Positions 1 to 64,000 of a stretch of 64,000 bases of DNA are shown here, piece by piece. Origin of the DNA: Methanomassiliicoccales archaeon PtaU1.Bin124 (GTDB lineage Archaea; Thermoplasmatota; Thermoplasmata; Methanomassiliicoccales; UBA472); the NCBI GenBank assembly GCA_002067865.1, contig MVRC01000015.1:1-64000 (forward strand), read 5' to 3'. Both the position numbers and the translations under genes were made by a program. Each line of letters opens with the position of its first letter. Position 1 is the first letter of the stretch. Below the pieces are notes generated by a model, which ran no database searches, was not told the origin of the DNA, and saw nothing but the letters and a program-made list of their open reading frames with translations.

Positions 1-546
1 AAGGCCTTCGCCGCTCTGAAGGGCAAGCCAGCCGGATTCGTGTGGGACTACCTCTGGGGCAACTACTCTTGCCTCGGCGATCAGGAATACGATGAGTTCG
101 AAGGAACGGCCAAGTACGCTGGCAAGCTGAACAAGCTGGTCGCGGACAACGGCATGGCGAACTGCATCCACAACTGCGCTGACCTGCCCCACCTGGACAC
201 CCAGATCAAGGCCTTCAAGCCGGCCATCTATTCCATGGCATACTACCCGCTCATCCCGGGCAGCCCCTCCGCCAAGGAGACCATCGCCAAGGGATACGCC
301 GACAACTGCCTGATCGGTGGCCAGATCGACCCGCAGCTCTTCGTGCGCGGCTCCGTCGAGAAGATGGAGCAGACCACCATGAAGCTGATCGCGGAAGTGA
401 AGACGGCCATGTGCCAGAGAGGACTGCACAGCAAGTACTGCATCGCCTCCGGCTGCGAGGTCCCGCCGTCCGTCACGACCAAGCTGGACAACATCAAGGC
501 CTGTGTCGACACAGTCAAGAAGTACGGCCAGGTCCAGTGCCAGTAA
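1..546 (+). CDS. URO-D family corrinoid/CoM-type methyltransferase (5'-truncated)
   Basis: This is the C-terminal part of a uroporphyrinogen-decarboxylase-fold methyltransferase. The reading frame is open from base 1, so the start lies outside the window. The segment IASGCEVPP near the C-terminus and the upstream HNCADL motif match the zinc-ligand region of MtaA/MtbA-type methylcobamide:CoM methyltransferases. In that family a Cys/His-bound zinc activates a thiol that accepts a methyl group from a corrinoid protein. It ends with TAA at 544-546. The left neighbours are unseen, so the methyl donor (methylamine, methanol or other) cannot be decided. A close relative of a different methyltransferase subfamily is possible. 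Confidence 0.8.
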   Translation, partial: KAFAALKGKPAGFVWDYLWGNYSCLGDQEYDEFEGTAKYAGKLNKLVADNGMANCIHNCADLPHLDTQIKAFKPAIYSMAYYPLIPGSPSAKETIAKGYADNCLIGGQIDPQLFVRGSVEKMEQTTMKLIAEVKTAMCQRGLHSKYCIASGCEVPPSVTTKLDNIKACVDTVKKYGQVQCQ

Positions 547-631
547 ACATCTAAAAGCGTGGCCGAACGGGCCACCAACCTTCCTTTTTTTCATTTTTTC
601 TGAACCCAAAAAGATATTCTATCGCGTTCCG

Positions 632-1360
632 ATGCGACAGTGGGGGATAGAATTGGACTATGCAATGATGGCCAAGGAGCTGAAGGATATCTTGGGATTG
701 AAGAACGAGCCGGTGGCCGTGACCCTGATCAAGAAAGGGATGGAGATGCCCGAAGGCTATTCGGTCCCGGACAAGCCGCTCCGTCATTGCCAGGCGATGA
801 TGAGGGCCAAGCATGGTGAGATGCTTCTCGTCCCAGGGGATAGCCAGGCTTGCCCGGCCAGCGGTTCCGCCCTGGGCATCATCCCATTGCCGGAGAAGGT
901 GGGCTCAGGGGAGTTCCATCATAACATGGGCATGTATGAGAGCAAGGGGGCGGCCAAGCTGACCATCGACACCCGTCCAGCACTGGAACAGGGCAGCGTC
1001 ATCGCCACGGCCATGGCGCCTTTGGGCAAGGCCACCTTGAAGCCAGATGTCGTCGTGATAACCGCTCTTCCAGAACAGGTCTTCTGGATACTTCCAGCTG
1101 CGCAGACCTTCGCCAAGGGGGGGCGGATGGAGATCAGCATGGCATCGGTCCAGGCCTCATGCGTGGACACGACCATCATCCCGTACCAGACCGGCCAGGT
1201 GAACATATCGTTGGGGTGCTTTGGCTGCCGCAAGACCACGGACATCGCCCCGGAGGAAATGCTGGTGGGAATTCCCGAGGTCCGGCTGGCAGATACGGTC
1301 AGCGCACTGGTGCGGATGAAGGAAGGCCCTATCGCAAAATCCCGGGTAAAGGCGGTCTAG
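632..1360 (+). CDS. DUF169 family protein
   Basis: A protein of about 242 residues of the DUF169 family, whose biochemical function is not established. The N-terminal part (LDYAMMAKELKDILGLK, then PVAVTLI) aligns with the usual family start, and Cys residues occur in RHCQ, QACPA, ASCVD and LGCFGCRK. DUF169 proteins often occur beside corrinoid and other methyltransferase genes in methanogens and acetogens, which fits the neighbour on the left. ATG 632 is chosen because family alignment begins upstream of the alternative ATG codons at 665 and 668. A T-rich stretch then an AAGATATT element at 611-618 probably marks terminator and promoter. Confidence 0.75.
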   Translation: MRQWGIELDYAMMAKELKDILGLKNEPVAVTLIKKGMEMPEGYSVPDKPLRHCQAMMRAKHGEMLLVPGDSQACPASGSALGIIPLPEKVGSGEFHHNMGMYESKGAAKLTIDTRPALEQGSVIATAMAPLGKATLKPDVVVITALPEQVFWILPAAQTFAKGGRMEISMASVQASCVDTTIIPYQTGQVNISLGCFGCRKTTDIAPEEMLVGIPEVRLADTVSALVRMKEGPIAKSRVKAV

Positions 1361-1383
1361 GTAAGATTTGGACCTGTCAAATT

Positions 1384-1396
1384 GCGTTTATAAACC
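1384..1396 (+). promoter_or_regulatory. TATA-type promoter for the TDT transporter
   Basis: The sequence TTTATAAACC lies 55-65 bases upstream of the proposed start at 1450. This predicts a transcript start near 1412-1415 and a short leader containing the GAGGT ribosome site at about 1438-1442. Confidence 0.5.
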
Positions 1397-1449
1397 TTTT
1401 CCAAATCCTACATTTATCCGGCCGAGCCATCCGAATCCGAGGTTTTGTT

Positions 1450-2397
1450 TTGCCAGAGGAAGTGAAGGAGAGCAGCGTAAAGAGAATGGCATGTAAAGCT
1501 CCCATACCCTTGGCCGGTCTGATGCTCGGCCTGGCCTCCGCAGGCAACATGGTCCCCGAGGTAAGACCTCTCTTCGGGCTCTTGTCCGCCATGGTCCTGG
1601 CGGTCCTTCTCTTGAAGCTCACGCTGGATTCGAAGACCTGCAGGGAGGAGTTCAAGAACCCGGCGGTGGTGGGCATCCTATGCACCATCCCGATGGGCGT
1701 GTCCATCCTCACGACCTATACCAAACCGGTCCTTCCTAACATCTCGTTCGCCATCTGGATCGCCATGCTGGTTATCCATTTTGGCATCATGGTGTACTTC
1801 ACCAAGGCCTTCATGTTCAAGCTGGACATCAAGAAGGTGCTCCCTTCCTATTTCATCGTCTATGTGGGTATAACGGTCGGCAGCGTGGTCGCTCCGACCT
1901 ACGGCGCGTACGAGATCGGCCAGGCTCTCTTCTGGTTCGGGTTCATCTCCTATCTGGTGCTGCTGCCGCTGATCTTCTACAGGGCCGCCGTCCTGAGGTC
2001 GGTCCCGGAGCCTCTGGTCCCCACGATCGCCATATTCGCCGCGCCGGCCAGCCTCTGCCTGGCGGGATATCTTAAATCGTTCGAATCGGAGACCATGTGG
2101 GTCGTGGCCGTGCTCTTCGTCCTGTCCATCGTTTCCTATGTCGCGGTCATCCTGTACATGCCGAAAATGCTGAGATTGAAGTTCTATCCCAGCTGCTCGG
2201 CCTTCACCTTCCCTCTGGTCATCAGCGCCATCGCCACCAACGCCACATATTCCTGGCTTCAGACCCAGGGCATTGACATTCCCGTCATCCAGTACCTGGC
2301 CTATCTAGAGATCATACTGGCCTTGCTGCTGATAACGTTCGTGCTGGTGAGGTACATGGGCCACTTCTTCGTCAAGAAGGACCCCAGGCCAGCATAA
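1450..2397 (+). CDS. TDT-family (TehA/Mae1-like) transporter
   Basis: A polytopic membrane protein of about 315 residues with roughly ten hydrophobic segments. The N-terminal PIPLAGLMLGLASAGN is typical of the tellurite-resistance/dicarboxylate transporter (TDT) family, members of which move C4-dicarboxylates, sulfite or similar anions. The substrate cannot be read from sequence. I chose TTG at 1450 because GAGGT sits 7 bases upstream. ATG at 1486 is the alternative and would leave the membrane part intact. The gene stands alone with its own TATA box. Confidence 0.75.
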   Translation: MPEEVKESSVKRMACKAPIPLAGLMLGLASAGNMVPEVRPLFGLLSAMVLAVLLLKLTLDSKTCREEFKNPAVVGILCTIPMGVSILTTYTKPVLPNISFAIWIAMLVIHFGIMVYFTKAFMFKLDIKKVLPSYFIVYVGITVGSVVAPTYGAYEIGQALFWFGFISYLVLLPLIFYRAAVLRSVPEPLVPTIAIFAAPASLCLAGYLKSFESETMWVVAVLFVLSIVSYVAVILYMPKMLRLKFYPSCSAFTFPLVISAIATNATYSWLQTQGIDIPVIQYLAYLEIILALLLITFVLVRYMGHFFVKKDPRPA

Positions 2398-2456
2398 TGT
2401 ATCGAACATGCGGAAATATTCCAAAACATCTTAAACGAACCAAGGGTTGAACGTAC

Positions 2457-2819
2457 ATGAGCGAATCTCCCACGAACTCGAGCGACACCTTCTTCCTGGA
2501 CCAGGGAAAGGTCATTTTGCATGTTGATTCAGGGGTATGCCGGTTCGATGCTCATATCGAGTGCTGGCTGAACGAGGATGGAACGCTGGGCAGCGCCATC
2601 AAGAGCAACTGCCCCCATGTCAAGGAGTTCGCCGAGGCGCTCGGTTCATGTGACATGATGGCCGCCATGAAGATGCCCTTCTCCGAGAACCAGGTCTATA
2701 TGGTGGGCGGCAGGACGCTCAGGCATTCCACCTGCCCGGTGCCCATGGCCGTGCTGAAGGGGTTCGAGGCCGCCTCTGGCCTGGCGTTGAAGCGCACAGT
2801 GACAGTCACGTTCAAATGA
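2457..2819 (+). CDS. Small Cys-containing protein, DUF6951-like
   Basis: A 120-residue soluble protein. The first half has VILHVDSGVCRFDAHIE, followed by KSNCPHV and a region with GSCDM, then HSTCPVP near the end. This spacing of single Cys residues resembles the DUF6951 family found in methanogens and anaerobes, for which no function is established. The ATG has no strong ribosome site. An AAATATT element at about 2413 could serve as the promoter. The assignment to DUF6951 is from memory and moderate. Confidence 0.6.
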   Translation: MSESPTNSSDTFFLDQGKVILHVDSGVCRFDAHIECWLNEDGTLGSAIKSNCPHVKEFAEALGSCDMMAAMKMPFSENQVYMVGGRTLRHSTCPVPMAVLKGFEAASGLALKRTVTVTFK

Positions 2820-2896
2820 TACTTCTGGGGGCCAGCGTCCAGCACGTAACATATTTAATAATCTCGCGTACATCCCGATTGGCTGAGTGATTTCCG

Positions 2897-3568
2897 ATGA
2901 AGATAGCGCAGATCGCTGGATTCCTGGGCAGCGGCAAGACCACCTTCCTGATCGAGGTGGCCAAGGAGCTCGTCAACCGGGGCCACCGCATAGCCATCGT
3001 GGTCAATGATGTGGGCGACATCAACGTCGATGCGAAGTTCATCGAGTCCTACGGGCTGAAGGCCAAGGAGATCTCTGGCGGGTGCATATGCTGCCAGATC
3101 GCTGGAAGCTTCGCCACCACCGTCGCCACGCTTTACAACACGTTCAAGCCGGACATAATCATCGTCGAGCCATCTGGCGTGGCCATCCCCTGGGGCCTGA
3201 AGAGGGCGGCCGAGTATTCGGAGGAGGAGATGGACGCCAAGATCGAGCACGCCCCGGTAGTCACGCTGGTGGATGCGATCCGCATCGAGGAGCTGCTGAA
3301 CTCCGTAAGGAGGCTGGTGGAGACCCAGATCCGCGAGGCGGACGTGGTGTTCATCAACAAGATCGACGCCGCCGCGCCGGACAAGATAAAGTACGCCGAG
3401 GAGTTCGTCCGCCAGGTGAACCCCAACGCCAAGATCATGCATGGCTCAGGGCGTAACAACCAGGGCGTGAAGGAGATCGCCACGCTCATAGAGAAGGACC
3501 TATCGCCCCGCTACGACGAGGCGGTGGAGAAGGAACTGCTGCGCAAGCAGTATGTGGAGAGGCAGTGA
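2897..3568 (+). CDS. CobW/HypB/UreG-family (COG0523-like) GTPase
   Basis: A P-loop GTPase of 223 residues. The Walker A motif is GFLGSGKTT at residues 8-16, GGCICCQ carries the CxCC metal-binding signature of COG0523 proteins at about 61-67, VEPSGVA is the switch region and NKID the guanine-specificity motif. COG0523 proteins are metallochaperone GTPases for zinc, cobalt or nickel insertion. It lies just upstream of two small genes, 2 and 5 bases apart respectively, one a zinc-ribbon protein, so the three form an operon. Supplying metal to methyltransferases such as the one at the left edge is a reasonable inference, not shown. Confidence 0.85.
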   Translation: MKIAQIAGFLGSGKTTFLIEVAKELVNRGHRIAIVVNDVGDINVDAKFIESYGLKAKEISGGCICCQIAGSFATTVATLYNTFKPDIIIVEPSGVAIPWGLKRAAEYSEEEMDAKIEHAPVVTLVDAIRIEELLNSVRRLVETQIREADVVFINKIDAAAPDKIKYAEEFVRQVNPNAKIMHGSGRNNQGVKEIATLIEKDLSPRYDEAVEKELLRKQYVERQ

Positions 3569-3570
3569 AC

Positions 3571-4038
3571 ATGAAGGAGATGGACGAGGAGCTCCACATC
3601 GAGATGCACCGCCTGGTGGACGAGCTGGGCAAGTTCAGCATCCACATGACGATCAGACCGGACAAGGTCATGAGCAGGGAGCGGTGCGAGCAGTTCTCGG
3701 TCGAACTGCTGAAGGAGATCACCAAGGAGTGCATGCACGACGGGGCCGACCTGGTCGGTCATGTGAAGTCGTTCCTGCTGTCCGAGCACGGCACGTCCGT
3801 CGGGGTCTCGCTGGTGCATCTGGACATCCCCGTCAACGTGAACAATTCCATCGATTCCAGAGGCTTGAAGGTGGGCGATCTGACCGTCCATGTCATCGTG
3901 CACGGCATATGGGACCCGGACGTGAAGCACGCCTCCATGGAGACCATCGAGCGTCTCCTGCCAGAGTATGGCATCAAATACGACATCATCCAAGACTATT
4001 ATGAGACCGAGAAGGGCATAGCCCACCATCAGAAGTGA
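3571..4038 (+). CDS. Unknown protein in the CobW-GTPase operon
   Basis: A protein of 155 residues that I do not recognise. It is acidic at the N-terminus (KEMDEELHIEMHRLVDELGK), looks mixed alpha/beta, and is rich in His in the second half (LTVHVIVHGIWDPDVKHA and a C-terminal AHHQK). It begins 2 bases after the GTPase stop codon, with GAGAGG upstream of the ATG, so it is co-translated. A role in metal handling is suggested only by its neighbours and His content. Confidence 0.7.
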   Translation: MKEMDEELHIEMHRLVDELGKFSIHMTIRPDKVMSRERCEQFSVELLKEITKECMHDGADLVGHVKSFLLSEHGTSVGVSLVHLDIPVNVNNSIDSRGLKVGDLTVHVIVHGIWDPDVKHASMETIERLLPEYGIKYDIIQDYYETEKGIAHHQK

Positions 4039-4043
4039 GGGAA

Positions 4044-4370
4044 ATGACCGATCACCGACTGGACGGATATTACAACGCGATGAAGCACAGCGGGTTCTCA
4101 AGGAACACCGTGGATTCTGTCAGGAAGCAGCATTGCCCCAACTGTCACTTCGAGTTCGCCCTGGTCTATGGGCGGACCACTGCCTGCAGGGGATGCGCAG
4201 AGGTGGTGAAGAACTGCCCCAAGGTGCGTTGCCCCAAGTGCGACTTCGAATGGTACATCAAGGACATCGAGCACATCACCGACAAGTACCGGGGCAGGGC
4301 GGTGGAGACCCACGTCTCGGACATCATCCAGAAGTACTATGAGGACAACGGCTGGAAGAAGAACCGCTGA
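4044..4370 (+). CDS. Zinc-ribbon protein
   Basis: A 108-residue protein with two Cys clusters: CPNCHFEF at the N-terminal side, then CRGC, and CPKVRCPKC further on, which look like one or two zinc ribbons. The C-terminal third is charged and helical. The start at ATG 4044 has GAGGG close upstream. A GTG at 4035 overlapping the previous stop is possible and would add three residues. It is the last gene of the GTPase operon and may be the metal acceptor or a nucleic-acid-binding partner. Confidence 0.7.
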   Translation: MTDHRLDGYYNAMKHSGFSRNTVDSVRKQHCPNCHFEFALVYGRTTACRGCAEVVKNCPKVRCPKCDFEWYIKDIEHITDKYRGRAVETHVSDIIQKYYEDNGWKKNR

Positions 4371-4433
4371 TACTTCTGCCATAGTTCGATATCAATAAAA
4401 ACCCTGGGCCGCTATTAAGAATAGGGCGATCCA

Positions 4434-5588
4434 TTGAACGATGTCAAGATTCCCATCCGCAAGTTCGTTGCGCCCGAGATCGTTTTCGGTGAGGGCGCCA
4501 GGATGCTGGCCGGACAGTACGCCGCCGACCTAGGAGGCAGCAGGGTCCTCCTGGTGAGCGACGCGAACGTCAGGAAGGCAGGATGGGCCGAGGACATCGT
4601 CAAGGGGTTCGAGAAAGCGGGGCTGGAGCATGTGCTGTTCGACGGCATCTCTCCCAACCCCCGAACTGCCCAGGTGCGCAAAGGTACAGAGCTATATCTG
4701 AAGGAGCACTGCGACCTCATAGTGGCCGTCGGAGGGGGAAGCCCCATCGATTGCGCCAAGGCCATCGGCGCCTCGGCCACGAACGGGATGGGGTGCCTTG
4801 AGTTCGAAGGGGTGGACGCGATCCCGCTGCCCGGTCCGCCACTCATCTGCGTTCCCACCACTTCCGGCTCATCGGCCGATGTGTCCCAGTTCTCGATAAT
4901 TACGGATGAGAAAGGAAAGCGGAAGTTCGCCATAATCAGCAAGGTCATGGTGCCGGACATGTCTCTGCTGGACCCGGTCGTTACCACCACCATGGGCGCC
5001 AAGCTCACGGCCGATACCGGAATGGACGCGCTGGTCCACGGTATCGAGGCATATGTCTCTACCGCGGCCTCGTCCATAACGGACCTTCATGCCCGAGAGG
5101 CCATATCCATGGTCACGGAATGGCTGCCCAGGGCGGTCGATATGCCCCAGGACATCGGGGTGCGGGGTAAGATGATGCTGGCCAGCATGTACGCCGGTCT
5201 TGCCTTCTCCAATGCCAGCCTGGGTCTGGTGCACGCCATGGCCCACAGCCTGGGCGGCCTGCTCGATGCGGTGCACGGGGAATGCAACGCACTGCTGCTG
5301 GAACACGTGGTGAGGTACAACTATCCCTCGGCGAGGCAAAAGTACGACGAGGTGCTTGGAACGATGAGCTCGGTCCAAGGCGTCCGTTCCGAGGAAATGG
5401 AACTGCCATTGTTGATAAAGGGGTTCGGCAGGAAGCTGGGGATCGATGAGACCCTGTCCGACCTGGGCGTGAAGCGGAGCGACATTCCGGCCCTGGCCAA
5501 GAACGCAGCGGCCGATCCCTGCCTGGCCACGAACCCGCGCAAGGCTAGCGTGGCCGAGATCGAGAGGGTGTTCGAAAGTGCCTTATGA
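4434..5588 (+). CDS. Iron-containing (group III) alcohol dehydrogenase
   Basis: A 384-residue Fe-ADH family oxidoreductase. It has the NAD(P)-binding GGGSPIDCAKAIG motif at about residues 100-112, PTTSGSSADVS, and the iron ligands in the TGMDALVHGIEAY and LVHAMAHSLGG segments. It should interconvert an alcohol and aldehyde or ketone with NAD(P)H. The start is TTG at 4434, preceded by AGGGCGAT, and no ATG lies in frame nearby. The last 11 bases overlap the following histidine kinase gene, so the two are co-expressed. The substrate is unknown. Confidence 0.88.
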   Translation: MNDVKIPIRKFVAPEIVFGEGARMLAGQYAADLGGSRVLLVSDANVRKAGWAEDIVKGFEKAGLEHVLFDGISPNPRTAQVRKGTELYLKEHCDLIVAVGGGSPIDCAKAIGASATNGMGCLEFEGVDAIPLPGPPLICVPTTSGSSADVSQFSIITDEKGKRKFAIISKVMVPDMSLLDPVVTTTMGAKLTADTGMDALVHGIEAYVSTAASSITDLHAREAISMVTEWLPRAVDMPQDIGVRGKMMLASMYAGLAFSNASLGLVHAMAHSLGGLLDAVHGECNALLLEHVVRYNYPSARQKYDEVLGTMSSVQGVRSEEMELPLLIKGFGRKLGIDETLSDLGVKRSDIPALAKNAAADPCLATNPRKASVAEIERVFESAL

Positions 5589-6723
5589 GGAAGACCCCAG
5601 CGAGGAGATGAGGGACCGGATCATCGGCATCTCTGAGAAGTCCCACCGCAAGAGCTACTATCCCCAGCTGAAGCAGCGCATCACCGACCTGGAGGAGGCC
5701 CTGGATGCGCTGAGCGAGAGCGAGGAGAGATATCGATCCCTGGTGGAGAACGTCAACATCGGCATCTTCCGCTCCAGGTATCGCGATGGGGGCATTCTCG
5801 ATGAGGTGAACACGGCCTTCCTGCGCATCTTCGGTTACGGTTCGAAGGACGACATCAAGAACGTCCTGGCCAAGGACCTTTACGAGGAACCGGCGGACCG
5901 GCAGCGCCTGATAGACATGGCCGAATCCCAGGGGAAGGTGGAGGGCCAGACGGTAATCATGAAGAGGACCGATGGCAGGACCATCATCGGCTCGCTCAGC
6001 CTCACGCTCATCAGGGACGAGAACGGACAGCCGGCCTTCATGGAGGGGGTCATCGAGGACATCACGGACAAGGTGATGCAGCAGGAGGCGCTGCACCAGG
6101 CCAACCGGAAGCTGAACCTGCTCAGCTCCATCACCAGGCACGACATCATCAACCAGATCATCGCCCTGAAGGGATTCCTGTCGCTCATGGAGAGGGAGGG
6201 GCCGGGGGAGCGGTTCGATGACCTGCACATGAAGGTCTCCCGGACGGTGGAGAACATCGAGAGGCAGATCTCCTTCACCAAGGACTACCAGGAGATCGGG
6301 GTCAAGTCCCCGCAGTGGATCCAGGTGAACGAGGCGGTGTTCAACTCGTTGATGACCGTCGACAAGGCCACGATCAACATCCACATCGACGTCGGCCATT
6401 ACCAGATCTTCGCCGACCCCATGGTGACCAGGGTCTTCTACAACCTCTGCCACAACGCCATCATCCACAGCAAGGCCAAGAACCTGTACATCGGCACGGA
6501 GATCTCCGGCACCGATCTCGTCATCTATTTCCAGGACGACGGGGTGGGCATCCACCGCAAGGAGCTGCTGTTCCAGCGGGGCAATTCCCGCTCCGGATAT
6601 GGGCTGTTCCTTTCCAAGGAGGTGCTGGCCATCACGAACATCGATATCAGGGAGACCGGCAAGCCCGGCGAGGGCGCCAGGTTCGAGGTCGTCGTCCCGC
6701 ACCACCAGTTCCGTACATATTAA
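5578..6723 (+). CDS. PAS-domain sensor histidine kinase
   Basis: A soluble kinase of 381 residues with no membrane segment. It starts with a coiled coil (about 20-50), then a PAS domain (about 48-170), an H-box SSITRHDIIN with His188, an N-box NLCHNAIIHS, a G1 box DDGVGI and a G2 box GYGLFLSKEV. The RHDxxN form of the H-box is common in archaeal kinases. GTG 5578 overlaps the end of the alcohol dehydrogenase gene, which suggests that it senses something tied to that enzyme. No response regulator is encoded nearby. Confidence 0.85.
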   Translation: MPYEEDPSEEMRDRIIGISEKSHRKSYYPQLKQRITDLEEALDALSESEERYRSLVENVNIGIFRSRYRDGGILDEVNTAFLRIFGYGSKDDIKNVLAKDLYEEPADRQRLIDMAESQGKVEGQTVIMKRTDGRTIIGSLSLTLIRDENGQPAFMEGVIEDITDKVMQQEALHQANRKLNLLSSITRHDIINQIIALKGFLSLMEREGPGERFDDLHMKVSRTVENIERQISFTKDYQEIGVKSPQWIQVNEAVFNSLMTVDKATINIHIDVGHYQIFADPMVTRVFYNLCHNAIIHSKAKNLYIGTEISGTDLVIYFQDDGVGIHRKELLFQRGNSRSGYGLFLSKEVLAITNIDIRETGKPGEGARFEVVVPHHQFRTY

Positions 6724-6727
6724 AAGA

Positions 6728-7849
6728 TCAGTTGCTGGCGTTGATGGGCTGGCCCTGCACGGTCTTGCGGAATCCGACGGAGCGCAACGCGATATCGGAC
6801 ATGCGCTCGGCGGTGACCCTGCGCACGTCCGGCAGTTCCTTTCCGAAGACCTTCTTGGCCTCGCGTACGATGTACTCGTGCACCAGGCCGCTGCGTTCCA
6901 ACGAGGCGAACTTCCAGTCGTCCACCATATCGAGGACGGCATCCTTCCCGGCCTTGTAGAACGCCTCGGCCAGCATGGAGGTGACCACAGCATTGTTTGC
7001 CATGACCGCCACATCGGCCTCCCTGACCGCGTAGGAATTGCCGTTGAACGAGATCGTCAGGCCGCCACCCTTGCGCACGATGTTCATGGCCTTGGCGTCG
7101 GTCAGCCCCTCACCGATGTAGATGCAATCCTCCAGCGCCACGCCGACCTTCTTGCACACCTCGACCACGGTGGACGCCTTCTCCGCGTCGCCGATGGGCA
7201 CGGTCTCCATGACCAGATGATAGCTGGCCAGGTCGGTGATGTCGTTCCAGAAGATCTGGTCCAGGCGCTGCATGGCCTTGCGGTCCTCCAGGCGGAAGTC
7301 CTTCAGGGTGCGGGTGTTGATGGGCACCTCGATGACCGGCAGGGCAGTGATCTCCGCGGCCATGTCCCTTAGGGTCTGTGCCTCCCACTCGTCGATCTTC
7401 ACCCCGTCCAGGCTGCACTTGGTACAGATGCAGTTGTCCAGCGGGAAGCCGATGTGATCGCATACGGCGGTGAGGTAGTGCTCGTAGGAGGAGGACACCA
7501 TGAATGGCGTCATGATCTCCTGCACGAAGCGCATGGTCTTGGCCGCCCCGGGGATCATCATGCAGGTGCGCCGGGAGTGCTCCACCAGCGCCTGGTCCGT
7601 GACCCCGAAGGCCTTGAGGAAGGGCAGTATGAGCTTGGAGGCGTCCCCCGCCTTGAACCCCTCCTTGCGGATGACATTGGTCAGGGCGTCATCGTACCGG
7701 CTGATGACCTGGTAGAAGCGGTCCCCGTTGGGTATGAACGCCGCGCAGATCTCCCTGACGGTATCGTTCTTGGTGACAGGGCCCTCGCACTGGCTGATGA
7801 TGACCTTGCCATCGTACGGCATCATCTCGTCCAGCGCATCGAACTCCAT
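6728..7849 (-). CDS. HAD-like protein related to EhaR
   Basis: A protein of 373 residues resembling the HAD-like family called energy-converting hydrogenase A subunit R in methanogens. The N-terminal motif is SQCEGPVTKND followed by IPNGDRFYQVISRYDD, and near residue 270 is IYIGEGLTDAKAM, a HAD motif IV. In HAD phosphatases motif I carries the Asp nucleophile; here that position is Gln (SQCEGP), so phosphatase activity is doubtful. ATG 7849 is chosen because AGGGG lies 7 bases upstream. No hydrogenase genes are adjacent. The family name is from memory. Confidence 0.6.
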   Translation of the reverse strand: MEFDALDEMMPYDGKVIISQCEGPVTKNDTVREICAAFIPNGDRFYQVISRYDDALTNVIRKEGFKAGDASKLILPFLKAFGVTDQALVEHSRRTCMMIPGAAKTMRFVQEIMTPFMVSSSYEHYLTAVCDHIGFPLDNCICTKCSLDGVKIDEWEAQTLRDMAAEITALPVIEVPINTRTLKDFRLEDRKAMQRLDQIFWNDITDLASYHLVMETVPIGDAEKASTVVEVCKKVGVALEDCIYIGEGLTDAKAMNIVRKGGGLTISFNGNSYAVREADVAVMANNAVVTSMLAEAFYKAGKDAVLDMVDDWKFASLERSGLVHEYIVREAKKVFGKELPDVRRVTAERMSDIALRSVGFRKTVQGQPINASN

Positions 7850-7868
7850 ATTGCGGCCCCTCTGCCAT

Positions 7869-7898
7869 GCACCTGGCGACAATACTGTCGCTGGGTGC
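7869..7898 (-). repeat. Inverted repeat in the leader of the HAD-like gene
   Basis: GCACC and GGTGC flank GCGACA-ATAC-TGTCGC with 2-base mismatched spacers, giving a 30-base hairpin or operator with 5+6 bp arms. A TATA-like GTTTTATC on the minus strand at about 7928-7936 places the repeat just after the predicted transcript start. Whether it acts on DNA or as RNA is unknown. Confidence 0.55.
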
Positions 7899-7949
7899 CA
7901 TCGGTCCGGCTAGTGGTGATTGGCATTGATAAAACTTCTCTTGCAGCTA

Positions 7950-8924
7950 TCAGGCCTTCTCGCCCCTTCTGCGGGAGAACTCGGCCAACGACCCCCGGTC
8001 CGGATATCTCTCCCTACCCGGGGCCTCCACGCTTCTCGCAGCCGCTTCCGAGGCGAACCTGGCGCTGGTCTTCAGCCCCCACCTCTTCAGCAGCCCTGTG
8101 ATGAACGCCCCGGCAAAAACGTCCCCTGCCCCGGTCGTATCGACGACGTTCGCCGATACGGCTGGTATGGGGTGCCTCTCTCCGTCGGCGAAGATGACCG
8201 AACCTTCCGCACCCTTCTTCAGCACCACGATGTCCGGCCCCAGCTCGATGATGCGGAACGCCCCCTCCTCCCCGCCCATGCCAGTGAGCTTGGCCAGCTC
8301 CCTCTCTCCCACGAACAGCACATCGGTGCGGCGCACCAGCGGCAATATCTGTTCCAGCCCCCTCGAGACGTACTTCATGCCCGGGTCGAAGGACATCATG
8401 ACCTCATCGACCAATGCCTCGGTCAAAGCTATCTGGGCCTTCAGCGCCGCGTCCCCGGAGAATGATGACATGTGCACAGCGTGGTAGGTGTTCGCCAGTT
8501 CGATCTCGGCCGGCCCGATGGTGAGCATGTCGTTGGCGTTCGGCCGCACCACCAAGGAACGGTCGTTGCCGGCCAGGAGGGAGAGGCAGACGCCGCTCCG
8601 CCCCTTCATGGCCACCCCTTTCAGGTCGGTGCCTGCCATCTCCTTCAGCAGGAACTCCCCCTCCTCGTCCGCCCCGACCGTGCCGATGAACCCGGTGCGC
8701 ATCCCCATCCGGGCCATGGCGGTGATGGCGTTGGCGGCGGAACCGCCCCCGCTACGTCCCAGCAACCTTCCGCGCGCCAGCACATCATCCATCAAGGCGG
8801 TGAAACGCTCATCGTCCGCCGCGATCTCCCCGCCGGGGCGCAACCTCATTCCCCCTAAGTTCAGGTCGTCCACCTGGTAGATCAGGTCGAGGTTCAACGC
8901 GCCCACGCCCAAAGCGTCCCTCAT
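7950..8924 (-). CDS. PfkB-family carbohydrate/nucleoside kinase
   Basis: A kinase of 324 residues of the ribokinase/PfkB family. It has GRSGGGSAANAITAMARMG at the N-terminal signature and DTTGAGDVFAGAF, with the catalytic Asp, at the C-terminal signature. The substrate could be a sugar, nucleoside or sugar phosphate and is not evident. The start is ATG 8924 with AAGGAGA about 12 bases upstream. It is divergent from the GNAT gene, the two sharing an 81-base promoter region. Confidence 0.85.
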   Translation of the reverse strand: MRDALGVGALNLDLIYQVDDLNLGGMRLRPGGEIAADDERFTALMDDVLARGRLLGRSGGGSAANAITAMARMGMRTGFIGTVGADEEGEFLLKEMAGTDLKGVAMKGRSGVCLSLLAGNDRSLVVRPNANDMLTIGPAEIELANTYHAVHMSSFSGDAALKAQIALTEALVDEVMMSFDPGMKYVSRGLEQILPLVRRTDVLFVGERELAKLTGMGGEEGAFRIIELGPDIVVLKKGAEGSVIFADGERHPIPAVSANVVDTTGAGDVFAGAFITGLLKRWGLKTSARFASEAAARSVEAPGRERYPDRGSLAEFSRRRGEKA

Positions 8925-9005
8925 GGCCAAGCGAAGAGTCTCCTTCCGATAAAGGGTTGACGGCGGGTCCAAATATCCCCCGGCAGATACGGGGAGGGGA
9001 ACTGA

Positions 9006-9500
9006 ATGCTGGTCAGGGACGCTAGGCTGGACGATTCCGAGGCCATCAACGACATCTACAACCATTATGTGCCGGTGTCCAACTGCACCATGGAGACCGA
9101 GCCGGTCAGCATCGAGACCAGGCGGATCTGGTTCCTGGAGCACGGCGAAAGGTTCCCGGTGATGGTGTGCGAGGACGATGGCCAGGTGGTCGGTTGGGCC
9201 TCCATATCGCCCCATCGGATCAGGGCGGCGTACCGATACACGGTGGAGGACGCCGTCTACGTGCGCGAGGATAAGCGCGGAAAAGGGGTCGGAGGGGCGC
9301 TCCTGGATAAGATGATCCCCCGATGCCAGGAATTGGGCTACCATTCCATCGTGGCGGTCATAAACGCATCCCAATCGCCCAGCCTGGCCCTGCACGCCAG
9401 CAGGGGATTCGTGGAGGTGGCCCATCTCCGCCAGGTGGGCTTCAAGCTGGGCCGCTGGCAGGACATAAAGTACATGCAGCGGATCATCGGCTCAGAATAG
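9006..9500 (+). CDS. GNAT-family N-acetyltransferase (PAT-like)
   Basis: A 164-residue acetyltransferase. It begins with VRDARLDDSEAINDIYNHYV, as in phosphinothricin-acetyltransferase-like enzymes, and has the acetyl-CoA-binding motif REDKRGKGVGGALL. The ending LALHASRGFVEVAHLRQVGFK is typical of this subfamily, which N-acetylates small amines such as methionine sulfoximine-like compounds. The substrate here is unknown. The ATG is preceded by GGGGAGGGGAACTGA. The 3' end overlaps the convergent decarboxylase gene by 9 bases. Confidence 0.85.
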   Translation: MLVRDARLDDSEAINDIYNHYVPVSNCTMETEPVSIETRRIWFLEHGERFPVMVCEDDGQVVGWASISPHRIRAAYRYTVEDAVYVREDKRGKGVGGALLDKMIPRCQELGYHSIVAVINASQSPSLALHASRGFVEVAHLRQVGFKLGRWQDIKYMQRIIGSE

Positions 9501-10451
9501 GTGCTGCTTCACCACCTTGGCCTCGTCCCCCACATGGCAGTCGAGGATGTTCATTCCCAGCGGCTCCAGCCCCTGCCTCACGTCCTTCATCTGCTCCAGC
9601 GGGGAGTTGACATAGACCGTCGCCCCGGTATCGATGCTGAAATGGCAGTCCAGCCCGCTCTTCCTCATCTCCTTGACCGCCAGGATGATCTGGACGGTCT
9701 CCGGCCGCCAAAGGAACAGCTGGTCGATGCCGGTCATGGTTATTCCGTGCAGCAAAAGGGTGTCAAGCTCCGCCAGTTCGCCGATGCGGGTCAGGTTCTT
9801 GTCCTTGATGGCTCGCACCATCAGGGGGATGGTCTGCCTGACATATTCCACCCTGGCGTGGAAGAAGGGGGAGCTGGCGACCGTCCCGTGCGCGCTCTCG
9901 GTGGACTTCCATGCCGGCACCAGGACGGCCAGGATGCCCATGTCCAGATTTTTGCTGGAGGCGATCATGTCCGCATAGCTGGAGGTCATATCCTTCCCTT
10001 CGTACCAGATGGAGAAACCGCCGGCCACGCTCCTGCTGGCCGAACCCGCTCCCAAACGGGCGAAGGTGCTCACGTCCCTGAGGCTCAGCTTCAGTTCCAG
10101 TGCGGCCTGGGCGGCCATGGCCAGCGCTGCGAAGCCGGACGCGCTCGCGCCCAGCCCGATATTCGACTGGAAGCTGTTGCGGGAGACCATCCTGAAACCC
10201 GTCTCCTCGCCGGCCAGACGGCGCAGCGGATCGATCACCGCTCGTATCCGCTCCATCGGCCGTCCCGATGCCGCCTTACCGTCGAACTCGGCGCTGTCCT
10301 CGTCGTACCCGAACTCGACGGTGGTATGGGTATGGAGCGGGGCCGTACACACAGAAATGGAATCATGATACGGCAATCGCAGCTTCTCGTCCTTCAACCC
10401 GTGGTACTTGATCAGTCCCTGGATGGGGATCGCTGTGGCAGAGGCCTTCAT
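9492..10451 (-). CDS. Mevalonate-pathway GHMP decarboxylase (MvaD/PMD/BMD family)
   Basis: A 319-residue GHMP-superfamily protein of the diphosphomevalonate decarboxylase group. It has IKYHGLKDEKLRLPYHDSIS at the N-terminus, SNIGLGASASGFAALA as the phosphate loop, GSASRSVAGGF and SIDTGATVYVN near the C-terminus. The Lys, Arg and Asp that catalyse decarboxylation in yeast MDD all appear to be kept (IKY, SRS, SIDTG). In Thermoplasma, paralogues of this family are split between mevalonate 3-kinase, which lost these residues, and a bisphosphomevalonate decarboxylase. This copy therefore looks like a true decarboxylase. It lies 8 bases after the archease gene and probably shares its transcript. 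Confidence 0.75.
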   Translation of the reverse strand: MKASATAIPIQGLIKYHGLKDEKLRLPYHDSISVCTAPLHTHTTVEFGYDEDSAEFDGKAASGRPMERIRAVIDPLRRLAGEETGFRMVSRNSFQSNIGLGASASGFAALAMAAQAALELKLSLRDVSTFARLGAGSASRSVAGGFSIWYEGKDMTSSYADMIASSKNLDMGILAVLVPAWKSTESAHGTVASSPFFHARVEYVRQTIPLMVRAIKDKNLTRIGELAELDTLLLHGITMTGIDQLFLWRPETVQIILAVKEMRKSGLDCHFSIDTGATVYVNSPLEQMKDVRQGLEPLGMNILDCHVGDEAKVVKQHLF

Positions 10452-10459
10452 GATCTCAC

Positions 10460-10864
10460 CTAGATGTCGAAGATGACCGTCACCGAGGGCGTTTCCTCAT
10501 CGACGACCATCATATGGTAGGTGATGGCCTTAATCTCTCTCTTGGCACCGTGGCGTTCCATGTCGATCTCCTCGCCCCACGCCTCGCACCTTAGACGCAG
10601 GCCGTCGATCTTCACGTCGAAGCGACCGAACACCATCCGCCTGGTGTCCATGAGGAATAGGAACTCGGAGAGGAAGTTGAGCAGGAGCGATTCCTTGTCG
10701 AACCCCTCCGTATCGATGACAACCATCTCCCTTGGCTCGACCTTCCCCGCCTCCACCATCTGGTCCTCCAGGGCGAAGGCGGCGTTGGCGAAGCACTCCG
10801 CCAGGTCCTTTCCGGTGGTGCGGACCATGATGTCGGCGGTGTGCTCCAGGAGCTCGTAGCGCAT
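10460..10864 (-). CDS. Archease
   Basis: A 134-residue archease, the activator of the RNA ligase RtcB that joins tRNA exon halves. It has the family start YELLEHTADIMVRTTGKDL, the acidic metal-binding region and the ending ITYHMMVVDEETPSVTVIFDI, in which the last Asp-Ile is characteristic. Its length is normal. It is followed 8 bases downstream by the mevalonate-pathway gene; rtcB is not in the window. Confidence 0.93.
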   Translation of the reverse strand: MRYELLEHTADIMVRTTGKDLAECFANAAFALEDQMVEAGKVEPREMVVIDTEGFDKESLLLNFLSEFLFLMDTRRMVFGRFDVKIDGLRLRCEAWGEEIDMERHGAKREIKAITYHMMVVDEETPSVTVIFDI

Positions 10865-10927
10865 GGCCGTGGCATCCTCTCCGCTACATTAATGGATTTC
10901 CATGGTCCGTTTTGATGCCCACCTGTC

Positions 10928-11602
10928 TCAATGGTTCCCCAAGGCAGCCTGTATCTCCGTCCATCTCTGCGGCCCGATGAACTGCGCGGCACGGGCCGTG
11001 AGGTCATCATAGAGCGCCTGGGGAAGCTTGCCCTTGGCCATGGTCAACAGCCCCACAGCCTCCGGGACGTTCATGGCCGCCAGCATGAGCGTGAGATTGT
11101 CCCTCAGGCTGGTCGCTGGCTGGGCCGCCAGTATCTGCTGGAATATGTCCATGATCTCCTCGGCGGTGGAATCGTTCAGGAGGACGTTCTGCACATAGCT
11201 CTCCTCGTAATCGATGTGCATCAGGTAGGAGGCGACGAAACGGTTCAATGCCAGGTAGAAATCCTGGCCGATGAGCGGAAGGGTGGGGTGGTCAGGGGGT
11301 ATCCCCTTGATCCTGTCCAGGCTATGGATCATGTCCTTCAGCATCTCATGATGCTCCTCGTGCTCCTCTTCGATCGCCCGCGCCCCGCCCGGCACTATCA
11401 AGCTCAGGCGAGGATGGACGAACCGCTGCTCCAGTTCCGCATGCTCCCTATGATGGGCCAGGAACAGATCGAGCTGGTTCATCAGCCATTCCACCTCCGC
11501 CCTCTGTGTGAAATCAGTTCTGCCCGCCCTGACGATCATCTCTGCCAACCATCTGCGCTGTCCTTTGTGGATGCCAGCGTACAAGGGTATATTGAACTCC
11601 AT
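10928..11602 (-). CDS. Hemerythrin-like HHE-domain protein
   Basis: A 224-residue helical protein. The N-terminal 130 residues carry a hemerythrin/HHE-like pattern: IHKGQRRW, LFLAHHREHAELEQ, EEEHEEHHEM and LMHIDYEES. Such four-helix bundles bind a di-iron centre and sense or store O2 or NO. The C-terminal 80 residues are also helical and unassigned. ATG 11602 is preceded by an exact GGTGATC with a 2-base gap. A longer form starting at 11632 has no such support. Confidence 0.75.
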   Translation of the reverse strand: MEFNIPLYAGIHKGQRRWLAEMIVRAGRTDFTQRAEVEWLMNQLDLFLAHHREHAELEQRFVHPRLSLIVPGGARAIEEEHEEHHEMLKDMIHSLDRIKGIPPDHPTLPLIGQDFYLALNRFVASYLMHIDYEESYVQNVLLNDSTAEEIMDIFQQILAAQPATSLRDNLTLMLAAMNVPEAVGLLTMAKGKLPQALYDDLTARAAQFIGPQRWTEIQAALGNH

Positions 11603-11805
11603 ACGATCACCAGGTAATTGTTCGAACCTCAAGGAAATGAACCTTTCGCATTCGGGGGATATTTATTTCAAATCACGAATGTTAATAATCCGTTCCGGTA
11701 ACTGGAAAAATGATGTGGAACGGCCATCCCGCCCGACGTTAATTTCATCGTTGGGCGCCGATCGTTCAAAATGGCCGTCGGTGGCTGCTTTGCCATCCAC
11801 ATCGC

Positions 11806-11818
11806 TATCGTTATATCC
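11806..11818 (+). promoter_or_regulatory. TATA box, leaderless nadX promoter
   Basis: GTTATATCC lies about 27 bases before ATG 11841, so the transcript should begin at or next to the start codon. No ribosome-binding sequence precedes the ATG, as expected for a leaderless mRNA. Confidence 0.5.
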
Positions 11819-11840
11819 TTGCTGTTCTTTCCTTCGCATC

Positions 11841-12659
11841 ATGAGGCTGCTTATCATCGGTTGCGGCGCCATCGGTCAGAACCTGGCCAAGGTCATCGAT
11901 ACCATGGACGAGGTGGAGCTTTTCTATATGACCGACAAGAACGAGGCGCGGGCCCAGCAGTGTGTGAAGGAGTACCGCAAGGCCAAGTTCATCTCCAACA
12001 CCGATGAGAGCATCAGGGCGCACCTGAAGCATCTGGACCTCGTGGTCGAGGCCGCCAGCCAGGATGCCGTGGCTCACTATGTCCCGTTCATCCTGGGCTT
12101 CGGCAAGGACGTTCTGGTCATGAGCGTCGGGGCGTTCTCCGACGATGTGCTGAGGGAGAAGTGCTTCAACCTGGCCAAGAAGAAGGGCGGCCGCCTCTAT
12201 GTCCCGTCCGGAGCCGTCTGCGGCACCGATGCGCTGCACGCCGCCAGCATGGACAAGATCGACTCGGTCGAGCTGATCAGCACCAAGGGCCCGAAGAGCT
12301 TCAAGGACAATCCCTGGCTGAAGCAGCAGGGCATCGATGTGGACCACCTGAAGGAGCGCACCATCATCTATCAGGGACCGGCCCGCGAGGCCATCGTCCA
12401 TTTCCCCAAGAACGTCAACGTTTCCGCCACCATCTCGCTGCTCGGCCTGGGCCTGGACAAGACCATGGTGAAGCTGATCTGCGACCCCATGTGCGACTGC
12501 AACACCCACCAGCTGGTGGTGAAGGGCGTCTTCGGCGAGATCACCGCCGAGACGGAGAACGTCCCGTTCCCCTCCAACCCGGCCACGAGCTATCTGGCAG
12601 CGTTGAGCGCCATCGCGGCCATCAAGCGCATCGCGGGCAATGTCTGGATAGGCATCTGA
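11841..12659 (+). CDS. nadX: L-aspartate dehydrogenase
   Basis: A 272-residue NAD(P)-dependent aspartate dehydrogenase, making iminoaspartate for NAD synthesis. It has the N-terminal Rossmann motif IIGCGAIGQNLAK, LVVEAASQDAVAHYV, the VPSGAVCGTDAL segment with the active-site region, and the C-terminal NPATSYLAALSAIAAIKRI. Its length is typical of archaeal NadX. It probably depends on a leaderless promoter. NadA and NadC are not nearby. The next gene, an M24 peptidase, has its own promoter-like sequence. Confidence 0.9.
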   Translation: MRLLIIGCGAIGQNLAKVIDTMDEVELFYMTDKNEARAQQCVKEYRKAKFISNTDESIRAHLKHLDLVVEAASQDAVAHYVPFILGFGKDVLVMSVGAFSDDVLREKCFNLAKKKGGRLYVPSGAVCGTDALHAASMDKIDSVELISTKGPKSFKDNPWLKQQGIDVDHLKERTIIYQGPAREAIVHFPKNVNVSATISLLGLGLDKTMVKLICDPMCDCNTHQLVVKGVFGEITAETENVPFPSNPATSYLAALSAIAAIKRIAGNVWIGI

Positions 12660-12736
12660 TCCGACCGATGCATAACCGCCGTCGGGCGGCCAAGTTTTTT
12701 AACCCAGCCACTCCGTTCAGGCATCTGAGTGATCGG

Positions 12737-13825
12737 ATGGAATCCCGGGCGAAGCGCATCTACCGCTACCTGGACGACGACATCGACGCCGTCCTTTTCA
12801 TGAACGATGAAGAACCGAACGTGGACACCATGTTCCCCTATGCCACCGGCACTGCCGGCGGACTGTTCGAGGGCTGTCAGGCTATCGTCTGGCCGGACAG
12901 CAAGGTGGACCTGCTGTCGACCGTTCTGGAGGAGACCAGCGCACGCTTGTCTACGGCGCATGTTACTGTGTTCCGGAATCCGGGCGAAAGGGACGACCTG
13001 TTGCGCAGGCTGCTGGGCAGCGCCAAGCGCGTCGGCGTCAATGCCAGGGGCCTGAGCTACAACAACTATTCCGTGCTGAAGAAGGCGCTTCCGAAGGCCA
13101 AGTTCATCGATATCTCATCCGCCCTGCTCCACGCCCGCGTGGTCAAGGACAAGGACGAGCTGAAGCGGCTGCAGAAGGCCTGCGACATCGTGTCCAAGGT
13201 GGCCGACGAGATCCCGGACATCATCACGCCTGGCATGACCGAACTGGAGGCCGCGGCGGAGCTGAACTACCGCATGCAGCGGTACGGAGCGACCGGACCG
13301 TCGTTCACCACCATCGCCGGCTTTGGCCCTAACAGCGCCGAGCCGCATCACGAGCCAGATGGGACGAAGCTGCGCAAGAACGATTTCGCCCTGTTCGATT
13401 TCGGGGCGCTGTTCCAGAAGTACGGCTCGGACCTGACCAGGACGTTCTTCTACGGTCGGGCAACGAAGGAGCAGAAGCGCATTTACCAGACAACGCTCGA
13501 AGCCCAGTTGGCGGGCATCGATGCCATCCGCCCCGGTATCACCGGAAAGGAGGTCGACGCGGTGGCCAGGTCCATCATCGATTCCTCCGAGTTCAAGGGC
13601 CTGTTCATACATTCATTGGGTCACAGCATCGGTCTGAGCGTGCATGACGGGGCCAGGATGGCGCCGACGTCCGACCTCGTGCTGGAGGAGGGCATGGTTC
13701 TGACCGTCGAGCCGGGCATCTACGTTCGCGGCAAGGGCGGGGTCCGCATCGAGGACGACATCGTCGTCACGAAGAAGGGCTGCAAGGTGCTCACCAGCGC
13801 CAGCAAGGAAATGAGGGTGGTATGA
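12737..13825 (+). CDS. M24-family aminopeptidase (Xaa-Pro type)
   Basis: A 362-residue metallopeptidase of the creatinase/prolidase fold. An N-terminal domain of about 130 residues is followed by the pita-bread domain. The five metal ligands are all visible: Asp in FALFDFG, Asp in SDLTRTFF, His in HSLGHSIG, Glu in TVEPGIY and Glu in RIEDDI. It should remove N-terminal residues before proline or similar. ATG 12737 follows AGTGATC with a 2-base gap. It overlaps tldD by 4 bases, which links it to the TldD/TldE protease system. Confidence 0.9.
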   Translation: MESRAKRIYRYLDDDIDAVLFMNDEEPNVDTMFPYATGTAGGLFEGCQAIVWPDSKVDLLSTVLEETSARLSTAHVTVFRNPGERDDLLRRLLGSAKRVGVNARGLSYNNYSVLKKALPKAKFIDISSALLHARVVKDKDELKRLQKACDIVSKVADEIPDIITPGMTELEAAAELNYRMQRYGATGPSFTTIAGFGPNSAEPHHEPDGTKLRKNDFALFDFGALFQKYGSDLTRTFFYGRATKEQKRIYQTTLEAQLAGIDAIRPGITGKEVDAVARSIIDSSEFKGLFIHSLGHSIGLSVHDGARMAPTSDLVLEEGMVLTVEPGIYVRGKGGVRIEDDIVVTKKGCKVLTSASKEMRVV

Positions 13826-15201
13826 TGAAGGATCTGTTGGAGAAGGCAGTGGAGAGGATGCGGGACGATGGCGCGGAGTTCTGCGACGCCCGCACCCAGA
13901 CCATCGACAGGACCGCGATTATCATCGTCGATGGCGGGGTCCGCACGCTGAGCGACGACCACATGGCCGGGATGAGCTTCCGGGCCAAGGTCAAGGGCTC
14001 CTGGGGCTACGCCACGCTGGTCGAGGGGAACCAGCAGGCCATTCTGGACGCCGCTTCCAAGGCGGTGCACAACGCTCAGGCCGGCGGGGCCGAGGGGAAG
14101 ACCATCCCGGAAAGGAAGCCGACCACGGGCACCTTCAAGGCGAAGGTCAAGATCCATCCTTCCTCCGTGCCGCTGGCCGAGAAGATCTCCGCCGTGCGGG
14201 ACGCCGAGAGGGCGCAGCGGGTGGACGGCAAGGTGGTCAACAGCAACGGGCTGTACCGGGAAGAGGTGCGGCACAACACCCTGGTGAACTCGTTGGGGGA
14301 CAACCTGGACTGGGAGGAGGTGCGGACCAGGCTGTTCGGCCAGGCGGTCAGCAGCGATGGCACCAACACGGAGATGTTCTACGACATACTGGATGGCTCC
14401 ATGGGATGGGAGGTGGTAAAGGACGCCGACCTCGTCTCCTTCGGCCAGAAGGTGGGCCGAGAGGCGGTCAAGATGCTCCAGGCCAAGAAAGCACCGTCCG
14501 GACTGGTCACGTGCATCAGCGATCCATACATATCTGGTCTGCTGGCTCACGAGGTCATGGGCCATGCGTCCGAGGCGGACGAGATAGTGAAGCAGCGCTC
14601 GTTCCTTTCGAAGGTGGTCGGGAAGAAGGTCGCTTCGGAGCAGATCACCATGATCGACGACGGCACGGTCGAGAGGGCCCATGGCTACATCCCCTTCGAC
14701 GATGAAGGTACGCCCAGCTCCAGGACGGTCATCATCAAGGACGGCATCTACCAGGGCTACATGCAGAGCCTGGAGACGGCCGCCATCATGGGCACCAAGC
14801 CGACCGGGAACGGCCGGGCCCAGGACTTCGGCCGCAGGGTCTGGGTGCGCATGACCAACACCTTCTTCGACAAGGGGGATCAGAAGCTGGAGGAGATGAT
14901 CGAGGACGTGAAGTTCGGCGTCCTCACGGAGAAGATGGTCAGCGGCATGGAAGATCCCGTCGGGGGAGGGTTCGAGGCCAAGTCCCTGCGCGGCTTCCTG
15001 ATCGAGAACGGCAAGGTCACAGACATGCTGCGGTCGTTCACGCTCACCGGTTCGGCCCTGCAGATCCTGCAGACGGTGGACGCGGTGGGAAAGGACGTCG
15101 GCCTGGACGGTGGCATGTGCGGCAAGGGCATCGAGGACTACGTGCCCGTTTCGTCCGGAGGCCCCTACTGTCGTTCCAAGATCGTCCTGGGAGGTGGCTG
15201 A
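13822..15201 (+). CDS. tldD: TldD metalloprotease subunit
   Basis: A 459-residue TldD homologue, the catalytic half of the TldD/TldE heterodimer. The zinc motif HEVMGH is at residues 243-248, in LLAHEVMGHASEAD. The family segment TPSSRTVIIKDGIYQGYM is also present. In bacteria the complex degrades unfolded peptides or removes leader peptides. The start ATG 13822 overlaps the M24 peptidase stop (ATGA), so translation is coupled, which supports a shared peptide-degradation role. Confidence 0.93.
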   Translation: MMKDLLEKAVERMRDDGAEFCDARTQTIDRTAIIIVDGGVRTLSDDHMAGMSFRAKVKGSWGYATLVEGNQQAILDAASKAVHNAQAGGAEGKTIPERKPTTGTFKAKVKIHPSSVPLAEKISAVRDAERAQRVDGKVVNSNGLYREEVRHNTLVNSLGDNLDWEEVRTRLFGQAVSSDGTNTEMFYDILDGSMGWEVVKDADLVSFGQKVGREAVKMLQAKKAPSGLVTCISDPYISGLLAHEVMGHASEADEIVKQRSFLSKVVGKKVASEQITMIDDGTVERAHGYIPFDDEGTPSSRTVIIKDGIYQGYMQSLETAAIMGTKPTGNGRAQDFGRRVWVRMTNTFFDKGDQKLEEMIEDVKFGVLTEKMVSGMEDPVGGGFEAKSLRGFLIENGKVTDMLRSFTLTGSALQILQTVDAVGKDVGLDGGMCGKGIEDYVPVSSGGPYCRSKIVLGGG

Positions 15202-16560
15202 ATGACGCTGGAACCGTTCATGAAGAAGGCCCTGAAGATCTGCCTGTCCGAAGGGTCCTCGGAGGTGGAGGTCTTCGGCTCCCGCTCCCGCACATTGTCG
15301 CTCTACATCGACGACCAGAAGATCAAGAACATCGAGGAGAAGATGGACCAGGGCATCGCCGTCAGGGTCATCAAGGGCAAGAAGGTGGGACAGTCGTCCA
15401 CCACCATCGCCTCGATACGGGACGCAGAGCGCTGCGGCCAGACCGCATGCAGGCTGGCCGACGCCTCAGCGCCTGAGCCGGTGATGAAGAACTTCACCAA
15501 GGGCAGCCGGGGCGCGCCCGTGCCGAACGCCTATGACAAGGCCTTGGCATCGATGACCCAGGAGCAGCTGGCCCAGATGGCGAAGGAGTTGGTCTCAGCA
15601 GCCTCCGGCCCGGGCGAGGTCAAGGTGCCCAACGGCGTCATCAGGGTGGCGGTGCAGCAGTACATGGTGCTGAACACCAACGGGGCGGAGACGGACCAGC
15701 GTTCCACGCTGCTCTATGCCCATGCCGGTGCCATGACCTTGGGGGACGATCCGGGCGAGGGCAACAATTTCGCCTTCACCCCGCACCTCCAGTTCTTCGA
15801 CCCCACGGACTTCGGCCAGGTGCTGGCCAAGAGGGCGGTGGCGGCGCAGAGGGCGGAGCATTTCCACGGCAAGGAGAACCTCACGGTCATATTGCCGCCG
15901 CACGAGCTGGCGGAGCTGATCGAAGGGTCCGCGGGCTACGCCATGAGCGCGGAGAACGTGAACCGGCAGAGGAGCCCCTGGGCCAAGAAGCTGGGTGAGA
16001 AGGTCGCGTCGAACAAGCTGACGATGATCGATGACCCCACGGCCGAGAAGGGGATGAGCTCCTGCGCCTACGATGACGAGGGCACGCCGACCAAGCCCAG
16101 GGTACTGGTGGACAGGGGCACCCTGAAGGGCTTCATGTACGACCACTACAACGCCGTCCTGGCCGGGACCAGCAGCACCGGGAACGCGCTGAGGAGGTCG
16201 TTCAATGACGCTCAGAACACCTACCGCGACCCGCTCATGATCTCGCCCATCAACCTGGTGGTCGAGCCCGGCGGCAAGAGCCTGGAGGACGTCGTCTCGG
16301 GGGTGGACAGGGGCATCATGGTGGACAAGCTGGCATCGGCCGAGGCCAACCCTGTGACCGGAGCCTTCGGGCTGGAGGTGCGCAGCGCCTATCTGATCGA
16401 GAAGGGAGAGGTCAAGGGGACCATCGACCATGCGCTGCTGGCGGGCAACATGTTCGCCGCCCTGTCTCAGATCAGGGAGGTCGCCAACGACAGCACCACC
16501 ATCCGAAACTGCATCCTGCCTTCGGTCGCCTTCGACGGCCTGGAGCTCATCGGGCAGTGA
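15202..16560 (+). CDS. tldE: TldE/PmbA partner subunit
   Basis: A 452-residue PmbA/TldE homologue that starts directly after the tldD stop codon. It shares the TldD fold (VRVIKGKKVGQSSTT, YDDEGTPTKPRVLVDRGTLKGFMYDHYNA in the C-terminal domain) but has no HExxxH motif, as expected for the non-catalytic partner. The complex is cytoplasmic. Together with the M24 peptidase this makes a three-gene proteolysis unit. Confidence 0.92.
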   Translation: MTLEPFMKKALKICLSEGSSEVEVFGSRSRTLSLYIDDQKIKNIEEKMDQGIAVRVIKGKKVGQSSTTIASIRDAERCGQTACRLADASAPEPVMKNFTKGSRGAPVPNAYDKALASMTQEQLAQMAKELVSAASGPGEVKVPNGVIRVAVQQYMVLNTNGAETDQRSTLLYAHAGAMTLGDDPGEGNNFAFTPHLQFFDPTDFGQVLAKRAVAAQRAEHFHGKENLTVILPPHELAELIEGSAGYAMSAENVNRQRSPWAKKLGEKVASNKLTMIDDPTAEKGMSSCAYDDEGTPTKPRVLVDRGTLKGFMYDHYNAVLAGTSSTGNALRRSFNDAQNTYRDPLMISPINLVVEPGGKSLEDVVSGVDRGIMVDKLASAEANPVTGAFGLEVRSAYLIEKGEVKGTIDHALLAGNMFAALSQIREVANDSTTIRNCILPSVAFDGLELIGQ

Positions 16561-16625
16561 TGTCAAACCCAATTCGCGAACATGGCCGGGGAAGCTAAAT
16601 ATCCCTGGCCATCAATCCTGTCCTC

Positions 16626-17351
16626 ATGTCTTCTAGGGCAGACTGGGTCGAGTTGGAGCATGGCCAGGTCTTGGAGCTGCTGCCATCGGGAACGACGGCG
16701 GAGGAGGCGGAGGCCATGTCCCGCCGCTGGAACGAGATAAGGGCGATGGGAGGGCCGATGCCGTTCGTGCACGGGCCGGGAATATCGAATGGCCGCGTGG
16801 GCGTGATCATCGATGCGCCGAAGGGACCTGACTACCGCGGATGGATGGCGCAGAACCCCTACCTGTGGGAGAGGATGTTCGATATGCTCTCCCATGACTT
16901 CCATGAGATGCACCTGATCCGCATGCCGGAGCTGCCCTCGGTGGTGGAGCGGATGACCGGACGCATCAATGGGGTGGTCGACGTGGACGCGCAGCACAAG
17001 GCGAAGGCGCTCAAGCTGTTGGAGCGGAACGCCGGTGCGGACTATCTGATGCATTGGAACTACCTGCCGGAGAACATCATCTGTACCCTGGAAGGGCCGT
17101 TCCCAATCAAGTGGGAGGGGTGCGGCAGGGGGCCGTGGCTGGCGGACCTGGCTCGCTCGGCCGTGCTGTTGAGGCTGGAGAACGATGATTACTACCGCAG
17201 CAACATGGTCAAAGGGTATCTGAGGCAGTGCAACTACACCGAGGACGAGCTGAACCCCTGGCTCGGTACGGTCGCCATGGACAAGCTGGCCGATAACGTT
17301 CCGGAGGAGAGGGACGTGCTCCGCTCGCTGGTGAGAAGGCACCTGGGCTGA
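16626..17351 (+). CDS. Diverged aminoglycoside-phosphotransferase-like protein, probable pseudoenzyme
   Basis: A protein of 241 residues that resembles a small APH/choline-kinase-fold protein. The segment MHWNYLPENIICTLEGPFPIKWEG followed by RGPWLADLARSAVLLRL aligns with the usual catalytic loop HxDxxPxN and the metal loop IDWE. Two catalytic Asp residues are changed: HGD-type Asp is Asn (HWNYLPEN) and the IDW Asp is Lys (IKWEG). The glycine-rich N-lobe is not evident. The fold assignment is inference from this motif alignment. Its role is unknown. Confidence 0.55.
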   Translation: MSSRADWVELEHGQVLELLPSGTTAEEAEAMSRRWNEIRAMGGPMPFVHGPGISNGRVGVIIDAPKGPDYRGWMAQNPYLWERMFDMLSHDFHEMHLIRMPELPSVVERMTGRINGVVDVDAQHKAKALKLLERNAGADYLMHWNYLPENIICTLEGPFPIKWEGCGRGPWLADLARSAVLLRLENDDYYRSNMVKGYLRQCNYTEDELNPWLGTVAMDKLADNVPEERDVLRSLVRRHLG

Positions 17352-17435
17352 GCCCAGCAATATTATCACCTCTGAGAAGAAAGTAGGTGCCGTATTTAAC
17401 CGTGGAACGCCATGGTTCACTTCAGGTGGGAAGCG

Positions 17436-17936
17436 ATGAAGTTCGACTGGTCGGACCTAGGGAACATCCAGGAAGGCCGGCCCAACCTGGGCGACACGAC
17501 CCTCGTGGCAGTGTACCGTTTGTTCCAGTATACCCTAAGGGACGTGCTGGAAGAGCATTATGGGATCGAGAGGACAGAGGAACTGCTGAAGGAGGCGGGA
17601 TATTTGGCCGGCCGGGAGTTCGCCCGGTCGCAGCTGGACCTCGGTAAACCGGTCACGGAGATGCTTGCGGACCTGCAGCGGAAGATGCTGGAGATGCGCA
17701 TCGGCATCTTGAGGGTGGAGAAGGCGGACCTGGAGAACCTCGCCTTCACGCTGACGGTCTCGGAGGACCTGGACTGCTCCGGTCTTCCGTTAAAGGGCAA
17801 GACCGTATGCAATTTTGACGAGGGCATGATCGCCGGGATCATGGAGGAGTACGCCTCCAAACGTTTCGATGCCAAGGAGATCGACTGCTGGACGACCGGG
17901 GCACGCACCTGCCGCTTCGTCGTAAGGCCAGTGTGA
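17436..17936 (+). CDS. V4R-domain protein
   Basis: A 166-residue protein ending in the V4R (4-vinyl reductase-like) signature, here EIDCWTTGARTCRFVVRP with the paired Cys. V4R domains bind small hydrophobic ligands or metals and often regulate partners. The N-terminal part (LVAVYRLFQYTLRDVLEEHYG) matches the usual V4R-protein start. ATG 17436 has AGGTGG 6 bases upstream, which favours it over ATG 17412. It lies 12 bases before a histidine kinase gene and may be its sensory partner. Confidence 0.75.
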   Translation: MKFDWSDLGNIQEGRPNLGDTTLVAVYRLFQYTLRDVLEEHYGIERTEELLKEAGYLAGREFARSQLDLGKPVTEMLADLQRKMLEMRIGILRVEKADLENLAFTLTVSEDLDCSGLPLKGKTVCNFDEGMIAGIMEEYASKRFDAKEIDCWTTGARTCRFVVRPV

Positions 17937-17948
17937 TGGGAGCGCCAG

Positions 17949-19763
17949 ATGGACGAGAACGACCCGAACCAGATGGTGCTCGAGCTTCTCAAGGCCATGC
18001 TGGAGGGCAAGAACTCCAAGATCGAGGCGGCCCTCTGGAAGATCGAGGCGCTCCATTCCCCCGACCCGGTGAAGGAAGAGATCATCGAGGCGCTGCGCAG
18101 GCTGGGACAGGAGCAGGTGGCGGCATCGGAGTTCATCGGGGAGCTGGCCAAAGGCCATCTCGATGTCGAGGCGCCTCCTGCCATCGCCTCTCTGGGCAAT
18201 TACAAGCAGCTGCAGGCCAATCTGCGGCAGATCAACTGGATATTGGACCGCATCGCCGCCGGCGACTACGGCCATAGACTGGACTTCCTGGGTGATTTCG
18301 AGCGCACCATGAACCAGATGGTGGCCGCCCTGCGGGACAAGGACGAGCTGGAGAGCCGGCTGGAGAAGTCGGAGCTGATGTTCCGCACGGTGGTGGAGAC
18401 ATCGCCGACCACGATAACCATCACGGACCTGAACGGGAAGGTGCAGTTCATGAACCCCGCCGGCCTGGCCATGTGGGGCTACGAGATCGGGGAGGTCCTG
18501 GGCAGGGACATCACGGAATTCCTGGCGGACGACCGGGGCAGGAAGGAGATACTGAACATCGTGGACCGGACCGGCCGCTCGGAGCCGAAGGTGGCAGAGT
18601 TCCTCAGTCTGAAGAATAACGGGACGGAGTTCTGGATCGAGGCGCATGGCACCTTGATGAGCGACGAGACCGGCCGTCCCGACCGGATCATGTACCTGGT
18701 CTGGGACGTCGATTACCGCATGAGGCTGGAGAAGGCGCTGGAGGACAGCGAGAAGAGGTACCGCACCATGGTCGAGTCCTCCAGCTCGATGATCTTCATC
18801 CTCGACACTGACCTGAGCATCATCTACGGCAATCGCCAAGGCTATTTCACCCTGAACGACGGGTCTAACATGACCGGCTCGTCCATGACGACGTTCCTGG
18901 ACGACCATTCCACAGTCGACATGCTCAAGGCGCTATTGCGCAGCGGGGAGGGCGTGGTGATGACCAAGGACACGGTCATGACCACCCACGCCAGCATCCG
19001 CCTCTGGGTGCAGATGACGGCCCAGATCGTGCCGTTCGCGCAGGGGAAGGCCGTGTTCGTGTCGTGCAACGACATCACCAACCTGAAGCGCACCGAGGAC
19101 AAGCTGCGCTCCGCCACCAGGAAGCTCACTCTGCTGGGCAGCCTGACCCGCCACGACGTCATCAACTATCTCACCAGTTTGGAAGGCTACCTGGAACTGG
19201 CCCAGGTGCGCAACAAGGACGAGGCCATCGACAGGCACCTCAAGAAGGCCCGGCAGAGCGCCGCGAACATCCTGCACCAGATGGAGCTGACCCGCAACTA
19301 CCAGAACCTGGGCCTGATGGAGCCGGAATGGATCGACATCACGTCCGGCGTGCAGAAGGAGATGGCGGGGGTGGAGCTGGGCGATGTGAAGATCATCTCC
19401 TCGTTGCCGAACATGGAGGTGCTGGCCGACCCCATCATCCTCAGCTGCATCAAGAACGTGGTGCAGAACTCGCTGAAGCATGGCCAGAAGACCACCAAGG
19501 TGGAGTTCTCTTTCCTGGAGGAGGGGGAGAACGGGTTCCTCATCATCGAGGACGATGGCAAAGGCATACCAGCATCGCTCAAGGAGCAGATCTTCGAGTG
19601 GGGCTACAAGGGACGTACCGGACATGGCCTGCACTTCATCAGGGAAGCGCTCTCGGCCTCAGGCATGTGGATCAGGGAGAACGGGATCGAAGGGAAGGGC
19701 GCTCGTTTCGAGATCATCATTCCCAAAGAGAACTACCGCATTCTATCGCCTGGCTCTCAATGA
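17949..19763 (+). CDS. Double-PAS sensor histidine kinase
   Basis: A cytoplasmic kinase of 604 residues. It has an N-terminal helical region with a HAMP-like stretch around RIAAGDYGHRLDFLGDFERT (about 98-120), PAS 1 (about 135-255), PAS 2 (about 262-385), an H-box GSLTRHDVIN with His402, an N-box KNVVQNSLKHG, G1 EDDGKGIP and G2 GHGLHFI. It follows a V4R gene at 12 bases, so the pair may form a two-protein sensor. No receiver-domain partner is present. The 3' end overlaps the convergent cyclophilin-like gene by 7 bases. Confidence 0.87.
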   Translation: MDENDPNQMVLELLKAMLEGKNSKIEAALWKIEALHSPDPVKEEIIEALRRLGQEQVAASEFIGELAKGHLDVEAPPAIASLGNYKQLQANLRQINWILDRIAAGDYGHRLDFLGDFERTMNQMVAALRDKDELESRLEKSELMFRTVVETSPTTITITDLNGKVQFMNPAGLAMWGYEIGEVLGRDITEFLADDRGRKEILNIVDRTGRSEPKVAEFLSLKNNGTEFWIEAHGTLMSDETGRPDRIMYLVWDVDYRMRLEKALEDSEKRYRTMVESSSSMIFILDTDLSIIYGNRQGYFTLNDGSNMTGSSMTTFLDDHSTVDMLKALLRSGEGVVMTKDTVMTTHASIRLWVQMTAQIVPFAQGKAVFVSCNDITNLKRTEDKLRSATRKLTLLGSLTRHDVINYLTSLEGYLELAQVRNKDEAIDRHLKKARQSAANILHQMELTRNYQNLGLMEPEWIDITSGVQKEMAGVELGDVKIISSLPNMEVLADPIILSCIKNVVQNSLKHGQKTTKVEFSFLEEGENGFLIIEDDGKGIPASLKEQIFEWGYKGRTGHGLHFIREALSASGMWIRENGIEGKGARFEIIIPKENYRILSPGSQ

Positions 19764-20125
19764 GTGTCCAGTGTGACCTCGGTCCGGTCCAGCATCTCCT
19801 CTATGGCCTGGAGGTTAGATACCACCCGGCCGATCGGGGTGACCATGGAATACGCCTCGGGCGCGGTGCCCTTGCTGAACGGCGTCCTGCCAAAGAAGAT
19901 GCAGAACGCCTTTCCCTCGGGCCAGTAGGCCACCTCGCCCACCTCCATGACCTTCTTGCCATCGTGCAGCGGCATCTCCACCGGGATCTCGAAGTAGACC
20001 TCGCCGCCCCAGGTGCTGACCTCCTTGGTCAGGGGCAGCGCCAGATAGATGGCGTTCGACGTGTCCGACTCGTCCAGCTCGATCTCGACCGTCTCGTATC
20101 TGGTGCGCAGGAGGATGCGGTTCAT
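19757..20125 (-). CDS. Cyclophilin-like fold protein (PF04126 type)
   Basis: A 122-residue protein with NAIYLALPLTKEVSTWGGEVYFEIP, EVGEVAYWPEGKAFCIFFGRTP and a closing VTPIGRVVSNLQ. This is the pattern of the archaeal/Thermotoga cyclophilin-like family, which shares the cyclophilin barrel but lacks a demonstrated prolyl isomerase activity. It is a single gene, convergent with the kinase gene. Confidence 0.8.
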   Translation of the reverse strand: MNRILLRTRYETVEIELDESDTSNAIYLALPLTKEVSTWGGEVYFEIPVEMPLHDGKKVMEVGEVAYWPEGKAFCIFFGRTPFSKGTAPEAYSMVTPIGRVVSNLQAIEEMLDRTEVTLDTH

Positions 20126-20202
20126 GGTAGCAGCCTATTGTACGTCCCCGCTAGATGAATATTTTGGGTTGTGAAATCCGAGCAGAAAGATATTTATTCC
20201 GC

Positions 20203-20211
20203 GGGGGGGGG
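20203..20211 (+). repeat. Run of nine G residues upstream of a secreted-protein gene
   Basis: A G9 homopolymer follows a TATA-like GATATTTATT (20190-20198) and precedes the start of the next gene by about 30 bases. It lies between the promoter element and the predicted transcript start. Confidence 0.8.
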
Positions 20212-20240
20212 TGTAATGATAATCGGGGAAGGTCGTGTTC

Positions 20241-20789
20241 ATGAAGGCCATCGGTTACGTCGCAGTCATCGCAGTCATCGCTTGTGTCATAGGGGCGTCA
20301 TGCATCTCATTGGTGAACGGTAGTTCGGAGGATCAGAGGGCGCAGAAGGTCAGGGACCGCTTGGAAGTGGCCACCCAGGATTATCTTGGATACGCCCTGA
20401 GTCCAGACGGCATCTCCTCCAGCGTCGATCATAACGTGGGACAGGCATATTTCTTCTCCGTACATGAGGACGGTTCCGTCCCTATCCCGGTGGACTCTAG
20501 CATGGTCGGTTTCGTCCTGGTCATCGGCTCAGATACCTATCGAAGCCCCAAATCCACACTTTTCGATCCTGCCAATGATTGGATGGGCACCGATGGCGAA
20601 GGGTCCTCCTGCGGCAGCTGGTCCTCGGCCCAGATCGTGACGTCCAAGCAGGTCTGGAAGATCGATGACGGGAAGGACCACTGGAACGGTACCTGGAGGC
20701 TCGATGTGACGCATCTCCTGCCAGGAGACTCGGTCTATGTCCTGGTGACCCCGATCCTCTGGTACGATATGGCGCAGATGCCGAAGTGA
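20241..20789 (+). CDS. Exported or membrane-anchored protein of unknown function
   Basis: A 182-residue protein with an N-terminal hydrophobic helix (AIGYVAVIAVIACVIGASC, residues 3-21) that should act as a signal or anchor. The remainder is polar, with Ser- and Trp-rich stretches (DGEGSSCGSWSS, KDHWNGTWRLDVTHLLPGD) typical of an extracellular beta domain. Cys21 sits after a hydrophobic stretch and could in principle be lipid-modified. I do not recognise a family. ATG 20241 follows GGAAGG; GTG 20235 would add two residues. Confidence 0.65.
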   Translation: MKAIGYVAVIAVIACVIGASCISLVNGSSEDQRAQKVRDRLEVATQDYLGYALSPDGISSSVDHNVGQAYFFSVHEDGSVPIPVDSSMVGFVLVIGSDTYRSPKSTLFDPANDWMGTDGEGSSCGSWSSAQIVTSKQVWKIDDGKDHWNGTWRLDVTHLLPGDSVYVLVTPILWYDMAQMPK

Positions 20790-20799
20790 CCTGTTCAGT

Positions 20800-23700
20800 T
20801 CACTCCTTCTTCTGCCCGCCCCTCTGCAGCCGCTTCGGGGCCCACCAGTTCCATTTTCCCATCAGGGACATGATGGCCGGCACCAGGTATGTCCTGACGA
20901 CCACAGCGTCCAGTACTATGGCGATCATCAGGGCCATGCCGAACTGCATTAGCATGGGATTTCCAGTAAGCAACAACGAGCCGAACGCGGAGGCCATGAT
21001 GACCCCGCAGGCGGTGATGATCCCTCCAGTCTGGAGCATGCTGTGCTCGATGGCCTCGTTGGTCGTCATGCCCTTATGCACCTCTTCCCGGATGCGGGTG
21101 GACAGCAGGACGTCATAGTCCATGCCCAGCCCCAGGCAGACCACGATGAGGATGAGCGGCACCAGGAAGTTGAGGTGCATCCCCATCCACATCTCGAACA
21201 CGATGGCGGTGATGGCCACGGTCCAGGAGATGCTAAGCAGGATGGTCAGCAATGAGCGCAGCGGGTTGAGCACGGAGCCGAGCACCAGCAGCAGCACGAT
21301 GTAGATGAGCAGCATGGCGATGGCGATGATGTTGAGGAAATCGGACGTGGTGGTCGTGGCCACGTCATAGATGGTCGCAGTTCCGCCACCCACATAGGCG
21401 GCCGTGATGTCCGGCTGCTGGTCGTTGACCGTGTTGGCGATGGACCGGATCTCCTTGATGCTGTCGATGGTGTGGGCGGTGAACGGGTCCTCCTGGAACA
21501 CGATGAGCACGAGGGCGCTGTCGTTCCCCTCGCCCACCATGCGCTGCATGACGGCCAGGCACGCGGCCGCCTGCACGGTGTACTCATGGCTCAGGTTGGC
21601 GTAGTCCACCGTCTGGCCGTACGGCCGGGTGGCGCTCAGCAGCATGGAGACCCCGCTGATGTTGCCGAGACGTTTGGACATGGCCTCGACGGCGTTCAAC
21701 ATGGTGATGTTCCAGCTGCCGTCGGCGTTGTAGAGGGAACCGGACATCTGCAGGCCGATCGAGGTGGGCTGGATCATGCCGCCCCCGAACGTCGCCTCCA
21801 TCGTCTCTATGCCTGATTTCGATTCGCTGTCCGGCATGGACTCGATGAGGTCGAAGGAGGTCGGGGTGGTGGCCATGACGTAGACCGCCGGTATCGAAAT
21901 GACGATCGCCGCCACCAGCAGGACCTTGGCGTGCTTGATCGAGTTATGCGCGGCGTGCTTGAAGTAGCGCTGTCCCAGCTGCGATTGCGGCTTGATGCCC
22001 TTAGATGGCCAGAACAGCTTGTCCCCGAAGATGTGCAGCAGGGCCGGGACGAGGGTCAGGGAGATCATCAGAGCCAGTACGATGCCGATGACCATGGTGC
22101 CGAACGATTTGATGGTGTCGAGGCTGGCCAGGAACAGCGAGCCGAAGCCGATCATGACGGTGGCGCCGCTGGTGGCGACCGTCTCGCCGGCCCAGGTGAC
22201 CGCCTCCTGCACCGCCTCGTCCTTCTCCTTTCCCGCCCTTCTCTCCTCCCTGTACCGGGAGAGCATGAAGATGCAGTAATCGCAGCCTGCCCCGAGGCTG
22301 GCGGTGATCATCAGCGTGATCACCAGGAAGTTGACGCTGAAGACATAGGTGGCGATCAGATAGACCGCCGCAAAGCTGATGCCCAGCCCCATGCCGATGA
22401 CCGATGGCGGCAGGGCGGCCGCCAGCAGCGAGTTGAAGAACAGCCCGATGAGGATCAGGATGAGTATGATGGCCACCGGGTCGACGATCTCCAGGTCCTT
22501 GGAGAGCGCGGCCTCCTGGTCGTAGGTCATGGGGTCCAGGCCGGTCACGTAATGTTCCACGTTCGGCTGGGCGGAGAGCTCTTCGCCGACTATCTGGCGG
22601 ATGAGCGAGACGTAACCGGTCCCGCTGGTGTACTTCCCATCCACGCTGTATCCGATCATGATGATGGTCGAGTCGTTCCCGTCATCCACCAGCATGAGCG
22701 GGATGAGCGGCAGCATGGGCAGCGGATACTCATCGACGGTGGAGTTCTGCACCAGCTTTGCCGCCAGTGCGTCCACTTCAGTGCTGTTCGGATTGTCCCC
22801 CAGGTCGATGATCTCCTGCACCAGCCAGGGCTGGGTGCTCGTGTAGTTGGACAGGAACGTCAGGGTGAGCGACCTTATCGTGGCCAGGTCCAGTCTCCGT
22901 TCCCATCCCAGCTGGAAGTAGAAGACGTCGATCAGCTCCTTGACCGGGGAGCCAGCAGCATCCGAGGTGACATTGGCCGCCTGGTCGCCGTAGCTGCGGA
23001 ACTGCGTTACCGACGGGGCCGATGCGGAGCCGTTCCACAGATTGTAGAACGTGCCATAGTACAGCAGGACGTCATCCTTGATCTCTGTCGGTACCTGGTC
23101 CAGCACAATCTCCAGCATGGAGTCGAAGGCGACCTCGTTGTATTGCGAGATACGATGGAAGTCCTGGTAATCGTTCAGGCTGAAGTTGGCATGGGCCAGC
23201 TCGATGTAGATCAGGCTGATTATGTGCAGCCTCTGCATCACCTGATCGCGGAACAATGGATATGACGATTCCATGGCCTCTTCCAGGCGGTCCGCAGGAT
23301 GCAGGTTGAAAAGCGGGTCGGCCGAGGTGGAGTTCCAGGCGTTCGTGAAGTCGTCCAGGTAGAGCCAGAGCAGTTCCTCCTCGGTACTGTTCAGCGAGGT
23401 ACGGTGAGAAATGACGTCCTGAACCCAGAGCCTGGTGTCGTTGTACGCATAGGAATCGATCTGGGTGATCGTCCTGCCGGTCTGGTTCTCTGCTAGCCAG
23501 TTATCATAATAATGCTGGGGAAGGTCGTATACGATCAGAAGGGCGTCCTCGGTGTTGTTGAACGAGTCCCAGTACAGCAGCGGTACCTCGAACAGCATCA
23601 ATGGGAGCGCAACCGAGTAGTTATCGGCGGCGGAGTATAGCGGCCCGATCTGGTCGATGTAGACCTGGGTGTAGAGGTAGATGGACGAATAGAGGGAAGT

Positions 23701-24003
23701 GATGGTGACGTTCGCATTGATCTTCCCATCGGTCTTGGCCTTCTGGATACGTTCGGTCATGTTCTCGATGGAGTACTTGATGCTGTCCTCGAAGATCGAG
23801 CCGTCCGTGTTCTTGAGCAGGATGATGGTGCTGCTGCCCTGGGCGGTCGATCCTCCGAAGTTCTCGTTGATGTAGCGCTGGGCCACCTCGGACGGCAGGT
23901 CGTTGACGCCGGAGGCGTCGATGTTATAGTTGACCGCCTTGGTGACCATCGGGGCCAAAGGAAGTGCGGCCAGCAGCGCCAAGATCCATGCCACGACGAT
24001 CAA
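20800..24003 (-). CDS. RND/MMPL-family membrane exporter
   Basis: A protein of at least 1067 residues with the RND layout: one membrane helix, a large extracytoplasmic domain rich in NxS/T sequons (about 20-480), five or six helices (about 510-700), a second extracytoplasmic domain (about 720-880), and a final helix group. GAGCDYCIFMLSRYREE and GLGMDYDVLLSTRIREE are the paired RND motif D/F sequences with the proton-relay Asp. Substrates may be lipids or hydrophobic compounds. The only in-frame standard start is TTG 24003, but the homologous frame (FERLGKFITRHSK) extends upstream; see the finding on its start. Confidence 0.85.
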   Translation of the reverse strand: MIVVAWILALLAALPLAPMVTKAVNYNIDASGVNDLPSEVAQRYINENFGGSTAQGSSTIILLKNTDGSIFEDSIKYSIENMTERIQKAKTDGKINANVTITSLYSSIYLYTQVYIDQIGPLYSAADNYSVALPLMLFEVPLLYWDSFNNTEDALLIVYDLPQHYYDNWLAENQTGRTITQIDSYAYNDTRLWVQDVISHRTSLNSTEEELLWLYLDDFTNAWNSTSADPLFNLHPADRLEEAMESSYPLFRDQVMQRLHIISLIYIELAHANFSLNDYQDFHRISQYNEVAFDSMLEIVLDQVPTEIKDDVLLYYGTFYNLWNGSASAPSVTQFRSYGDQAANVTSDAAGSPVKELIDVFYFQLGWERRLDLATIRSLTLTFLSNYTSTQPWLVQEIIDLGDNPNSTEVDALAAKLVQNSTVDEYPLPMLPLIPLMLVDDGNDSTIIMIGYSVDGKYTSGTGYVSLIRQIVGEELSAQPNVEHYVTGLDPMTYDQEAALSKDLEIVDPVAIILILILIGLFFNSLLAAALPPSVIGMGLGISFAAVYLIATYVFSVNFLVITLMITASLGAGCDYCIFMLSRYREERRAGKEKDEAVQEAVTWAGETVATSGATVMIGFGSLFLASLDTIKSFGTMVIGIVLALMISLTLVPALLHIFGDKLFWPSKGIKPQSQLGQRYFKHAAHNSIKHAKVLLVAAIVISIPAVYVMATTPTSFDLIESMPDSESKSGIETMEATFGGGMIQPTSIGLQMSGSLYNADGSWNITMLNAVEAMSKRLGNISGVSMLLSATRPYGQTVDYANLSHEYTVQAAACLAVMQRMVGEGNDSALVLIVFQEDPFTAHTIDSIKEIRSIANTVNDQQPDITAAYVGGGTATIYDVATTTTSDFLNIIAIAMLLIYIVLLLVLGSVLNPLRSLLTILLSISWTVAITAIVFEMWMGMHLNFLVPLILIVVCLGLGMDYDVLLSTRIREEVHKGMTTNEAIEHSMLQTGGIITACGVIMASAFGSLLLTGNPMLMQFGMALMIAIVLDAVVVRTYLVPAIMSLMGKWNWWAPKRLQRGGQKKE

Positions 24004-24157
24004 TTTGCTATGCCTGGTGATGAACTTGCCCAGTCGCTCGAACGGATTGACGAATATCCCCCCGGATTCCCACTGGATGCCGGTAATGATTACATGAACC
24101 CTGCGTTCCTGATATCTGCAGGGAAAAGTGCAGGACGGGGCGGGCGATAGAACGCCT

Positions 24158-24187
24158 TAATAAATAATAAAAAAATATAAATTAAAA
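24158..24187 (-). terminator. T-rich terminator after ilvC and promoter region of the RND gene
   Basis: On the minus strand this stretch is almost all T and A (TTTTAATTTATATTTTTTTA, then TTATTTATTAA). It follows the ilvC stop at 24204 directly, as archaeal oligo-T terminators do. The same AT-rich block could also supply the TATA box for the RND gene. Confidence 0.55.
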
Positions 24188-24203
24188 GGAATGGGTTAGG
24201 GCC

Positions 24204-25367
24204 TTACTTCTTGGCCTTCTTTGCAGCAGGCTTCTTGGCGGCTGGCTTCTTCGCCGGTGCCTTCTTGGCAGCGACCTTCTTGGCCGGGGACTTGACCGCG
24301 GCCTTCTTCGGGGCGGCCTTCTTTGCCGCCGGCTTCTTGGCGGCAGCCTTCTTCTTGGCCGGGGCCTTCTTGGCCTTCGTTCCACCGATCTCGAAGAGCG
24401 AACGGATCTCCTTGCCAACGACCTCGATCTGGCTGGTGGCCTCGGCCTTCTCCATCTTCTCCAGGCCCTTCATGCCGGACTTGGCGTCGGCCATCCACTC
24501 CTTGGCGAACTTGCCCTGCTGGATCTCCTTCAGCATCTTGGTCATCTCCTTGCGGGTGGATTCAGTGATGAGCCTCTCCCTACGGCTCAGGCCACCGTAC
24601 TCGGCGGTGTTGGACACGTTGGTCCACATGTGCATCATGCCGCCCCTCTGGATCAGGTCAACGATGAGCTTGACCTCATGCAGGCATTCGAAGTAGGCGA
24701 TCTCCGGCTGGTACCCGGCCTTGACCAGGGTGTCGAAGCCAGCCTCGATCAGGGCGGTCACTCCGCCGCACAGGACGGCCTGCTCGCCGAACAGGTCCGA
24801 GGTCGCCTCCTCGTAGAAGGTGGTCTCGATGACGCCAGCCTTGGTCGCGCCGATGCCCTTCGCCAGGGCCAGGGCGATCTTCTTGGCGTTCTTGCTGGCG
24901 TCCTTCTCCACCGCGATGAGCGCTGGCACGCCGAACCCTTCCACGAAGGTCTGGCGCACCATCGGGCCAGGGGACTTCGGTGCCATCATGATGATGTCCA
25001 CGTTGGCTGGCGGCTTGATCTCCTTGAAGTTGATGCTGAACCCGTGAGCGAAGTCCAGCGCTGCGCCGGCCTTCAGGTTGGGGGCGACATCCTTGGCGTA
25101 AACGGCTCCCTGGACCTCGTCCGGGAGGAGGATCATGACCACATCGGCGTCCTTCACCGCATCGGCCACCTCGGCCACCTTCATACCGTTCTTCTTGGCC
25201 TCGTTCCAGGACTTGCCGTTCTTCCTCAGTCCCACGACCACGTTCAGGCCGGAATCCTGCAGGCACATCGACTGGGCCTTGCCCTGGCTTCCGAACCCGA
25301 GCACCGCGATCTTCTTTCCCTTCAGCACCTTCAGGTCTGCATCAGAATCGTGATAGATCTTTGCCAT
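24204..25367 (-). CDS. ilvC: Ketol-acid reductoisomerase with a histone-H1-like C-terminal tail
   Basis: A class I ketol-acid reductoisomerase making dihydroxy acids for Val, Leu and Ile. Residues 1-329 are a complete enzyme: GKKIAVLGFGSQGKAQSMCL is the NADPH-binding motif and LIEAGFDTLVKAGYQPEIAYFE the catalytic helical region. A further 58 residues (330-387) consist of 25 Lys, 22 Ala, 7 Pro and 4 others in AAKKPAAKK-type repeats. Normal enzymes end near 330. ATG 25367 is preceded by GTGAGGT. A TATATA box lies at 25419-25424, so ilvC has its own promoter downstream of the ilvB pair. Confidence 0.93.
   Translation of the reverse strand: MAKIYHDSDADLKVLKGKKIAVLGFGSQGKAQSMCLQDSGLNVVVGLRKNGKSWNEAKKNGMKVAEVADAVKDADVVMILLPDEVQGAVYAKDVAPNLKAGAALDFAHGFSINFKEIKPPANVDIIMMAPKSPGPMVRQTFVEGFGVPALIAVEKDASKNAKKIALALAKGIGATKAGVIETTFYEEATSDLFGEQAVLCGGVTALIEAGFDTLVKAGYQPEIAYFECLHEVKLIVDLIQRGGMMHMWTNVSNTAEYGGLSRRERLITESTRKEMTKMLKEIQQGKFAKEWMADAKSGMKGLEKMEKAEATSQIEVVGKEIRSLFEIGGTKAKKAPAKKKAAAKKPAAKKAAPKKAAVKSPAKKVAAKKAPAKKPAAKKPAAKKAKK
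24207..24380 (-). repeat. Lys/Ala/Pro repeat tail of IlvC
   Basis: This segment codes for residues 330-387 of ilvC and is made of imperfect repeats of the unit (A/P)AKK(P/A)A. The DNA repeats follow the protein repeats, with GCCTTCTTGG-type units on the plus strand. Confidence 0.85.
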
Positions 25368-25418
25368 TTATTTCAACCTCACAATTAAATCGGAATGATA
25401 ACGCAATCCCATTTCTTC

Positions 25419-25424
25419 TATATA
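25419..25424 (-). promoter_or_regulatory. TATA box of ilvC
   Basis: TATATA (minus strand GGTATATAGAA) predicts transcription near 25396 and a leader of about 28 bases that contains the ribosome site GTGAGGT. I found no Val/Leu-rich ORF or hairpin in this leader, unlike the two ilvB leaders. Confidence 0.55.
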
Positions 25425-25470
25425 CCGTTGTTCGTCCAGTCCCATTTTTCGAACAGTAATGGTCCCACTC

Positions 25471-27189
25471 TCAAGGCAATTGCTGGATGCGATTGACGTC
25501 CACCGTACCGTTCATCTCACAGCCCCATCTGCAGCGTCCATGGATGACATCTCTGGACGATTTACCTCCCGGCACCATCGGCAGCATGTCCTCCTCCGGG
25601 TCCACGTGGATGTCGATGAGGAACGGCACATCCGAACGGAAGGCCCGTTGGAACGCCTCCTCCAGCTCCGACGCCTTCTCCACCTTCACGCCCTCCGCGC
25701 CGTAGGCATGGGCCATCATGACGAAGTCGGGGTTGCGGGCCAGGTCGGTCCCGGAATAGCGGCGTCCGTATGCCACGTTCTGGAGCTGCCTCACCATGCC
25801 CAGCCAGTTGTTGTTCATGAGGCAGATGACCACCGGCAGGTCCTCGTTCACGGCCGTGGCCAGCTCGCGGGAGTTCATCATCAGCGAGCCGTCCCCGGCG
25901 ATGTCGACCACCTGCTTCTCACGGTGAGCGTACTTCACTCCCAGCGCCGCCGGGAACCCGAAGCCCATCGTGCCCATGCCGCCGGAGGTGATGAAATGCC
26001 CCGGGGTCTTGATGCGCAGGAAGTGCGCGGCCCACATCTGGTTCTGGCCTACCTCGGTGCAGACATATGCGTCATCTGCCAGCACCTTGCTCAGCTCGTA
26101 GATGACCTTCTGCGGCTTGATCGGCTCGCCCGGCAGGTCCATGCTGCAATCACATTGCTGGCGCAGATGTTTCATCCTCCTGCCCCAGGGCGTGTCCTTC
26201 CGAGTGCGGCCCAGCCCTTTGATGATGTTCTGCAGGGCCTTCCTGGCATCCCCTACGATGCGCACCTTGGTCCGCTTGTCCTTGCCTGCTTCCATCGGAT
26301 CAATGTCGATCTGGATGATCTTGATGCTCTCCGGAAGGTCGGACTGGACGGTGGTGGACCGGTCGCTGAACCTGGCGCCTACGACGAGCATGACATCGCA
26401 TTGCTCGAACGCCCTTCGCGCTATCCCTCTGCCATGCATGCCCATCATGCCCAGCGCCAGCGGGTGCTCCTCTGGAATGATTCCTTTCCCCATGAGGGTG
26501 GTCGAGACCGGGGCCATGAGCATCTCCGCCAGGGTGAGCAGCTCATCGGTGCAGCGGGACCATATCGCCCCTCCGCCCGCCAGGATCATCGGCCTTTCTG
26601 CCGAACTGAGGAGGCGTACAGCATCGAGCACGCCGCTCAGGTCCTCCGAGGACCGGTCCAGCAGCCCATGGTACTTAGGCCACGGTTCCGGCACCTCCTG
26701 CTTCAGCACATCCACCGGCAGATCGATGTGCACCGGCCCCATCCTTCCGCTGCTGGCGATGCCGTAGGCATCCTCCATGACGGCGGGCAGCCGATCCGGA
26801 CTGAGCACGCGGAAGCTGTGCTTGGTGATGGGCATCATCAATGAGAAGACGTCCGCCTCCTGGAAGGCGTTGTCACCGAGCCTCTCCGCCGGCACCTGCC
26901 CGGTCATGACGATGAGGGGCGAGGAGTCGGCATAGGCCGTCGCCACACCAGTAACGAGGTTCGTCGCCCCAGGTCCGGAGGTGGACATGCAGACCCCAGG
27001 TTTCCCAGTGGACCTGGCATACCCGTCCGCCATGTGGGCCGCGCATTGCTCGTGGCGGACCAGCACATGGTGTATGGACGACTGCAGCAGGTCGTCGAAT
27101 ATGGGCAGATTATAACTGCCGGGGTATCCGAACATCACCTCGACCCCCTGCTTCTCCAGCAGGGTCAGCACCGCCTTGGATCCTCTCAT
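25471..27189 (-). CDS. ilvB: Acetolactate synthase large subunit, copy 2
   Basis: A 572-residue ThDP enzyme that condenses pyruvate to acetolactate. It has VRHEQCAAHMADGYAR with the catalytic Glu, a central FAD/binding domain with VVGARFSDR, and the ThDP motif GDGSLMMNSRELATAVNEDLP ending in NNNWLGM. It is closely similar to the copy at 27430-29154, but the N-terminal loop is GYPGSYNLP where the other has GYPGGVTLP. The start has the strong site TAAGGAGGT (27197-27203). It is preceded by a leader ORF and a hairpin. No regulatory small subunit gene is adjacent. Confidence 0.93.
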   Translation of the reverse strand: MRGSKAVLTLLEKQGVEVMFGYPGSYNLPIFDDLLQSSIHHVLVRHEQCAAHMADGYARSTGKPGVCMSTSGPGATNLVTGVATAYADSSPLIVMTGQVPAERLGDNAFQEADVFSLMMPITKHSFRVLSPDRLPAVMEDAYGIASSGRMGPVHIDLPVDVLKQEVPEPWPKYHGLLDRSSEDLSGVLDAVRLLSSAERPMILAGGGAIWSRCTDELLTLAEMLMAPVSTTLMGKGIIPEEHPLALGMMGMHGRGIARRAFEQCDVMLVVGARFSDRSTTVQSDLPESIKIIQIDIDPMEAGKDKRTKVRIVGDARKALQNIIKGLGRTRKDTPWGRRMKHLRQQCDCSMDLPGEPIKPQKVIYELSKVLADDAYVCTEVGQNQMWAAHFLRIKTPGHFITSGGMGTMGFGFPAALGVKYAHREKQVVDIAGDGSLMMNSRELATAVNEDLPVVICLMNNNWLGMVRQLQNVAYGRRYSGTDLARNPDFVMMAHAYGAEGVKVEKASELEEAFQRAFRSDVPFLIDIHVDPEEDMLPMVPGGKSSRDVIHGRCRWGCEMNGTVDVNRIQQLP

Positions 27190-27211
27190 CTTCTTACCTC
27201 CTTACAATGGT

Positions 27212-27241
27212 TCGAGGGCGCCCTCCGGGAAGGGGCCTCGA
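27212..27241 (-). promoter_or_regulatory. Leader hairpin upstream of ilvB copy 2
   Basis: On the minus strand TCGAGG and CCTCGA enclose a CCCTTC/GGAGGG inner complement, 30 bases in all. It starts directly after the TGA of the Val/Leu-rich ORF and ends 22 bases before ilvB. There is no T-run after it, so it is not a plain intrinsic terminator. Sequence and length match the hairpin at 29186-29215. Confidence 0.75.
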
Positions 27242-27379
27242 TCAAACGACAACGGATAGGACGACCGGGAGGCTCTCTAGTGCTAGTGATTGGGACCGCA
27301 ACCTCAATAAAAATTTGCATGGTCCAGCACCACAGGTGATACCGTCGTTGCATATCATCGTTACTTTCCGTGGCATCAT
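27242..27379 (-). CDS. Putative Val/Leu-rich leader peptide of ilvB copy 2
   Basis: A 45-codon ORF with a very strong ribosome site, AGGAGGTG, four bases before ATG 27379. The second half is rich in branched-chain residues and ends in ESLPVVLSVVV directly before TGA. The stop abuts the hairpin at 27212-27241, and ilvB begins about 53 bases after the stop. This is the layout of an amino-acid-operon leader peptide. The N-terminal half (VTMICNDGITCGAGPC) has three Cys and no evident role. A TATA-like CGATAAAC at about 27415-27422 could drive it. A second TATA (27306-27316) lies inside the ORF and would make a transcript without an in-frame start. Confidence 0.6.
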   Translation of the reverse strand: MMPRKVTMICNDGITCGAGPCKFLLRLRSQSLALESLPVVLSVVV

Positions 27380-27429
27380 CTGCACCTCCTGTTCGTGGAA
27401 GATGTTGGGAAGATGTTTATCGCCCCGCT

Positions 27430-29154
27430 TCACGCACCAGATATGGTGGGCGTGAAGTCGATGTTCGGAGCGCGCTCGCCGTTCTGGGCCCAGCGGCACC
27501 GCCCGTGGATGACCTCCTTGGACGACTTTCCTCCCGGCTGCATGGGGAGGATGTCCTCCTCCGGGTCCACGTGGATGTCCACCAGGAACGGCACATCCGA
27601 ACGGAAGGCCCGTTGGAACGCCTCGCGCAGCTCGGACGGACGCTCCACCTTGATCGCATCTGCACCGTACGCTTTCGCCAGCATGACGAAGTCCGGGTTC
27701 CTCTGCAGGTTCGTTCCCGAGTAGCGCTTGTCGGAGAACAATTTCTGCCACTGGCGCACCATGCCCAGCCAGCCGTTGTTCATCAGGCAGACCACCACCG
27801 GCAGGTCCTCGTTCACCGCGGTGGCGAACTCCTGCACCACCATCTGCAGCGAGCCGTCCCCGGCGATGTCGACCACCTGCTTGTCGCGGTGGGCGTACTT
27901 CACGCCGATCGAGGCGGGGAAGCCGAATCCCATGGTACCAAGTCCACCGGACGTGATGAAGTGCCGTGGGTTCTTCATGCGCAGGAAGTGCGCGGCCCAC
28001 ATCTGGTTCTGGCCTACCTCGGTGCAGACATATGCGTCATCTGCCAGCACCTTGCTCAGCTCGTAGATGACCTTCTGCGGCTTGATGGGCGTTTCGTTGA
28101 TGTCCATATCGCAGTCGCACATCTTCCTGAGCTGCTTCATGCGCTCGGACCAGGCGGTGTCCTTTTTCGTCTTCCCTAGTCCCCTGATGATCTGCTGCAG
28201 CACCTTCTTCGCATCGCCGATGATGCGAACCTTGGTGCGGGGATTCTTGCCCGCCTCCATCGGGTCGATGTCGATGTGGATGATCTTGACCGATTCGGGC
28301 AGCTCCGAGTCCAGGCCGGAGGAGCGGTCGCTGAAGCGGGCGCCTATCGCCACCATCACGTCGCATTCCAGGAACGCCTTGCGGGCGATCTCCCTGCCAT
28401 GCATGCCCACCATGCCGAGCGCCAACGGGTGTTCCTCGGGTATGATGCCCTTGCCCATCATGGACGTGGCCACCGGGGCTAAGAGCATCTCTGACAGCTT
28501 GCGCACCTCGTTGGAGGCATTGGACCACATCGCCCCACCGCCCACGAGGAGCATGGGCCTCTCCGCCTCGCTGAGCAGCTTTACCGCCTCCAGCACACCA
28601 TGCAGGTCCTCATATGGCGCTGGCACCGGGAACTCCTCGTCCAGCAGCGCATCCGGCAGTTCGGTCTTCAGCACGTCCACCGGGAGGTCGATGTGCACCG
28701 GCCCCATGCGGCCGTTGATCGCGATGTTCCAGCCCTTCTTGAACGCTTCGGGCAGCATCTTCGGGTCCAGCACACGGAAGTTGTGCTTGGTGATGGGCAT
28801 CATCAATGAGAAGATGTCCGCCTCCTGGAAGGCGTTGTTGCCCAGCATGCTGGTGGACACCTGCCCGGTCAGCACCATTAGCGGGGACGAATCGGCGTAG
28901 GCCGTGGCCACTCCCGTCACCAGGTTCGTGGCACCTGGGCCGGATGTGGCCAGACACACTCCCGGCCTTCCGGTGGCGCGTGCGAATCCATCGGCCATGT
29001 GAGCGGCGCACTGCTCATGGCGGACCAGGACGTGGTGTATGGATGACTGCAACAGGTCGTCGTATATCGGGAGGGTGACCCCTCCTGGATATCCGAACAT
29101 GACATCCACGCCTTGTTTTTCCAACAGAGTCAGAACCGCTTTGGAACCTTTCAT
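27430..29154 (-). CDS. ilvB: Acetolactate synthase large subunit, copy 1
   Basis: A 574-residue acetolactate synthase, the first enzyme of branched-chain amino acid synthesis. It has GYPGGVTLPIYDDLL, VRHEQCAAHMADGFAR with the catalytic Glu, IGARFSDR and the ThDP motif GDGSLQMVVQEFATAVNEDLP followed by NNGWLGM. It is a tandem paralogue of the gene at 25471-27189, with long stretches identical. The start has AAGGGGAT 6 bases upstream. A leader ORF and hairpin lie in its 5' region. The ilvN/ilvH regulatory subunit is not in the window. Confidence 0.93.
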   Translation of the reverse strand: MKGSKAVLTLLEKQGVDVMFGYPGGVTLPIYDDLLQSSIHHVLVRHEQCAAHMADGFARATGRPGVCLATSGPGATNLVTGVATAYADSSPLMVLTGQVSTSMLGNNAFQEADIFSLMMPITKHNFRVLDPKMLPEAFKKGWNIAINGRMGPVHIDLPVDVLKTELPDALLDEEFPVPAPYEDLHGVLEAVKLLSEAERPMLLVGGGAMWSNASNEVRKLSEMLLAPVATSMMGKGIIPEEHPLALGMVGMHGREIARKAFLECDVMVAIGARFSDRSSGLDSELPESVKIIHIDIDPMEAGKNPRTKVRIIGDAKKVLQQIIRGLGKTKKDTAWSERMKQLRKMCDCDMDINETPIKPQKVIYELSKVLADDAYVCTEVGQNQMWAAHFLRMKNPRHFITSGGLGTMGFGFPASIGVKYAHRDKQVVDIAGDGSLQMVVQEFATAVNEDLPVVVCLMNNGWLGMVRQWQKLFSDKRYSGTNLQRNPDFVMLAKAYGADAIKVERPSELREAFQRAFRSDVPFLVDIHVDPEEDILPMQPGGKSSKEVIHGRCRWAQNGERAPNIDFTPTISGA

Positions 29155-29185
29155 TCTCTAATCCCCTTGATTTTCACACATTGCT

Positions 29186-29215
29186 TGAGGCCGCCCTCCC
29201 AAAGAAGGTGCCTCA
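29186..29215 (-). promoter_or_regulatory. Leader hairpin upstream of ilvB copy 1
   Basis: TGAGGC and GCCTCA on the minus strand enclose an inner CCTTC/GGGAGG complement, 30 bases in total. It begins 2 bases after the TGA of the leader ORF and ends 31 bases before ilvB. Its sequence is clearly related to the hairpin before copy 2 (shared GAGGC, CCTTC, GGAGGGCG and CCTC blocks). Confidence 0.75.
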
Positions 29216-29217
29216 TG

Positions 29218-29283
29218 TCAAATAACGACAACCACGCCCAAACCCAGAAGAACAACCGGGACGCTCGTGCGTACGTTTGACAC
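29218..29283 (-). CDS. Putative Val-rich leader peptide of ilvB copy 1
   Basis: A 21-codon ORF starting at GTG 29283 and ending in VPVVLLGLGVVVVI before TGA: 12 of its 20 residues after the start are Val, Leu or Ile. Many Val codons are GTT or GTA, which are uncommon in this GC-rich region. The TATA box at 29308-29315 puts the transcript start at about 29283-29284, so the ORF would be translated from a leaderless end. A TTG at 29292 could add three residues. The stop is next to the hairpin at 29186-29215. Confidence 0.6.
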   Translation of the reverse strand: MSNVRTSVPVVLLGLGVVVVI

Positions 29284-29307
29284 GGTTTTCAAGGATGCCT
29301 GCCATCG

Positions 29308-29320
29308 TATATAAAAATTT
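29308..29320 (-). promoter_or_regulatory. TATA promoter of the ilvB copy 1 leader
   Basis: AAATTTTTATATA on the minus strand. Its downstream edge is 24 bases from GTG 29283. The copy 2 leader has a similar AAATTTTTATT at 27306-27316. The rest of the 300-base region between ilvB and the hemerythrin gene (29321-29458) is AT-rich with no further gene seen. Confidence 0.6.
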
Positions 29321-29458
29321 AGTCAATGAATTTCGAAAGTCGCACGATACTACTGGCTTTTACCGATGAGAGCATTTTTCACTGAACCATCATTGATTTT
29401 CCATTTTTTGATAGCCGTCCCGCCATGGTTATATGCGCATAGGCCCAAGGACGCCTCT

Positions 29459-29908
29459 ATGCCGTTCGTGGAATGGAGCGACAAGCTTAGCGTGGGACTG
29501 CCGGAGATCGATGACCAGCACAAGGAGCTGATCAATATCCTGAACCGTCTGCATTCGGCCATGGTAGAGGGCAAGGGGAAGGTCGTCCTGAAGGACACCT
29601 TGGCCGATCTGGCAGATTACACAGTGACGCACTTCTACACCGAGGAGCGTTACATGACCAGGTATCGCTATCCACAGATGGGGCAGCACCGCCTGGAGCA
29701 CGAGGCATTCGTGGCTAAGGTCAAGAAGTTCCAGGAGGACTTCGATGCTGGTAACGCCACCATCACCATCGAACTGCTCCGCTTCATCAAGGAATGGCTG
29801 GTGAACCACATCAGCGGCACCGACATGGCGATGGGGCATGCCATCTCCCCCATGGCCGCCAAGGCGTTCTCCACCGCGCCAAGGGGCGACAGCGCGCATT
29901 CCCCGTGA
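29459..29908 (+). CDS. Bacteriohemerythrin
   Basis: A 149-residue hemerythrin with a di-iron four-helix bundle. The ligands are visible: IDDQHKELINILN, THFYTEERYM, HRLEHEAF and HISGTDMAMG. It begins with the usual PFVEWSDKLSVGLPEID. It binds O2 in the cytoplasm for sensing, storage or delivery. ATG 29459 is about 30 bases after GGTTATATG and has no ribosome site, so the mRNA is probably leaderless. Confidence 0.9.
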   Translation: MPFVEWSDKLSVGLPEIDDQHKELINILNRLHSAMVEGKGKVVLKDTLADLADYTVTHFYTEERYMTRYRYPQMGQHRLEHEAFVAKVKKFQEDFDAGNATITIELLRFIKEWLVNHISGTDMAMGHAISPMAAKAFSTAPRGDSAHSP

Positions 29909-29983
29909 AGCTGGCATTAAAAACGTTCTTCATCCGGGCCGACTGATAAACGTTAAATCCGCGCTCGCGATTTCCGGCATCCG

Positions 29984-30985
29984 ATGGAGAACTCATCGAT
30001 GCAGTTCGGTCAGGTGACCACCTTCGGGGAGAAGGTGCGTAACGTCTTCCGCATCAGCTACACCCTTCCCTTCGTTTTTGCGGCGCTGACGGGCGTGGCG
30101 TTCGCCTGGACCATCAAGTCGGAATACCTTATCGGCATCCTGATCCTGCTGGACGTGTTCCTCCTGGCATTGTTCGTCAACATCTCCAATGACTATTTCG
30201 ACCACCGTTCCGGGGCCGACAAGAACCGTTGGAAGTACCACGACAAGAAGGTCAAGGAGGACCTCAAGGAGACGTTCAATGAGAAGTTCTTCTGGGAAGG
30301 GAACGCGTTCGACCGGGGCATCGTCACCGACCGCACTGGCCAGATCATCATCGTTGCACTAGCCGTATGTGCTGCCGCCCTTGCCATCCCCATTCTCCTC
30401 TACGGCGGATGGATGGTCGTGGCCATGGGCGCGGTCGCATTCTTCCTGTCGTACTTCTACACCGCCCCGCCATTGAACCTCGGCGCCCGTGGTCTGGGCG
30501 AGGTGGACGTCTTCCTTTCCTTCACCTTGATATCGATGTTCTCCTACCTCGTCCTCGTGCCGGAGTTCAGCTGGGAGATGATGTTCATCGCCCTGACCGT
30601 CGGTCTGGTGGTCATGCTGATGCGCGTGGTCGACCAGATGTTCGGTTACGAGGCCCATCTGGAGGCCAAGGAGAAGGACTTCTCCGTCCGCTTCGGCCGG
30701 GAGGGGGCGGCCAAGATAACTCTGTCGCTCCTGTGCGTGATCTACGCCATCGACCTCATGCTCGTCCTGTTCTTCAACGTCCTATTCGTGCTGGCGTTCC
30801 TGACCATCCCGCTGTTCATGCAGATGCGCGGCATCTTCGCGAACAAGGACGACGAATATCGCTGGATCAAGCCGGTGGTGTTCATGCTGAAGACCGCCAT
30901 GGGGCAGGAGCTTCTGCTCGTCATCGCCATGGCATTGTCGGTCCTGCTCAGCTTCCATGAGGGATTGGTCGGACTGATCCTCTGA
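29984..30985 (+). CDS. UbiA-family prenyltransferase
   Basis: A 333-residue integral membrane prenyltransferase with about eight or nine helices. The first Asp-rich motif is NISNDYFDHRSGAD and the second lies in MRVVDQMFGYEAHLEAKEKD. Between them is YFYTAPPLNLGARGLGE, typical of MenA-like members. It attaches a polyprenyl chain to an aromatic or similar acceptor. About 35 polar residues (KYHDKKVKEDLKETFNEKFF) follow motif 1, an insertion larger than usual. The stop codon touches the end of the convergent radical SAM gene. Confidence 0.85.
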   Translation: MENSSMQFGQVTTFGEKVRNVFRISYTLPFVFAALTGVAFAWTIKSEYLIGILILLDVFLLALFVNISNDYFDHRSGADKNRWKYHDKKVKEDLKETFNEKFFWEGNAFDRGIVTDRTGQIIIVALAVCAAALAIPILLYGGWMVVAMGAVAFFLSYFYTAPPLNLGARGLGEVDVFLSFTLISMFSYLVLVPEFSWEMMFIALTVGLVVMLMRVVDQMFGYEAHLEAKEKDFSVRFGREGAAKITLSLLCVIYAIDLMLVLFFNVLFVLAFLTIPLFMQMRGIFANKDDEYRWIKPVVFMLKTAMGQELLLVIAMALSVLLSFHEGLVGLIL

Positions 30986-31912
30986 TCACTTGCTGTAGGC
31001 GAACCGCTTAGACATCTCCCTGATGGCGGTCGGGTTGCCCCGAACTATGAGAGAATATTCCCTGACCGCAGTGAAGCCGCACTCCTTGCACGATTCCGTC
31101 CCGCGCATGGGGCAGCCATAATGATGCGAGCAGTCCGGCAGGACGAAAGCGGAGGCCCAATATGGGCATAGCTCGGTGTAATCCTCGATGAGCATCTCCT
31201 TCAGCGCCTTGGTGCCGTTGAGGATGGGATAGCCTTCCTTCTTCAGCATCAACGCCTCGTCGACCAACGCCTTCTTCTCATCCAAGCTGAGCGCCTGGTC
31301 GTGCGGCGGGGGCGTGATGAAGTTGAGCATGATGCCGCGGATGTGCTTGTTGGCCGCGGCCGCCTCGACCGTCCGACGAAGAGCGTCCTTATTGTCCTTC
31401 ATGAGCACCATGTTGGCGAAGATGTTGGGATGGGACAGCTTATCCAGATTGGCCATGAGCTTGTCGTACGTCCCGGCGCCGCGGATGGAGTCATGTACGT
31501 CCCTCGGCCCGTCCAGCGAGATGGAGATGACGTCGCTGTCCTCGTATATGACGTTGGTGCCGTTGGTGGTATAGCCGACCACGAAGTAACCTATGTCCCT
31601 ACCGGCCTTGATCAGGTCGCGCAGATCCTTGTCGCCATCCTTCCAGAGCGTCGGCTCGCCGCCCTCGAAGAACAGCACCCTGGCCCCCTCATCGAACCCC
31701 CACTGCATCTCTTCCTTGGCGATGTCGTAGCTGAGCTGGTGGGGCTCCGGCAGCAGGTCCGCGTTCCCCTGCACGCTGCAGTGCTTGCACTTCAGGTTGC
31801 ATTGGAAGTTGATCATCATGGTGTTGACCAGCGCGTTCTTCCTGCCGAAGACGCTGCCCAGCCACCATCTGGCATAATAAGTGAACTGACCTGCCGAAAC
31901 GAGTTTGGCCAT
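30986..31912 (-). CDS. Radical SAM protein with SPASM-like C-terminal Cys
   Basis: A 308-residue radical SAM enzyme. CNLKCKHC at about residues 38-45 binds the [4Fe-4S] cluster, FFEGGEPTLW is the glycine-rich SAM motif, and a C-terminal Cys set (LCPYWA, PDCSHHYGCPMRGTESCKECG) probably binds an auxiliary cluster. The substrate is unknown. ATG 31912 is about 22 bases from ATATTAATAT, so this is probably a leaderless transcript. It is convergent with the UbiA gene, so a common pathway is only a possibility. Confidence 0.82.
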   Translation of the reverse strand: MAKLVSAGQFTYYARWWLGSVFGRKNALVNTMMINFQCNLKCKHCSVQGNADLLPEPHQLSYDIAKEEMQWGFDEGARVLFFEGGEPTLWKDGDKDLRDLIKAGRDIGYFVVGYTTNGTNVIYEDSDVISISLDGPRDVHDSIRGAGTYDKLMANLDKLSHPNIFANMVLMKDNKDALRRTVEAAAANKHIRGIMLNFITPPPHDQALSLDEKKALVDEALMLKKEGYPILNGTKALKEMLIEDYTELCPYWASAFVLPDCSHHYGCPMRGTESCKECGFTAVREYSLIVRGNPTAIREMSKRFAYSK

Positions 31913-32023
31913 CGCATTCGGGATGTTCGTTGCGATATTAATATTTGAGAGAACGGTCCCTGACACGGGGCAGAAGCATCTTCCTGATAACCCCCTGAAC
32001 CGATCACCCATGTGGCGAGCGAA

Positions 32024-32629
32024 ATGGACAAGGTCGACCTGAAAAAGGAATTCAAGCACCTTTACGGGGCCAAGGCCAGGCCGGAGATCGTGGACGTGCC
32101 GGAGCTCAACTTCCTCATGGTGGACGGAAAGGGGGCGCCCGAAGGCACGGAGTTCCAGCAGGCCATGCAGTTGTTGTATGGGGCTGCGTACACCATCAAG
32201 TTCGACCTGAAGAAGGCGAAGGTCGGTCCGGAGTATTCCGTCATGGCATTGGAAGGCCTGTGGTGGGCGTCAAAGGGCGAGGTATATGAGATCGGCGAGC
32301 GGCAGGATTGGGTCTGGACGGTGATGATCCTGCAGCCTGGGCATATCAAGTTGGAGCATCTGGAGGCGGCCAAGCTCAAGATAATGAAGAAGGACCCATC
32401 GTTGGACGTGTCAAAGCTCCGATTGGACACTTTCCAAGAAGGGAGGTGCGTCCAAATGCTTCACGTAGGTCCGTATTCCACCGAGCCTGCAACGGTCAAG
32501 GTGATGCACGTGTTCATGGAACGGAACGGGTTGAAGCAGCGGGGCAAACACCACGAGATATATCTCAGCGATCCAAAGAGAACGGTTTTATCAAAACTGA
32601 AAACGATTTTAAGGCATCCAGTAGAATGA
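32024..32629 (+). CDS. GyrI-like small-molecule-binding protein
   Basis: A 201-residue protein of the GyrI-like/SAV2460 group. It begins MDKVDLKKEFKHLYGAK and has FLMVDGKGAPEGTEFQQAMQLLYGAAYTIK, GLWWAS, WTVMILQP and MLHVGPYSTEP, all family landmarks. Related domains bind drugs or cyanine dyes. ATG 32024 fits the family start; GTG 32012 would add four residues. Confidence 0.85.
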   Translation: MDKVDLKKEFKHLYGAKARPEIVDVPELNFLMVDGKGAPEGTEFQQAMQLLYGAAYTIKFDLKKAKVGPEYSVMALEGLWWASKGEVYEIGERQDWVWTVMILQPGHIKLEHLEAAKLKIMKKDPSLDVSKLRLDTFQEGRCVQMLHVGPYSTEPATVKVMHVFMERNGLKQRGKHHEIYLSDPKRTVLSKLKTILRHPVE

Positions 32630-32700
32630 CGATTGTTAAAAATTATCTAAACTAATAAATATGCGCTCTAACTCTAATGATAGCTAAGGGAGGATAAACA

Positions 32701-32958
32701 ATGGCAAGTTTGAAAGTGCAAGTGATTGAGATGACTGCTGCCTTGATGACAGCAGCGTTCGGTCTGTTGGCTGCCTTGGCATGGAACGGAGCTATCTCGT
32801 GGGCCGTTAAACAGTTCCTAGGCCAGGAAGAGGGATTGGGTCTGTTCGTATACGCCATCCTGGTAACCATCTTGGCTGTCGTCATGACCTTGCTCATCGC
32901 TCGCATGGCCGCAAAGGCAAAGGCTGCCGATGCTAAGCTCACCGAGAAGATGAAGTAA
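32701..32958 (+). CDS. DUF5654 small membrane protein
   Basis: An 85-residue protein with two membrane helices (about 12-30 and 47-66) and a charged C-terminal tail, matching archaeal DUF5654. Its function is unknown. The site GGAGGATAAACA precedes the ATG, and AATAAATATG at about 32654-32663 is a likely TATA box. A short gap separates it from another small membrane gene. Confidence 0.75.
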   Translation: MASLKVQVIEMTAALMTAAFGLLAALAWNGAISWAVKQFLGQEEGLGLFVYAILVTILAVVMTLLIARMAAKAKAADAKLTEKMK

Positions 32959-33031
32959 AGCATATGGAAAAGCGGGTCAAACCCGCATAACCCTTTTATT
33001 TCTCTTATTTTTACCCTGAACCGGGAAACGA

Positions 33032-33358
33032 ATGCCGATCCTCGCATATTTTCTGCTGTTCATCGCACTGGGCGTCATAGCTTACGGAATGACGATCAAG
33101 GCCGGGGGCATCACCAAGGTGCCTTTCTACAAGCCGGACCCGAACGTCGACATCAAAGAGGAGCAACTGGTCAAGTTCGCCAGCAAGAACATCATCCTCA
33201 TCGGCGTGGTCGATCTGATCGTCGCCATCGCCATGATGCTGACGCTGGACAACTTCATGTTCGACGTCATCATCTTCGCCGCCACCCTCATGTTCACTGG
33301 ATTCATCTTCCTGTCCATCCGCTTCGCCGCGAAGGTGCTGGTGGTCCCGAAGAATTGA
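33032..33358 (+). CDS. Small membrane protein of unknown function
   Basis: A 108-residue protein with an N-terminal helix (ILAYFLLFIALGVIAYGM) and two further helices (about 54-70 and 74-93), separated by a polar loop (KPDPNVDIKEEQLVKFASK). I do not recognise a family. It is preceded by its own AT-rich promoter-like region (CTTTTATTTCTCTTATTTTT). Confidence 0.6.
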   Translation: MPILAYFLLFIALGVIAYGMTIKAGGITKVPFYKPDPNVDIKEEQLVKFASKNIILIGVVDLIVAIAMMLTLDNFMFDVIIFAATLMFTGFIFLSIRFAAKVLVVPKN

Positions 33359-33428
33359 ACGACAGGTTAAGCTGGCAGACCGTAAGCAAAATATGGTTTG
33401 AAACGATAACCCGGAACGAGGGAAGACT

Positions 33429-34445
33429 ATGAAGATCAGGGTAGGCGTGAACGGATTCGGCACCATCGGAAAGAGGGCGGCCTGGGCCGTCTCCAAGCAG
33501 GACGACATGGAGGTCGTCGGGGTCACCAAGACCAGGCCCAGCTTCGAGGCCAGGAATGCGATCAAAGAGGGCTTTCCTCTCTTTGCCGCCTGCGCTGAGG
33601 ACGTGACCGAGTTCGACAAGGCCGGCATAAAGACCTCTGGCACGCTGGACGACCTTATCTCCAAGTGCGATATCGTCATCGACACCACTCCGGGCGGGGT
33701 CGGTGCCGACTACAAGCCCAAGTACGAGAAGGCCGGGGTCAAGGCCATCTTCCAGGGCGGGGAGGACCACTCCATCGCCGGGATATCGTTCAACGCCATC
33801 GCCAACTACCACGAGTCCTGGGGCGCCAGCTTCGTCCGCGTGGTCTCCTGCAACACCACCGGCCTGTGCCGCACCCTCTACCCGCTGGACAAGGCCATCG
33901 GCATCCAGCGCGTCATCGCCTCGCTGGTGCGCCGCGGCGCCGACCCGGGCGACAAGAAAGGGTCCATGCTCAATTCCATCGAGCCCGCACTGAAGCTCCC
34001 CACCCATCACGGGCCGGACGTGCAGACCATCATGCCCTGGCTCAAGATCCAGACCATGGCGGTCGTCACCCCGACCACGCTCATGCACGTCCACTGCATC
34101 GCCGTCGACCTCAAGCGCGAGGCGAAGGAGGACGAGGTGCTGGGCGTGCTCAGCAAGTCCCCCCGCGTCAGGCTCATCTCCGGCAAGGACGGCGTCAGGT
34201 CCACCGGGCAGATCATGGAGCTGGCCAGGGACATGGGCAACCTGCGCGGCGACATGATGGACATCTGTGTGTGGAAGGACGGGATAAAGGTCACCGGTAA
34301 CCAGATGTTCTACTATCAGGCCATCCACCAGGAGTCCGATGTGGTCCCGGAGAACGTGGACTGCATCAGGGCCATGTGCAAGCTGGAGCAGGACCCGCTA
34401 AAGTCCATCGCCAAGACCGACAAGGCGATCGGCCTGGCAAAGTAA
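33429..34445 (+). CDS. gap: Archaeal (type II) glyceraldehyde-3-phosphate dehydrogenase
   Basis: A 338-residue NAD(P)-dependent phosphorylating GAPDH of the archaeal type. It has the Rossmann motif VGVNGFGTIGKRAAWAV and the catalytic Cys141 in VSCNTTGLCR. DTTPGGVGADYKPKYEKAG is the archaeal signature. It acts in gluconeogenesis/glycolysis. The ATG follows GAGGGAAGACT. PGK is encoded 1.2 kb downstream with a kinase gene between them on the other strand. Confidence 0.95.
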   Translation: MKIRVGVNGFGTIGKRAAWAVSKQDDMEVVGVTKTRPSFEARNAIKEGFPLFAACAEDVTEFDKAGIKTSGTLDDLISKCDIVIDTTPGGVGADYKPKYEKAGVKAIFQGGEDHSIAGISFNAIANYHESWGASFVRVVSCNTTGLCRTLYPLDKAIGIQRVIASLVRRGADPGDKKGSMLNSIEPALKLPTHHGPDVQTIMPWLKIQTMAVVTPTTLMHVHCIAVDLKREAKEDEVLGVLSKSPRVRLISGKDGVRSTGQIMELARDMGNLRGDMMDICVWKDGIKVTGNQMFYYQAIHQESDVVPENVDCIRAMCKLEQDPLKSIAKTDKAIGLAK

Positions 34446-34466
34446 ACCCTTTCTAAAAACCCATTT

Positions 34467-35501
34467 TCATTGTCCGGTCCTGAACCGGTTCGGGGGTATG
34501 GTGATGACGAACCTGGCCCCCCTTCCTTCCGCTCCGTTCTCCACGATCTTCATGCCGGTGATCTCGAGGACCTCCCTCGACAGGTAGAGACCGAAACCAG
34601 TGTTCTTCCCATAACCCCGCTTGAAGATGAAATCCTTCTCGTTCTCCGGCACTCCCTTCCCATCGTCCTCGATGACGATCTCTCCTTCGTCGCCCTTCCT
34701 GCGGAAGGTGATGCTCATCTCGGTGGCCTCGGCGTGCCTCTGCGCGTTCTCCATGATGTTGAAGAACACCTTCTCCAGCATCTGGTCCGCATAGACCTCC
34801 ACATCGTCCACATCGACATTGAGCGGCAGGCGGGGCTCGTTCAATCCTGCATACGAGAGGCGGATTACGTCCCGGACGTTTATCCAGGAGGGCTTCTTCG
34901 ATCCCAGCTCCTGGTACGTTCGGGTGAACTCGATCTGCTTCTTGATCGTCTCGGCCGAGGCCTTGGCCTTCTTGATGAACTTGGCCACGTTCTCGTCCTT
35001 GTTCTTCACCTCGGCCAGTTCCAGATATCCGAACAGGCCGGTGAGCGAGTTCAGCACGTCATGGCGTGTGGCAGAGCCCAGGATGTTGAGCTTCTTGTTC
35101 ATCATCTCCATGGACCACTGGTTGTCCTTGTAGAATGAGATGTCCATGCCCGCCAGGCAAATTTGCATCGTTCCTTCCCGGGATCTGACCAGGAACATCT
35201 GGATGCCCACCATCGAGAGATGGCCTTCCCTGTTCACCATCTCGATCTCCGACTTTATGATGTCTTGCTCCCCGGCCAGGAGGGAGTCCATTATCGACCT
35301 CACCCGGATCCGGTCCTCTGGCTTGATGATCATCATGACATCGGTGCCCTCCAGCATGGAAATGGGATAGCCGAGGGACCTCTCGGTCATAGCGCCTGAT
35401 ACGATGATGTTCCCATGCTCATCGAATATCAGCCAGACAGAATGCATCTTGTTGTAACATTCCTTGATATAATGGGACAACGTGGGATTGGACGTCGGCA
35501 T
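34467..35501 (-). CDS. PAS-domain sensor histidine kinase
   Basis: A cytoplasmic kinase of 344 residues. A single PAS domain (about 10-125) is followed by the H-box GSATRHDVLN with His147, an N-box FNIMENAQRHA, G1 EDDGKGVP and G2 GFGLYLSREV. It is close in layout and motif wording to the kinases at 5578 and 17949. It lies alone on the minus strand between gap and pgk, with no response regulator. Confidence 0.85.
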   Translation of the reverse strand: MPTSNPTLSHYIKECYNKMHSVWLIFDEHGNIIVSGAMTERSLGYPISMLEGTDVMMIIKPEDRIRVRSIMDSLLAGEQDIIKSEIEMVNREGHLSMVGIQMFLVRSREGTMQICLAGMDISFYKDNQWSMEMMNKKLNILGSATRHDVLNSLTGLFGYLELAEVKNKDENVAKFIKKAKASAETIKKQIEFTRTYQELGSKKPSWINVRDVIRLSYAGLNEPRLPLNVDVDDVEVYADQMLEKVFFNIMENAQRHAEATEMSITFRRKGDEGEIVIEDDGKGVPENEKDFIFKRGYGKNTGFGLYLSREVLEITGMKIVENGAEGRGARFVITIPPNRFRTGQ

Positions 35502-35649
35502 GCTGACTCGTATCGCTTAGGGCACTGTTGACGATAAAATGCTTTTGTCTCCAAAATATATATTATCTGGAACGATGCGACCGGAAAGGTAATTTAACCC
35601 CACCACTTACCCAGGGGTGCCTCAAATTTATCTGCTTGGGGTTGGGCCT

Positions 35650-36885
35650 ATGAAAGAGTTCTGCACCTTGGATGATTTCGATGTGGGCGGCAAGACCGTC
35701 ATACTCAGAGTGGACATCAACTGCCCGTTGAACCAGGGAACGCTGGAGATCGAGGACGACAACCGCATCAAGCAGATCATGCCGACCCTGCGCGAGCTGA
35801 ACCAGAAGAAGGCCAAGGTCGTCATCATCGCCCACCAGGGACGCCCCGGCGACTGGGACTTCTGCTCTCTGGAGAGCCACGCGAAGATCCTCTCCAAGCA
35901 TCTGGGGAAGGAGGTCAAGTATGTCGACGACCTCTACGGCGAGAAGGCCATCGCGGCCATCCGCGCGATGCGTCCAGGCGATGTCCTGGTGCTGAAGAAC
36001 GTGCGCGAGCTGGCATGCGAGCAGGAGAAGAGGTCCATGGAGGACCATGCCCAAGAGGAAATGGTCCAGGTCCTATCGAAGGTGGCCGACATCTATGTAT
36101 CGGACGCCTTCGGAGCGGCCCACCGGGCCCAATGTTCGCTGATCGGATTCCAAGCGGTCATGCCGTCCGCCGCGGGCAGGCTCATGGAGAAGGAGCTGAC
36201 AGCGCTGAGCACCGTGTTCGACGACCCGGCCAGGCCCTGCATCTTCGTTCTCGGGGGCTCGAAGTTCTCCGATTCCATCAAGGTCATTGATAGGGTCCTC
36301 ACCAAGAAGATCGCCGACAAGGTCATCCTTGTTGGTCTCAGCGCCAGTGCTTTCCTCAAGGCCAAAGGGGTCGATCTGGGCCAGGACAGCGAGGAGATAT
36401 TGTCAAAGGAGTTCACCCCGGAGAACCTGGAGGCGGCCAAGAAGCTGCTGGCGGAGAAGGGGGAGAACATCATTTTGCCGGTCGATGTGGCGGTGGACCA
36501 GGAAGGGAGGCGCGTGGACCTGGACCTTACCCAGCTGCCCAACGACTATCCCATCTTCGACATCGGCCCGAGGTCGGTGGAGAAGTTCCGCAAGGTGCTG
36601 GCCACCGCCGGCACGATCTTCATGTCCGGTCCCGCCGGGGTCTTCGAGCGGGAGGAGTTCGCCCTCGGCACCCGCGAGCTGATGAAGGCCGCGGTAGAAT
36701 CGGGAGCATACACGGTCATCGGAGGAGGCCACACGGTCTCCGCCTCGGAGAAGTTCGGCTTCTACAACAAGTTCTCCTACGTCAGCACGGGCGGAGGGGC
36801 GCTGGAGACGTACCTCCTGGGCAAGAAGATGCCTGTGGTGGAGGCGCTGCGCGTCTCCTACCTCAGGGAAGAGAAGTGCAAGTAA
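35650..36885 (+). CDS. pgk: Phosphoglycerate kinase
   Basis: A 411-residue phosphoglycerate kinase. It has ILRVDINCPLN at the substrate-binding N-terminus, AHQGRPGD, the segment SDAFGAAHRAQCS, LGGSKFSDSI, MSGPAGVFE and the nucleotide loop TVIGGGHTV. It catalyses the reversible ATP-forming step between 1,3-bisphosphoglycerate and 3-phosphoglycerate. ATG 35650 is used because the upstream 11 codons do not match the family; an AAATTTATC element at 35624-35632 suggests a very short or leaderless mRNA. Confidence 0.93.
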   Translation: MKEFCTLDDFDVGGKTVILRVDINCPLNQGTLEIEDDNRIKQIMPTLRELNQKKAKVVIIAHQGRPGDWDFCSLESHAKILSKHLGKEVKYVDDLYGEKAIAAIRAMRPGDVLVLKNVRELACEQEKRSMEDHAQEEMVQVLSKVADIYVSDAFGAAHRAQCSLIGFQAVMPSAAGRLMEKELTALSTVFDDPARPCIFVLGGSKFSDSIKVIDRVLTKKIADKVILVGLSASAFLKAKGVDLGQDSEEILSKEFTPENLEAAKKLLAEKGENIILPVDVAVDQEGRRVDLDLTQLPNDYPIFDIGPRSVEKFRKVLATAGTIFMSGPAGVFEREEFALGTRELMKAAVESGAYTVIGGGHTVSASEKFGFYNKFSYVSTGGGALETYLLGKKMPVVEALRVSYLREEKCK

Positions 36886-36975
36886 CGTTGCCTAACGATC
36901 ATCTGGTCGTGGCCGGTGTTCGGTCGCGGGATGCGATTTGCACCGGTTCTAAGAATGGAAAAATGAAAAAATGGT

Positions 36976-38133
36976 TTAGAGGACCTTTCTCATCCTCTCG
37001 ATGGCCTCTTCAATGCGCGGCACGGGCTGCGTCGTGGCGAAACGGACGAAGTGGTCGCCGTACTCGCCGAAGCCGATCCCTGGGGTACAGACTATGCCAG
37101 CCTGCAGCATCTTGTCGGCGAACTTCATCGATGGCGTGTCGACGTGCAGCCAAAGGTAGAACGTTCCCTTGGGCGGGTCCACCTTGAAGCCCAGGCTGCG
37201 GAGTCCCTTGACCAGTACGTTCCTGCGTTCCTGGTAGATGGCGATGTTCTTCTTGACCAGCTCGGGCTTCTCCGCTCCCTTGTACATGTCCAGCGCCTTG
37301 ACCATGGCCTTCTGCACGAACATGGAGCAGCCGGAATCGACCTGTGACTTGGCCTTCTTCAGCCCGGCGATCAGGGTGGCGTCTCCCACGGCATAGCCGA
37401 CTCTGTAGCCTGTCATGTTGAACGTCTTGGAGAGCGAGCCGAACTCGATGGCCCCGGTCCCCTGGCAGCATTCCAGAATGCTCGGGGCGGAGTAGTCATC
37501 GAAGGTCATCTCGGAATATGCGTTATCGTAGGCCAGGATGGTATCGGTCTCAACGCACCAGGTGGAGGCTTTCCAGAGGAACTCCTTGCTGGCGACCGCT
37601 CCGGTCGGGTTGTTGGGGTAGTTCAGGTAAAGCATCTTGGCGTCCGAGGGCAGCGCGTCCAGTTCGGGCAGGAACCCCTTCTCCGGGCGCAGCGGCACCT
37701 TCACCGGGGTGGCGTCGCACAGCAGCGTGCCTCCCTGGGAATACACAGGGTATCCAGGGTCGGGGCAGAGCACCTTCTCGCCCGGGTTCACGAAGGCCCG
37801 GCAGATGTTCGCTATGCCCTCCTTGCTGCCGATGAGGATGCACACCTCTCCGTCAGGGTCCACGTCCACGTTGAAGCGGCGCTTGTACCAGTCGGAGACC
37901 GCCCTGCGCACCTCCGGCTCCCCTCCCGAGGAAGGGTACCGGTGGTTCACCGGGTCGTTCAGCTGGCGCTGCACTTCCTCCACGATCACCTGAGGCGTGG
38001 GGATGTCGGGGTCGCCGATGCCGAAATCGATGATGTCGACGCCCTCCTGGCGTTTCTTCTTGACCTTCTCCTCGATCTCCACGAAGAGATACGGGGGGAT
38101 CTTCTTCAACCGGTTTGCGTACTCGAACGGCAT
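36976..38133 (-). CDS. dapL: LL-diaminopimelate aminotransferase
   Basis: A 385-residue class I/II PLP aminotransferase. It has FGIGDPDIPTP, YPNNPTGA, the Schiff-base Lys in GSLSKTFNMTGYRVG and the C-terminal Arg in HFVRFAT. As the last gene of the lysine operon it should convert tetrahydrodipicolinate directly to LL-diaminopimelate with glutamate, bypassing the succinyl or acetyl routes. It starts 9 bases after dapF. Confidence 0.88.
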   Translation of the reverse strand: MPFEYANRLKKIPPYLFVEIEEKVKKKRQEGVDIIDFGIGDPDIPTPQVIVEEVQRQLNDPVNHRYPSSGGEPEVRRAVSDWYKRRFNVDVDPDGEVCILIGSKEGIANICRAFVNPGEKVLCPDPGYPVYSQGGTLLCDATPVKVPLRPEKGFLPELDALPSDAKMLYLNYPNNPTGAVASKEFLWKASTWCVETDTILAYDNAYSEMTFDDYSAPSILECCQGTGAIEFGSLSKTFNMTGYRVGYAVGDATLIAGLKKAKSQVDSGCSMFVQKAMVKALDMYKGAEKPELVKKNIAIYQERRNVLVKGLRSLGFKVDPPKGTFYLWLHVDTPSMKFADKMLQAGIVCTPGIGFGEYGDHFVRFATTQPVPRIEEAIERMRKVL

Positions 38134-38142
38134 TTTTACACC

Positions 38143-38970
38143 TCAATCGATGGCCGCGCGGTACACCAGCACAGCCGGGCCGCGCATCTTCACTTCGCTC
38201 AGATCCCTCGATACGGATATCCAGAGGCTTCCCCCCGGCAGGCGGACCTCGACCTCCTCGCCGAACGGCACCTTGCCCGATACGGCAGCGGCCACGGCAG
38301 TGGCGCAAGCGCCAGTGCCGCATGCCATGGTCCATCCCGCCCCCCTCTCGAAGACCTTGACCTCTAATACTCCCTTCACCAATTTAACGAATTCGACGTT
38401 CGTCCGCTTGGGGAACGAGGGGTGCCTCTCCAGCTTCGGACCGAGCTCGTCCATCTCCTCCGGCTCGAACTCTTGGAACGTGATCAGGTGTGGGTTGCCC
38501 ATGGAGACGGCGGTGGCGACGATCCTCTGTCCGTCCACGTTCAGTTCCGCGTCCACGAACTGCCCCTCTCCCTTCATGGGGATGAGCTTCCGGTCCAGCT
38601 TGGGGGCGCCCATGCCGACGACCACCGACTCGACCAGGCCGTTGTGCACGGTGCATTCGATGCTCTTGCCGCCGGCCAGGGTGTTGATCGTCATCGTCTT
38701 CGAGCGCACCAGCCAGTTATCGTACAGGTGCTTCGCGACGCAGCGGATGCCGTTGCCGCACATCTCCGCCTCGCTGCCGTCGGAGTTCATCACGACCATG
38801 CGGGCGTCGCACATGCAGTCCTTCTCGATGTAGAGGATGCCGTCAGCACCGATGCCGGTGTGGCGGTCGCACAGCCTCTTGACGTACTCCGGGTCTTTCT
38901 TCGCGCTCTGGTCAAAGTTCTCCAGCACGATGAAGTCGTTGCCCAGCCCGTGGTACTTCCAGAACCTCAT
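38143..38970 (-). CDS. dapF: Diaminopimelate epimerase
   Basis: A 275-residue epimerase that converts LL- to meso-diaminopimelate. The two catalytic Cys lie in SEAEMCGNGIRC and MACGTGACAT. It begins MRFWKYHGLGNDFIVLEN, the family start. Its ATG at 38970 overlaps the lysA stop (ATGA), so translation is coupled. Confidence 0.95.
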   Translation of the reverse strand: MRFWKYHGLGNDFIVLENFDQSAKKDPEYVKRLCDRHTGIGADGILYIEKDCMCDARMVVMNSDGSEAEMCGNGIRCVAKHLYDNWLVRSKTMTINTLAGGKSIECTVHNGLVESVVVGMGAPKLDRKLIPMKGEGQFVDAELNVDGQRIVATAVSMGNPHLITFQEFEPEEMDELGPKLERHPSFPKRTNVEFVKLVKGVLEVKVFERGAGWTMACGTGACATAVAAAVSGKVPFGEEVEVRLPGGSLWISVSRDLSEVKMRGPAVLVYRAAID

Positions 38971-40226
38971 ACCATCAGCCTCGAAGGTATCTTCTGCCCG
39001 CGGATGAGGTCGTCCATGGTCTGCCTCTCCCTGGTCAGGTAGGTCTGTCCCTCGCTCACCAGCACTTCGGCGGGCAGCGGTCGGGCGTTGTAATTGGAGG
39101 CCATGGTGAATCCGTATGCGCCAGTATCGTAGATGACCAGCACATCGCCCTCGGCCAGCCGGGGCAGCTTCCGGTCCTTGGCGATGAAGTCGCCCGACTC
39201 GCATATCGGTCCGACCACGTCATAGGCCAGCTCGTTCGGCGCCCCGAACCTGTTGGCCACGGCCACGTGGTGATAGCTGCCGTAGAACGCAGGGCGGATG
39301 AGCGTGTGGAATCCGGCATCGGTCCCGGCGAAGCGCTTGTCCGGCGTCTCCTTGACGTCATGCACTGTCGCCAGCAGGACGGTCGAATCGCAGATGATGT
39401 AACGGCCGGGCTCGAGCACCAGCTGCTTGATTCCGGTGGACTCTAGGACCCTTCCGGTGATCGCATCGGCCATGGCGTCCAAGTCCATCTCGTGGTCCTC
39501 GGGCTTGTACGGTATGCCGATGCCGCCGCCCAGGTCCAGCATTTCCAGTTGCAGGCCCAGCACGTCCTTGATCTCGTTTACGATGTCGATCATGACGTCG
39601 GTCACTTCGAGGAACGGATCGATCACCTGCACGCCCGCGCCGATATGGCAATGGATGCCGAACGGATTGAATCCCAGCGATATCGCCTCGGAATAGGCGT
39701 TCACGATGGCCCCCTTGGGCACGCCGAACTTGGTCGTCTTCGAGCCGGTCATGACATGGGCATGATGTCCGGCACCGACCCCGGGGTTGACGCGGATGGA
39801 TATCGGATGCCCCGGAGCGATCTCCGCCAGCCTCCTCATCTCCGACATGGAGTCGATGTTGATGGGAACCTTCCTGGCCGCCAGCATGCTCAGCTCCTCG
39901 TTGCTGACGCTGGTGCCCGTGTACAGTATCCGGTCGGGGGAGAAGCCGGCCTTCAGGCACAGCTCCACCTCGCCGATGGAGACGGCGTCGATGCAGCTGC
40001 CCTCCTTCTCCAGGATGCGGAGGACCGCCAGATTGTTGTTCGCCTTCAGGGCGTAGTTGATCCGGGTCGGCATCCTGCTGTTGAAAGCAGCGCTGACGTT
40101 GCGATAGTTCTCCCTCAGCCTCGCCTCGTCCGTCACGTAGACGGGGGTGCCATACTTCCTGGCGATGTCCACGGCCTTGACGCCGCCGATGGTCATCTGC
40201 CCGTTGATGCTCTCGAAGTTCCTCAT
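38967..40226 (-). CDS. lysA: Diaminopimelate decarboxylase
   Basis: A 419-residue PLP decarboxylase, the last step to lysine. It has NYALKANNNLAVLRIL with the PLP Lys, the HCHIGAGV segment, DLGGGIGIPY and CESGDFIAKDR with the active-site Cys. Its length is normal. It lies directly after lysC with no gap and overlaps dapF. Confidence 0.95.
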   Translation of the reverse strand: MRNFESINGQMTIGGVKAVDIARKYGTPVYVTDEARLRENYRNVSAAFNSRMPTRINYALKANNNLAVLRILEKEGSCIDAVSIGEVELCLKAGFSPDRILYTGTSVSNEELSMLAARKVPINIDSMSEMRRLAEIAPGHPISIRVNPGVGAGHHAHVMTGSKTTKFGVPKGAIVNAYSEAISLGFNPFGIHCHIGAGVQVIDPFLEVTDVMIDIVNEIKDVLGLQLEMLDLGGGIGIPYKPEDHEMDLDAMADAITGRVLESTGIKQLVLEPGRYIICDSTVLLATVHDVKETPDKRFAGTDAGFHTLIRPAFYGSYHHVAVANRFGAPNELAYDVVGPICESGDFIAKDRKLPRLAEGDVLVIYDTGAYGFTMASNYNARPLPAEVLVSEGQTYLTRERQTMDDLIRGQKIPSRLMV

Positions 40227-41591
40227 TCAATCACCGATGTATCTTTGATGAAGCTTTACTACCACATCGACCGCCCTTTCGTTGCTCACGACGAAGTTCA
40301 GCGCGACGTCCGATGCGCCCTCGGAGATCATCTCCACGTTGGCGCCTGCGTCGGCGACGGTGGCGAACACCTGCGCTGACACGCCGCACGTCTGCAGCAT
40401 GCCATCGCCTACCGCGCATATCAAAGAGACGTTGTCCTTCACCTCTACCTTCTCGACATCGTCCTTCAGCGCCCTGAGCCGCTCCACCGACTCGGACACC
40501 TGCTCGGACGGCATCAGCACTGCCAGGGTGGAAAGGGAGGTGGAGATGGCATAGGTGGTGACACCGTCCGCCAGCACGTTCTCCAGGATGCGGTTGACCA
40601 GTCCCGGCTGGTAGACGATCTCGCCAGAGTAGACCTTCACGATGGAGAGGTCCTTCTTCATGGCCACACTGCGCAGCATGGAGCCGCTGGGCTGCCTCAG
40701 CCGGCAGATCTTGGTCCCCTCGCCATCGGGGTTGAAGGAGTTCTTCACCCAGACCTCCAGGTCCTTCTTGCGGGCCGGTTCGATGGTGCGGGGGTGCAAT
40801 ACCTTGGCGCCGAAGTAGGCCAGTTCCGCCGCCTCGTTATAGTCCATGACTGTCAGGGTCTTGGCCTTGGGGACGATGCGGGGGTCGGCCGTCATGAAGC
40901 CGTCCACATCGGTCCAGATCTCCACCGCATCGGCGTCCAGGCCGTTCGCCACGACAGATCCGGAATAATCGGAACCGCCCCGGCCGAACGTCATGGGCCT
41001 TCCATCCGGTCCCACGCCGTAGAAGCCGGTTATGATCGGGGTCTGGCCCCTCCCGATGGCCGGCAGGACCCGGGCCTTCAGGTTGATGCTGGTGGTGTAC
41101 AGGTCGGCCGTGCCGTTACCGGGAAGCCCGGTCGCAACGATGCCCGCCTCCTCGCTGGTGAGGGCGATGGCGTCGCAGCCCTTGGAGCGCAATATGAACG
41201 CCAGGGTCAGGGAGCTGAGCCGCTCGCCCCAGCTGGATATGATGTCGTACCAAACCTTCTTCTCATGGCCGCGGGGCGCGGCGTGATATGAGCGCAAGGC
41301 CTCCCTCAGCCCATCGACCCTCTGGTCCAGCTGCGGGACGTAGCGATCCAGCAGTTCGGGCGTCATGGTGGCCTGGGCGGCGTCGATGTGCTTCTGCCGC
41401 AGCGCCTGGAGGTCTGCCTCCTGTCTCTGCTCCGCCTCCTTCATCATGGCTATGAGCATGTTCGTGACCCCCGACATGGCGGAGACCACGACAGCCTTCC
41501 TTGCCCTCTCGTGCATGATTATGTCGGCGGTCTTGGCCATCATTGCTCCCGAACCAACGCTGGTACCGCCGAACTTCATGACCTTGATCAT
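40227..41591 (-). CDS. lysC: Aspartate kinase
   Basis: A 454-residue aspartate kinase. It begins KVMKFGGTSVGSG, has GFYGVGPDGRPMTFGRGGSDYSG in the catalytic domain and two ACT domains from about residue 310 (VAMKKDLSIVKVYSG and VSLICAVGDGM) that suggest feedback inhibition by lysine or another product. The stop of lysC and start of lysA are adjacent, and its start overlaps dapB. Aspartate semialdehyde dehydrogenase is not in the operon. Confidence 0.95.
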   Translation of the reverse strand: MIKVMKFGGTSVGSGAMMAKTADIIMHERARKAVVVSAMSGVTNMLIAMMKEAEQRQEADLQALRQKHIDAAQATMTPELLDRYVPQLDQRVDGLREALRSYHAAPRGHEKKVWYDIISSWGERLSSLTLAFILRSKGCDAIALTSEEAGIVATGLPGNGTADLYTTSINLKARVLPAIGRGQTPIITGFYGVGPDGRPMTFGRGGSDYSGSVVANGLDADAVEIWTDVDGFMTADPRIVPKAKTLTVMDYNEAAELAYFGAKVLHPRTIEPARKKDLEVWVKNSFNPDGEGTKICRLRQPSGSMLRSVAMKKDLSIVKVYSGEIVYQPGLVNRILENVLADGVTTYAISTSLSTLAVLMPSEQVSESVERLRALKDDVEKVEVKDNVSLICAVGDGMLQTCGVSAQVFATVADAGANVEMISEGASDVALNFVVSNERAVDVVVKLHQRYIGD

Positions 41592-42376
41592 AGGCCCAGC
41601 ACCTCTGCCATGGAGTGGACCTTGCCATCCTTCCTGCCCGAGACCCAGCGGATGGCGGTGATGCAGCCCTCGGCGAAGGCCTCCCTGGAATGGGCCCGAT
41701 GGGTCAGCTCGATCCTCTCCTTGTTGCCGCCGAAGATGACGGTATGCTCACCGACCACATCCCCGATGCGGATGGCATGGATACCAATCTCCCTTCCCCG
41801 GGCGCCGGTCACGCCCTCCCTGCCGCAGACGTACTTGTCCACGCCAGTTACGGAGGTGATGACCTGGGCCGCCTTCATGGCCGTGCCCGATGGCGCGTCC
41901 CTCTTCTTGTCATGGTGGACCTCGATGATCTCCACCTCGTAATCAGGAAGCGAGCGGGCCAGCTGTTCGCAGGCCTTCCAGAACACATTGACACCGATGC
42001 TGAAGTTGGCGGTCTGCACGGCCGATGCCCCGTTCGATGCGATGCCCTTCTCCAGCTGGTTCAGGTACGAATCGCTCAGCCCGGTCGTGCCGATGACGCA
42101 GGCCACCCCGCTGGCCAACGCGACCTCTAGGTTTCCATCGGCCACGTTCGCCGGGGTCAGCTCCACGTAGACGTTCGCATTCTCGAGCAGCCTGGGAAGG
42201 TCGCTGGGGACCGAGCCTAGCACGCCCGGTGCGATCTCCTTGCCCACGTGCCCTCCCTCGGGCGAAACGATCGCCCCCACCAGCTGCAGGTCCTTCTGCC
42301 TTGCCAGTATGGCGCACACTAATGAACCCAATTTGCCGGAGGCCCCGGCCACCACTACGCGTACCAAGGGTCTCAC
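41588..42376 (-). CDS. dapB: Dihydrodipicolinate reductase
   Basis: A 262-residue NAD(P)H-dependent reductase. It has the Rossmann motif VVVAGASGKLGSLVC, VIGTTGLSD, and the catalytic EVHHDKKRDAPSGTAMK. It follows dapA by 1 base and overlaps lysC by 4 bases. Confidence 0.95.
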   Translation of the reverse strand: MRPLVRVVVAGASGKLGSLVCAILARQKDLQLVGAIVSPEGGHVGKEIAPGVLGSVPSDLPRLLENANVYVELTPANVADGNLEVALASGVACVIGTTGLSDSYLNQLEKGIASNGASAVQTANFSIGVNVFWKACEQLARSLPDYEVEIIEVHHDKKRDAPSGTAMKAAQVITSVTGVDKYVCGREGVTGARGREIGIHAIRIGDVVGEHTVIFGGNKERIELTHRAHSREAFAEGCITAIRWVSGRKDGKVHSMAEVLGL

Positions 42377-42377
42377 C

Positions 42378-43247
42378 TCACAACAGCTTCATGTCGGCCA
42401 ATGTACGGCGCACCACTTCCGCGTTGTTGTGCTCCATCTCGCACAATGGCAGGCGGAAGGCGCCGGACGGGCGGCCCAGCATGCGCATGGCCGTCTTCAC
42501 CGGTATGGGGTTCGTCTCCACGAACAGGTTCTTGAACAGGGGCAGCAGCTTGTAGTGGACCTCGCGGGCCTTGGCGAAATCGCCGTCCATGGCATGATGC
42601 ACCATCTTGGTGACCATCCCCGGAACGATGTTCGAGGCGACCGATATGACCCCCTTTCCGCCCAGGGACATGATGGCCAGGGTGAGGGCGTCGTCGCCAG
42701 AGATGACATCGAAATCGGGGCGCACGTCCGCCAGTATCATCATGATCTGGTCCAGGTTGCCCGACGCCTCCTTGACGCCCACTATGTTCGGCACCTGGGA
42801 CAGCCTCTTGATGGTGGCCGGCGCGATGTTCTGCCCGGTCCTTCCAGGCACGTTATAGACGATGATGGGGATGTCCACCTTGGCGATGGCCTCGTAATGC
42901 TTGAACAGGCCGTTCTGCGTCGGCTTGTTGTAGTATGGGGATATGGACAGTATGCCGTCCACGCCCAGGTCCTTCGCCCCCCTGGTCAGGTGGACCGCCT
43001 CGTGGGTGGCGTTGCTTCCCGCTCCGGCGAAGACCTTGGCCCTCTTCTTCGTCTCCATGACGATCTGGATGACCCTGAGGTGCTCCTTGTGGGTGAGGGT
43101 GGCGGACTCGCCCGTCGTGCCGCAAGGCACTATGGCGTCCACGCCTTCCTGCTCCTGGAACTCCACCATGCGGCGGATCCCATCCTCGTCCAGCTCTCCG
43201 TTCTCCTTGAACGGGGTGATCAGCGCGGTGGCGCAGCCGGAGAACAT
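42378..43247 (-). CDS. dapA: 4-hydroxy-tetrahydrodipicolinate synthase
   Basis: A 289-residue aldolase of the DapA/NAL family that joins aspartate semialdehyde and pyruvate. It has VPCGTTGESATLTHKEH, the Tyr and Lys region IIVYNVPGRTGQN with VGVKEASGNL, and GDDALTLAIMSLGGKGVISV. Its start overlaps the stop of the Lrp-like regulator gene by one base (TGATG), so the regulator is the first gene of the lysine operon. Confidence 0.95.
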   Translation of the reverse strand: MFSGCATALITPFKENGELDEDGIRRMVEFQEQEGVDAIVPCGTTGESATLTHKEHLRVIQIVMETKKRAKVFAGAGSNATHEAVHLTRGAKDLGVDGILSISPYYNKPTQNGLFKHYEAIAKVDIPIIVYNVPGRTGQNIAPATIKRLSQVPNIVGVKEASGNLDQIMMILADVRPDFDVISGDDALTLAIMSLGGKGVISVASNIVPGMVTKMVHHAMDGDFAKAREVHYKLLPLFKNLFVETNPIPVKTAMRMLGRPSGAFRLPLCEMEHNNAEVVRRTLADMKLL

Positions 43248-43669
43248 CAGACCCCTCCGAAGTGCTCTTTCAGGATCAGCCGGGTCCGGGTGGACTGGAC
43301 GTTGTCAAAGCGGCGTATGCGCTCGATGATCTCGTTCAGCTGCGGGGACGAGGTGACATCGATGATGGCCACGATGTCCTCCTCTCCGGTGACCTCGTAG
43401 ACCTCCGCCACTCCCTCGAACTTGGAGATGTTGGCGGCGACCTCGGACGTGTTCACGTTGACGTCGATCTTGACCTCGATGATAGCCTTCACGTTCTTGC
43501 TGCTGGTCTTGATGGTGAAGCTCTGGATGACGCCGTCCTCGAACAGCTTCTTCACCCTGCTGCGGATGGTGCCCTCGGACACCTTCAGGTCGTTGGCTAT
43601 CTCTACGAAAGGCTTGCGCGAATCCTTCTTCAATATGTCTATGATGCGGTCATCGAGATGGTCTATCAT
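43247..43669 (-). CDS. Lrp/AsnC-family regulator of the lysine operon
   Basis: A 140-residue Lrp/AsnC protein. The N-terminal helix-turn-helix (IDILKKDSRKPFVEIANDLKVS) is followed by a RAM ligand-binding domain (VKAIIEVKIDVNVN onwards). ATG 43669 has AGGTGG 5 bases upstream; a longer form from 43699 lacks support. By position it is likely to bind lysine or a related amino acid and control the operon, as LysM does in Sulfolobus. Confidence 0.88.
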   Translation of the reverse strand: MIDHLDDRIIDILKKDSRKPFVEIANDLKVSEGTIRSRVKKLFEDGVIQSFTIKTSSKNVKAIIEVKIDVNVNTSEVAANISKFEGVAEVYEVTGEEDIVAIIDVTSSPQLNEIIERIRRFDNVQSTRTRLILKEHFGGV

Positions 43670-43698
43670 GATTGCCACCTTCCGGAACATTTTCCACA

Positions 43699-43726
43699 AA
43701 TTTCAATTAAATTCGTATTAAAAACT
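43699..43726 (-). promoter_or_regulatory. Promoter and possible operator of the lysine operon
   Basis: A TATA element (GTTTTTAATA on the minus strand, 43717-43726) is followed by the inverted repeat AATTT-CAATT-AAATT at 43699-43713. The repeat sits between the TATA box and the predicted transcript start, a position where a repressor would block RNA polymerase. Binding by the adjacent Lrp-like protein is inference. Confidence 0.5.
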
Positions 43727-43814
43727 AGGTAAATCGAACAACGTTATTTAATGTTTCTGAAAAACATCTACAAAAATAACATAATCCCTACATTTTCTGC
43801 GAAATTCCCATCCG

Positions 43815-44282
43815 TTACTTTATTTCTTTTACGAATTTCAACCATCTTCTTTCATCGTTGATGCGGTCCAGCAGCCGTTGCTTGGTATAGTCCACCTTCT
43901 CGTCCTCGATATGCCGCAGCTCGTCGACCGCCCTCATCAGGCCGGCCACCTCGTCCATAAGCTCCTTCGCGTCGTCGACCGAGAGGTTCATGTGGCGCAG
44001 GTCGTCCTCCCTCTCCCGCACCTCCTTCTGCAGCCTGTTCGCCAGGCCCAGCGCCGCCTCCACCTCCTCCTCCGTCGGGTCGTCCTTCGATATGAACGAG
44101 TAGATGGTGTCCCGCAGCTTGATCTTCCTGCCGTCGATCTCGTACTCGTCAGGAACGAACTCCCCAACCCAGTAAAGGGCCGAGTGGATGCGCCCCAGCA
44201 ACCTCTCCCTCTCCCGCTGGTTCAGGCAGCGGGTCTTGGTATCCGCACTGTCCTCAACGCAAATGGTGGGACTCTGGGTCAT
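43815..44282 (-). CDS. DUF5788 family protein
   Basis: A 155-residue acidic helical protein. RERERLLGRIHSALYWVGEFVPDEYEIDGRKIKLRD is the hallmark of archaeal DUF5788, of unknown function. The C-terminal half is a long heptad-like helix. Its start overlaps the ketopantoate reductase stop by 4 bases. Confidence 0.75.
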   Translation of the reverse strand: MTQSPTICVEDSADTKTRCLNQRERERLLGRIHSALYWVGEFVPDEYEIDGRKIKLRDTIYSFISKDDPTEEEVEAALGLANRLQKEVREREDDLRHMNLSVDDAKELMDEVAGLMRAVDELRHIEDEKVDYTKQRLLDRINDERRWLKFVKEIK

Positions 44283-45172
44283 CCCTTCCCCTCCATTCCC
44301 TTGATCAGAGCGTGCACGGCCCGGTTCGCCACGACCATCTCTTCCATAGGGGCCAGGCGGCAGATGGCACCGTTTATGGCATCGATCTCGGTCCTCCGGC
44401 CCCGGTCCATGTCCTGCAACATGCTGGAGCGGTTGGAGGTCGTGGCCTTCAAGACCCTTTTCACATCATCGAACGTCACATCGTCCGGCCCGATGGCCTT
44501 CCACCACTTGCCGACCGCGACCGCCTCGATGAACAATCTTCGGGACAGCAGCGTCAGTTCCTCGCTCTCCAGGATGCAGCCGTTCGGCCTGCCCATGATG
44601 GCGGTGATGGGGTTGACGGCGGCGTTGATGGCCGCCTTGGCCCAGACATCCCTGAGGATGTCCTCGCTCACCTTCGAGTCCATGCCGGCGGAGCGGAGAA
44701 GCTGCACCGCCCTCATGGCCGTGCCCTTCTTCCCCGCGATGTTGCCTACCGAGATGGAGCCCTTCCCAGCGTATCTCACGTGTCCCGGTCCGAGATAGGT
44801 CACGCCCATGGCGGCCACGCCGATGTTCATCCTGGCAAAGCCGACCCTATCCGCCACGCTGAGCACGTCCAGGCCGTTCTGCACCACCAGGAGCAACGTT
44901 CCCGGACCGATCAGCCGCCTGCTGTCCTGCAAAGCCTGTACCGTATCATGCGCCTTGACGCATATGAGCACGGCATCCTGGATGGGCAGGGAGGAGGTGC
45001 TCGAAACGGCCTTGACCCCGGTCCTGCCGTCCTCAAGCCCTTCGATCCTGATGCCATCCCTCAGACCCTCGAGCTGTCCATTCCTGGCCACCATGGTGAC
45101 CTGTTCCTTCTTGCCCAGCAGACCGCCCAATAACGTCCCGACCGCACCAGCCCCGATGACCGCCACCTTCAT
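44279..45172 (-). CDS. panE: 2-dehydropantoate 2-reductase (ketopantoate reductase)
   Basis: A 297-residue NAD(P)H-dependent ketopantoate reductase for CoA synthesis. It has VAVIGAGAVGTLLGGLL, VKAHDTVQAL, VVQNGLDVL and the catalytic region DVWAKAAINAAVNPITAIMGRPNG. ATG 45172 overlaps the stop of the upstream AGT-EndoV gene (ATGA) and has AGGAGG upstream. It is the middle of a three-gene unit. Confidence 0.9.
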   Translation of the reverse strand: MKVAVIGAGAVGTLLGGLLGKKEQVTMVARNGQLEGLRDGIRIEGLEDGRTGVKAVSSTSSLPIQDAVLICVKAHDTVQALQDSRRLIGPGTLLLVVQNGLDVLSVADRVGFARMNIGVAAMGVTYLGPGHVRYAGKGSISVGNIAGKKGTAMRAVQLLRSAGMDSKVSEDILRDVWAKAAINAAVNPITAIMGRPNGCILESEELTLLSRRLFIEAVAVGKWWKAIGPDDVTFDDVKRVLKATTSNRSSMLQDMDRGRRTEIDAINGAICRLAPMEEMVVANRAVHALIKGMEGKG

Positions 45173-46122
45173 CCGCACTCCCTCCTGAACCTGTTGGCCG
45201 CGACATGCGCTCTGCGCAGCACATCGCTCTCCGGCGCTGAAAGACAGGTTTCCGCCATTGACACCGCATCCTGTAACGTTATTTGATTTCCAACCGACAC
45301 GTAATATTCCTTTCCCCTCGCCCGCACCTTCTTGCCGGTGACGCGCCCTTCCAAGGTTATCGAGCCGTCATCCCCCACCTCCCCGGTAAGATGGCTCTTC
45401 GCCACGCCCACCGTAGGAATTCCGAACCGAACCCCCAGATGGCAGGCGATGCCGAAGCAGCGGGGATGGAGCCTCCCCTGACCATCGACCAGCAGCACCG
45501 CGTCCTCGATATCCTTCAGCAACGGCGCCACCACTGGCACTTCGCGGAAACCTAGGTATGTGGGAATGTAAGGGAAATCGATCGCGCACTTCGTGGTCCT
45601 CTCCTCCACCTTGCCGCTCTCAAGGTCATAGATGACAGCGGCGGCGAACGCATCCCGATCGTCCGCATAGGAGACGTCCAGGCCGATGGCGTAACGGAAA
45701 TGAGCAGGCCCTTTTTCCTTTACCTTCCTGGCCATCCTTTCCTGTTCGTCCCTCATCTCCTTCAGCACTGGCCTGACCCGGAAGTCTTGGAATCTCGTCG
45801 TTCCGAACTCCATGACCATGCCGTGCTTCAAATGGACTCCTTCAGCCTCCAGCCTGCCCGACTTCTCGTCGGTCCCTTTGCCCAGGCCGTTGTACCAACC
45901 CACCCTTCCATCGCCATAGACGATCCTGTGGCAGGGTACCGGCGTATCCCTGCGCGGGTATCGGGAGAGGATCGCCCCGACCGCCCTGGCCGCCCGGACG
46001 TCGCCGATGGCCTTGGCTATGTCCCCATAGGTGGAGACCATACCTTCAGGCACCTGGCAGGTGGCCTGGTATATGAGTTCGATGAGGTCGAAGCCCTCGA
46101 GCTCGCGCAGCGATCCCGTCAT
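45169..46122 (-). CDS. O6-alkylguanine-DNA alkyltransferase - endonuclease V fusion
   Basis: A 317-residue DNA repair fusion. Residues 1-90 are an alkyltransferase domain with the acceptor Cys64 in PVPCHRIV and VPEGMVSTYGDIAKAIG before it. Residues 140-317 are endonuclease V: AIGLDVSYADD with Asp149, PYIPTYLGFREVP, and the signature VDGQGRLHPRCFGIACHLG. A protein with these two activities was characterised from Ferroplasma acidarmanus, so the fusion is a Thermoplasmatota trait. It repairs alkylated guanine by direct reversal and nicks near deaminated bases. No ribosome site precedes ATG 46122, 17 bases after the MFS gene. Confidence 0.92.
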   Translation of the reverse strand: MTGSLRELEGFDLIELIYQATCQVPEGMVSTYGDIAKAIGDVRAARAVGAILSRYPRRDTPVPCHRIVYGDGRVGWYNGLGKGTDEKSGRLEAEGVHLKHGMVMEFGTTRFQDFRVRPVLKEMRDEQERMARKVKEKGPAHFRYAIGLDVSYADDRDAFAAAVIYDLESGKVEERTTKCAIDFPYIPTYLGFREVPVVAPLLKDIEDAVLLVDGQGRLHPRCFGIACHLGVRFGIPTVGVAKSHLTGEVGDDGSITLEGRVTGKKVRARGKEYYVSVGNQITLQDAVSMAETCLSAPESDVLRRAHVAANRFRRECG

Positions 46123-46139
46123 ACAGAGGCAATTGGGGC

Positions 46140-47561
46140 TCAGGGTATTAGGCGCTTGCACCTTCCCTTCCTGCCCACCGCCATCACGCCTGCGGCGCTG
46201 AGAAGGAGAAGACCGGCCGTGACCATGGTGGAAAGCGTCCAATCGCCCGTGGCATCCCTCAATGCGCCAGAAACGACCGGGGACAGCACCGCTCCGATCT
46301 CCCCCACCAGGTTCCACATGCCGAAGGCCTGGCCCATCATCCTCCTCGGCGCCAGGTCGGAGGTCAGAGTCATGTGCACGGTCTGCATCGCGGAGAAGAG
46401 CACCCCGATCAGGAAGAGCAATGCCCCCATCACACCCAGGTCCAGCTCTCCGCCGGATATGCCCCACGCCATGAGCATGACCAGGAACGCCACCGACAGG
46501 CAGAGGACGACATAGACGTCCCTCCGCCCCCTCCCCCTTCCCGACGCCCTGTCGCACAGCCATCCTCCCACCGGATATCCGATGGCGCTGGCCACCCCGA
46601 ACAGGCCAGCATAGACGGCCGCCCCGACCAGGCCGAGATGCGACGATTCCGATACCAGGAGGAGGGCCCAGAAGCCGAAGAACCAGAGCGTGTACAGGAT
46701 GGGGATGGCCGTCGCATACATCAGAACGAGGTCCCGGTCGTGCAGCACCGTGCTCTCCCTGCCCAGCCTCTTGAAGATGATCGCCACCAGCACCAACGCC
46801 ATAATGAGGACCGCCACCGCCTGTAGCACGCTGTCCATGCCCAGTTCCAGCGTCAGGAAGAAGACCAGCATGATGGCCGCGAACATCGGTATCGATACCA
46901 GGGCCAGGAAGCCCAGCGCCGGTCCGGGCCTTTCTCCGTTCCGCCGAGGAGAGAGTACCTTCCCCAGGCCGAACGATACCGCCAACGTGATCGGTGCATA
47001 GATGAGGAACGGTACGGTCCAGGCCGTCTCCCCGCCCCACTCCCCCTCCGCCCAGTCCATGATGGCCGGGGTGAGGGTCGTGGCGATGGTGAGGCCGGCC
47101 GCCAGGCCGATGAACACAACTCCCATCCCCAGCCCCTTGCGCTCCGGCGGAGTCACCGCCTCGACGATCGCCCGGTCATTGGAATAGTAAGCACCCTCCC
47201 CAAGCCCGGTGAGCACTCTCAGCCCGACGAACGAGAACAGGGTACGAGCGAATCCGCTGGCCATCGTGGTGACCCCCGCCCAGGCGGTGCTGATGACCAC
47301 CATAGCCCGATGGCCGAAGCGGTCGCCCAGATATCCGGCGGGGAACTGGGTGAGCATGTAGCCGGCGAAGAACATAGAGCCTATGATGCCGCCCAGCGCA
47401 TGCTGCATCGGTGCCGCCGCCATGAACCCCGCCTGATGTGCGATCATCCAGGAGACCACAGGCCCGGTCAGGCTGCGGTCGATGTAGCATACGGTCCATG
47501 CCAGGAACAGCCACGCCCAGACGGCATGGTATGGTTTGAGGAACGTTCTTGGGGCAGGCAT
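46140..47561 (-). CDS. MFS-family transporter
   Basis: A 473-residue major facilitator with about 12 membrane helices. The loop 2-3 motif is GYLGDRFGHRAMVV and the N-terminus has WTVCYIDRSL, typical of the anion:cation symporter-like or general MFS group. The second half has GYPVGGWLCDRASGR as the repeat of the motif. The substrate is unknown. ATG 47561 follows GGCGAGGCGATG. Confidence 0.85.
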   Translation of the reverse strand: MPAPRTFLKPYHAVWAWLFLAWTVCYIDRSLTGPVVSWMIAHQAGFMAAAPMQHALGGIIGSMFFAGYMLTQFPAGYLGDRFGHRAMVVISTAWAGVTTMASGFARTLFSFVGLRVLTGLGEGAYYSNDRAIVEAVTPPERKGLGMGVVFIGLAAGLTIATTLTPAIMDWAEGEWGGETAWTVPFLIYAPITLAVSFGLGKVLSPRRNGERPGPALGFLALVSIPMFAAIMLVFFLTLELGMDSVLQAVAVLIMALVLVAIIFKRLGRESTVLHDRDLVLMYATAIPILYTLWFFGFWALLLVSESSHLGLVGAAVYAGLFGVASAIGYPVGGWLCDRASGRGRGRRDVYVVLCLSVAFLVMLMAWGISGGELDLGVMGALLFLIGVLFSAMQTVHMTLTSDLAPRRMMGQAFGMWNLVGEIGAVLSPVVSGALRDATGDWTLSTMVTAGLLLLSAAGVMAVGRKGRCKRLIP

Positions 47562-47652
47562 TGCATCGCCTCGCCATTTCCTGGTTGACTAGGCTGGAAA
47601 CGGAAAAACAATGCCCGCCCCTGGTATGCTCAGGGGCCTATTTAGCGTCTTT

Positions 47653-48150
47653 TCACTTCATGCCGAACTTTTCCTGGAAGAAGAGGTCCTCATTGCTCTT
47701 CCGGGACCTGGCCGAAGGGAATTCCGCCGGATATCCGACCGTCATGCAGACGGTGATGACCCGGTCGAACGGTACTTCGAGGAACTTGGCCAGCTTGGTC
47801 TGGTCGAAAGCCCCGATCCAGCACGTACCCAGACCCATCTCCTCCGCTGCCAGGGAGACATGGTCCATAGCAATGGCCAGGTCTACCCTGGCCCATTTCT
47901 GGTTGGGGTCGTCGACGCCGGCGAGGAACATCGAGCAGGTGCCGATGAACTCCTGGTTCTTGCAGATGGGGACCAGGTCCTTCAGGCGCTGTTCGTTCGT
48001 CACCTCGATGATCTGCCACGGCTGCCTGTTCGCTCCCGAGGGCGCGAGCCTGGCGGCCTCCATCAGCCTCTCCTTATGCTTGGCCTCCAGTGGCCTGTGC
48101 TCGTATGTGCGGATGCTCCTCCTCGACCTTATGGCCTCAATTACTTCCAT
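47653..48150 (-). CDS. Nitroreductase-family FMN protein
   Basis: A 165-residue short nitroreductase. It starts EVIEAIRSRRSIRTYEHRPL and has APSGANRQPWQIIEV as the FMN-binding segment and EEMGLGTCWIGAFD. It uses NAD(P)H to reduce a flavin-accessible substrate, which cannot be identified. It is a single gene. Confidence 0.88.
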   Translation of the reverse strand: MEVIEAIRSRRSIRTYEHRPLEAKHKERLMEAARLAPSGANRQPWQIIEVTNEQRLKDLVPICKNQEFIGTCSMFLAGVDDPNQKWARVDLAIAMDHVSLAAEEMGLGTCWIGAFDQTKLAKFLEVPFDRVITVCMTVGYPAEFPSARSRKSNEDLFFQEKFGMK

Positions 48151-48260
48151 GCTAGATCCCCTGGTCCGACTCCCGTAATACCATGTGAATCAATGATTGA
48201 TATTGCTTCCGCTATATATTGGAAAAATTAAAAGAAACGGGGCCTAGGCCCCTAAGTTGT

Positions 48261-49802
48261 TTACTCCTTCTTGTCGTTCTTGATGTATACGACATGCTGC
48301 GGGAAGGGGATCTCTACGCTCGACTGTTTGAACTTCTGGTACAGAATTTCCCTGAAGTCCGAGGCGGCCTTCCACTTCGCGTTCGCATCATCGATGGGAA
48401 TGAAGATCTTCATGTTGATGGAGGAGTCGGCGAACTCGCTCAGCCTGATGACGGGGACCTTGTTCTTGACCGAATTGGGGGTCTCATTGAAGGCATCCAC
48501 CATGAGCCGTTTCACCTTCTCTATGTCCGAACCGTAGGCGACCCCGACCACGACGGTCACGGTCAGCTCCTTGTCCGGGGCGAAGGCGTTGATGATCTTG
48601 TTGTTCGCCAGGTTGTCGTTCGGGATGATAATCAGCTGGTTGTTGGTCGTGTCCAGCATCTCGGTGGCCCTCAGCCCGATCCTCTTGACCTCCATGAAGT
48701 CGCCGTTCTCCATGAGCAGCTTGTCGCCCACATTGAACGGCCGGCTGACCAGCAACTGGATCCCGGCGAAGAAATTGGCCAGGGTGGACTGGGCCGCATA
48801 ACCGACCACTATGCCCAAGAACCCGGCGCCGGCCAGTAGCACTGTCACGTCATAGCCGAATATCTCAAATATGAGCATGAGCGCCACGAAGGGGATGAGG
48901 ATCATGCCCAGTTTCTCCAGCACCGGGACAAGGACATCATCGAACTCCGTCTCGGTCTTGGAGGCGTACCGCTTGGCGTAGAACAGCACGACCTCATCGT
49001 AGATCTTGTAGATCATCCAGGCGCTGATACCGATCAGCAGCACATGGTACCAGGTCTCGATCTGGTTCACGACGTCCGGGGAGAGCACCAGTATCTCCAG
49101 GGAGCCGACCATCCCGATGAGGACGATGTAGAGGAAGATCGGCATGCGCAGGATGCGCAGCATGATGTCATCCAGCTCGGTCTTGGTCTTGGCCGTGGCC
49201 AGCTTGACGGCCGGATCGAGCACGAAGTAGAACAGCAGGCCGATGGCGATCCATATCAGCGCGGTGACGATGAACGCACCTTCGTTGGTGTTCAACGGCG
49301 CTGGCAGGTTGTTGTCCCATATGCCCAATATCTTGTTTTGTCCTGCGTTGACGCCCCAGATGGAGACGATCCTCAGGTCGATCTCCTTCGTGGTGACGTG
49401 CACATCGTTCATGTTGGCCAGGTTGGTCGTGGTGAAGTTCACCAGGAAGACCGCGTTCCTCGTTTGGGCATCGCGGCTCGCCGTGAACGTCGCAGAGACG
49501 AAGGCAGATCCGTTCGCATCGAGCGTTACAAAATCATTCTCCACATCGATGGTCAGGCCACCGCTGTCTGTGGTGTAAAGACCGGTCTTTACCGCCACGG
49601 TATCGGTACCGTTGTTATAGATGATCCAGGTGAAGGTGATGGACTGCTCAGCATCCAGCTCGGCGTTCGGACTTCTCTTGTCCAATATGTTGACCTCGCT
49701 GGCGTTGACCGCCGGTCCTGACAGCGACATGATCACCATGACCGCGATCAGGGCCAAGCCTATGCGCGAGAGCGTCGCACCCTTCGCATTCAGCACATGC
49801 AT
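48261..49802 (-). CDS. MscS-family channel with an extracytoplasmic beta domain
   Basis: A protein of 513 residues. A signal helix (about 8-34) is followed by about 140 residues of extracytoplasmic beta-type sequence (ITFTWIIYNNGTDTVAV, then VSATFTASRDAQTRNAVFLVNFTTTN) resembling a NEW3/CARDB-like domain. Then come about five membrane helices, the MscS pore helix and beta domain (VGYAAQSTLANFFAGIQLLVSRPFNVGD) and the C-terminal domain. It should be a mechanosensitive channel. ATG 49802 has GAGGTG 8 bases upstream. Confidence 0.85.
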   Translation of the reverse strand: MHVLNAKGATLSRIGLALIAVMVIMSLSGPAVNASEVNILDKRSPNAELDAEQSITFTWIIYNNGTDTVAVKTGLYTTDSGGLTIDVENDFVTLDANGSAFVSATFTASRDAQTRNAVFLVNFTTTNLANMNDVHVTTKEIDLRIVSIWGVNAGQNKILGIWDNNLPAPLNTNEGAFIVTALIWIAIGLLFYFVLDPAVKLATAKTKTELDDIMLRILRMPIFLYIVLIGMVGSLEILVLSPDVVNQIETWYHVLLIGISAWMIYKIYDEVVLFYAKRYASKTETEFDDVLVPVLEKLGMILIPFVALMLIFEIFGYDVTVLLAGAGFLGIVVGYAAQSTLANFFAGIQLLVSRPFNVGDKLLMENGDFMEVKRIGLRATEMLDTTNNQLIIIPNDNLANNKIINAFAPDKELTVTVVVGVAYGSDIEKVKRLMVDAFNETPNSVKNKVPVIRLSEFADSSINMKIFIPIDDANAKWKAASDFREILYQKFKQSSVEIPFPQHVVYIKNDKKE

Positions 49803-49930
49803 GGATGACACACCTCGTAAGGTTAGCATCCCGATTCAATGACGATATTTAAAACTAAATGAGCTCGATAATTATCAAGCAAGAGAAAATACCTGAAAAC
49901 CATTTTAAAGTGGGCCCCCTTTTCTATGCT

Positions 49931-50812
49931 ATGGACTGGCTGCCCGTCATCAGGGTCACGATCGCCTTGGCCGTGCTGTGCCTAGCCTCCTATTCCGATT
50001 GGCGCACCCGCATGGCCTCCGACATGTACTGGATAGCGATGGGCCTGGTCGGTCTGGCGTTGCTGGCATGGCAGATATTCGACAGCGGCAACGATCCTCT
50101 GTATCTACTCTTCGTGTTCGTGGTGGGATGGTTCTTCATCGACCTGCTCTGGGACCGGGAGGGGCTGGAAGGGACCTTCTGGAAGCTGCTTCCCATGGCC
50201 ATGTACGCGATACTCCTGGTCTGCATGGGCGTGCTTATCTGGAAGTTCGGTGGCAAGGCCTACCTCTACGAGCTGATATCCATCCCGGCCATGTTCCTGC
50301 TGTACTTCCTGCTGTACCTCTTCGACGTCATCAAGGGCGGCGCCGACGCCAAGGCCTTGATGGCATTGTCCCTGCTGATCCCGACCTACCCGATCATCGG
50401 GCCGTTCCCGTTGATAGGGCTGCCGACCTACGAGGCGCAGTTCATAATGCCGTTCTCGTTGCTGGTGCTGTTCTACGGAGCCTTGCTGACTTTGGCCATA
50501 CCAATCTACTACCTGTTCTACAACCTGGTGAAGGGGGACAGGGCGTTCCCCACCATGTTGTTCGGGATCCGAATGGATGTGGCCGACGCCAAGAAGCGCT
50601 TCGTCTGGCCCATGGAATATGTGGACGGAGAGGAGATCAAGGTCTCCTCCATGCCGAAGGGGCCAGAATCACTGGAAGAGCATTACGCCCAGCTGGAAGC
50701 GAAGGGGCTGCAGAGGATCTGGGTCACGCCCAAGATACCCATGCTCATCCCCATAACCGCAGGCATCGTCCTCGCTGCCATCCTCGGCAATCTGATATTC
50801 ATCATCTTCTGA
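49931..50812 (+). CDS. A24 preflagellin/prepilin-type peptidase
   Basis: A 293-residue aspartic membrane peptidase of the FlaK/EppA group. The first Asp lies in ASYSDWRTR and the second in KGGADAKALMAL, the GxGD motif of this family. It has about seven or eight membrane helices and a C-terminal cytoplasmic segment before the last helix. It cleaves class III signal peptides of archaellins or pilins. No such substrate gene is in the window. The start 49931 is favoured over ATG 49859 because TTTTAAAG at about 49901-49908 lies 25-30 bases before it and because family members begin there. Confidence 0.85.
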   Translation: MDWLPVIRVTIALAVLCLASYSDWRTRMASDMYWIAMGLVGLALLAWQIFDSGNDPLYLLFVFVVGWFFIDLLWDREGLEGTFWKLLPMAMYAILLVCMGVLIWKFGGKAYLYELISIPAMFLLYFLLYLFDVIKGGADAKALMALSLLIPTYPIIGPFPLIGLPTYEAQFIMPFSLLVLFYGALLTLAIPIYYLFYNLVKGDRAFPTMLFGIRMDVADAKKRFVWPMEYVDGEEIKVSSMPKGPESLEEHYAQLEAKGLQRIWVTPKIPMLIPITAGIVLAAILGNLIFIIF

Positions 50813-51449
50813 GACCGGTGGCGCATCTTCCCGCGATGGCGCAGGCATTGCAACGAGGCCTCCTAAGGCACGATCGCTGGCAATGATGCACGCACAGCGC
50901 GTACGTACGGCGATAGGCGGTGACGTCCGGCGGCAGTTCCGATTCCACGAAACCCTGCAGGTCCATATAGTCCTTCGAGGAGAATATGCCGGTCCGATCC
51001 AGCAGGCGCGAGACGTACGCTGCCGCCACGAACTTCGGTCTCCCCGCCCCAAAGAGCAGGATGGAGTCCGCCGTCTCGTTGCCGATCCCGGGCAGCGAAA
51101 GGAGCTCCTCCCTGACCTTCATCGTTTCCCCTTGCAACAGGGAGGAAACATCCGAACCATGGTTCCTCTGGATATGTCCTGCCATCGACCGCAGCCGGGA
51201 GGCCTTCTGCCGATAGAAGCCCGTGGGGCGGACCATCTCCTCCAAGACAGCGAGGTCACATTCCGCCATCTTGTCTACCTCCAGCAGCCCTCCGCGCCTC
51301 ATCATCTCCAAGGAACGGGAAACGCTGTTCCAGTTCGTCTGCTGCGTCAGTATCGCCCCGACCATGACCTCGAACGGCGATTCCGAGGGCCACCACACCC
51401 CCAGGTCATATTCTTCAGAAAGCGCAGAGATCAGTTCTTCCAGGTCCAT
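50802..51449 (-). CDS. HhH-GPD (endonuclease III-like) protein without the catalytic Asp
   Basis: A 215-residue protein of the COG2231/EndoIII-like group. It has ILTQQTNWNSVSRSLEMM, the HhH motif LSLPGIGNETADSILLFG and a C-terminal Cys cluster (CLRRPRCNACAIAGRC) for a [4Fe-4S] cluster. The Lys of bifunctional EndoIII is Glu, as in monofunctional relatives. The catalytic Asp found in FVVDAYTRR-type sequences is Ala here (FVAAAYVSR). It may therefore bind DNA without glycosylase activity. The 3' end overlaps the convergent peptidase gene by 11 bases. Confidence 0.8.
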   Translation of the reverse strand: MDLEELISALSEEYDLGVWWPSESPFEVMVGAILTQQTNWNSVSRSLEMMRRGGLLEVDKMAECDLAVLEEMVRPTGFYRQKASRLRSMAGHIQRNHGSDVSSLLQGETMKVREELLSLPGIGNETADSILLFGAGRPKFVAAAYVSRLLDRTGIFSSKDYMDLQGFVESELPPDVTAYRRTYALCVHHCQRSCLRRPRCNACAIAGRCATGLRR

Positions 51450-51453
51450 GCTC

Positions 51454-52446
51454 TCACATTATGATGTTCAGGTCCCTGCCGCACTTGCCGCATCGTCCGC
51501 CGTTCAAGGACATCTTCACCACGTCGAAATAGGCCCGCTTGATGGCGACGTTGCCGCATTGCGGGCAGATGGTGTCCTCCGCTCCGGAACGCATGTTCCC
51601 CAGATAGACGAAGCTCAATCCCGCCGCCTTCGCCACCTCGTGCGCCATCTCCATCGTCTTCGCCGGGGTCATGGGCACGTCCATCATCTTGTAGTCGGGG
51701 TGGAAGCGGGAGAAGTGCACCGGCATCTCCGCGTCCACGCCGGCCGCCCACCTGCAGAAGCGATCGATCTCACCTCGGTCGTCATTATGGCCAGGGATGA
51801 TGAGATAGGTCAGCTCCACATGCATACCGATATCATGGGCCACCTGGACCGCGTTCAATACCGGCGCCAGCTTCGCCTTGCATATCTTATGATAGAAATC
51901 CTCTGTGAACCCCTTGACGTCGATGTTCATCCCATCGACCAGGCCCTTCAGGTCCCGCAGCGGGGTCTCCTCGATGTACCCGTTGCTGACGAACACCGAG
52001 AACATGCCCTCCTTCTTACATGCCTTGCTGGCGTCCGCAGCGAATTCGTGCCACATGGTCGGCTCGTTGTAGGTCCAGGCCACGCCCCTGCAGGCGCTCC
52101 TCCTGACCATGCTGGGCACTTCCTCCGGGGCGATGCGGTTGGTATCGTCCCTTCCCGGCCTGGCCTGGGAGATGGAGTAGTTCTGACAATGCATGCAGCC
52201 CAGGTTGCATCCCAGGCTGCCGAACGAAAGTACCCCTTCACCAGGGTGCATATGGTAGAAGGGCTTCTTCTCCATCGGGTCGACATGGACCGATGAGACC
52301 AGGCCATATGAGAGCGCGGTAAGCTTGCCAGAGTCGTTCCTGCGCACCCCGCATATGCCCACCGCGCCGTCGGAGATGAGGCAATGATGCGGGCACAGGC
52401 CGCAGCGCACCTTCCCCGCCTCTTCCTTCCAGTACCTGGCCTCCAT
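51454..52446 (-). CDS. amrS: AmmeMemoRadiSam system radical SAM enzyme
   Basis: A 330-residue radical SAM protein of the AmrS group. It begins with an N-terminal CGLCPHHC cluster, then CNLGCMHCQN for the SAM cluster, and has WTYNEPTMWHEF and KGFTEDFYHKICKAKL. A C-terminal zinc-like CPQCGN and CGKCGRD pair is extra to the radical SAM core. The Memo and AMMECR1 partners are not adjacent. It starts 4 bases after thiL ends (TGATGACATG). The substrate of the system is not established. Confidence 0.85.
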   Translation of the reverse strand: MEARYWKEEAGKVRCGLCPHHCLISDGAVGICGVRRNDSGKLTALSYGLVSSVHVDPMEKKPFYHMHPGEGVLSFGSLGCNLGCMHCQNYSISQARPGRDDTNRIAPEEVPSMVRRSACRGVAWTYNEPTMWHEFAADASKACKKEGMFSVFVSNGYIEETPLRDLKGLVDGMNIDVKGFTEDFYHKICKAKLAPVLNAVQVAHDIGMHVELTYLIIPGHNDDRGEIDRFCRWAAGVDAEMPVHFSRFHPDYKMMDVPMTPAKTMEMAHEVAKAAGLSFVYLGNMRSGAEDTICPQCGNVAIKRAYFDVVKMSLNGGRCGKCGRDLNIIM

Positions 52447-52450
52447 GTCA

Positions 52451-53413
52451 TCATCCCTTGAAATGTTCGTACCCCTTCCTCGGCAGCGGTCTCTCCCCGC
52501 TGCCGTCAAATATGGTAACCGCTCCATCGGTCGTGGCCTCTCCTATGATGGTCATGTCCCTACCCATGATCCCCTTCAGCCTCTCCACCTCGGCCGGGTC
52601 GATGGTGAAGAGCAGCTCGTAATCGCCACCACCGTAGATGGCCAGTTCCCGGTGGTCCATACCCAGTCGTTCGGCCGCTTCCAATACCGACCCATCATAG
52701 GGCAACGTGCCTTCGTCGATCCTGAACCCTACCCCGCTGGCCTTGGCCAATTCATGCACGGACATGGCCAGGCCGTCCGAGGTGTCCATGCACGATGTGA
52801 CCGCCCCGGACGCAGAGAGCATCACGCCCTCCTTGATCCTGGGCATGGGCTGAAGCGCGGCCAACCTGGCCGCCGCATTGAACCTCTTCTGCCCCAGCTC
52901 GGCGAACCCGGCCGAGGCATGGCCGATCGTTCCGATCAATGCCAGTTTGTCCCCTGATCTGGCTCCGCACCTTCTCAGGATGCCGTCCTTGCGCACCAGC
53001 CCCAGAGAGGTTCCGGCGATGACGATCTCCGGCGCCTCCTTCGTATCCCCGCCCAGGTACTCGGAGCTACATCCCTCGCAACAGTCCTTGACGCCCTGGG
53101 CCATGGCCAACAGGTCATCCGCATCGGTCTCCCTGGGCAGGCCATAGGCCATCACCACGCCAAGCGGCTCTGCCCCCATGGCGGCTATGTCGCTCAGGTT
53201 GACCGCGGCGGCCATCCACCCCTTCTGGTAGGCAGACATGCAGGGAGGCATGTGCGTCCGCTGCGCGATGAGGTCGGTGCTCACCACGAGATATCGATCG
53301 CCGATGGGAAGGGCGGCGGCGTCATCGCCCGGTCCGATCCCCGCCGTGCTGCCGATCTTGGCAAGCAGCAGCTCGACCATCTTCTTCTCGCCCAGTTCTC
53401 TCAATCTTGGCAT
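52451..53413 (-). CDS. thiL: Thiamine-monophosphate kinase
   Basis: A 320-residue ThiL that makes thiamine diphosphate from the monophosphate. It has GIGPGDDAAAL, STDLIAQRTH, NLSDIAAMGAEPLG, GGDTKEAP, MDTSDGLA and YGGGDYELLFT, all characteristic. ATG 53413 fits the family start; no ribosome site is visible, so a leaderless mRNA is likely. Its product is the cofactor of the acetolactate synthases in this window. Confidence 0.92.
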   Translation of the reverse strand: MPRLRELGEKKMVELLLAKIGSTAGIGPGDDAAALPIGDRYLVVSTDLIAQRTHMPPCMSAYQKGWMAAAVNLSDIAAMGAEPLGVVMAYGLPRETDADDLLAMAQGVKDCCEGCSSEYLGGDTKEAPEIVIAGTSLGLVRKDGILRRCGARSGDKLALIGTIGHASAGFAELGQKRFNAAARLAALQPMPRIKEGVMLSASGAVTSCMDTSDGLAMSVHELAKASGVGFRIDEGTLPYDGSVLEAAERLGMDHRELAIYGGGDYELLFTIDPAEVERLKGIMGRDMTIIGEATTDGAVTIFDGSGERPLPRKGYEHFKG

Positions 53414-53478
53414 CGCATGGTAATAGGAGGGAGGTTCGGATAAACCCTTCCTTGACACATCCAGCAACGCAGGCAATC

Positions 53479-53487
53479 GTTTAATAG
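53479..53487 (+). promoter_or_regulatory. TATA box of the larA operon
   Basis: GTTTAATAG centres about 27 bases before ATG 53511, predicting transcription at the start codon. It lies in the 97-base divergent region shared with thiL. Confidence 0.5.
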
Positions 53488-53510
53488 GGCCGCTCGTGTT
53501 GAGTCCTTTC

Positions 53511-54755
53511 ATGGTCGACCTGAAGATCCCCTTCGGCAGGGACGACAAGATGAGGCTGAGCATCCCGAACGAGAACTTCCTGGGCGAGCTCAGACCCAAG
53601 GAGGTGCCGGAGCAGGACGAACTTGCGGTCATCAATTCCTCCCTCGACGAACCTCTGGGCGTGGAGAGCCTGGAGAGCTTCCTGGAGGGCGGGAAGGACG
53701 TGGTGTTCATCCTCAACGACGGCACCAGGCCCACTCCGACGGCCAAGGTCCTTCAGGCCATGTCCCATCGTGTCGACCTCTCCAAGTTCCGCTACCTCAT
53801 CGCCACCGGCACCCACCGCGGTCCCAACGAGGAGGAGCTGCATTTCATATTCGGAGGCGTGCTGGACAAGGTGCGGGACCGCATCCACGTGCATGATTCG
53901 AAGAAGGACAACTGCATCCACCTGGGCAGGTCCAAGAACGGCACTGACATGGAAGTGAACGAGATGGCGGTGAACGCAGACCGCCTCGTGATCATCACCA
54001 GCGTCGAGCCGCACTACTTCGCCGGCTATACCGGCGGAAGGAAGTCCTTCCTCCCCGGGGTGGCATCGTACAAGACCATCACCCAGAACCACCGCCTGGC
54101 CATGAGGAAGGAGGCGCATGTGCTGGGACTGGAGGGCAACCCCGTCCACGAGGACATGATCGACGCCCTGCGCTCGGTCCAGGGCAAGAAGATATTCTCC
54201 GTCCAGTTGGTCATGGACCGCCACCAGCATGTTTACAAGGCCGCCTCCGGAGATCTGTTCAAGGCGTTCGACCGGGCCGTGGAATGGGCCAACGAGGTGT
54301 TCGTGGTCGACCTGGAGCAGAAGGCGGACATGGTCATCTCCGTTGCGCCATACCCGATGGATGTGGACCTGTACCAGTCGCAGAAGGCGATCGACAACGC
54401 CAAGTTCGCCGTGAAGCCCGGCGGCGTGGTCCTCCTGGTATCGAAATGCCGCCAGGGGGTGGGCGAGGAGGTCTTCTGCCAGCAGCTATCGGCCTCGAAG
54501 GACCCGCATGTGATCCTGGACAACCTGCAGCGTGAGTACCGTCTGGGTTACCAGAAGGCGGCCAAGGTGGCGGAGATAATGACCTACGCCGACATCTGTG
54601 CGGTCACCTGCCTGGACGAGGACCTCCTGCGCCGGGCGAACATCAAACCGTTCTTCGATGTCCAGTCGGCGGTCGATACGTTCCTTGCGAGGCATCCGGA
54701 CGCAAAGGTAATAGTCATGATGGATGGTAGCGTCACCGTTCCGAGGGTCGTTTGA
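53511..54755 (+). CDS. larA: LarA-family nickel-pincer racemase/epimerase
   Basis: A 414-residue LarA/DUF2088 protein. Lactate racemase uses a nickel-pincer nucleotide bound to Lys184 with His108, His174 and His200. Here the matching residues are His102 (ATGTHRG), His168 and Lys178 (EPHYFAGYTGGRKSF) and His194 (TQNHRL), with the identical spacing of 66, 10 and 16. This is strong support for cofactor binding. The substrate is probably a 2-hydroxy acid, not necessarily lactate. The cofactor synthesis genes larB, larC and larE are not in the window. The next gene overlaps it by one base. Confidence 0.88.
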   Translation: MVDLKIPFGRDDKMRLSIPNENFLGELRPKEVPEQDELAVINSSLDEPLGVESLESFLEGGKDVVFILNDGTRPTPTAKVLQAMSHRVDLSKFRYLIATGTHRGPNEEELHFIFGGVLDKVRDRIHVHDSKKDNCIHLGRSKNGTDMEVNEMAVNADRLVIITSVEPHYFAGYTGGRKSFLPGVASYKTITQNHRLAMRKEAHVLGLEGNPVHEDMIDALRSVQGKKIFSVQLVMDRHQHVYKAASGDLFKAFDRAVEWANEVFVVDLEQKADMVISVAPYPMDVDLYQSQKAIDNAKFAVKPGGVVLLVSKCRQGVGEEVFCQQLSASKDPHVILDNLQREYRLGYQKAAKVAEIMTYADICAVTCLDEDLLRRANIKPFFDVQSAVDTFLARHPDAKVIVMMDGSVTVPRVV

Positions 54756-55858
54756 TGTCCGGTCATATCGAGGCCAAGAACCTCAGCGCCGTGCGCAAGG
54801 AGCTTATGACCTGCACCTACTGCGGGTTCTGCAAGTCCGTCTGCCCAGCCTTCGAGGGCGTCACATGGGACCCCAGCGTGGCCAGGGGCCGGATGGTCCT
54901 TTCATATGGTCTTTTACAGAAGGAGCTTCCCGCCGACCAGTCTGTCGTTGATTACCTCTACCAGTGCACCACCTGCAAGGACTGCGAGCGGCGCTGCCCC
55001 TCGAAGGTCCAGGTGGTCGATGTGGTGGAGAGGGCCAGGAAGGACCTGGTCGCTTCCGGGCACATTCTTCCAAAGCACAGAACGCTGATCGACAACGTGC
55101 TCCAGCACGGCAACCCGTATGGGGAGAGGAAGAGCGTCAGGGAGGCGCTGGGCCAGGAGGACAAGGGGGCCGAGGTCGGCTACTTCGTCGGCTGCACCGC
55201 CGCCTACCGCAATCCCAGCATCGCCAAGGCCACGTTATCGATCCTGGACAAGCTGGGCGTCGATTATGCGGTGGTGGACGAGTCCTGCTGCGCCTCGGTG
55301 CTGCAGAGGGTGGGCTGGAACGAGGACGATGTCAAGGAGATCATGGAGAAGAACGTCGCCGCCATGAAGGACCGCGGCGTGAAGGAGGTGCTGTTCTCCT
55401 GCGCCGGCTGCTACCGCATGTTCAAGGAGGAGTACCCCCGCTTCGTGGACGTGCCGTTCAAGGCACGCCATATCTCCGAGTTCCTGGCCGAGAGGGACCT
55501 GAAGCTTGCCAAGGCCGAGGGGACGATCACCTATCACGACCCTTGCCACCTGGGCCGCCATTCTCATGTTTACGACGCACCGCGCCAGGTGATCAAGAGG
55601 ATCCCCGGCATCAAGTTCCAGGAGATGCCCCGGTCTGGCGAGACGTCCCGCTGCTGCGGCGGCGGGGGCGGCGTCCGTTCCGCGTTCCCCGAGCTTTCCA
55701 GTAACATCGCCGCCAAGCGTGTGGACGAGGCGGCGTTCGCTGACATGCTGGTGACCGCCTGTCCCTTCTGCGTCAACAATCTGCGCAACGGGCAGGAGAA
55801 TGGAAGGTCCAAGACAAAGGTCATGGACCTGGTAGAGCTGGTGGAGCCGCTCCTCTGA
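54755..55858 (+). CDS. Iron-sulfur protein with two CCG domains (HdrD/GlcF/LutA-like)
   Basis: A 367-residue protein. Two 4Fe-4S sites (CTYCGFCKSVCP at about 21-32 and CTTCKDCERRCP at about 71-82) are followed by two CCG domains: VGCTAA...ESCCASV...CAGC and DPCHLGR...SRCCGGGGGV...CPFC. Such subunits pass electrons from a flavoprotein oxidising lactate, glycolate or glycerol phosphate to quinones, or reduce heterodisulfide. ATG 54755 overlaps the larA stop (TGATG). Partnership with LarA suggests hydroxy-acid metabolism, but no flavin dehydrogenase is nearby. Confidence 0.87.
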   Translation: MSGHIEAKNLSAVRKELMTCTYCGFCKSVCPAFEGVTWDPSVARGRMVLSYGLLQKELPADQSVVDYLYQCTTCKDCERRCPSKVQVVDVVERARKDLVASGHILPKHRTLIDNVLQHGNPYGERKSVREALGQEDKGAEVGYFVGCTAAYRNPSIAKATLSILDKLGVDYAVVDESCCASVLQRVGWNEDDVKEIMEKNVAAMKDRGVKEVLFSCAGCYRMFKEEYPRFVDVPFKARHISEFLAERDLKLAKAEGTITYHDPCHLGRHSHVYDAPRQVIKRIPGIKFQEMPRSGETSRCCGGGGGVRSAFPELSSNIAAKRVDEAAFADMLVTACPFCVNNLRNGQENGRSKTKVMDLVELVEPLL

Positions 55859-55864
55859 GGGACC

Positions 55865-57040
55865 ATGGCCCGCGTTCGCCATTATTTCTCATACGACGAG
55901 GCGCTGGCGGAGTGGCGCCGCTTCGGGCTGCCGGAGACGTTCATCGACCGCCGCAAGCTCATGGGCAGCATCATCGTCATCGAGGACGACATCGATCTGG
56001 AAAGGGCAGAGGCGATGGTCCAAGCGGTCAAGAGGAACGGCGGGGAGGCGCACATCTGCCGCCGGACCAAGAGGCCGAAGGTGGTGGCCGTCGGTGCACC
56101 AGGCATCTATGAACAGATGGCCATGGGCTCCGGGGCCGACATGGACCTTTTGAGCGGGCTGCTGGACGCCATCCGCAACTATCATTCGGAGTTCACTCTT
56201 TCCGTGCCATACGGGCGGAAGGAGATGCGATTCGACCGTCCCCTGGTGATGGGCATCCTCAATCTCACTCCAGATTCTTTCTCGGACGGCGGCCAATATT
56301 TCGACACGGACCAGGCCGTGGCCCATGCCAAGTTCATGGTGGCCAATGGGGCTGACATCATCGACATCGGGGCGGAATCGACCAGGCCCGGCTCGAACGA
56401 GGTCGATCCGGAGATCGAGCTGGAACGGTTGCTGCCTGTTCTGAAGGAACTGGTACCCTTCATCAAGGTGCCGATCTCGGTCGACACCAGGCATGCATCG
56501 GTCGCCAAGGAGGCGCTTGCTTCAGGGGCGTCGATCATCAACGATATCTCGGGCCTCAGGGACGATCTCATGCTGAAGTTGCTGGCCGATGCCCGCGTGC
56601 CGGTGGTGGCGATGCATATGAGGGGCGAACCGAGGTCGATGCAGCAGGACGTCCGCTATGAGGACCTGGTCGGGGACATCTACACCGAGCTGTCTCACAT
56701 CATCTCCCGGGCCAAGGCCGCGGGCATCAAGGAAGAGAAGATCATACTCGACCCCGGCCTGGGGTTCGGCAAGGAGGCCGAGCAGAACCTGGAGCTGCTG
56801 CGCAGGCTGAAGGAGTTCCGCTGCCTCGGTCGTCCTCTATTGATCGGCGCGTCCCGCAAGCGTTTCATCGGCCACGTCACCGGGGGAGATCCGAAGGACC
56901 GCCTGGAAGGTTCACTGGCCGCTGCCATGATCGCCGTACAGAACGGGGCCAGCATCGTGCGTGTTCATGATGTTCCCGAGACGGTCAAAGTGCTGAAGCT
57001 GTGGAAGGCCGTTCAGACGGTGAACGTGAGGCCGTACTAG
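55865..57040 (+). CDS. folP: Dihydropteroate synthase with N-terminal extension
   Basis: A protein of 391 residues. Residues 120-391 are a normal dihydropteroate synthase: MGILNLTPDSFSDGG, IDIGAESTRPGS, SVDTRH, MHMRGEPRSMQ and LDPGLGFGKEAEQN. It condenses aminobenzoate with a pterin diphosphate. The first 120 residues are a separate domain (DIDLERAEAMVQAVKRNGGEAHICRR) not seen in bacterial enzymes. Many methanogens use methanopterin instead of folate, so its product here is uncertain. It begins 6 bases after the iron-sulfur gene. Confidence 0.85.
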   Translation: MARVRHYFSYDEALAEWRRFGLPETFIDRRKLMGSIIVIEDDIDLERAEAMVQAVKRNGGEAHICRRTKRPKVVAVGAPGIYEQMAMGSGADMDLLSGLLDAIRNYHSEFTLSVPYGRKEMRFDRPLVMGILNLTPDSFSDGGQYFDTDQAVAHAKFMVANGADIIDIGAESTRPGSNEVDPEIELERLLPVLKELVPFIKVPISVDTRHASVAKEALASGASIINDISGLRDDLMLKLLADARVPVVAMHMRGEPRSMQQDVRYEDLVGDIYTELSHIISRAKAAGIKEEKIILDPGLGFGKEAEQNLELLRRLKEFRCLGRPLLIGASRKRFIGHVTGGDPKDRLEGSLAAAMIAVQNGASIVRVHDVPETVKVLKLWKAVQTVNVRPY

Positions 57041-57228
57041 CGGACCAGATATCTGGCCGCCAAGAGCGCCACCAGCAGGATCACGACCACGGCGATGAAG
57101 AGATAGTTCTTGTTCTTCTCCCTTCGGACCTCATCGTTGTATCTGTCCCGGCACAGCTCGGAGCAGAACTCCTCTCCCTTTTCGACCGGGTCATCGCAGG
57201 TCTTGCAGTGGTCGTGGTCAGGGAGCAT
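57037..57228 (-). CDS. DUF2116-type zinc-ribbon membrane protein
   Basis: A 63-residue protein with an N-terminal zinc ribbon (DHCKTCDDP and EFCSELCRDRY) and a C-terminal membrane helix (NYLFIAVVVILLVALLAARYLVR). This is the DUF2116 layout, of unknown function. ATG 57228 is used; a GTG at 57246 overlapping the bioY stop would add six residues. It overlaps the folP end by 4 bases. Confidence 0.7.
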   Translation of the reverse strand: MLPDHDHCKTCDDPVEKGEEFCSELCRDRYNDEVRREKNKNYLFIAVVVILLVALLAARYLVR

Positions 57229-57242
57229 CTCTGCCAAGTCCG

Positions 57243-57830
57243 TCACTCCCTTGCCGGTACAAGGACCGAGCACAGTCCCGCTGCCATGGCGATCTTAAGG
57301 CCATCGACGACCACGAATGGCACAGCGCCGATCATGATCGCATGCACCAGGTCCATGTGGAGCACCAAGGCCATCTGGATCACTCCGCAGGCGTAGATGA
57401 TGCCCACCGCGGCGCACATGGCCAGTGACAGGCGGCCCACGCTCCAGGACGACCTCCTCTCCACCAGCTCGCCCAGGAACAATGCCGCCAGGACGAACCC
57501 GATCAGGTAGCCGCCGGTGACACTGAGCAGCGCCGCCGTTCCGACCATGCCGCTGAACCATCCCAGCCCGGCCCCCATGCCGACGTACATGACCTGGCTG
57601 ACCGCACCGAAGCGGCCCAGACAGACCGCTGCCACCAGCACCACCAATACCTGCCCGGTGAACGGCACAGGGGAGAAGGGCATGACCAGACGCATCTGGG
57701 CCGCCAGGGCCATCAGGACGGCGAAGAAGAATGCCGCCAGCGTCTTAATGGGCCAGGAGGTCTCGTTCCTCCACCGGAACAAGGTGCCCGAGGCCACCCC
57801 TCTCATCTCGCGGTATGCGGGTAGGTACAT
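57243..57830 (-). CDS. bioY: BioY biotin ECF transporter S component
   Basis: A 195-residue integral membrane protein with about six helices. LRVP-type start region AAQMRLVMPFSPVPFTGQVLVVLVAA and the later YVGMGAGLGWFSG and GGYLIGFVLAA are the BioY signature. It binds biotin and works alone or with a shared ECF energising module, which is not here. TATA AAATTTTATC near 57855-57864 suggests an almost leaderless mRNA. Confidence 0.9.
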   Translation of the reverse strand: MYLPAYREMRGVASGTLFRWRNETSWPIKTLAAFFFAVLMALAAQMRLVMPFSPVPFTGQVLVVLVAAVCLGRFGAVSQVMYVGMGAGLGWFSGMVGTAALLSVTGGYLIGFVLAALFLGELVERRSSWSVGRLSLAMCAAVGIIYACGVIQMALVLHMDLVHAIMIGAVPFVVVDGLKIAMAAGLCSVLVPARE

Positions 57831-57965
57831 GAGGCTATGAAAACGGGGCGGGCTTGATAAAATTTGTCATGCCATCATGTGCATGGTGGGACGGTCCATC
57901 ACAAGAGTTATAACCCGTCATGGCGTCGGGCGGTACACCCGTCAGAGCACAAGGTGAGCATCGAA

Positions 57966-58406
57966 ATGAAGGTGAAGGTCCGCCCCGACCGGTGCATTGG
58001 CTGCAAATCCTGCGAGATAGCATGTGCGATGAGCCATTCGTCCGGGTCGCCATTGGGCATCGCCCCGCGGATCAGGGTGAAGCACGGGCAGGTGGTCAGG
58101 GGCCAGAGGGAGCCGAGCAAGCCTTATGTCGTCACCTGCCGGCATTGCGCCAAGCCCAAGTGCGTGGAGGCCTGCATCTCCAACGCCATCTACCAGGACG
58201 CCGACGGCCGGGTGCTCTATGACAGGGACAGATGCGTGGGCTGCTGGATGTGCATCATGGTCTGCCCGTTCGGAGCCATACACAGAGACCTGAGGGCCAA
58301 GAAGGTGGCGAAATGCGACCTCTGCGACGGCCGGGAGACCCCGGCGTGCGTCCAGGCCTGCAAGGTCGACGCCTTGGAGATCGACAATTCCCGGAGGGAG
58401 CAGTGA
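57966..58406 (+). CDS. CooF-like four-cluster ferredoxin
   Basis: A 146-residue ferredoxin of the CooF/HycB type with four Cys clusters: CIGCKSCEIAC, CRHCAKPKCVEAC, CVGCWMCIMVCP and CDLCDGRETPACVQAC. Such proteins carry electrons between a metalloenzyme, e.g. CO dehydrogenase, and an oxidoreductase. ATG 57966 has AGGTGA 9 bases upstream. Its stop overlaps the next start by one base (TGATG), so it works with that flavoprotein. Confidence 0.9.
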   Translation: MKVKVRPDRCIGCKSCEIACAMSHSSGSPLGIAPRIRVKHGQVVRGQREPSKPYVVTCRHCAKPKCVEACISNAIYQDADGRVLYDRDRCVGCWMCIMVCPFGAIHRDLRAKKVAKCDLCDGRETPACVQACKVDALEIDNSRREQ

Positions 58407-59665
58407 TGCGTTCCTTCCGTTACATCATCATCGGCAACAGTGCCGCCGGCATCGCCGCCTATGAAGGCATCAGGCAGAAGGACAGGGCCGGCAGCGTGGC
58501 CATGATATCCGACGAGACGGCCCCGATCTACTCACGTTCTCTCATCTCTTACTTCCTGGCCGGCCAGATCGACGAGGAGGGGATGCTCTTCCGGCCGCGC
58601 AGCTTCTATGGCAGGGAGGGCATCGAGGCGCTCCTCGGTCGGAAGGTCGTCAAGGTCGACCCAAAGGCCCACCAGGTGATGCTCGAGGATGGAGAGGTGT
58701 TCGGTTACGAGAAGCTCCTGATCGGCACCGGGTCGGCCGCGGTCCATCCGGACATTCCCGGCGGGGGCCTCAATGGGTGCTTCGTCTTCCGCAGTTATGA
58801 GGATGCCAAGGCCATCAAGGCCTATCTACCCAAGGTCAAGGAAGCGGTGGTCCTGGGCGGAGGACCGGTAGGCATCAAGGCGGCGGAGGCATTGAGCTCA
58901 CGTAAGATCCGAGTCACATTGATCGTCAGTTCCGGCAACCTGCTGTCGCAGATATTGGACGGCACCACCGCCTCGGTCATCCAGAAGATGCTGGAGGACC
59001 ACAACGTCAAGGTGATCACCCGGTGCGACGTAGGACAGGTGCTGGGGGAGTCGTCCGTCACTGGAACGAAGCTGGCCGATGGAAGGGTCATTCCCTGCCA
59101 GATGGTCGTGTTCTGCAAGGGGGTCCAGGCGAACACCGGTCTGGCCGTCGAGGCAGGCATCTCGGTGCGCAAGGGCATCGTGGTCGACGATCACATGCGG
59201 TCCAGCATTCCGGACATCTATGCGGCAGGTGATGTGGCCGAGGTCAAGGACATCCTTACCGGCCAAAGGACCATCCATGCGCTCTGGCCCAATGCCATGC
59301 AGCAAGGGTATGTGGCAGGGATGAACATGGCCGGAGGGGACCGGTCCTATGACGGCGGTTTCGGCATGAACGCCATCAACATCTTCGGCACGCCGATCAT
59401 CGCCATGGGCCTGCTGCGACCGGAGGTCAGGGGCGGAGCGGAGGTGCTGACAGCCAAGGGCAATGGCTGGTACCGCAGCCTGGTGGTCAGGGACGACCGA
59501 CTGATCGGCGCGTTCCTGGTGGGGGAGATCGACAGCGCCGGGGTGCTGAACCACATGATCACGCACAAGATAGGCATCCATGGGCTGGAGGAAGCCGCTT
59601 TGAGACCGGATTTCAGCCCGGCGCGACTGGCCGAGGCAGGCATCGAGATCGACATCGGCGAATGA
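58406..59665 (+). CDS. FAD-dependent NAD(P)H oxidoreductase (NROR/FNOR type)
   Basis: A 419-residue two-dinucleotide-binding-domain flavoprotein. The FAD motif YIIIGNSAAGIAAYEGI opens the protein, AVVLGGGPVGIKAAEAL binds NAD(P), and the second FAD motif is DIYAAGDVAEV. No redox Cys is seen in the usual Nox position. Next to a CooF-like ferredoxin it should move electrons between that ferredoxin and NAD(P)H, as in clostridial CooF-FNOR pairs. CO dehydrogenase is not in the window. Confidence 0.88.
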   Translation: MRSFRYIIIGNSAAGIAAYEGIRQKDRAGSVAMISDETAPIYSRSLISYFLAGQIDEEGMLFRPRSFYGREGIEALLGRKVVKVDPKAHQVMLEDGEVFGYEKLLIGTGSAAVHPDIPGGGLNGCFVFRSYEDAKAIKAYLPKVKEAVVLGGGPVGIKAAEALSSRKIRVTLIVSSGNLLSQILDGTTASVIQKMLEDHNVKVITRCDVGQVLGESSVTGTKLADGRVIPCQMVVFCKGVQANTGLAVEAGISVRKGIVVDDHMRSSIPDIYAAGDVAEVKDILTGQRTIHALWPNAMQQGYVAGMNMAGGDRSYDGGFGMNAINIFGTPIIAMGLLRPEVRGGAEVLTAKGNGWYRSLVVRDDRLIGAFLVGEIDSAGVLNHMITHKIGIHGLEEAALRPDFSPARLAEAGIEIDIGE

Positions 59666-59708
59666 GCCCTTCGCAACGCTTATTTCACACCTCGGCGATG
59701 CCGCGTTC

Positions 59709-60104
59709 ATGTTGGAATGGAAGGTGTTGGGCAAGAAGACGCTGCCCGTAGGCATCCAGGACACTTGGGAATCGCAACTGGAAGCCTTGGCGAAGAAGAG
59801 AGAGGACAGCGCCAAGTTCCTGAAGATGATGGGTAAGGCGGACATCGCCTACAAGTTCGACACCATCAGGGAGCTGCACATCTTCCAGGTGACCCTGCCC
59901 TCGAAGACGAGCATGGCCGACCTGGAGTACTTCCGTGACTACATCCAGACTCTGAGGAAGTCCGCCCGTGCCGTCATGGTCTCGCTGGAAGGGAAGGAGC
60001 AGAAGAGCACCGTGGTCATCTCAGCGGACGAGGACGTCAACGAGTATCAGGTGAGGCGGGAGACCCACGAGGTCCATCCCATGGACCGGTCGCACTCCCA
60101 CTAA
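59709..60104 (+). CDS. Unknown small protein
   Basis: A 131-residue protein I do not recognise. The middle has VTLPSKTSMADLEYFRDYIQTLRKS and an alternating beta-like stretch (RAVMVSLEGKEQKSTVVISADED). The C-terminus ends in a His-rich tail (THEVHPMDRSHSH). It lies after the flavoprotein gene with a 43-base gap and could be part of the same unit. Confidence 0.6.
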   Translation: MLEWKVLGKKTLPVGIQDTWESQLEALAKKREDSAKFLKMMGKADIAYKFDTIRELHIFQVTLPSKTSMADLEYFRDYIQTLRKSARAVMVSLEGKEQKSTVVISADEDVNEYQVRRETHEVHPMDRSHSH

Positions 60105-60120
60105 GAATTTTTTAAAATGT

Positions 60121-61242
60121 TTAGGACGAGGCGCCGGCCGCCTCGATCATCTTTTCCAGTTTTTCCAACTTGACGGACGCATCGCCGGTCTGCTGCTGCG
60201 CCACCCACTGCACCAGCTTCCTGAGGGCCTTGCCCGAGTCGATCATCTGCTGGGCCTTATGGTATCCTTCCAACAGGTCCGTGGCCTTGCCGGTGATGTA
60301 AAGGATCGGTGCTGTGTTGAGGCAGACGATGTCCCTGCGGGAGCCCTTGTCCTCCCCGCTGAGGATGCGCAGCTGCTCCCTGGCCTCATGTTCCCGGTCC
60401 AGCTTACAGAGGATGACCTGTTCCTTGGCCGGTTTGATGCCCAGGTCCCTGAAGTCCATGGTGTACTCTACGATCGAACCGTCCTTCATGAGCTCCGCCA
60501 CGAAGGTCGGGCCCAGTGTCGATATCTCGTCCAGACCCCTCTTCTGGTCGGCATCCATGCCGTGCATGACGAACGCCCTCTGGTAGCCGATCTCCTTCAT
60601 GGTCTTCGTGACCGGCAATACCATTTCCTTCGAGTAGATGCCCCTGACGCCATATGTCGGGAGAGCGGGGTTGGCCAGAGAGCCGGCCATGTTGAGCACC
60701 GTGCCGAAACGGATCTGGGAGAGGATGCGTCCCAGCGCCTGGGGATGCACCTTTCCGCTCATACCGTTGAACATGCCGATGCCGGCGCTCTCGATGCTCC
60801 TCTTGACCACGGAGACATCGCATTCCACGTCCACGCCCAACGCCTCCACGATGTCGACCGTGCCGCACTTGGATGTGATGGCCCTCGCTCCGTGCTTGGC
60901 CATGTTGATCCCGGCCGCAGCGGCCACGATTGAGGCGGAGGTGGAGATGTTGAAGGTCTTGATGGTGTCCATGCCGGTACCGCAGTTGTCCACCAGCGGT
61001 CCGTTCACTTCCGGCCTGACCTTGTTGGTGTCGATATCGTAGATCGCCTCCCAGCTTCCTGCCAGTTCTTCCGGCGTGGCTCCCTTGGCGGTCAGCGCTG
61101 CCAGGAACGCCCCCTGTTGCAGATCTGGCTGCTGGTTCAGCAATATCTCGCGGAAAAGGTCCCTGGCCTCTGCCCGGGTTATGTCCATTCCTTTCACCAG
61201 CGCGTCCACCTTGCTTCCGAAATATTTCAGCTTCTCCTCCAT
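60121..61242 (-). CDS. TrpD-family (anthranilate phosphoribosyltransferase-like) protein
   Basis: A 373-residue protein of the TrpD family. It has VDNCGTGMDTIKTFNIST, the place of GTGGD in TrpD, then KHGARAITSKCGTVDIVEALG and GLDEISTLGPT. TrpD transfers a phosphoribosyl group from PRPP to anthranilate. No other trp gene is near and the first loop has Met for Gly, so another amine acceptor is possible. ATG 61242 has GAGGTG 6 bases upstream and is 10 bases after the alcohol dehydrogenase gene; the two form an operon. Confidence 0.75.
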   Translation of the reverse strand: MEEKLKYFGSKVDALVKGMDITRAEARDLFREILLNQQPDLQQGAFLAALTAKGATPEELAGSWEAIYDIDTNKVRPEVNGPLVDNCGTGMDTIKTFNISTSASIVAAAAGINMAKHGARAITSKCGTVDIVEALGVDVECDVSVVKRSIESAGIGMFNGMSGKVHPQALGRILSQIRFGTVLNMAGSLANPALPTYGVRGIYSKEMVLPVTKTMKEIGYQRAFVMHGMDADQKRGLDEISTLGPTFVAELMKDGSIVEYTMDFRDLGIKPAKEQVILCKLDREHEAREQLRILSGEDKGSRRDIVCLNTAPILYITGKATDLLEGYHKAQQMIDSGKALRKLVQWVAQQQTGDASVKLEKLEKMIEAAGASS

Positions 61243-61252
61243 TTTGCACACC

Positions 61253-62287
61253 TCAGAACTTGGTCACTACCGTCTTCATGCCCTGCCTCTGGTCGGCACG
61301 GGCGAAGGCGGACTCTAAATCATCAAGCGCGATCCTCTCCGTGATCAGCCAGTCCACGTCGATCTCCTTTTCCAGGAGGATGGCCACGGCCTGCCAGTCG
61401 CTCTCGCTGGAGCAGCCATATGCGCCGACGAGAGAGATCTCCTTGTAATGCATGGTGCGGACGTCCCAGGGCACCTCATAATTGCCCTTCTTGGGGCCGC
61501 TGAAAACAGAAATGCGGCCCTGTGGGGCCATGAGGCGCAGGAGCCAGTTGTCCACTCTGACCTCCGGGGTGGCCATCAGGACGACATCGACGCCCTCGTC
61601 ATTGGTGAAATCCTTCACGGCTTCGGTGATGTCCTGTTCTGCCGGGTCCACCACCAGGTCGGCCAATCCCGAAGGCAGCAGACGCCTGCGTGATTCGAGG
61701 TGCTCTGTCATGATGACCTTCTCGGCGCCGTTCCATCGGGCCAGCATGGCATGGAGACATCCTATCGGGCCGGCCCCGAATATGAGCACGGTGTCGTTCG
61801 CACCGACCCGGGCCAGTTTCTGCCCGTTTATACAGCAGGCCAGAGGCTCGGCCAGAGAAACCGCGGCAGCGTCCGCATCGTCCGGTAGCGGTACGATGCT
61901 GTTCTCCCTGACTGCAACGGCAGGCAACGCCATCTTTTGGGCGAACCCTCCGTCGTAGTTGAAACCGAGAATGCCCATGGTGGTGCACTGGTTGTCGGCA
62001 CCTTTCCTGCATGGGCGGCATTCTCCGCAGGCGATCCCCGGCCATACCTGGACCAGATCGCCCACCTGATAGGCGTCGCTCTCGACCTCGGCGATACGGG
62101 CCACGATCTCGTGTCCGATGATGCGCGGATATGAAAGGTCCTTGTGGCCATGCGCCAGCATCTTCGGGTCCGTGCCGCAGATGGCGCAGGCGACCAGGTC
62201 CAGCAGCGCCCCGCCCTTCGGCCTCACTGGGTCTGAAACTTGCCTCAATGCCAGCTGACCCGGTCCGAGCATCAGCGCAGCTTTCAT
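61253..62287 (-). CDS. Zinc-dependent medium-chain alcohol/polyol dehydrogenase
   Basis: A 344-residue MDR dehydrogenase. It has CAICGTDPKM with the first zinc ligand, GHEIVARI, the structural zinc Cys in CGECRPCRKGADNQC, and VLIFGAGPIGCLHAML for NAD(P). It resembles sorbitol and threonine dehydrogenases. It is preceded by a double palindrome around its TATA box, so expression is tightly controlled. The predicted transcript start lies at the ATG. Confidence 0.87.
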   Translation of the reverse strand: MKAALMLGPGQLALRQVSDPVRPKGGALLDLVACAICGTDPKMLAHGHKDLSYPRIIGHEIVARIAEVESDAYQVGDLVQVWPGIACGECRPCRKGADNQCTTMGILGFNYDGGFAQKMALPAVAVRENSIVPLPDDADAAAVSLAEPLACCINGQKLARVGANDTVLIFGAGPIGCLHAMLARWNGAEKVIMTEHLESRRRLLPSGLADLVVDPAEQDITEAVKDFTNDEGVDVVLMATPEVRVDNWLLRLMAPQGRISVFSGPKKGNYEVPWDVRTMHYKEISLVGAYGCSSESDWQAVAILLEKEIDVDWLITERIALDDLESAFARADQRQGMKTVVTKF

Positions 62288-62292
62288 AATGA

Positions 62293-62337
62293 GTTGGATA
62301 TAACATCCAATTATTTAAATTGGATATATCATCCAAC
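62293..62337 (-). promoter_or_regulatory. TATA box flanked by two palindromic operators
   Basis: TTGGATATAACATCCAA (62294-62310) and TTGGATATATCATCCAA (62320-62336) are near-identical 17-base palindromes spaced 26 bases centre to centre. Between them is TTATTTAAA (62311-62319), which serves as TATA box for the gene starting at 62287. One site covers the region upstream of the TATA box and the other covers the space to the transcript start. This is the shape of a repressor-controlled archaeal promoter. The regulator is not identified. Confidence 0.8.
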
Positions 62338-62364
62338 TGGAAAGAAAAAAATGAAGAAAATGGT

Positions 62365-64000
62365 TTACTGGCTCTTCGGCGCTTCAGTGGTCGGAGCCTT
62401 CTGTTCCTTGCAGGCGGTGCGATACATCAGGCCTGCGACCAGCAGCATAATGCCCGCGATGACCATCAGCAGCGCTCCGATGCCTAGACCCCACTTCATA
62501 TCCACCTGTCCATAGGACGGCACGGTCAAAGTGGTCGATCCGCCGATGGGATTCTTGGCGATCTCCTGCACTATCGCCACGGCCCCATCCCCGCCCTCTA
62601 TCTGATGGAACATCGGCTCCAGGGCCGATATGCTCATGACCACCACCAGTATCATCACCAGGACGACGATGAGGGTGATGCCCTTGGAGATGTACCTCAT
62701 CGGCATCTTCTTCCTCCTGGTCACGACGCTTCCGATGACCAGCAGCGCCATGGACAGGAAGATCAGCATGCCGAACGGAAGGGCGATCGCCGCCAGCTGA
62801 TACGGCACCCCCTGGTCGTCCACGCCATTGACCATCAGCCCGTCCACGCCGCTGAACGAGAAGACGTCCACCCAGCCCGGCGTCTGGAACTGCCCGGTGG
62901 TGATGTTGGCCGAGGCCGTGTAGTATGGCAGGAACGCGCCGATGATGGCAATGACCACCGCTGCGATGGCCAGGATGTTGGCGATGCCGATCCTTCCTTT
63001 GAACTCCAACATCGCACATATCGGCTTCAGGCTCTCCCCGTCCTTCTTGCGCTTCAGTATGCGCAATACCATGAATACGATGGCCAGCAGCAGGAAGCCG
63101 ATAACGATCCAGATGAAGTTGGTATACACCTGGTCCAGCAGCAGCATGTTGTTGTCCAGCACGACCAAGGAGGAGCTCCAGGCCACAGGGTCGTTCCACA
63201 TCTGGGCGTTCTGGCGATAGGCCGGTCCCAGCGGGCCGCGCTCGCCGCGATACTGTGCGCTGATCGAGCCGTAATCGCCCCAGTGGCCGCCGAACTTGAT
63301 CCAGGCTGTATTGGGGCTGGTGTTCGGGGTGCTCAGCTCTCCCATGTCCACCAGGTCATATTTGCTGGAGTCCAGCACCTTGCCATCGTTCCCTACAGAG
63401 TCCTGGGCCATGCCCGTCTTTCCCTGGTAAGGGCGGAAGTAGTTGGCATGGCTGCCCAGTGCCACGTAGACCTTTATGTTGTCCCCGGACCTCTCCACCA
63501 GGTCCCAGCCGGCCTCCATGCCGGATTCATGCTGGCTGAAGGAAGCGCTCACAGGAGCGTAGCTGGCGTCAAGGGTTACCTGGACCATCTCCCAGTCCCC
63601 CTCGTGGTTGTTGTACGTGGCCGGGTTGAACACATAGAACAGCCAGTACTGGATGACGATGCTGGAGGACGAGGCATAGATGTGATAGTAAACGGTATAC
63701 CCCAAGGATGCCTCTTGCTGCTGGTATGCCTTGATGATCCGGTCATCGTTGACCGATCCAAGGCGGTTGTCCAGGTAATAATCGGAGTACCCGCTTCCGG
63801 AATATGATGCCAGCTCGGATATCGTTGGAGAGCTGTCAACCAGGGTCGGGTTCCCTCCAACGCTGCGATTCAGGTTGCAGTTCTGGATGAAGTACTCCAC
63901 CTCGACCGGAAAGCATCTCTCCCCGTTCTTGAAATTCAAGATCGGAGCATATCGCGCTGCCAGCTCAGCGTCCGTCGGGGCTTGGGGCGTTCCTGCCCCT
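62365..64000 (-). CDS. Vps62/DUF946-domain membrane protein (5'-truncated)
   Basis: At least 544 residues; the frame stays open to the right edge, so the start lies outside. The first 260 residues resemble the Vps62/DUF946 domain: ARYAPILNFKNGERCFPVEVEYF, NHEGDWEMVQVTLD, SQHESGMEA and VYVALGSHANYF. About five membrane helices follow, one after the domain (about 288-307) and four in the C-terminal half, with loops. The Vps62 domain faces outward or the lumen by inference. Its function is not known in archaea. Confidence 0.75.
   Translation of the reverse strand, partial: GAGTPQAPTDAELAARYAPILNFKNGERCFPVEVEYFIQNCNLNRSVGGNPTLVDSSPTISELASYSGSGYSDYYLDNRLGSVNDDRIIKAYQQQEASLGYTVYYHIYASSSSIVIQYWLFYVFNPATYNNHEGDWEMVQVTLDASYAPVSASFSQHESGMEAGWDLVERSGDNIKVYVALGSHANYFRPYQGKTGMAQDSVGNDGKVLDSSKYDLVDMGELSTPNTSPNTAWIKFGGHWGDYGSISAQYRGERGPLGPAYRQNAQMWNDPVAWSSSLVVLDNNMLLLDQVYTNFIWIVIGFLLLAIVFMVLRILKRKKDGESLKPICAMLEFKGRIGIANILAIAAVVIAIIGAFLPYYTASANITTGQFQTPGWVDVFSFSGVDGLMVNGVDDQGVPYQLAAIALPFGMLIFLSMALLVIGSVVTRRKKMPMRYISKGITLIVVLVMILVVVMSISALEPMFHQIEGGDGAVAIVQEIAKNPIGGSTTLTVPSYGQVDMKWGLGIGALLMVIAGIMLLVAGLMYRTACKEQKAPTTEAPKSQ

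Follow-up and report, generated by a model that had tools for sequence, protein, structure and literature searches.

A conserved leader ORF and adjoining RNA hairpin upstream of ilvB in Methanomassiliicoccales as a candidate archaeal leader-peptide attenuator

One question raised by the ilv locus of the Methanomassiliicoccales archaeon PtaU1.Bin124 is whether a short valine-rich ORF, located together with a hairpin upstream of ilvB, the gene for acetolactate synthase, with which the common part of valine, leucine and isoleucine synthesis begins, serves to control this gene according to the supply of branched-chain amino acids (BCAA). The locus was analysed within a stretch of 64,000 nucleotides (hereafter, the window), in which ilvB copy 1, ilvB copy 2 and ilvC are consecutive on the minus strand. 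The following elements were located, all of them on that strand:

29308..29315, minus: TATA box TTTATATA, about 25-27 nt upstream of the leader GTG (read from the sequence)
29218..29283, minus: leader ORF ilvL, with GTG at 29283, 21 codons (MSNVRTSVPVVLLGLGVVVVI) and TGA at 29220-29218 (sequence; coding signature in relatives)
29221..29235, minus: putative regulatory codon run GTG GTT GTC GTT ATT (VVVVI), whose last codon starts 9 nt before H2
29215..29283, minus: hairpin H1, formed between the first part of the leader ORF and the BCAA codons at its 3' end (MFE fold; RNAalifold and synonymous shuffles in relatives; weak for the window alone)
29187..29214, minus: hairpin H2 (GAGGCACC..GGCCUC), 28 nt, directly 3' of the leader stop (fold; double changes in relatives; covariance model R1)
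29179..29186, minus: conserved tail 3' of H2, AAGCAAUG, consensus NNNCAUUG (position-wise information in relatives)
29161..29168, minus: Shine-Dalgarno-like AAGGGGAT of ilvB copy 1 (sequence)
27430..29154, minus: ilvB copy 1, acetolactate synthase large subunit, ATG at 29154 (TIGR00118, 723 bits)
27242..27289, minus: decayed leader of ilvB copy 2 (...SLALESLPVVLSVVV, then stop), without start codon (sequence)
27214..27239, minus: H2-like hairpin of ilvB copy 2 (R1 match at 27203-27239, E 6.6e-4)
25471..27189, minus: ilvB copy 2 (TIGR00118, 688 bits)
24204..25367, minus: ilvC, ketol-acid reductoisomerase, 3' of both ilvB copies (TIGR00465 and NF004017)

The TATA box, the GTG at 29283 and the 21-codon Val-rich ORF before ilvB, which had been proposed from the letters of the window, were all confirmed on the minus-strand sequence, the frame of ilvL reading GTG TCA AAC GTA CGC ACG AGC GTC CCG GTT GTT CTT CTG GGT TTG GGC GTG GTT GTC GTT ATT TGA. 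The hairpin announced after this TGA is present, with a gap of three bases (CAT) and not two, and is 28 nt long. The use of rare Val codons also held, GTT and GTA making up 5/8 of the internal Val codons of the leader, a share that is 9% in six large window ORFs. An alternative upstream ORF from the ATG at 29305 (30 codons), which overlaps the TATA box, was rejected; in the relative L005 this frame is only ten codons long and stops where the leader ORF starts. The original prediction had also seen the same pattern before ilvB copy 2 and taken this as an argument against chance. Its end (LPVVLSVVV followed by the stop) and its hairpin were indeed kept, but no in-frame start codon was found 20-35 nt after the copy 2 TATA, and as an argument against chance this copy is weak. 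Copy 2 of ilvB in the relative G001 has no leader. In another relative, G224, intact leaders (L172, L173) precede both ilvB copies. On the other side of the leader, a divergent gene for a hemerythrin-domain protein (29366-29908, plus strand) has a short promoter region in common with it.

The leader arrangement before ilvB is real and conserved. Leaders were read in 80 relatives chosen by ilvB similarity and then in more from class- and order-wide searches, most of the compared sequences being metagenome-assembled. One layout was common to 70 non-redundant ilvB leaders from several Thermoplasmata families (the decayed copy 2 of the window being among the 70): a TATA box, about 27 nt on a leaderless GTG/ATG ORF of 20-30 codons, a Val/Leu/Ile run at the end of the ORF, and H2 at the stop. 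It was present in families f1, f3, f4 and f5, of the same order as the window, and in f8 and f24, of the same class; in these six families the leader ATG or GTG is mostly 24-28 nt past the TATA centre. The leader C-termini of relatives include VVVVI, VVVVLIR, AVVIIIS, TAVVVL, TVIVVLG and VLVDLRILRP. Relatives without a conserved Val/Leu/Ile ORF, which the original prediction had named as evidence against itself, were therefore not the outcome, since ORF, BCAA run and hairpin were kept across several families despite widely differing nucleotides. When a leader was defined by a TATA-spaced ORF with at least 7 V/I/L in the last 14 residues, 90 of 98 ilvB leaders (near-duplicates included) were recovered, versus 11 matches in 704 kb, both strands, around other genes. 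On the IlvB tree the trait was strongly clustered, with 3 changes versus 28 in shuffles. Family f13 and two f22 genomes probably have more divergent leader forms, and in the gut-type family f2 no leader was found in the loci checked, except before the second ilvB copies of one genus.

Three further observations concern the gene and its surroundings in these families. Several f22 genomes (L330-L332, L344, L345, L350) carry a different conserved element, about AGGTTTATCTAACATCTGTGGCG, upstream of ilvB, which in several of them includes a very short ORF ending in RFI and a stop. The ilvB start deduced by homology in f3 and f4 (L018-L027, L133-L138) is often TTG, GTG or even CTG, with a good Shine-Dalgarno, and is possibly inefficient. 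The idea that the leader replaces feedback inhibition through IlvN was discarded, a short IlvN being found in clades both with and without leader.

The leader ORF was shown to be under coding constraint and to be specifically rich in BCAA codons. Among the differing codons of the last 12 positions of aligned leaders, 34% were synonymous in frame versus 11% and 14% in the other two frames, and their mean BLOSUM score was +1.0 in frame versus -0.9 and -0.2; the comparison of synonymous with out-of-frame changes suggested at the outset came out in favour of coding constraint. Val, Leu and Ile together account for 61% of the last 12 codons, and Ala, Phe, Met, Trp, Tyr and Cys together for about 6%; this is a short upstream ORF rich in codons for the products of the pathway. 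The V/I/L codons chosen are rarer in the leader than in its own ilvB in 38 of 38 leaders tested, with a relative adaptiveness of 0.46 versus an expected 0.78 (p 7e-12, which is optimistic because leaders within a clade are related). ATT was used 5.8-fold over expectation, TTG 4.3-fold, GTA 3.2-fold and GTT 2.7-fold, and ATA was avoided. Leaders of the same clade share descent, and the leader counts given here and above are for this reason not independent.

Hairpin H2 was likewise shown to exist. RNAalifold recovered it both from the f8 alignment, where several of its pairs show double changes, and in clades A and B. Its basal stem varies between clades at the sequence level (GAGG:CCUC, GGGG:CCCC, GCCC:GGGC); the basal pairs in alignments A1 and A2 were read by eye because of a one-base offset between the GAGGC and GAGGAC groups. 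The mixed-clade alignment A4 was misaligned and gave no useful structure. H1 was also returned by RNAalifold in the f8 and clade A and B alignments, with a sequence that is entirely different from clade to clade. Its mean z against synonymous shuffles was -1.05, better in clades A, B, E and F and weak elsewhere and for the window alone, whose leader has an unexceptional folding energy (z -0.67). Downstream of H2 the tail shows A at +5 (1.6 bits), U at +6 (1.1) and G at +8 (0.9), with A[TA][TC]G at +5..+8 in 33 of 44 sequences, and its distance to H2 is constant, independent of the ilvB start. The covariance model R1, built on H2 plus tail and including the window sequence, found the window H2 at E 4.4e-6. 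Known signals were also searched for. No Rfam covariance model, including T-box and riboswitches, matched the leader; sigma-70 and terminator scans of the window leader gave nothing and there is no U-run; and no hairpin plus U-run terminator was seen in the leaders of f1, f3, f4, f5 and f8. No conserved antiterminator-type alternative pairing was found, RNAalifold giving H1 plus H2 and not 2:3; an alternative 1:4 pairing is possible in f8 and was not seen in other clades.

Spacing was then read in 40 leaders of clades A-E, H and the CoA-ligase set described below, those having a codon in the register concerned. Codons 8, 11, 14 and 17 nt before the H2 base were V/I/L in 95-97% of them, and the codon 5 nt before H2 was V/I/L in none of the 25 leaders still having a codon there. 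The last V/I/L codon lies 8 nt before H2, or 9 nt in four leaders of the group of the window (clade E) and 11 nt in one leader. This 8-9 nt spacing is that of almost every ilvB leader of the Methanomassiliicoccales, and of three acyl-CoA ligase leaders, regardless of the position of the stop codon, which precedes H2 by 2, 5 or 6 nt according to clade. Since the distance from stop to H2 varies by clade, it is H2 that fixes the place of the run, wherever the peptide ends, as a ribosome stall site would lead one to expect. This constant spacing between the putative regulatory codons and a hairpin is the strongest single argument that it matters for H2 where on the BCAA codons the ribosome stands. 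In the f8 leaders the run has another placement, with H2 starting before the stop.

A search of 147 genomes with R1 returned the ilvB leaders and one further set, in three genomes (L314/G376, L315/G189, L316/G197). These are MLFDNQSLLPVKVAVSVV-type leaders (the motif being followed by the stop) in which spacing and tail are unchanged, and the gene that follows at about 190 nt encodes an AMP-forming acetate/acyl-CoA ligase; the leader of G376 starts with TTG. Extra weak matches (E above ~4e-4), located inside coding sequence or elsewhere, were treated as chance. The search suggests the ligase as a second candidate target of the element, and the enzyme could feed branched-chain acids into BCAA synthesis. 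No leader attenuator was found in the gene's own upstream 1.5 kb at LeuA/CimA (30 loci), TrpE (12), HisG (11) or IlvD (21), some of these loci not being first in their operon. An independent version occurs in three f18 genomes (L335 1700-2200 in G159, L336 300-800 in G256, and L339 in G541), where a Shine-Dalgarno-led leader is followed by a GC hairpin, a six-T run and then ilvB. These leaders end in LLLSVLVILLIIIVQ, LLLVIIILVILIIVQ or LLLLVIVILLLIIVQ, with a BCAA-rich run of 12-14 residues. Since U-runs terminate archaeal RNA polymerase (PMC8116511), the f18 leaders are transcriptional attenuators by their anatomy. A BCAA leader before ilvB would thus have been used more than once in the class, which raises the chance that the window version acts on transcription.

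The attenuation-like reading originally given to the window leader is supported by these comparisons, and the region very probably acts in cis as a ribosome-mediated attenuator of ilvB, by which charged Val-, Leu- and Ile-tRNA is sensed. Judging by the anatomy, the transcript would start at or next to the leader GTG, so that the first ribosome would initiate leaderless. It would translate a peptide whose last codons are rare Val/Leu/Ile ones; they belong to the 3' arm of H1, and the last of them stands 8-9 nt before H2. Under a shortage of branched-chain aminoacyl-tRNA, a ribosome halted at these codons would hold H1 open and cover or abut the H2 base, so that ilvB would be expressed; with a good supply the ribosome would finish and leave, H1 and H2 would form and expression would be lowered. 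We infer the leaderless translation, the stalling, and the direction and level of control from sequence. In a simple footprint model, the probability of H2 was about 0.72 without a ribosome and 0.01 with a ribosome at the stop codon; it was high with the ribosome at least 14 nt away and fell on the last two or three codons. Because a stall at least 14 nt from H2 leaves the hairpin intact in this model, steric blocking does not by itself account for the full length of the run. The BCAA codons form one side of H1, which a ribosome stalled on the run would have to open.

One important question is at which level such an attenuator would act. The original prediction had warned that, with no T-run, control might act on translation or by another RNA mechanism. 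This caution was justified: sequestration of the Shine-Dalgarno is unsupported, and a U-run version occurs only in another family. The most likely output is transcription elongation or termination at H2 and the AUYG tail, for which we see about an even chance. The wider proposal, that Thermoplasmata use translation-coupled transcription attenuation and that in Methanomassiliicoccales a hairpin with an AUYG tail stops or pauses the archaeal RNA polymerase without a U-run, on a small regulon of ilvB and the CoA ligase, is tentative and falls somewhat short of that. It is rather doubtful that the ribosome on the leader acts instead on translation, by setting access to the ilvB ribosome-binding site through alternative pairing of the H2 arms or nearby RNA. 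In some leaders the Shine-Dalgarno of ilvB can be paired by arm 3 (CAUCC) or arm 4 (CCUC), as it is in the MFE folds of L022 and L044, but over all leaders the cost of opening it did not differ between the states (free 3.45, stalled 3.67, terminating 3.78 kcal/mol; stall versus termination p 0.70). Since this cost is the same in all states, simple sequestration is unsupported; two folding analyses with masked footprints showed no consistent effect, and it was rejected as the switch. Upstream of the acyl-CoA ligase, moreover, H2 is separated from the distant ligase start by a poorly conserved short ORF, and this distance speaks mildly for control of transcription or RNA and not of local initiation.

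The constant distance of the tail from H2, whatever the ilvB start, would also suit a cleavage or stability site at H2 and the AUYG tail (e.g. for FttA/aCPSF1 or 5'-3' decay), with the stalled ribosome protecting the transcript. aCPSF1/FttA is an RNA-cleaving termination factor (PMC11616081, PMC8448881), but FttA prefers U-rich RNA (PMC11616081) and the tail is short and not U-rich; we regard decay or processing as unlikely. Coding constraint and a hydrophobic C-terminus are features that a functional small (membrane) peptide, tied to ilvB by co-transcription alone, would share. Such a peptide is very improbable here, as the hydrophobic residues are V/I/L only, with the other residues counted above nearly absent, the codons are rare, the run is positioned by H2 and not by the peptide end, and the sequence ahead of the run is hardly conserved between clades. 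Equally improbable is a structured RNA, protein-binding operator or amino-acid riboswitch in which the ORF is incidental: two hairpins and a conserved tail would fit it, but the in-frame synonymous bias, the complete change of H1 sequence between clades and the lack of an Rfam match speak against it.

Leader-peptide attenuation is a founding example of RNA-based regulation, and was not known outside bacteria. In the E. coli ilvB, ilvG, trp and his attenuators the leader ORF carries end-product codons, the regulatory codons lie in region 1 and a 2:3 antiterminator is formed. The window leader resembles them in its end-product codons and in its adjacent 1:2 and 3:4 hairpins, which recall the terminating configuration, whereas its regulatory codons lie in region 2, directly before H2, with no 2:3 antiterminator found and no U-run. 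It would work like leader-peptide attenuation but, lacking the U-run and with no antiterminator found, is not classed with the transcription attenuators of the E. coli type. Among known systems the closest is ilvBNC of Corynebacterium glutamicum, whose leader is MTIIRLVVVTARRLP and whose Val codons are needed for the valine response (Morbach 2000, in PMC11857589). That system has the same target gene, a short BCAA-rich leader without ribosome-binding site and downstream hairpins, but it is bacterial, uses a terminator/antiterminator switch and has about 240 nt between leader and ilvB. In the window the promoter is archaeal, H2 adjoins the stop codon and ilvB begins about 60 nt after the leader stop; a U-run is absent and an antiterminator was not found. 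In Saccharolobus, early elongation and aCPSF1 have been suggested to limit transcription by promoter-proximal elongation control (PMC8448881); this control is global and has no tie to leader peptides or amino acids (PMC8448881). No archaeal mechanism of transcription attenuation or antitermination was known as of 2021 (PMC8448881), and we found no later example in the open-access literature, although one may have been described elsewhere. If the proposed attenuator is real, nascent-peptide sensing of supply arose or was kept in archaea with a eukaryote-like RNA polymerase and leaderless mRNAs; transcription-translation coupling would become directly testable in archaea, and a hairpin-based signal for the archaeal RNA polymerase would be hinted at.

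At the 3' end of the same gene cluster, IlvC carries a Lys/Ala-rich, histone-H1-like C-terminal tail (24204-24380) of about 57 residues past the KARI domains, and the tail in L010 is similar.
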